NCBI GenBank assembly: GCA_030620115.1
Contig: JAUXFG010000072.1
Location: forward strand, 1 to 18,481
Direction: 5' to 3'
Origin: Candidatus Fermentibacterota bacterium
Lineage (GTDB): Bacteria > JAFGKV01
DNA length: 18,481 nt
Shown here piece by piece: positions 1-18,481 of the stretch (its first letter is position 1; each line of letters begins with the position of its first letter). The notes beneath the pieces were generated by a model that worked only from the letters and a program-made list of their open reading frames with translations, was not told where the DNA came from and did no database searches. Position numbers and translations under genes: made by a program.

Positions 1-595
1 AGATCTCTCCTTCGACGGTGGCGACGGCAAGTCCTCCCATGTTCCTCCGTATTCGTGCATATTTTGTCTTGAGAGCGGAGTCCAGCCCTTTGGCAATCTC
101 TTCTCTTTCCCTGGACTTCGCTGCGATGCCTTCCTCCAGGCGCGCCAAGAGCGCGTTCGCTTCCAACTCCCTCTGTCTATACTCGTTCTGTGCTTTCTGA
201 AGATTTCCGATAGCCTTGGTCAAGGATGCCTCTATCTCCTCCATGTCTTCCATGCAGAGGAGCAGATTGTCTTCATATTCACTCTCTTGTGCTTTGGCCC
301 GGTCGATCTGGGCGAGCAAGGCCTTATACTCCTGATTCGTCTTTACGCCGTTGAGCTGGCTCTGATATCGAAGGGTATTCTGTTCGAGCTCCTCGATCTT
401 CTTCTCAGTTTTACGCCGCTGGAGTTCCTTATCATGCAACTCTGACTTCTTCTCGTCGACTAGGGAAGAAACATTATCGCGTTCGGTCTTGTGATGGAGG
501 AGTCTCCTAGGCACCAAATCCTTCTTCCGTGACAGGTCGTCGATGAAGGTGTCTATCTCCTGGAGCAGCAAGAGTTTCTGTATCTTTGATTGCAT
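1..595 (-). CDS. COG1579/CT398-type coiled-coil zinc-ribbon protein (C-terminus cut off by window edge)
   Basis: Reading the minus strand from the ATG at 595-593 gives an open frame of 198 codons that runs off the left edge. It begins MQSKIQKLLLLQEIDTFIDD and continues as a highly charged coiled coil. It contains the family hallmark VKTNQEYKALL (about residues 84-94), then a second helix, and ends near VATVEGEI, just where this family normally enters its C-terminal C4 zinc ribbon. Family knowledge: COG1579 proteins are helical hairpins with a nucleic-acid-binding-like zinc ribbon and are of uncertain function. The ribbon cysteines lie outside the window, so they cannot be checked. The ATG fits the usual family N-terminus; the frame stays open upstream, but no better start is seen. 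It lies downstream of tRNA-Val on the same strand and could be cotranscribed with it. Confidence 0.85.
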   Translation of the reverse strand, partial: MQSKIQKLLLLQEIDTFIDDLSRKKDLVPRRLLHHKTERDNVSSLVDEKKSELHDKELQRRKTEKKIEELEQNTLRYQSQLNGVKTNQEYKALLAQIDRAKAQESEYEDNLLLCMEDMEEIEASLTKAIGNLQKAQNEYRQRELEANALLARLEEGIAAKSREREEIAKGLDSALKTKYARIRRNMGGLAVATVEGEI

Positions 596-697
596 CGTCT
601 CTACTCGTCCATAGGCCGGCCACTCTTTGGTGACAATACCGGACAGCCAGGATTGGATGATGGATCACATATGGTGGAAGTGGTCCCAAGATGTATC

Positions 698-773
698 TGG
701 TGGGCGGAACAGGGCTTGAACCTGTGACCCCCGGCCTGTGACGCCGGTGCTCTGCCAACTGAGCTACCCGCCC
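698..773 (-). tRNA. tRNA-Val(CAC)
   Basis: The minus strand folds as a 76-nt cloverleaf with an encoded CCA end. The acceptor stem GGGCGGG pairs with TCCGCCC (last pair G-U). The D arm is GCTC/GAGC. The anticodon stem CCGGC/GCCGG encloses the loop GTCACAG, giving anticodon CAC (valine, GTG codons). The variable loop has 5 nt, and the T arm ACAGG/CCTGT carries TTCAAGC. All invariant positions I checked by eye are present. The loop begins and ends with G, which is slightly unusual. Confidence 0.95.
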
Positions 774-826
774 ATTCTCCTTATTTCCTCATCTGCGAGA
801 TTCCGACAGCGATATCTGGCGGGACA

Positions 827-854
827 AGCATGCTGGACCGCCCTTCCATGTCAA
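827..854 (-). promoter_or_regulatory. Sigma70-like promoter for tRNA-Val
   Basis: On the minus strand a perfect -35 TTGACA (854-849) is followed after 16 bp by CATGCT (832-827). Transcription would begin near 820, about 45 nt before the mature tRNA 5' end at 773. The -35 is strong and the -10 is only a half match, so this is probable rather than certain. Confidence 0.55.
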
Positions 855-909
855 GAACTTGCGTGGGGGAATACAAGGAGGCAATCTTAATGCGCTACAG
901 CGGGCGGAC

Positions 910-939
910 TTGACCCGGAGCCATCAGTGCTCTTATCTG
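910..939 (+). promoter_or_regulatory. Candidate promoter for the ABC ATPase operon
   Basis: TTGACC (910-915) and TATCTG (934-939) are separated by 18 bp, about 50 nt ahead of the ATPase start. Both hexamers are imperfect. It is the best candidate in the roughly 220-bp divergent spacer between tRNA-Val and the ATPase gene; nothing else of note is seen there. Confidence 0.35.
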
Positions 940-991
940 GATAATGGAAGACCGTGTTGTCTTCGCGCCATAGAAGCAGAGGGAGGAAAGA

Positions 992-2101
992 ATGGCCAAT
1001 GTTATGCTGGAAGGAGTCACCAAGCGGTACCCGGGCGATGTGGTGGCCGTCAAGGATGCGACTTTCGAAGTGCAAGATAAAGAATTTCTTATACTGGTGG
1101 GACCTTCCGGTTGCGGGAAATCAACGTTGTTGCGGATGGTTGCGGGCCTTGAGGAGATCACCAAGGGAAGAATCCTCATCGATGGTCGTGTGGTGAATGA
1201 TGTTCCGCCAAAGGACCGCGACATCGCCATGGTATTCCAGAACTACGCCCTGTATCCCCACATGTCAGTATACGACAATATGGCGTTTGGGCTGCGTATG
1301 CGGAAGTATCCCAAAGATGAGATTGAACGACGGGTGCAGGAAGCCGGGGTCATATTGGGCATCGAGGAGTTGCTCGATCGGAAACCAAAAGCACTCTCGG
1401 GAGGGCAGCGGCAACGAGTTGCGGTGGGAAGAGCGATCGTACGGAAACCCAAGGTGTTCCTGTTCGACGAGCCGCTCTCGAATCTGGATGCGAAGCTGAG
1501 GGTGCAGATGAGGGCCGAGCTGTCCAGCCTCCATAGGCGGCTGGAAGCAACTATGATCTATGTGACCCATGACCAGACCGAAGCCATGACCATGGGCGAC
1601 AGGATCACGGTTCTCAAGGATGGCATCATTCAGCAGATCGATGGCCCCATCGCTCTCTATGAAGAACCAGCCAATATGTTTGTCGCGGGATTTATTGGGA
1701 GCCCTTCCATCAACTTCCTGCACGGCTCCATCGCGCAAGGCACTCCTTGCATATTCGAATGCCCTGGATTCAAGGCCCTTCTCCCAGGCCGCCTTACCGA
1801 GGGAATCGACCTGTCGGACGGCATGTCGGTGGCTCTAGGGATTCGGCCCGAGCACATCGTCCAGTCCACTGGGGAGGATGGATTCGAAATGGATGTTGAG
1901 CTCGACGTGGTGGAGCCCATGGGTCATGAGACGTATCTCCACTTCCACATCAACGGAACCAAGATCACTGCAAGGATCACGGAGGGTGGCCAATTTCGGG
2001 TCGGCAACCGGATACGCCTCACATTCGATCTTGCCAAAGCCCATCTGTTCGATCTTGAGAGTGGCCGTATGCTCAGCCGCGGGGCTCACGGATTGGCATA
2101 G
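992..2101 (+). CDS. ABC transporter ATP-binding protein, MalK/UgpC/MsmX type
   Basis: A 369-residue ATPase of the carbohydrate-uptake (CUT1) type, which powers import of sugars or sugar phosphates through membrane permeases. Visible motifs: Walker [10 protein letters not shown] (37-45), Q-loop [11 protein letters not shown] (82-92), signature LSGGQRQ (135-141), Walker B VFLFDE (155-160) and the switch histidine in THDQTEAMT (H193). The region after about 235 is the regulatory OB/TOBE domain typical of MalK and UgpC. The ATG is preceded by a strong GAGGGAGG-type ribosome binding site. No permease or solute-binding protein gene is in the window, so it may be a shared ATPase like MsiK/MsmX, or may serve uptake of wall-derived sugars given the LdcA- and NagZ-like genes downstream. 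That link is inference; the substrate cannot be read from the sequence. Confidence 0.93.
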
Positions 2102-2184
2102 GAACGAGGAGGGGGAGACGTTGAGAACGCACGCTTTTCGGGCATCAGCGTTCAGCATTGTCTATCTCGCGGCGCCTCGAGGAT

Positions 2185-2189
2185 AGGAG
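2185..2189 (+). promoter_or_regulatory. Ribosome binding site that decides the LD-carboxypeptidase start
   Basis: AGGAG at 2185-2189 sits 7 nt before TTG 2197 and 10 nt before GTG 2200. It lies downstream of the longest possible start (TTG 2158), which has no comparable site. This argues for translation starting at 2197 or 2200. Confidence 0.55.
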
Positions 2190-2196
2190 CGGAATT

Positions 2197-3132
2197 TTGG
2201 TGCGCCCAGCGGCATTGAAAAAGGGGGACCGGGTGGCTCTTCTTTCTCTGGCGAGTCCTCCCAGATCTCAGGAACTGATCGCGTCATCGGTGGCGGCCGT
2301 TGGGCGGCTGGGGTACCATGTGGAGCTTGCGCCGCACGTCGCCCCCGGATCGACCTTTCTCGCCGGAAGCGATAGGGATCGCGCGTCTGATTTTCATTGG
2401 GCGGTTGCCCAACAGTCGATCCGCGGCATATTCTGTCTCCGTGGCGGATACGGTTCCATGCGGCTGCTTCCTCACGTAGACTGGGATCTCGTTGCGACCC
2501 ATCCCAAAGTCCTGGTTGGAATGTCCGATATCACTGCTCTCCAAGTGGCTCTTCTTGAACGGATCTCCCTGGTGACATTTGCCGGACCAATGCCTCTTCT
2601 CTCCGCCACCGGCATGTTCTCGCGCTACTCCGCAGAGAGATTGGTGGCCGCCGTAGGGGGTGATGATGGTCAAGGCCCCATTATCTGCCAGGGGCCGAAC
2701 GATCCCGAGCCGATAGTGATCGCTGCGGGGCGAGCACAAGGCAGGATTCTGGGAGGGAACCTCCAGACAGTAGTCTCCCTCATTGGCACTCCATACGAAC
2801 CGAAACTGGATGGTTCGATTCTGCTCCTGGAGGACGTGGGTGAGGCGCCTTATCGGATTGACAGGTTACTGACCCAGCTTCTATTTGCAGGCAGGCTGAG
2901 AGGCGTGAAAGGTGTCGCGCTGGGCCGCTTTGCCCGCTGCTATGAATCTTCTGAGGAAGAGATCATTGCCGTGGCGGCAGAACGATTGGAAAACATAGGC
3001 ATACCAGTCCTCTATGGGCTGGCGCTGGGGCATCAGGATGATGTGGCCACTTGGCCGCAAGGCTGTATGGCTGAGCTGGATTGTGGAGCCAGAGAGTTGA
3101 GAGTCTTGGAGCGAGGTGTGATGCCGCATTGA
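2197..3132 (+). CDS. LD-carboxypeptidase (peptidase family S66, LdcA/MccF type)
   Basis: About 311 residues, the usual length for cytoplasmic S66 serine peptidases, which remove the terminal D-amino acid from tetrapeptide muropeptides in peptidoglycan recycling; MccF relatives detoxify microcin C. Seen: an N-terminus of the form RPAALKKGDRVALLS, the substrate-site motif LRGGYGSMRLL, the nucleophile motif GMSDITAL (Ser), LEDVGEAPYRIDR with the catalytic Glu, and GLALGHQDD with the catalytic His. All three Ser-Glu-His elements are present. The frame can be extended to TTG 2158, but the ribosome binding site and family alignment favour TTG 2197 (GTG 2200 as alternative). The stop overlaps or nearly abuts the glycosidase gene, so the two are probably translationally coupled. 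MccF-type specificity cannot be excluded. Confidence 0.9.
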   Translation: MVRPAALKKGDRVALLSLASPPRSQELIASSVAAVGRLGYHVELAPHVAPGSTFLAGSDRDRASDFHWAVAQQSIRGIFCLRGGYGSMRLLPHVDWDLVATHPKVLVGMSDITALQVALLERISLVTFAGPMPLLSATGMFSRYSAERLVAAVGGDDGQGPIICQGPNDPEPIVIAAGRAQGRILGGNLQTVVSLIGTPYEPKLDGSILLLEDVGEAPYRIDRLLTQLLFAGRLRGVKGVALGRFARCYESSEEEIIAVAAERLENIGIPVLYGLALGHQDDVATWPQGCMAELDCGARELRVLERGVMPH

Positions 3133-3143
3133 GCGGATACCTC

Positions 3144-4559
3144 ATGCCGCAAGACCTCGGTCGGCATCTCGTGCCGATTCTTGATTTTCGGGATGAAGCG
3201 ACGGCCACCGGGTGGCAAGAAATCCAGTTGCTCATCGGGACATGTGGGCTTGGTGGCATCCTTCTCCGAGGGGGGAAGGAGGCGGACTGGCTGGCAATAC
3301 GCAGGACTGTCGATCAACTGCCCTCCCCGCCGCTGCTCATGGCGGATCTGGAGCAGGGGGCCGCCAGTCAGCTGCCCGAACATGCGTGGCTTCCCTCAGC
3401 GGCAGCCGTGGGCGCCACGGGAGATCCGGAGTTCGCATGGAGGATGGGTCAGCTCATCGGTCGCCAGGCCAAAGCATTGGGGCTCGACTTGATCCTGGCT
3501 CCCGTGGCGGATCTGTGTCTTTGCCTGGAGAATCCTATCATGGGTCCTCGCTGCTTCGGCTCACGTGCAGACCGGGTTGCCGACATGGTTGGGGCATTTG
3601 TGAAGGGCTGTGGCCGGGAGGGGGTCGGGACAGTAGTCAAGCATTTTCCGGGGCATGGCAGGGCTGGTGATGACAGCCATACGATTCTGCCCATGATCCA
3701 GTTGGAAAAAGATGTATGGCGAAGAACGGATCTTCTTCCTTTCGCTGCCGCAATCAAGGCAGGAACCAGGGGTGTCATGATTGGTCACCTCTGGATCTCA
3801 GGGTTGGATCCAGGCGAAACACGACCCGCGAGCCTTAGTCAACCAGTCATGAAACAGCTTTTGCGTGAGGAGTTGGGCTTTTCCGGTCTCATTATTACTG
3901 ATAGCTTGGATATGGTGCCTGTGAGCCCTGGTGATGTGCGTATTGCTGAAAAAATGATCAATGCAGGTGCGGATCTGGTGCTGGGTGTGAAGCTGGACGA
4001 ACCATCAGGCAGCGCCCCGAAATGGATCGGACTGCCGGAGATTGAAGTTCAGGCGCACGCTCCGGTAGCCACACTGGAGGATTCGGTGCATGTGTTGGCG
4101 CAGACCATCGCGAGATCATCGTTGGGGTGGTTTGGGGATCGACAACCTCGGTGGCGAATCGGTGAGAGCGTTCAGGCAGTGCTCGTGTGTGCTGACGGAA
4201 CGCGGCAGGCATGGGCGGAGGAATTTATCCGCGCGGTACAGGAATGTTCGCCTGGCGTTTGTGTGACAGAAGGGCTATTGGAGCAAGCGGTTGTCATGGA
4301 GAGCGAGGAGCTCATCATAGTGATTGGCCGTGCCTCAGGGAGGATAGAGGAGGAACGGGCCCATTCCGTGTTCGGAACGCTCCAGGCAGAGCGAAGAAAG
4401 GCGTTGGTCGTTCTATTGGGCGTGCCCAAACTCCTTCCCGCGGCTACAGTCCTGCCTGTCCTGGTGGGGGGCGATGCGATCTCTGAAACTCAACGGGCGG
4501 CGGTGGATATATTATGGGGGAAGTTGATCCCTTCCGGCAATCCGGATCTGGTATGCTAA
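3144..4559 (+). CDS. nagZ: NagZ-like beta-N-acetylglucosaminidase (glycoside hydrolase family 3)
   Basis: A 471-residue GH3 enzyme, likely cleaving GlcNAc from wall fragments. Counted from ATG 3144, KHFPGHG lies at 166-172, followed by the NagZ-specific Asp-His dyad in DDSH (D177, H179). The aspartate nucleophile is D253 in GLIITDSLDM. The usual DQEGG segment is altered to ADLEQGA (67-73), so the substrate pocket may differ from classical NagZ. The roughly 190 residues after the barrel form a second domain, as in two-domain Gram-positive NagZ proteins. No signal peptide is visible, so it is probably cytoplasmic. The frame extends upstream to 3081. TTG 3129, overlapping the preceding TGA, is an alternative start, and neither choice has a strong ribosome binding site, which suggests coupling to the LD-carboxypeptidase. 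Another family 3 hexosaminidase specificity is possible. Confidence 0.85.
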   Translation: MPQDLGRHLVPILDFRDEATATGWQEIQLLIGTCGLGGILLRGGKEADWLAIRRTVDQLPSPPLLMADLEQGAASQLPEHAWLPSAAAVGATGDPEFAWRMGQLIGRQAKALGLDLILAPVADLCLCLENPIMGPRCFGSRADRVADMVGAFVKGCGREGVGTVVKHFPGHGRAGDDSHTILPMIQLEKDVWRRTDLLPFAAAIKAGTRGVMIGHLWISGLDPGETRPASLSQPVMKQLLREELGFSGLIITDSLDMVPVSPGDVRIAEKMINAGADLVLGVKLDEPSGSAPKWIGLPEIEVQAHAPVATLEDSVHVLAQTIARSSLGWFGDRQPRWRIGESVQAVLVCADGTRQAWAEEFIRAVQECSPGVCVTEGLLEQAVVMESEELIIVIGRASGRIEEERAHSVFGTLQAERRKALVVLLGVPKLLPAATVLPVLVGGDAISETQRAAVDILWGKLIPSGNPDLVC

Positions 4560-4676
4560 CCGGACGATGGGTCATGATTGAGAGTCCGGAACGGTATATC
4601 GAGATCGAGGAAAGCGTCGATTCTGTTTGGTACGTCATCGCTGACACCTGCCACCCTTTGCAAGAGGAGGTACATC

Positions 4677-5537
4677 ATGCGGATCAGACGAGCAATTGCG
4701 GGAGCCTTCTATCGCGGCGACTGCCGGGAGCAGGTGAGGAAGTTCTTGGATGGTGATGATGTTCCCCCGCGCAACGAGCCGATTCCGGGAGCGGTGGTCC
4801 CTCACGCCGGGTGGGTGTACTCCGGGAGGGTTGCCGCGCAGGTGTGGGCCCGCGTGGCAGCTGCCGGGCCTCCAGAGACCGTGGTGATCCTTGGCGCCGT
4901 GCACCGCAGCTATTCGCCTGCCGGTGCGGCGGTCTGGGCGGATGGCGGATGGGAGACACCGGTGGGTATGGTTCCCATTGATGAGGAGCTGGCAAAGGAT
5001 ATGATTCAGGCATTGGGATCGCAGCTTGTCGACAATCCGTCCGCCCATGTGGCGGAGCATTCCATCGAAGTGCAACTTCCAATGGTCAGGCTTCTCCTTC
5101 CCGAGGCGTCCATAGTCCCGGTGGCTGTTCCTCCGGAGGAAGAATCCTGTGCTCTTGGTGTTGCCATGGGGAAGTTCCTAGCGGCATGCGGCAAGCCCGT
5201 GACAGTCGTATCTTCGACGGATCTGACACACTACGGTCCAGGCTATGGCTTGGCTCCCGCCGGCGTTGGTGAGCGTGCCGAGGCCTGGATGAAGGCCAAT
5301 GATCGCCGTTTTCTCGATCTCATGGAGCAGATGGCTTCTGACCGCATCATCGAGGAAGCCAGAATGCACCACAATGCCTGCGGAGCGGGAGCGGTGGCAG
5401 CCGCCATGGGAGCTGCCAGGGAGCTGGGAGCCACCCATGGGACAGTGACTGAATATACCACGAGTCATAGGGAATCTCCCGAGAGCCGAGTATTCAGCAT
5501 GGCGGTGGGCTATGCGGGGGTGTTATTTGTCAAGTAG
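4677..5537 (+). CDS. MEMO-family protein (AmmeMemoRadiSam system protein B)
   Basis: 286 residues. Motifs of the MEMO family are clear: VPHAGWVYSG (H43), GAVHRSY (H76), AHVAEHSIEVQLP (124-135), SSTDLTHYG (D182, H185) and HHNACGAGA (C235). These correspond to the metal-site histidines and the cysteine known from human MEMO1, so the active site looks intact. Family knowledge: MEMO proteins are metal-binding relatives of aromatic-ring-opening dioxygenases. In bacteria they often accompany an AMMECR1 protein and a radical SAM protein; neither is in this window. The start is fixed by AGGAGG at 4665-4670, 6 nt before the ATG; the longer frame from 4578 lacks family similarity. The biochemical role is unknown. 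Its position between nagZ and dapF suggests a link to the wall-recycling operon, which is inference. Confidence 0.88.
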   Translation: MRIRRAIAGAFYRGDCREQVRKFLDGDDVPPRNEPIPGAVVPHAGWVYSGRVAAQVWARVAAAGPPETVVILGAVHRSYSPAGAAVWADGGWETPVGMVPIDEELAKDMIQALGSQLVDNPSAHVAEHSIEVQLPMVRLLLPEASIVPVAVPPEEESCALGVAMGKFLAACGKPVTVVSSTDLTHYGPGYGLAPAGVGERAEAWMKANDRRFLDLMEQMASDRIIEEARMHHNACGAGAVAAAMGAARELGATHGTVTEYTTSHRESPESRVFSMAVGYAGVLFVK

Positions 5538-6363
5538 GTCAGCCCTTCCCGGAGAGCCATTTGCAAAGATCCAGGCCTTGGGTAACGATTTTATCTGGTT
5601 CCTGAAATATGTCGACGGGGAGCCGCCACGCCACCTCTTGGCAGACATCCCACTCCTGTGCCACAGGCATCGGGGTATTGGCAGCGACGGCGTGATATTC
5701 TGGGGCCCGGCCCGGGGAAATGTCTACCCGCTCTGGTTTTTTAATCGTGACGGGAGTGCGGCAGAGGTATGTGGAAACGGCCTGAGGGCCCTATGCGTGG
5801 CAGGGCGAGATCTTGATCTTGTTCGGCCAGGAGAAGTCTGGTTCGAAATCAGCGGTGAGCGCTTCCCCGTAGAAGCGCCCCAAGAGGGGAACATTGCTTC
5901 TGTCGGGTTAGGGATCCCTCACATCCCCAGGACCGGTTCCCTGTTCGATGATGTACGCGAAGAGCTTCGAGGTATGGATGGCGGAGGGGGGTTGATCTAT
6001 GTGCCTAATCCGCATATTGTGGTGTTCGAGGAAATGGCCAAGCCCGAGGGAGAACGGGAGAAGATCGCGGCCAAGTTATCTGCGCTGCTGCCGGAAGGAG
6101 CCAATGTGGGTTTTGTGTGCGCATGTGGGAAGCATAGATTGAACTTGGAAGTCTGGGAGCGGGGAGTGGGGCGGACTCTCGCCTGTGGCAGTGGTGCTGG
6201 CGCAGCCTGGGCTATTGCCATAGATCAAGGCCTCTTGGAGGGGGCTGGTACTGTTCACCAGCCCGGAGGGGATCTTCTTGTGGATCAGAGAGATGATGAA
6301 CGGCTCTGGATTTCCGGCGAGGCTTCATTGATATTCACCGGCTCGTTGCCATGGGCACGCTGA
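5512..6363 (+). CDS. dapF: Diaminopimelate epimerase
   Basis: Converts LL-diaminopimelate to the meso form for lysine and peptidoglycan synthesis. 283 residues, normal for DapF. Seen: FAKIQALGNDF (17-27), RHRGIGSDGVIF, FFNRDGSAAEVCGNGLR with catalytic Cys87, VPNPHIVVF, and ERGVGRTLACGSGAGAA with catalytic Cys225. Both cysteines of the two-base mechanism are present. The second motif reads CGSG where CGTG is usual. The ATG overlaps the end of the MEMO gene by about 26 nt; TTG 5527 just before the family core is an alternative. The overlap implies cotranscription and coupling. The gene indicates a DAP-type cell wall, which agrees with the recycling genes upstream. Confidence 0.93.
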   Translation: MRGCYLSSRSALPGEPFAKIQALGNDFIWFLKYVDGEPPRHLLADIPLLCHRHRGIGSDGVIFWGPARGNVYPLWFFNRDGSAAEVCGNGLRALCVAGRDLDLVRPGEVWFEISGERFPVEAPQEGNIASVGLGIPHIPRTGSLFDDVREELRGMDGGGGLIYVPNPHIVVFEEMAKPEGEREKIAAKLSALLPEGANVGFVCACGKHRLNLEVWERGVGRTLACGSGAGAAWAIAIDQGLLEGAGTVHQPGGDLLVDQRDDERLWISGEASLIFTGSLPWAR

Positions 6364-6424
6364 TTGCTATTAGAATGGCCATGCATCTTGACCAAATTGT
6401 TCGGCGTGTTACTTGGCAAGAGGT

Positions 6425-6453
6425 TTGACATGCGCGTTGTTGTATGCTAGGCT
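6425..6453 (+). promoter_or_regulatory. Strong sigma70-like promoter of the kinase/REC-DnaA unit
   Basis: Perfect -35 TTGACA (6425-6430), 17-bp spacer, -10 TAGGCT (6448-6453) preceded by an extended TG element (6445-6446). Transcription would start near 6460, immediately before the hairpin in the leader. It marks the boundary between the dapF unit and the signalling unit. Confidence 0.7.
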
Positions 6454-6463
6454 CGGTGTGTAT

Positions 6464-6480
6464 CCGCCCCAAGAGGGCGG
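6464..6480 (+). repeat. Perfect hairpin at the very 5' end of the kinase leader
   Basis: CCGCCC (6464-6469) and GGGCGG (6475-6480) form a 6-bp GC stem with a CAAGA loop, starting within a few bases of the predicted transcript start. No T tract follows, so it is not an intrinsic terminator. A 5'-end hairpin like this could stabilise the transcript. Confidence 0.45.
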
Positions 6481-6513
6481 TATGGCAGCAAGAGCTCACG
6501 GAATCAGGAACAC

Positions 6514-6567
6514 ATGAAAAACCGGGGTGAGGCCCGAATGACCAGGAATACAAGGCAAGAGTCATGA
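6514..6567 (+). CDS. Possible 17-residue leader ORF coupled to the kinase gene
   Basis: ATG 6514 opens MKNRGEARMTRNTRQES and its TGA overlaps the kinase ATG in the form ATGA at 6564-6567. A CAGGAA site lies a few bases ahead of it. It follows the promoter and leader hairpin. The arrangement is typical of translational coupling, but the ORF is so short that chance is a real possibility. No homology is claimed. Confidence 0.3.
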   Translation: MKNRGEARMTRNTRQES

Positions 6568-7760
6568 GAAACCATGGAGATGATATGGACTTGGGTATGG
6601 GTGAGCCGAAGCATTCTCTGCTGGTGGTTCTCGGGCTCGAGGCCGCGGAACATGCACTCATCGCCGATGTGGCTGAAAATTGCGAGATTCGCCACGTTAA
6701 TAGCATCCTGCAATTGCGCGAACTGATCAAACAAGAACCCATTGCCGCGGTGCTCACGGAGATCTGGGTCCGGGATGGGCATGTCCTTGAAGTGCATGAT
6801 CTTCTCAAAGAAATGAGCCCCTCAACCTGTCTTGTTATTGCCGCATCATCCTTGGATGAGGACATGGTTGATCAGGTAAGGCGATCAGGCATGCCTTTGG
6901 TTTTGCAGCGGCCTATCCGCAAGATGGAGTTCGCCGCCGCAATAGCACTGGTGATCGGGTTTTGCCACGCTCGGAAGGAACTGCGTAGTCTTCAAGCAGT
7001 GACTCAACAGATGACAACTGATATCGAGGAAGCGGCACGACTCAAGTCGGAGTTCCTCTCGCTCATCAGCCATGAATTGAGGACCCCCTTGACCGAGGTG
7101 ATAGGATACGCCGAACTATTGAAGGAAGGGGCCTACGCCAACCTTCATGAATATCACCAAGAATATGTGGATAGCATACTGCGCAGCTCCAACCAGCTCA
7201 GCTCTCTGATTGATGACCTTATGACCTTGTCGAAGGCCGAAGCGCACGCGCTCGAGCCAAAGACCAGCACCTTTGCGGTCTCGCGGCTTGTGGAAGGCAA
7301 AGTGGCCACCCTTATCAGAGAGGCAAGGACCCAAGGTCTCAAGACCGAAATCCGTATTGATCCGGCTGCCGGCGTCATTGTTGCTGACCATGAAATGCTG
7401 AGCAAAGTCCTCCGCGCGCTCATTTCCAACGCCATCAAGTTCACTCCACAAGGCGGCACGCTCGGGATCGAGATCAGCAACGCTGATTCCGCTGTTCTCT
7501 TCAAGGTCTGGGACACCGGCAAAGGCATCGCACAGGAGAGGGTTCGAGATATCTTCAGAGCCTTCCGGCAGGAAGATAGCTCCGACCGCCGCCAGTATGG
7601 CGGGCTCGGGCTCGGGCTCTCAATCGTGAAGCATCTTGTTGCCTTGCATGGCGGCAATGTCCGAGTGACAAGCAGAGCCGATCAAGGAACCGTATTCAGC
7701 TTTGTGATCCCGCGTCGTGGTGTGGCGAAAGGATCAAATGACCAGGCAAGGAATGGCTGA
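6564..7760 (+). CDS. Histidine kinase with degenerate receiver-like N-terminal domain
   Basis: 398 residues, no transmembrane segment, so a soluble kinase. Residues 16-130 look like a receiver fold that has lost its chemistry: the acidic pair is absent (VVLGLE), the phospho-acceptor position is Glu (E66 in LTEIW), and the conserved Lys-Pro reads Arg-Pro (R116). Then come a HisKA helix pair with H170 in SHELRTPL, an N box with N289 in SNAIKFTP, a G1 box DTGKGI (317-322) and a G2 box GLGLGLSIV (348-356). All kinase motifs are intact. The gene is followed after 3 bp by the REC-DnaA regulator, its likely partner. The N-terminus probably senses through protein contact rather than phosphorylation. 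The start at 6564 has a moderate AAGG/AAGAG upstream region and overlaps the short leader ORF. Confidence 0.9.
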   Translation: MRNHGDDMDLGMGEPKHSLLVVLGLEAAEHALIADVAENCEIRHVNSILQLRELIKQEPIAAVLTEIWVRDGHVLEVHDLLKEMSPSTCLVIAASSLDEDMVDQVRRSGMPLVLQRPIRKMEFAAAIALVIGFCHARKELRSLQAVTQQMTTDIEEAARLKSEFLSLISHELRTPLTEVIGYAELLKEGAYANLHEYHQEYVDSILRSSNQLSSLIDDLMTLSKAEAHALEPKTSTFAVSRLVEGKVATLIREARTQGLKTEIRIDPAAGVIVADHEMLSKVLRALISNAIKFTPQGGTLGIEISNADSAVLFKVWDTGKGIAQERVRDIFRAFRQEDSSDRRQYGGLGLGLSIVKHLVALHGGNVRVTSRADQGTVFSFVIPRRGVAKGSNDQARNG

Positions 7761-7763
7761 GCC

Positions 7764-9686
7764 ATGAGCAAAAGCCGCGTTCTGATTGTCGATGACGATC
7801 CCCTCCTATTGAAACTCGTGCAGACCACGTTGGTCAGGGGCGGATATGAGGTAATTTGCGCCAAGGATGGCCAGGAAGGATTCGAGGCCGCCCGAGGCGA
7901 GCATCCTGATCTGATAGTCACCGACATCATGATGCCCATAGTCGACGGCTTTGAGCTCGCGCGTCGAATTCGGTCAGATCATATGCTCACCAACACGCCC
8001 CTGATCATGCTCACCGCCAAGGGAGAAGAGGAGGATCGGATAAAGGGGCTGGAGCTGGGCGCAGACGACTATATGACCAAGCCATTCAGTCCCCGAGAGC
8101 TCCTGGCAAGGGTTGGCGTGCAAGTGCGACGGCGAAGTCGCGCGATGACCCAAACCACACCGGTCGCCGGGGGTCCATTCGCGGGAGAAGGTTTCGAGCA
8201 TCTCGCCAGATTTCGATTCGACGACTTTGTCGTTGGCGCGGGAAATCAGGAGGCGTACGAAGCGGCGATGACGGCGGCTCATAATCCTGGAATGCGCTTC
8301 AATCCCCTATTTATTTTTGGCGGTCCGGGTATTGGGAAGACCCATCTCATCTGCGCGTTGGCCAACGAAGCCTTCGCCGTGAGTTACCGTATGTGGGCGC
8401 TCTATCTCACGTCTGAAGCTTTCAGCCAACAAGTACTTGATGCATTTCAGAATCGAGAGATACGCGAACTCACGGACAAGTACCTGTTGGCCAACATATT
8501 CATGATTGATGATATCCAATTTCTTGCCATCTCTCAGAGTCTCCAGAGTGTAGCGCGTGATATCCTCTCGCAGCTCTACGATGCAGGGAAGCAGATTGTC
8601 ATATCCAGTGACCGAAGCCCTGGTGAACTCGCCACAATCTCGGCGGGCATCAGCGCGGAACTCGCCTTTGGGCGGATCGTTCAGATCATCCCCCCTGGGG
8701 CCGCTCTTCGAGCAGAGATCTTGAAAGTCAAGGCCCGGCGGCGGAACTGGCCCCTTGACGATTCCTTGATCGAGTATCTCGCCGAAGTGTTGGCTACGGA
8801 CATACGAAGCCTCGAGGGTGTGGCGGCAAGACTCGTGGCAATGAAAACCCTGGGAGGTATTACTCCTGACAGAGATGCGGTGGATCGAATGGTTCGGGAG
8901 ATCTCGGACACAGACACCGAGGGACCTGCGCCGGATTCAGCGCGCGCAGAATGGGAAGAGCCAGAAGCGAAGAGAACTACTGCGGATTTCTCCCTCTCCG
9001 AAACTCGGTTCTCGAAAGTCGGGGTCGGGGATACTCCCACTCGTATGGTGGAAGCCGACGCCGCGAGGCCCATAGGGCTGGAAACGCCGCAGTCACAGGA
9101 AGGGCGGCTCCCCGATCCCTTAGTCATGGAGTTCTCGAAGTCGGTCCTATTGCGACGGATTCTTGGCCAACCAGACGAGATCGCTTCGACTATTCCCAAA
9201 GGAGATGCACGGCCGATCGTGGTCCTCGGTACGTCGAGTGCGCTGATCATGGATACGGTTGAAGCCCTTGTGGGGAAAAGGGAGCATGCACCCAAGCTCC
9301 CCGAGGGAGAGACGTGGGCATATATGGTCCACGTGCAAGGTGAGGATCCTCAATGGGCCATCCTTGGCGCCGGTGCGTGGAACTCCGGGGACGACCTGGC
9401 GGGCGCTATTGCGGAACGGTATGTGCCCGTGTTTCTGGTGGTGTTGGACAGCATGAGTCCGAAAATCGTAGAAGCAAGAAAGCTCATCTCCTCTGTGCCC
9501 GAAGATGCGGTCATGATGGTGGTGATCTTGGTGAGTTCTGCCGAAGACCAGTTGGAAGATGCACGCAGGACTTTATCCAAGAGCCTCAAGCGGCTGTTCC
9601 GGGTACCCGATGGTGTACCACTCGCCATCAATGGGGGCATAACCACACACGACGCGCGCTCGTGGATTAAACGAGCGCTGGAATAA
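7764..9686 (+). CDS. Response regulator fused to a DnaA-type AAA+ ATPase and an unassigned C-terminal domain
   Basis: 640 residues. Residues 4-122 form a canonical receiver: acidic residues D10-D12, phospho-acceptor D54 (VTDIMMP), T84 and K106 (TKPF). Residues 148-365 match DnaA domain III: RFRFDDFVVGAGN, Walker A GGPGIGKTH (186-194), YLTSEAF, Walker B FMIDDIQFLA (D249, D250), sensor I VISSDR (279-284) and sensor II with R348 in DIRSLEG. DnaA domain I and the DNA-binding domain IV are absent. The box VII arginine finger (SRF in DnaA) reads AEL, placing E299 at the arginine position. A polar linker (380-450) leads to residues 480-640, an alpha/beta domain I cannot assign; its strand pattern and FLVVLDSMSP resemble a small GTPase with lost G motifs. 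Inference: a phosphorylation-controlled AAA+ protein acting by protein contacts, perhaps Hda-like, rather than a transcription factor. The kinase gene lies 3 bp upstream. Confidence 0.9.
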   Translation: MSKSRVLIVDDDPLLLKLVQTTLVRGGYEVICAKDGQEGFEAARGEHPDLIVTDIMMPIVDGFELARRIRSDHMLTNTPLIMLTAKGEEEDRIKGLELGADDYMTKPFSPRELLARVGVQVRRRSRAMTQTTPVAGGPFAGEGFEHLARFRFDDFVVGAGNQEAYEAAMTAAHNPGMRFNPLFIFGGPGIGKTHLICALANEAFAVSYRMWALYLTSEAFSQQVLDAFQNREIRELTDKYLLANIFMIDDIQFLAISQSLQSVARDILSQLYDAGKQIVISSDRSPGELATISAGISAELAFGRIVQIIPPGAALRAEILKVKARRRNWPLDDSLIEYLAEVLATDIRSLEGVAARLVAMKTLGGITPDRDAVDRMVREISDTDTEGPAPDSARAEWEEPEAKRTTADFSLSETRFSKVGVGDTPTRMVEADAARPIGLETPQSQEGRLPDPLVMEFSKSVLLRRILGQPDEIASTIPKGDARPIVVLGTSSALIMDTVEALVGKREHAPKLPEGETWAYMVHVQGEDPQWAILGAGAWNSGDDLAGAIAERYVPVFLVVLDSMSPKIVEARKLISSVPEDAVMMVVILVSSAEDQLEDARRTLSKSLKRLFRVPDGVPLAINGGITTHDARSWIKRALE

Positions 9687-9692
9687 CCCCTC

Positions 9693-11081
9693 ATGGCTAA
9701 CCGCGGCATTCTTTTCTCCGGAGGGATTATTGCCGAGGAAGACCGGCTTGTGCGCGAGGATTTGCTGGTTGAAGAAGGGAAGGTAGTGGATCGAGGAGAA
9801 GGGATCGAGCCGTCTCCCGGAATCGAGGTGGTGGACTGTTCGGGGCAGTTTCTTCTCCCTGGTCTCGTGGACGTGCACGTACACTTCGGTCTCGAAGCCG
9901 GGGGCATTCGTACGGCTGACGATTTCTCCTCGGGAACAAAGAGCGCCGCCGTGGGCGGTGTCACTACAGTGGCTGATTTCATGGATCAGGTGCCAGGTAC
10001 CCCGCTGGCTGAGGTGCTCGCGCAGCGGAATGCCTATTGCAGCGGCGCTGCCGTGGACTGGACCAATCATTTCGTGATCACACAGTGGTCATCTGTGGTG
10101 GAAGATGAGTTGGAGATGCTGGCAAACGAAGGGCATGCGAGATCCGTCAAGCTCTTCACGACCTACCGTTCCCGGGGGCTCATGAGCAACGACGAACAGA
10201 TCTACCAGATCCTCGAGGCATCGGCCCAGGGCTCGTTCGTGGTGTTGATTCACGCGGAGAATGATGGTCTGATCGGTTTGCTCACCAGTCGGTTGAAGCA
10301 TGCCATGCCCGGCGCCATAGGTGTCGCTCGATCGAGACCTGTGGAGGCAGAGGAGGAGGCCGTAGGGCGGGTACTGCTTCTTGCTCATCATGCCAGGGGG
10401 CGGATCCACCTCGTGCATCTTTCCTGTTCAGGAAGCGTGAAACGATTGAAGGAAGCACGCCAGCGAGGCGTGTGGTCAAGTGGGGAGGTATGCCCTCATC
10501 ATCTTCTGCTCTCAGAGACGAGGCTACAGGGGAAAGATGGTCATCTGTATTCGACCTGTCCGCCGCTTCGCACGTCCGAAGAGGCCGCGCAATTGTGGAA
10601 AGCTGTTGGGAACGGAGATGTGCAGCTTGTTGCTACGGATAGTTGCGGCTTTACTCCAGGCGACAAAGAGACATGGGACGGGGATTTCACGCGCCTCCCC
10701 ATGGGGCTCCCGGGGGTTGAGACATCACTCCGTCTTCTCTATACCAATGGAGTGAGTGGTGGGTTCTTTTCGCTTGAACGCCTCGTACAGCTCATGTCGG
10801 CCAATCCGGCTCGGCTGCTTGGGGTCTACCCGAGGAAGGGCTCACTGGCGGTGGGAAGTGATGCCGACATCGTGATATTCGAGCCGGGGACCGTGCAGAA
10901 GTTGGCGGCAGCAGACCTTGTTTCCGAGGTTGGCTGGAGCCCATATGAAGGTTTTTTACTTGAAAAGCCTCCACAGAAGGTTTACCTCAGAGGTCGATTG
11001 ATCGCGAAGTCGGGTGAATTTGTGGGAGAGATCGGAGCAGGACGAGCGCTGCTTCGTGGAAAGCCTCAGCTGCCCGTATGA
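9693..11081 (+). CDS. Dihydropyrimidinase/D-hydantoinase-family amidohydrolase
   Basis: 462 residues, a cytoplasmic TIM-barrel cyclic amidohydrolase. The binuclear metal site is complete: H62 and H64 in DVHVHFG, the lysine expected to be carbamylated K153 in VKLFTTY, H187 in VLIHAEN, H242 in VHLSC and D316 in ATDSCGF. Family signatures SRPVEAEEEAVGR, PPLRTSEEAAQLW, GLPGVETSLRLL and NPARLLGVYPRKGSLAVGSDADIVIFEP are clear, pointing to the hydantoinase/dihydropyrimidinase branch rather than the short dihydroorotases. Reaction: ring opening of dihydrouracil, hydantoins or a related cyclic ureide; the exact substrate is open, and no other pyrimidine-degradation gene is near. It starts 6 bp after the REC-DnaA gene with a weak ribosome binding site, so it is probably in the same transcript, though a functional link is not obvious. 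Confidence 0.9.
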   Translation: MANRGILFSGGIIAEEDRLVREDLLVEEGKVVDRGEGIEPSPGIEVVDCSGQFLLPGLVDVHVHFGLEAGGIRTADDFSSGTKSAAVGGVTTVADFMDQVPGTPLAEVLAQRNAYCSGAAVDWTNHFVITQWSSVVEDELEMLANEGHARSVKLFTTYRSRGLMSNDEQIYQILEASAQGSFVVLIHAENDGLIGLLTSRLKHAMPGAIGVARSRPVEAEEEAVGRVLLLAHHARGRIHLVHLSCSGSVKRLKEARQRGVWSSGEVCPHHLLLSETRLQGKDGHLYSTCPPLRTSEEAAQLWKAVGNGDVQLVATDSCGFTPGDKETWDGDFTRLPMGLPGVETSLRLLYTNGVSGGFFSLERLVQLMSANPARLLGVYPRKGSLAVGSDADIVIFEPGTVQKLAAADLVSEVGWSPYEGFLLEKPPQKVYLRGRLIAKSGEFVGEIGAGRALLRGKPQLPV

Positions 11082-11140
11082 AGCTGGAGGCCATCGATAG
11101 GCAAGGTCCATTGGGATCTGCTCTTTTTAAGGAGGAGAGG

Positions 11141-13486
11141 ATGAGAACGACCCAATTGCTACTGGCGGGGTTTCTTGTTTTTGGTCTGGTGAGTATGGCC
11201 GCCGCCACTGGATCGGATGACAGGTTCGATCCGGTTCTTGGCGCCACGGTGATGCTGAAGACCGGGACTCTGGAGCCAACGAGAACCGAGGTGAGCGTTC
11301 CACGGGCATGGCGTGGTGAAGCGAAAGACGACTACGATTACTTTCTTGTCCTCACAGACGGCCCTGCGACCAGGGAGGCGCGAGCCGCGCTGAGGGCTGC
11401 GGGCGCCGAGATTGTCGACTACATTCCTCACAATACCTATCTCGTGAAAGCTGCCGCGGAGGCGCTCGAACGTATTCGAACTGATGTCCGATGGCTTGAG
11501 CTGTGGCATCCCTATTTCAAGCTCCATCCGGAATTGCGTGGGAGGCGTGGAGACATCAGGATCAATATTGCACTTCATCCTGGGGAATCCCCTGTTTCCG
11601 CTTTGGCACTGGTGCAGAGCTATGATGGGCAGGCTGCTTCCGCGCTCTTGGGCAAGGATCAATGGGGTGTGAAGTCTACCGTTCCCGCGGAGAAACTCGA
11701 AGAGATATCCTCCCTTCGCGAAGTACAGTGGATCGAAGAGGATCTTCCTGTGCACCTTCACAATGTGAACGCACAATGGGTCACACAGGCGTTCATTGAG
11801 GATGAGCGGCCGCTCTGGGATGTGGGTTTGGATGGGACCGGGCAGATCATCGAAGTCAATGATTCTGGAGTGCGCACCTCGCATCGTGCGTTCAGAGACG
11901 GCGCCATCCCCATCGAGGATTTCGGCGCCTATCCTGATCATCGAAAGATCGTGGCTTATCTCAATTCGGCCCCATCAGGCGGCCATTTTGGTGACGAATC
12001 AATGGGGGGGCTCGGGCACGGAACTCATGTAGGAGGCAGCGTGGCGGGGGATGACAGTGCATGGACGAGCGTTGATGGTATGGCGATCAATGCCAAGCTG
12101 GTAGTGGGTGACATTGGTATGGCAAATGGCCAGATCAACAGCGGTTTTCCCTATACGATGTTCAACAGTGCACATCAGTATGGCGCCACTATCCACAATT
12201 GCAGTTGGGGTCAGGATAGTGAGGGCGAGTATCGCCAATACGATAGCAGCAGTGATTCCTACATGTTTTACAATCAGCATGAACTCGTCGCTACTTCTGC
12301 GGGCAATAATCCACCGAACTACTACACCGGAACACCGGCCAATGCCAAATCCGTCCTATGCGTCGGGGCCAGCAAGAACGGCAACTTCGGCAACGACGGG
12401 GACGAGTTCGCCACATGGACTGCCCGAGGCCCTACCGACGATGGACGGTACGCGCCCACATTGCTGGCCCCAGGTGAGAATATCAGCTCGTGCACTGCGG
12501 TGAACGACAACGGTTACTACTTCGCGGATGGGACCAGCATGTCCTCTCCCATATGTGCCGGGAATGCCGCCATAATCAGACAGTACTATATGGAGGGGTG
12601 GTATCCCTCAGGCAGCGCCGCCCCGGAAGATACATTAACTCCCCTGGGCTCTCTGCTCAAGGCAACGCTGATCGCCTCAACCAGGGATCCGGCTGGTACA
12701 TGGGAGCCTCCCAGCAACAGGACTGGATGGGGTCGGATCGTCACGGCAGACGCCTTGTACACCGGCGGGAGGAGCCGCAAGCTCTGGGTGTACCAGAACG
12801 TTGACGGTTTTGATGAAGGCGAGGAGGAGATTTTCCAAATCACCGCAGAGACCGGCGGAGAGCTCAAGATTGTGTTGGTGTGGTCGGACCAGCCCGGACC
12901 TGTCACGGGCACCGGCCCCAAGATCAAGAACGATTTGGATCTCGAGGTGGAGGGGCCCGACGCGGCGGTCTATCTCGGTAACGTGTTCAGCGGGGGCGAA
13001 AGTGTCACAGGAGGTTCCGCTGATAGGCTCAATACCTCTGAGATAGTCTGGCTGCGGACACCGCAGGCCGGCACCTATACTATTACCGTGAGTTTCTACA
13101 GTTCCGTGCAGGGTTATGCCCAGCCGTTCTCCATAGTCGCCGTGGGTGAGGAAGTAGCCGAACTAGGCGGCGACACGGAGCCGCCATCGATTCCCACCAA
13201 TGTTCAGCTTACGCCGGCAGGAGAGCTGAGCTGGGATGCCTCCACCGACAATGTGGGGGTAGCCGGCTACCGGATATACCGAAGGGCCATGGCCTACTTC
13301 GAGATCGAGGGACTCACCCCGTTGGGGACCACCACCACGGAGACATCATACTCGGTGCCGGGGAGTGTCGGCGATCCCGCAACGAATTATTACTTCCGGA
13401 TTTCGGCCTTTGACGCGGCGGACAATGAGTCTGACGGTTCGGAGACCGTAGGCGAACACGACTACGAAATCGAAGACGGTTCATAA
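11141..13486 (+). CDS. Secreted subtilisin-family serine protease (S8, KP-43-like) with fibronectin type III domain
   Basis: 781 residues. An N-terminal signal peptide (MRTTQLLLAGFLVFGLVSMAAA) is followed by a propeptide-like region to about 210. In the S8 catalytic domain, D241 lies in VNDSGV, H293 in GHGTHVGG, the oxyanion Asn389 in SAGNN and the nucleophile S466 in GTSMSSP. After it comes a beta-sandwich (about 560-680, ETGGELKIVLVWSD... GTYTITVSFYSS) as in KP-43-like proteases, then a fibronectin type III domain from about 690 (DTEPPSIPTNVQL... YYFRISAFDAADNES). The triad is complete, so it is likely an active extracellular protease. The frame opens at 11078, overlapping the amidohydrolase stop, but AAGGAGG at 11129-11135 and the signal peptide fix the start at 11141. 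No cell-wall anchor or C-terminal sorting signal is recognised. Confidence 0.92.
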   Translation: MRTTQLLLAGFLVFGLVSMAAATGSDDRFDPVLGATVMLKTGTLEPTRTEVSVPRAWRGEAKDDYDYFLVLTDGPATREARAALRAAGAEIVDYIPHNTYLVKAAAEALERIRTDVRWLELWHPYFKLHPELRGRRGDIRINIALHPGESPVSALALVQSYDGQAASALLGKDQWGVKSTVPAEKLEEISSLREVQWIEEDLPVHLHNVNAQWVTQAFIEDERPLWDVGLDGTGQIIEVNDSGVRTSHRAFRDGAIPIEDFGAYPDHRKIVAYLNSAPSGGHFGDESMGGLGHGTHVGGSVAGDDSAWTSVDGMAINAKLVVGDIGMANGQINSGFPYTMFNSAHQYGATIHNCSWGQDSEGEYRQYDSSSDSYMFYNQHELVATSAGNNPPNYYTGTPANAKSVLCVGASKNGNFGNDGDEFATWTARGPTDDGRYAPTLLAPGENISSCTAVNDNGYYFADGTSMSSPICAGNAAIIRQYYMEGWYPSGSAAPEDTLTPLGSLLKATLIASTRDPAGTWEPPSNRTGWGRIVTADALYTGGRSRKLWVYQNVDGFDEGEEEIFQITAETGGELKIVLVWSDQPGPVTGTGPKIKNDLDLEVEGPDAAVYLGNVFSGGESVTGGSADRLNTSEIVWLRTPQAGTYTITVSFYSSVQGYAQPFSIVAVGEEVAELGGDTEPPSIPTNVQLTPAGELSWDASTDNVGVAGYRIYRRAMAYFEIEGLTPLGTTTTETSYSVPGSVGDPATNYYFRISAFDAADNESDGSETVGEHDYEIEDGS

Positions 13487-13513
13487 GAGCATAGTCGATT
13501 TGAGAGAAAGAGT

Positions 13514-13540
13514 TGCAGGGCGGTCTCAGACCGCCCTGCA
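13514..13540 (+). terminator. Strong hairpin after the S8 protease, probable terminator
   Basis: TGCAGGGCGGTC and GACCGCCCTGCA form a perfect 12-bp GC-rich stem with a TCA loop, 28 bp after the protease stop. The bases after it (TTGTATT) are only partly T-rich, so termination may be imperfect. It ends the kinase-to-protease run. Confidence 0.7.
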
Positions 13541-13586
13541 TTGTATTCGGCGGCCATACTAGCCGTCTTCAACAGGTTGGAAGCTT

Positions 13587-13620
13587 CACAAACGAGTCAA
13601 GTTTTGCAGCGACGTTTGTG
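13587..13620. repeat. Short inverted repeat in the protease-glyS intergenic region
   Basis: CACAAACG (13587-13594) and CGTTTGTG (13613-13620) are perfect 8-base inverted arms 18 bp apart. This could be an operator or an RNA stem; nothing else supports a role. The rest of the 320-bp gap between the protease and glyS holds the terminator hairpin, a stretch of GATGCTGGATGCT-like repeats (13635-13660) and the 110-bp repeat copy. Confidence 0.35.
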
Positions 13621-13671
13621 GGTTAGCTGCGAGGTGATGCTGGATGCTTGATGCTGGAAGGAGAACGGGAC

Positions 13672-13781
13672 GACTCCGGGTTCCATCCAGTATCCAGAGA
13701 CCAGCAACCAGTATCGCTGCGCCTCAATCAATGCGCCGCGGCATCATCGCTCGTCGGTTTGAGGCGCAGCTTCGCTAGAAT
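13672..13781 (+). repeat. 110-bp dispersed repeat, left copy (in glyS leader)
   Basis: Matches the reverse complement of the last 110 bases of the window at 107 of 110 positions by eye. Contains perfect 12-base inverted arms GCTGCGCCTCAA (13716-13727) and TTGAGGCGCAGC (13759-13770), plus a CCAGTATCC/ACCAGTATC-rich half. It encodes nothing recognisable and ends just before the glyS ribosome binding site. It could be a MITE-like or REP-like element. Confidence 0.85.
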
Positions 13782-13784
13782 ATT

Positions 13785-13797
13785 AAGGAGAGGAGAG
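13785..13797 (+). promoter_or_regulatory. Ribosome binding site that decides the glyS start
   Basis: AAGGAGAGGAGAG lies immediately after the 110-bp repeat and 9 nt before GTG 13807. It shows that the open frame extending left to 13648, through the repeat, is not coding. Confidence 0.6.
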
Positions 13798-13806
13798 ACG
13801 CAGCCT

Positions 13807-15114
13807 GTGGTTGATGTAATGGACAAAGTGGTTTCACTCTGCAAGAGGAGGGGTTTCGTCTTTCAGTCCAGCGAGATCTACGGCGGAATCAACGCCTGCT
13901 GGGATTACGGCCCATTCGGGGTCGAGCTCAAGAGGAATATCAAGGATCTCTGGTGGAGAGAGATGACGCAGCTCCGGGAGGATATCGAGGGTTTGGATGC
14001 ATCTGTGCTTATGCACCCGAAGGTCTGGGAGGCCTCAGGACACGTGGAAGGCTTCACTGATCCCATGGTGGACTGCCGTGAGTGCAAGGCACGTTTTCGG
14101 GCAGACATGTTGGATGAGGCTCGATGTCCACGGTCGGGGAAACCGGTGTTGGAGAACTGCGCGGAATTTCTCACCGAACCGCGTGCGTTCAATCTCATGT
14201 TCAAGACGCACCATGGCCCCGTGGAAGAGGAGAGCTCAGTGGTCTATCTCAGGCCAGAGACGGCTCAGGGCATTTACGTGAATTTCCTCAATGTGATCGG
14301 GCCGGCAAGGCAAAAGCCTCCCTTCGGTATTGCTCAGATTGGCAAGGCATTCAGGAATGAGATATCCCCGGGTAACTTCATTTTTCGCTCGCGGGAGTTC
14401 GAGCAGATGGAGATGCAGTACTTTATCCCGCCCGGCGAGGCGGAGAAGTGGTATGATTACTGGCGCGACCAGCGGATGGCGTGGTATGGCACTCTGGGGA
14501 TTGCCGAGGACAAGCTTCGGTTCCACGATCACGGGCCGGACGAACTTGCGCACTACGCCGCGCAGGCGACGGACATCGAGTATCTGTTTCCGTTCGGATG
14601 GAAGGAGCTGGAGGGGATTCACAACCGGACGGATTTCGACTTGCGACGTCATATCGAGTACTCGGGGAAAGATCTCTCGTACTTTGATCCCGAGAGCAAG
14701 ACTCGTTTCGTGCCATACATCATCGAGACCTCTGCAGGTGTCGATCGGACGCTGCTCACCGTTCTTGTCGAAGCCTACGATGAAGAACCGGAGCGCGTGG
14801 TGATGCGGTTTCATCCTCGTGTGGCGCCAGTGAAGGTCGGAGTATTTCCCTTAGTGAAGCGTGACGGTATGCCTGACATCGCCAGGAGAATCGCTCAGGA
14901 CCTGAAGCGGCGGTTCAGGGTTTTCTACGATCAGAAGGGGGCAGTGGGCCGGCGATATCGAAGACAGGACGAAGCGGGGACACCATACTGCGTGACCGTG
15001 GACTCGCAGACGTTGGAAGATGACACCGTGACCGTGAGAGACCGTGATACCATGGCCCAGGAACGCGTTCCCGCGCAGGGCCTGCTCGAATTTTTCGGGG
15101 AGCGAATAAAGTAG
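13807..15114 (+). CDS. glyS: Glycyl-tRNA synthetase, single-chain alpha2 type
   Basis: Charges tRNA-Gly. About 435 residues; class II synthetase of the homodimeric type, not the separate alpha and beta subunits. Seen: CKRRGFVFQSSEIYGG and WDYGPFG near the N-terminus, VYLRPETAQGIYVNF, motif 2 AFRNEISPGNFIFRSREFEQMEMQYF (split here as AFRNEISPGNF and REFEQMEMQYF), motif 3 ETSAGVDRTLL, and the anticodon-binding domain from PRVAPVKVGVFPL to the end, including DEAGTPYCVTVD. The start is taken as GTG 13807 behind a good ribosome binding site; ATG 13819 (MDKVVSLCK) is the alternative and matches the family's usual first residues. The longer frame to 13648 runs through a dispersed repeat and is not family sequence. 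Confidence 0.93.
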   Translation: MVDVMDKVVSLCKRRGFVFQSSEIYGGINACWDYGPFGVELKRNIKDLWWREMTQLREDIEGLDASVLMHPKVWEASGHVEGFTDPMVDCRECKARFRADMLDEARCPRSGKPVLENCAEFLTEPRAFNLMFKTHHGPVEEESSVVYLRPETAQGIYVNFLNVIGPARQKPPFGIAQIGKAFRNEISPGNFIFRSREFEQMEMQYFIPPGEAEKWYDYWRDQRMAWYGTLGIAEDKLRFHDHGPDELAHYAAQATDIEYLFPFGWKELEGIHNRTDFDLRRHIEYSGKDLSYFDPESKTRFVPYIIETSAGVDRTLLTVLVEAYDEEPERVVMRFHPRVAPVKVGVFPLVKRDGMPDIARRIAQDLKRRFRVFYDQKGAVGRRYRRQDEAGTPYCVTVDSQTLEDDTVTVRDRDTMAQERVPAQGLLEFFGERIK

Positions 15115-15186
15115 CACGGTCTCAGGACTTGTGAAGGCGCCTCCGTCGGGTGAAGCAGTACTCTATCCGGAAAACGCTGATCAAAT

Positions 15187-15272
15187 TGGCGGTGGGGGTG
15201 GGATTCGAACCCACGGACCCTAAGGTCAACGGTTTTCAAGACCGCCTCCTTCGACCACTCGGACACCCCACC
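15187..15272 (-). tRNA. tRNA-Ser(TGA)
   Basis: An 86-nt class II cloverleaf on the minus strand with an encoded CCA (15187-15189). The acceptor stem GGTGGGG pairs fully with CCCCACC, discriminator G. The anticodon stem GCGGT/ACCGT holds the loop CTTGAAA, anticodon TGA (serine, TCA codons). The long variable arm GACC/GGTC is typical of serine, and the T arm GTGGG/CCCAC carries TTCGAAT. It is convergent with glyS, ending about 70 bp from the glyS stop. Confidence 0.95.
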
Positions 15273-15287
15273 GGATGCGTGTCACCA

Positions 15288-15315
15288 AATATGCATATTT
15301 CATGGTTCGGTGCAA
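15288..15315 (-). promoter_or_regulatory. Candidate promoter for tRNA-Ser
   Basis: On the minus strand TTGCAC (15315-15310), a 16-bp spacer and CATATT (15293-15288) precede the tRNA, placing the start about 9 nt upstream of its 5' end. The layout resembles the tRNA-Val promoter (16-bp spacer, CAT-type -10). Both hexamers are imperfect. Confidence 0.4.
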
Positions 15316-15352
15316 GGCGAGCATGGCTGTTGCCACTGGAGGATGGAAGCTG

Positions 15353-16105
15353 ATGAGCCTGATTGATGAGTTCACGAAGAAGAGCCCGGGGCATTTGCCC
15401 TCGGGGAGGCAGACGAGAATTGTGGTGCTCACAGGGGCGGGCATCAGCGCCGAGTCCGGTCTCCCTACATTCCGTGGGGCCGGAGGACTCTGGGAAGGGC
15501 AGCCGGTGGAGCAGGTGGCCACGCCCGAGGCCTTTGCGCGGAATTCCGAAAGCGTGTGGCGTTTCTACAATCTCCGTCGCAAGGCCCTGAAAGAGGTCGA
15601 GCCAAACGATGCCCACAGAGCGCTTGTTGATCTTGAGCGTTACCTGTCAGAAGACTCATTCACCCTCATCACCCAGAATGTAGATGATCTTCACCAGAGG
15701 GCGGGAAGCAAGAGAGTACTGCCCATGCACGGCGAGTTGCGCAAAGTGCGCTGTACCCGATGTCGCCGAATCACCGAACGCACGGATGAGCTCGGGGAGC
15801 TGCCCACATGTGCATGTGGGGGGATGTTGAGGCCGCATGTGGTGTGGTTCGGTGAGATCCCATTGTACTTAGAGGAAGCTGCGACCGCGCTACGCAGGGC
15901 CAATGTATTCCTCTCCATCGGCACCAGCGGTTCAGTGTATCCCGCAGCCGCATTCGTGACGGCAGCCAGGGAGGCAGGGGCAGTCACCATGTGGTCGAAT
16001 CTCGAGGATCCTCCCGGGTTCGCACACTGGGATGTATTCTATCGCGGGCCGGCGGCCACGGCAATACCCCAATTGGTGGATGTGTGGACATCGGGCCCGA
16101 AGTAA
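15353..16105 (+). CDS. cobB: NAD-dependent protein deacylase, class III sirtuin (CobB type)
   Basis: 250 residues; removes acyl groups from protein lysines using NAD+. Seen: the NAD-binding motif GAGISAESGLPTFRG (28-42), GLWEG, TQNVDDLHQRAGS (108-119), catalytic H126 in PMHGEL, and a four-cysteine zinc site C134, C137, C153 and C155. Y72 and R75 in FYNLRR form the Tyr-x-x-Arg pair that marks class III sirtuins with preference for succinyl or malonyl lysine, so desuccinylase activity is likely. The start is taken at ATG 15353 with GGAGGA 9 nt upstream; earlier ATGs in the same frame (15275, 15323) lie in or close to the tRNA-Ser promoter region. It is divergent from tRNA-Ser, and no acyl-CoA or acetate gene is adjacent. 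Confidence 0.93.
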   Translation: MSLIDEFTKKSPGHLPSGRQTRIVVLTGAGISAESGLPTFRGAGGLWEGQPVEQVATPEAFARNSESVWRFYNLRRKALKEVEPNDAHRALVDLERYLSEDSFTLITQNVDDLHQRAGSKRVLPMHGELRKVRCTRCRRITERTDELGELPTCACGGMLRPHVVWFGEIPLYLEEAATALRRANVFLSIGTSGSVYPAAAFVTAAREAGAVTMWSNLEDPPGFAHWDVFYRGPAATAIPQLVDVWTSGPK

Positions 16106-16156
16106 AAAGCCTGGTCTTCTTACGGCATTCCCGATCCCCTCTCTTCGTCTGCTGCG

Positions 16157-16400
16157 ATGTGTGCTGAGCAACACCCGGAAGAGTCCGGGGCGAGGGCGTA
16201 TGAGGTCAAAGACGTTCAGTACCTCTTGGCCGACAGATACATCCTTCGGGACGTATCGTTTGAGGCGCTGTGCGGAGAGAGTATCGTGGTGGCGGGGCCA
16301 TCCGGTTCAGGGAAGAGTAGCTGCTCTTCTTGGGGCTGAGGGCTTGCGCAACGGCGATATCCACTGTGTCTGGAGGATTGGAAAGGAACGAAGAGAATGA
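16157..16400 (+). pseudogene. Remnant of an ABC transporter ATP-binding gene
   Basis: From about 16194 one frame reads AYEVKDVQYLLADRYILRDV, followed by SFEALCGESIVVAGPSGSGKSS: the N-terminal strands and Walker A of an ABC ATPase. It is stopped by a TGA at 16337-16339 right after Walker A. Continuation is visible in a neighbouring frame as AALLGAEGLRNGDI, which resembles the residues that normally follow Walker A, and then similarity ends. No signature motif, Walker B or H-loop exists downstream; the M28 peptidase gene begins at 16397. So this is a frameshifted and truncated fragment of about 80 residues. A short expressed protein is unlikely, as no ribosome binding site precedes ATG 16157. 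Confidence 0.7.
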
Positions 16401-17599
16401 TTTCCGCTGTATTGTCACTGTGTTTTTGCGGTGTTTTGTTTCCTTCCCTTTTATCGTCTCCCCAGGATGTCGAGGCTCGCCTTAGAGGACATGTGTATTC
16501 CTTGGCAGCCGATTCCATGGAGGGGCGTGGCATACGGACCGATGGTATCCACTCCGCGGAGCGCTATATTCTTGATCAGATTATGGCAATGGGTCTCTGC
16601 CCCCTATTTCCGTGGGGGCAGTCCGATTCTTTTCCAGGACCTGAAGCGAGACCTTTGGTCAATATCCTGGCAAGTCTTCCGGAGGACGATCACACCAGAG
16701 AGCTCGTCCTGTTGACGGCCCACTATGATCATCTCGGACTCACTGAACCGGATTCGTGTGGCCGGCGCGTGTCGTACAATGGAGCGCATGATAATGCATC
16801 CGGCGTGGCGATGGTTCTCGAGGCGGCCAGGATCCTCATGTATGAGGAAGTCCCGAGAAGAACCGTAGGGTTTGTTTTCTTCAGTGGAGAAGAGGAGGGG
16901 CTTTGGGGTTCGCGACATTTTGCGCCAACGATGCGTATACGTGGGAGAGAAGTCTTCGCCGTGGTGAACGTGGATGCAGTGGGACATCTTGGGAGCGGGG
17001 CGCTACTGACTGTTGGGTTGCAAGGACAGGCAGTCCTGGATAGCCTTGTGGCGGGAGCACTCCATGAACATGGGATACACGTGGAGCGCACGCCGAGGAG
17101 CTACGCAAGTGGCGACCATGCGCCGTTCTTGGAGCTCGGCATACCAGCGTTCATGATTACCACGGGGCCTCATCCCCTGATGAATTCTCCCGGAGACGCC
17201 CCAGAGACATTGGATTACTCGGGCATGCATATCCTGACAGAAGCGGTTGTTTGTTTGGTCATGGATCTTGCGGACCTGACAGCATGTCTCGAAGAACCTC
17301 CTCCTCCTGAGCAGATCCCGCCACCGAGTCGCGGCAAGAAGGCGCGGTTTGGCATTGTGCCCGATTTTACCTTCCAGGGCGAGGGGGTGAGAGCACAGGC
17401 CGTGGTCCCCGATTCTCCCGCGGAGTTGGCTGGGGTCCAACCTGGGGATGTGATTAGGTCCATTGGGGATTATCATGTGGCAAGTCTCAAGGATTTGGCT
17501 TGGGCTCTTCGGGAACATGATCCGGGGACAGAGGTTGTGGTGCTGCTCCAGAGGGGTGGTGAGCAGCGGGTTCTCACTGTCACGCTTGCGGCAAGATAG
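16397..17599 (+). CDS. Exported M28-family metallopeptidase with C-terminal PDZ domain
   Basis: 400 residues with an N-terminal hydrophobic signal-like segment (MISAVLSLCFCGVLFPSLLS). M28 zinc aminopeptidase motifs: H109 and D111 in AHYDHLG, bridging D132 in HDNASG, catalytic and metal glutamates E165/E166 in SGEEEGLWGS, and D193 in NVDAVG. The last metal histidine, normally in a YHTPxD-like segment, reads MNSPGD, so Asn263 stands where His is expected. Activity may be altered or the ligand supplied elsewhere. After a proline-rich linker (300-310) comes a PDZ domain (about 318-398) with SPAELAGVQPGDVIRSIG. Such proteins act in the periplasm or outside the cell on peptides. The ATG overlaps the end of the ABC remnant; AAAGGA lies upstream. 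Confidence 0.88.
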   Translation: MISAVLSLCFCGVLFPSLLSSPQDVEARLRGHVYSLAADSMEGRGIRTDGIHSAERYILDQIMAMGLCPLFPWGQSDSFPGPEARPLVNILASLPEDDHTRELVLLTAHYDHLGLTEPDSCGRRVSYNGAHDNASGVAMVLEAARILMYEEVPRRTVGFVFFSGEEEGLWGSRHFAPTMRIRGREVFAVVNVDAVGHLGSGALLTVGLQGQAVLDSLVAGALHEHGIHVERTPRSYASGDHAPFLELGIPAFMITTGPHPLMNSPGDAPETLDYSGMHILTEAVVCLVMDLADLTACLEEPPPPEQIPPPSRGKKARFGIVPDFTFQGEGVRAQAVVPDSPAELAGVQPGDVIRSIGDYHVASLKDLAWALREHDPGTEVVVLLQRGGEQRVLTVTLAAR

Positions 17600-17657
17600 T
17601 CCGTGACGCGCGGATCTCCGGTGGTGATTCCCGTGTGGCACGGTCTATGCGTTAATG

Positions 17658-17686
17658 TTGACAGGAACCAACGCACACGCTACACT
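17658..17686 (+). promoter_or_regulatory. Sigma70-like promoter of the small exported protein
   Basis: Perfect TTGACA (17658-17663), exactly 17 bp, then TACACT (17681-17686; 4 of 6 to consensus). Predicted start near 17693, about 27 nt before the ATG at 17720. It begins a separate unit after the M28 gene. Confidence 0.65.
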
Positions 17687-17719
17687 GTATCATGAGTGAG
17701 ATGACGGAGGGAGCAGAAG

Positions 17720-17971
17720 ATGTACTCAGTGCTTATGATTCTTATACTACTCATGCCTACTGGTGGTGCGAAGCACGACACACATGCCGTGCCTGTGCCC
17801 AAGAGACTGCCCCCCGTGACCATGCGGGCTGACAGCAGCGAGACGACCGGAAAGCTTGCCAAGGCCCTCCAGCGGCTCCAAGCCGGCGAAGACCAGCAAG
17901 CGCCGAAAGCTCGATATCGTCTTGTGCAACTCCTGGGCGGGAAGCTCACCGCCCGGGTGCGCAATCCCTGA
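17720..17971 (+). CDS. Small hypothetical protein with N-terminal hydrophobic segment
   Basis: 83 residues, not recognised. The first 12-15 residues (MYSVLMILILLMPTGG) are hydrophobic, suggesting a signal or membrane anchor; the rest is polar and basic, with a possible helix KLAKALQRLQAG and the tail RYRLVQLLGGKL. Support for it being real: GGAGGGAG just upstream (17707-17713) and a good promoter 34 bp before the ATG. A GGGCGG/CCGCCC inverted pair near the end of the gene (about 17936-17957) could form a hairpin. Against: short, no family match that I know. The GYD gene follows 73 bp later and could share the transcript. Confidence 0.55.
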   Translation: MYSVLMILILLMPTGGAKHDTHAVPVPKRLPPVTMRADSSETTGKLAKALQRLQAGEDQQAPKARYRLVQLLGGKLTARVRNP

Positions 17972-18044
17972 TCCAAATGCCTTTGTACGGCGTGGCCATA
18001 TGGATTTACTCGATCCAATGATCTCGTAGGGGAAGGAGGGACCA

Positions 18045-18341
18045 ATGCCGACCTACGTACTCATGACCAAGCTCGGCCCTGATCTCGCGAAGGAGATGAA
18101 GCACCGGCGGGAGATCGGCAAGGAATGGAAGAAGAAGGTGAAGGAGCTTTGCCCGAGCATCAAGTTTCAGGCGCATTACGCACTTTTGGGGGCCTATGAT
18201 TTCCTGGACATCTTCGAGGCCGACAATGAAGAAGATGCCATGATGGTTTCCATGATAAGCCGAGCATCAGGCGCTGTAAGCGCGGAGAGCATGACGGCCA
18301 TACCGTATTCACGGTTTCTCGAGCTGGCAGAGACAGTCTAG
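18045..18341 (+). CDS. GYD-domain protein
   Basis: 98 residues with the features of the GYD family: MPTYVLMTKLGPD at the start, the name-giving segment LLGAYDFLDIFEADNEEDA in the middle (GAYD here), and the terminal SAESMTAIPYSRFLEL. These are small ferredoxin-like alpha/beta proteins of unknown function, probably dimeric and cytoplasmic. The ATG has an AAGGAGGG site 4 nt upstream, one of the best in the window. No partner gene is evident; the preceding small exported-protein gene is on the same strand. Confidence 0.85.
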   Translation: MPTYVLMTKLGPDLAKEMKHRREIGKEWKKKVKELCPSIKFQAHYALLGAYDFLDIFEADNEEDAMMVSMISRASGAVSAESMTAIPYSRFLELAETV

Positions 18342-18371
18342 TACCGCGTCTCAGAGGTTCTGTCACTGGCA

Positions 18372-18481
18372 ATTCTAGCGAAACTGCGCCTCAAACCGAC
18401 GAGCGATGATGCCGTGGCGCATTGATTGAGGCGCAGCGATACTGGTTGCTGGTCACTGGATACTGGATGGAACCCGGAGTC
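18372..18481 (-). repeat. 110-bp dispersed repeat, right copy, inverted (reaches window edge)
   Basis: Reverse complement of 13672-13781 with three substitutions. One substitution breaks the outermost base pair of the internal inverted arms, leaving 11 paired bases. It begins 30 bp after the GYD stop and continues to the last base, so its far boundary is not visible. Confidence 0.85.

Follow-up and report, generated by a model that had tools for sequence, protein, structure and literature searches.

The open reading frame at positions 7764-9686 of the window (the whole stretch of 18,481 nucleotides analysed here, contig JAUXFG010000072.1 of a Candidatus Fermentibacterota bacterium, from a little-studied lineage) encodes a response regulator whose output derives from DnaA and whose tail is a predicted pseudo-GTPase. 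It belongs to a real family that is specific to this lineage and present in several copies per genome. We did not find this output described: receiver-DnaA and MshEN-DnaA proteins are both missing from the literature covered, outside of which lie most subscription papers including major response-regulator censuses, and within that scope we, like the initial annotation, know of no described system with this architecture. With a little less than even confidence we see in the protein a phosphorylation-switched, ATP-binding scaffold, built from a repurposed DnaA AAA+ domain and a pseudo-GTPase, with pilus or envelope machinery as its likeliest place of action. The family predicts a new response-regulator output and provides naturally occurring DnaA-type AAA+ proteins that lack the arginine finger. 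Such genes should not be annotated as replication initiators.

A three-part response regulator

The initial annotation described a receiver with the canonical residues D54, T84 and K106, fused to DnaA domain III with Walker A, Walker B, sensor I and sensor II intact and without DnaA domains I and IV. Reading frame, Pfam and TIGR00362 matches bear out the fusion (Table 1), and comparison with E. coli PhoB finds D10, D11, D54, T84 and K106 all present, i.e. the acidic pocket, phosphoryl-acceptor aspartate, Thr/Ser and lysine of a response regulator. Alignment and motif check agree on the Walker and sensor motifs, which together with the PF00308 match place the second domain in the DnaA-type AAA+ superfamily. 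Neither DnaA domain I nor domain IV was matched in the Pfam scan of the 7764-9686 protein; the same library matched Bac_DnaA_C in two other proteins and is thus able to detect domain IV. The description falls short in three respects. The receiver is not joined “directly” to the AAA+ domain, as a stretch of about 25 residues of low model confidence bridges the two, and both the third domain and the loss of the box VII arginines had been missed. The arrangement of the domains is not read from the whole-protein model, whose pTM is 0.36.

Table 1. Features of the kinase-regulator pair in window coordinates (match values in brackets).
Feature	Position	Strand	Basis
Cytosolic histidine kinase, 398 aa; HisKA 161-227, HATPase 275-384	6564..7760	+	Pfam (HisKA 2.6e-20, HATPase_c 7.2e-27)
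Three-domain response regulator (receiver, DnaA-type AAA+, predicted pseudo-GTPase), 640 aa	7764..9686	+	ORF, Pfam, TIGRFAM, paralogue alignment, models
Receiver domain, PhoB/OmpR-like, residues 6-117	7779..8114	+	Pfam Response_reg (residues 6-117, 7.9e-31), TIGR02154 PhoB (6.5e-40), residue check against E. coli PhoB
DnaA-type AAA+ domain, residues 149-385	8208..8918	+	PF00308 Bac_DnaA (residues 149-305, 2.3e-41), TIGR00362 DnaA (up to residue 384, 8.6e-62), solved DnaA structure 8bv3 (1.1e-39)
Walker A GGPGIGKTH, residues 186-194	8319..8345	+	alignment, motif check
Walker B FMIDD, residues 246-250	8499..8513	+	alignment, motif check
Former box VII: E. coli R281 to G295, arginine finger R285 to E299	8646..8660	+	alignment
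Sensor II arginine R348 (E. coli R334), retained	8805..8807	+	alignment, motif check
Disordered variable linker, residues 382-463	8907..9152	+	pLDDT < 50, alignment gaps
C-terminal domain, predicted pseudo-GTPase, residues ~451-640	9114..9683	+	model, EngB/YsxC fold match, motif check in 12 paralogues

The fusion is real and its architecture firm. An assembly join or frameshift, one of the two refutations named in the initial annotation, might be suspected in a source assembly broken into 296 contigs; it is excluded because the same continuous three-part layout recurs at 12 loci in three separate assemblies, 11 of them further full-length homologues, which leaves an artefact next to no probability.

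The proposed search for the domain architecture and its taxonomic spread gave 18 receiver-DnaA genes in three genomes of the phylum, 12 of them with the third domain; each genome carries four full proteins and two consisting of receiver and DnaA domain only. A scan of 383 other bacterial genomes from more than 250 families turned up no such gene (E <= 1e-44, with the top four candidates scored in each genome and the three positive genomes clearly detected). PF00308 domains number 12 in the source genome and 13 and 9 in the other two genomes of the phylum, including some weak matches; elsewhere a genome usually has one DnaA-type domain and at most five (E <= 1e-20). Five genomes from the phyla of two other DnaA-expanded genomes yielded no receiver-DnaA protein. 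Relatives of the C-terminal domain turned up in two assemblies, labelled Candidatus Eisenbacteria and Candidatus Fermentibacteria, in a non-exhaustive scan of the genome collection with a single peptide pattern.

The C-terminal domain is a conserved unit of about 190 residues behind the disordered linker. Pfam and NCBIfam scans of this domain alone and in all 12 members gave nothing credible, and among solved structures a profile search matched the GTPase Der weakly (E 0.013), a hit that the fold search later backed. The AlphaFold model from seven sequences (pLDDT 78.9, pTM 0.80) has the strand-helix order of a Ras-like GTPase; its top Foldseek match is EngB (E 1e-5), and VIA alignment ranks YsxC first (Z 13.2 over 174 residues) and Arf proteins next (near 11). 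The fold of small Ras-like and EngB GTPases is thus predicted to be shared, but their sequence motifs are not: the P-loop GxxxxGK[ST] is absent in 12 of 12 paralogues and NKxD stands at the expected place in none of them, the one NKxD-like string (in L020) lying off the beta5 position. With the fold predicted and both motifs missing, the domain is best described as a pseudo-GTPase. A MglA-type GTPase, the first guess, went unconfirmed; the best folds were EngB/YsxC and Arf, and MglA was absent among the matches listed.

The ATP site and chromosome replication

DnaA is the textbook replication initiator, and Hda stimulates hydrolysis of DnaA-ATP with the loaded clamp. The phosphorylated receiver could conceivably control an Hda-like DnaA partner that alters the ATP state of DnaA or its loading at the origin, much as the initial annotation had proposed. 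The AAA+ domain is clearly of DnaA type, sharing fold, Walker A/B and both sensors with DnaA domain III; it comes without the DNA-binding domain IV, as in Hda, and it retains the lid together with the sensor II arginine. In E. coli DnaA numbering, K178, D235, D236, D269 and R334 are kept in 17 of 17 aligned receiver-DnaA proteins, so that the domain can plausibly bind ATP.

What DnaA and Hda have and the 7764-9686 protein lacks weighs more heavily. R281 is lost in all 17 aligned proteins and the arginine finger R285 in 14 (three paralogues still carry arginine there), whereas R285 is present in E. coli Hda and in every housekeeping DnaA of the alignment set. With glutamate at this position, the AAA+ domain, as judged from the alignment, cannot donate an arginine finger to a neighbour. 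The motif check also found no N-terminal clamp-binding motif of the Q-L-x-L-P-L type with which E. coli Hda begins (...QLSLPL). The loss of the finger and the absence of the clamp motif argue against an Hda-like role; the Bac_DnaA_C helix-turn-helix of a replication initiator is missing as well, and the protein has a receiver and a predicted pseudo-GTPase attached. Six paralogues per genome, with different adjacent kinases or none, would be a poor fit for a single regulator, and the trees described below reject a grouping with housekeeping DnaA. A replication role, for which the arginine loss, the missing clamp motif and the nearest relatives (MshEN-DnaA proteins of a pilus operon) leave no support, is therefore disfavoured, and we consider it improbable.

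Two further comparisons concern the AAA+ segment. NtrC-type regulators have the receiver-AAA+ layout in common with the 7764-9686 protein, which differs in having no Sigma54_activat match (Pfam; a true NtrC-type protein of the same genome does match) and no Fis-type DNA-binding domain. Pfam also matches IstB_IS21 weakly across this segment, which hints at a DNA-handling adaptor akin to the IstB/DnaC helicase loaders or at a regulator binding single-stranded DNA; DnaA models score far higher there, no transposase or helicase was seen among the neighbours and no DNA-binding domain was found, which makes such a function very improbable.

Descent of the AAA+ domain and its pilus-operon relatives

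In quick trees of DnaA-type AAA+ domains all receiver-DnaA proteins form one clade (SH-aLRT 95-96), which is joined to the MshEN-DnaA proteins of the same phylum (SH-aLRT 94-96) outside the housekeeping DnaAs. AU tests rejected a grouping of receiver-DnaA with the phylum's own housekeeping DnaA (p 0.0015) and, less strongly, with all housekeeping DnaAs (p 0.027), both p values being somewhat optimistic since the groups were defined with a first tree already at hand.

The MshEN-DnaA proteins are the closest AAA+ relatives and likewise fuse a signal-input domain to a DnaA AAA+ module. They differ in that the input is MshEN, not a receiver, that most keep the box VII arginines, and that the pseudo-GTPase is lacking. 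MshEN domains serve pilus and secretion ATPases as c-di-GMP receptors (PMC5013675); by eye, the c-di-GMP-binding motif is only partly kept in the MshEN-DnaA proteins. In the phylum, several MshEN-DnaA genes lie inside a complete-looking type IV pilus operon (L024:4309-15923 (G000:C14), with L129), which encodes a pilin-like protein, a prepilin peptidase, a TonB-like protein, PilB, two PilT-type ATPases and PilC, together with a PilS-like kinase and an NtrC-type PilR-like regulator. In other phyla MshEN-DnaA genes stand directly beside PilB (L096:4286-7339 (G173) and L097:3381-7545 (G279)). One MshEN-DnaA protein of the L024 operon measures 1993 aa and carries DnaA domains at its two ends, separated by a long, repetitive, helical-looking middle, and the order of the operon's DnaA-type genes is repeated in G001 (L032).

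With 9-13 DnaA-type domains per genome, most of them on signal-receiving domains and some in pilus operons, the phylum suggests a second life of the DnaA fold as a signalling or assembly ATPase. Because the AAA+ domain shares descent with pilus-operon MshEN-DnaA proteins, pilus or envelope machinery is the likeliest partner of the receiver-DnaA proteins. The link to pili, drawn solely from the descent of the AAA+ domain, is a putative one.

Kinase, gene neighbourhood and proposed mode of action

The initial annotation had also placed a kinase next to the regulator. The kinase gene indeed ends 3 bases upstream, and two related genomes show the pair in synteny (three genomes in all), with the kinase 52% identical. 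No clear membrane helix was found in the kinase, which has no sufficiently hydrophobic 19-residue window. Its N-terminal ~130 residues (window 6564-6980), without a Pfam match, resemble by eye a receiver lacking the phospho-aspartate. Peptidoglycan-recycling-like genes (LD-carboxypeptidase S66, GH3 hydrolase, DapF) lie near the pair at window 2158-6363 and are conserved in relatives.

No pilus gene adjoins receiver-DnaA at any of the 17 loci examined, among the neighbours scanned, and the present pair sits among peptidoglycan-recycling genes; cell-wall or general signalling is for these reasons a strong rival to a pilus role. The receiver-DnaA proteins might be general cytosolic signalling scaffolds unrelated to pili, expanded as outputs for many kinases, with this copy reporting on the cell wall because of the genes it is placed with. 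In all three genomes the syntenic pair is accompanied by LD-carboxypeptidase and/or GH3 hydrolase genes plus DapF, and other copies stand beside a hybrid kinase-Hpt, beside a cNMP-binding kinase, or alone. This account, which we regard as quite possible though somewhat doubtful, leaves the descent shared with pilus-operon MshEN-DnaA unexplained, and the synteny may merely reflect slow rearrangement. The hybrid kinase at L030:6668-9925 (1085 aa, with PAS, two receivers and Hpt) adjoins a paralogous receiver-DnaA gene, which suggests a phosphorelay input to that paralogue.

For the favored scaffold at pilus or envelope machinery we propose the following working. The adjacent kinase would phosphorylate D54, as synteny and the intact residues indicate; the complete set of phosphoryl-acceptor residues is present in 15 of 17 receiver-DnaA proteins. 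(Two orthologous paralogues, L023:3932-5452 and L038:5271-6785, have dead receivers that lost phospho-aspartate, acidic pocket and lysine.) The PhoB-like receiver would then pair through its alpha4-beta5-alpha5 face, whose charged positions drive pairing in PhoB/OmpR proteins and are mostly kept here. Pairing would bring together or expose the AAA+ domain, which, because the ATP site is kept and the arginine finger lost, may act as an ATP-dependent assembly switch, cap or partner and not as a self-stimulating, DnaA-like filament, possibly paired with finger-bearing MshEN-DnaA proteins. The pseudo-GTPase may finally serve as a protein-binding platform that docks a target.

In its working such a protein would be unlike DnaA or Hda, and TadZ/CpaE would be its closest analogue. 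TadZ/CpaE joins a receiver to a ParA-type ATPase and sits around the Tad pilus motor, so that there, too, a receiver and an ATPase with DNA-working relatives serve a pilus machine (PMC13170226). The likeness is an analogy only: TadZ/CpaE has a ParA/MinD-type ATPase, an atypical receiver and the Tad pilus, whereas the 7764-9686 protein has a DnaA-type AAA+ domain, a canonical receiver and a putative pilus link. In a broader version the DnaA AAA+ fold of the phylum would be a general signal output for the type IV pilus. Receiver-DnaA proteins, with phosphorylation as input and an ATP site lacking the finger, would form mixed assemblies with MshEN-DnaA proteins, which have a c-di-GMP-type input and bear the finger; these assemblies would position or gate the pilus motors, and the pseudo-GTPases would provide docking sites. 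This version appears to us unlikely, if worth stating.

The idea of a signalling or assembly role is open to testing in other bacteria as well, since MshEN-DnaA and tandem DnaA proteins also occur in other phyla. Tandem DnaA-DnaA proteins of ~600-820 aa occur at L088, L089, L092, L093, L094 and L095; in the four loci with neighbours scanned their genes lie near DUF4388 (PATAN-type) genes, mostly with TPRs. Much longer proteins that carry DnaA-type domains at one end or at both are encoded in unrelated genomes at L090:7512-12752 (1746 aa) and L091:9958-16356 (2132 aa).
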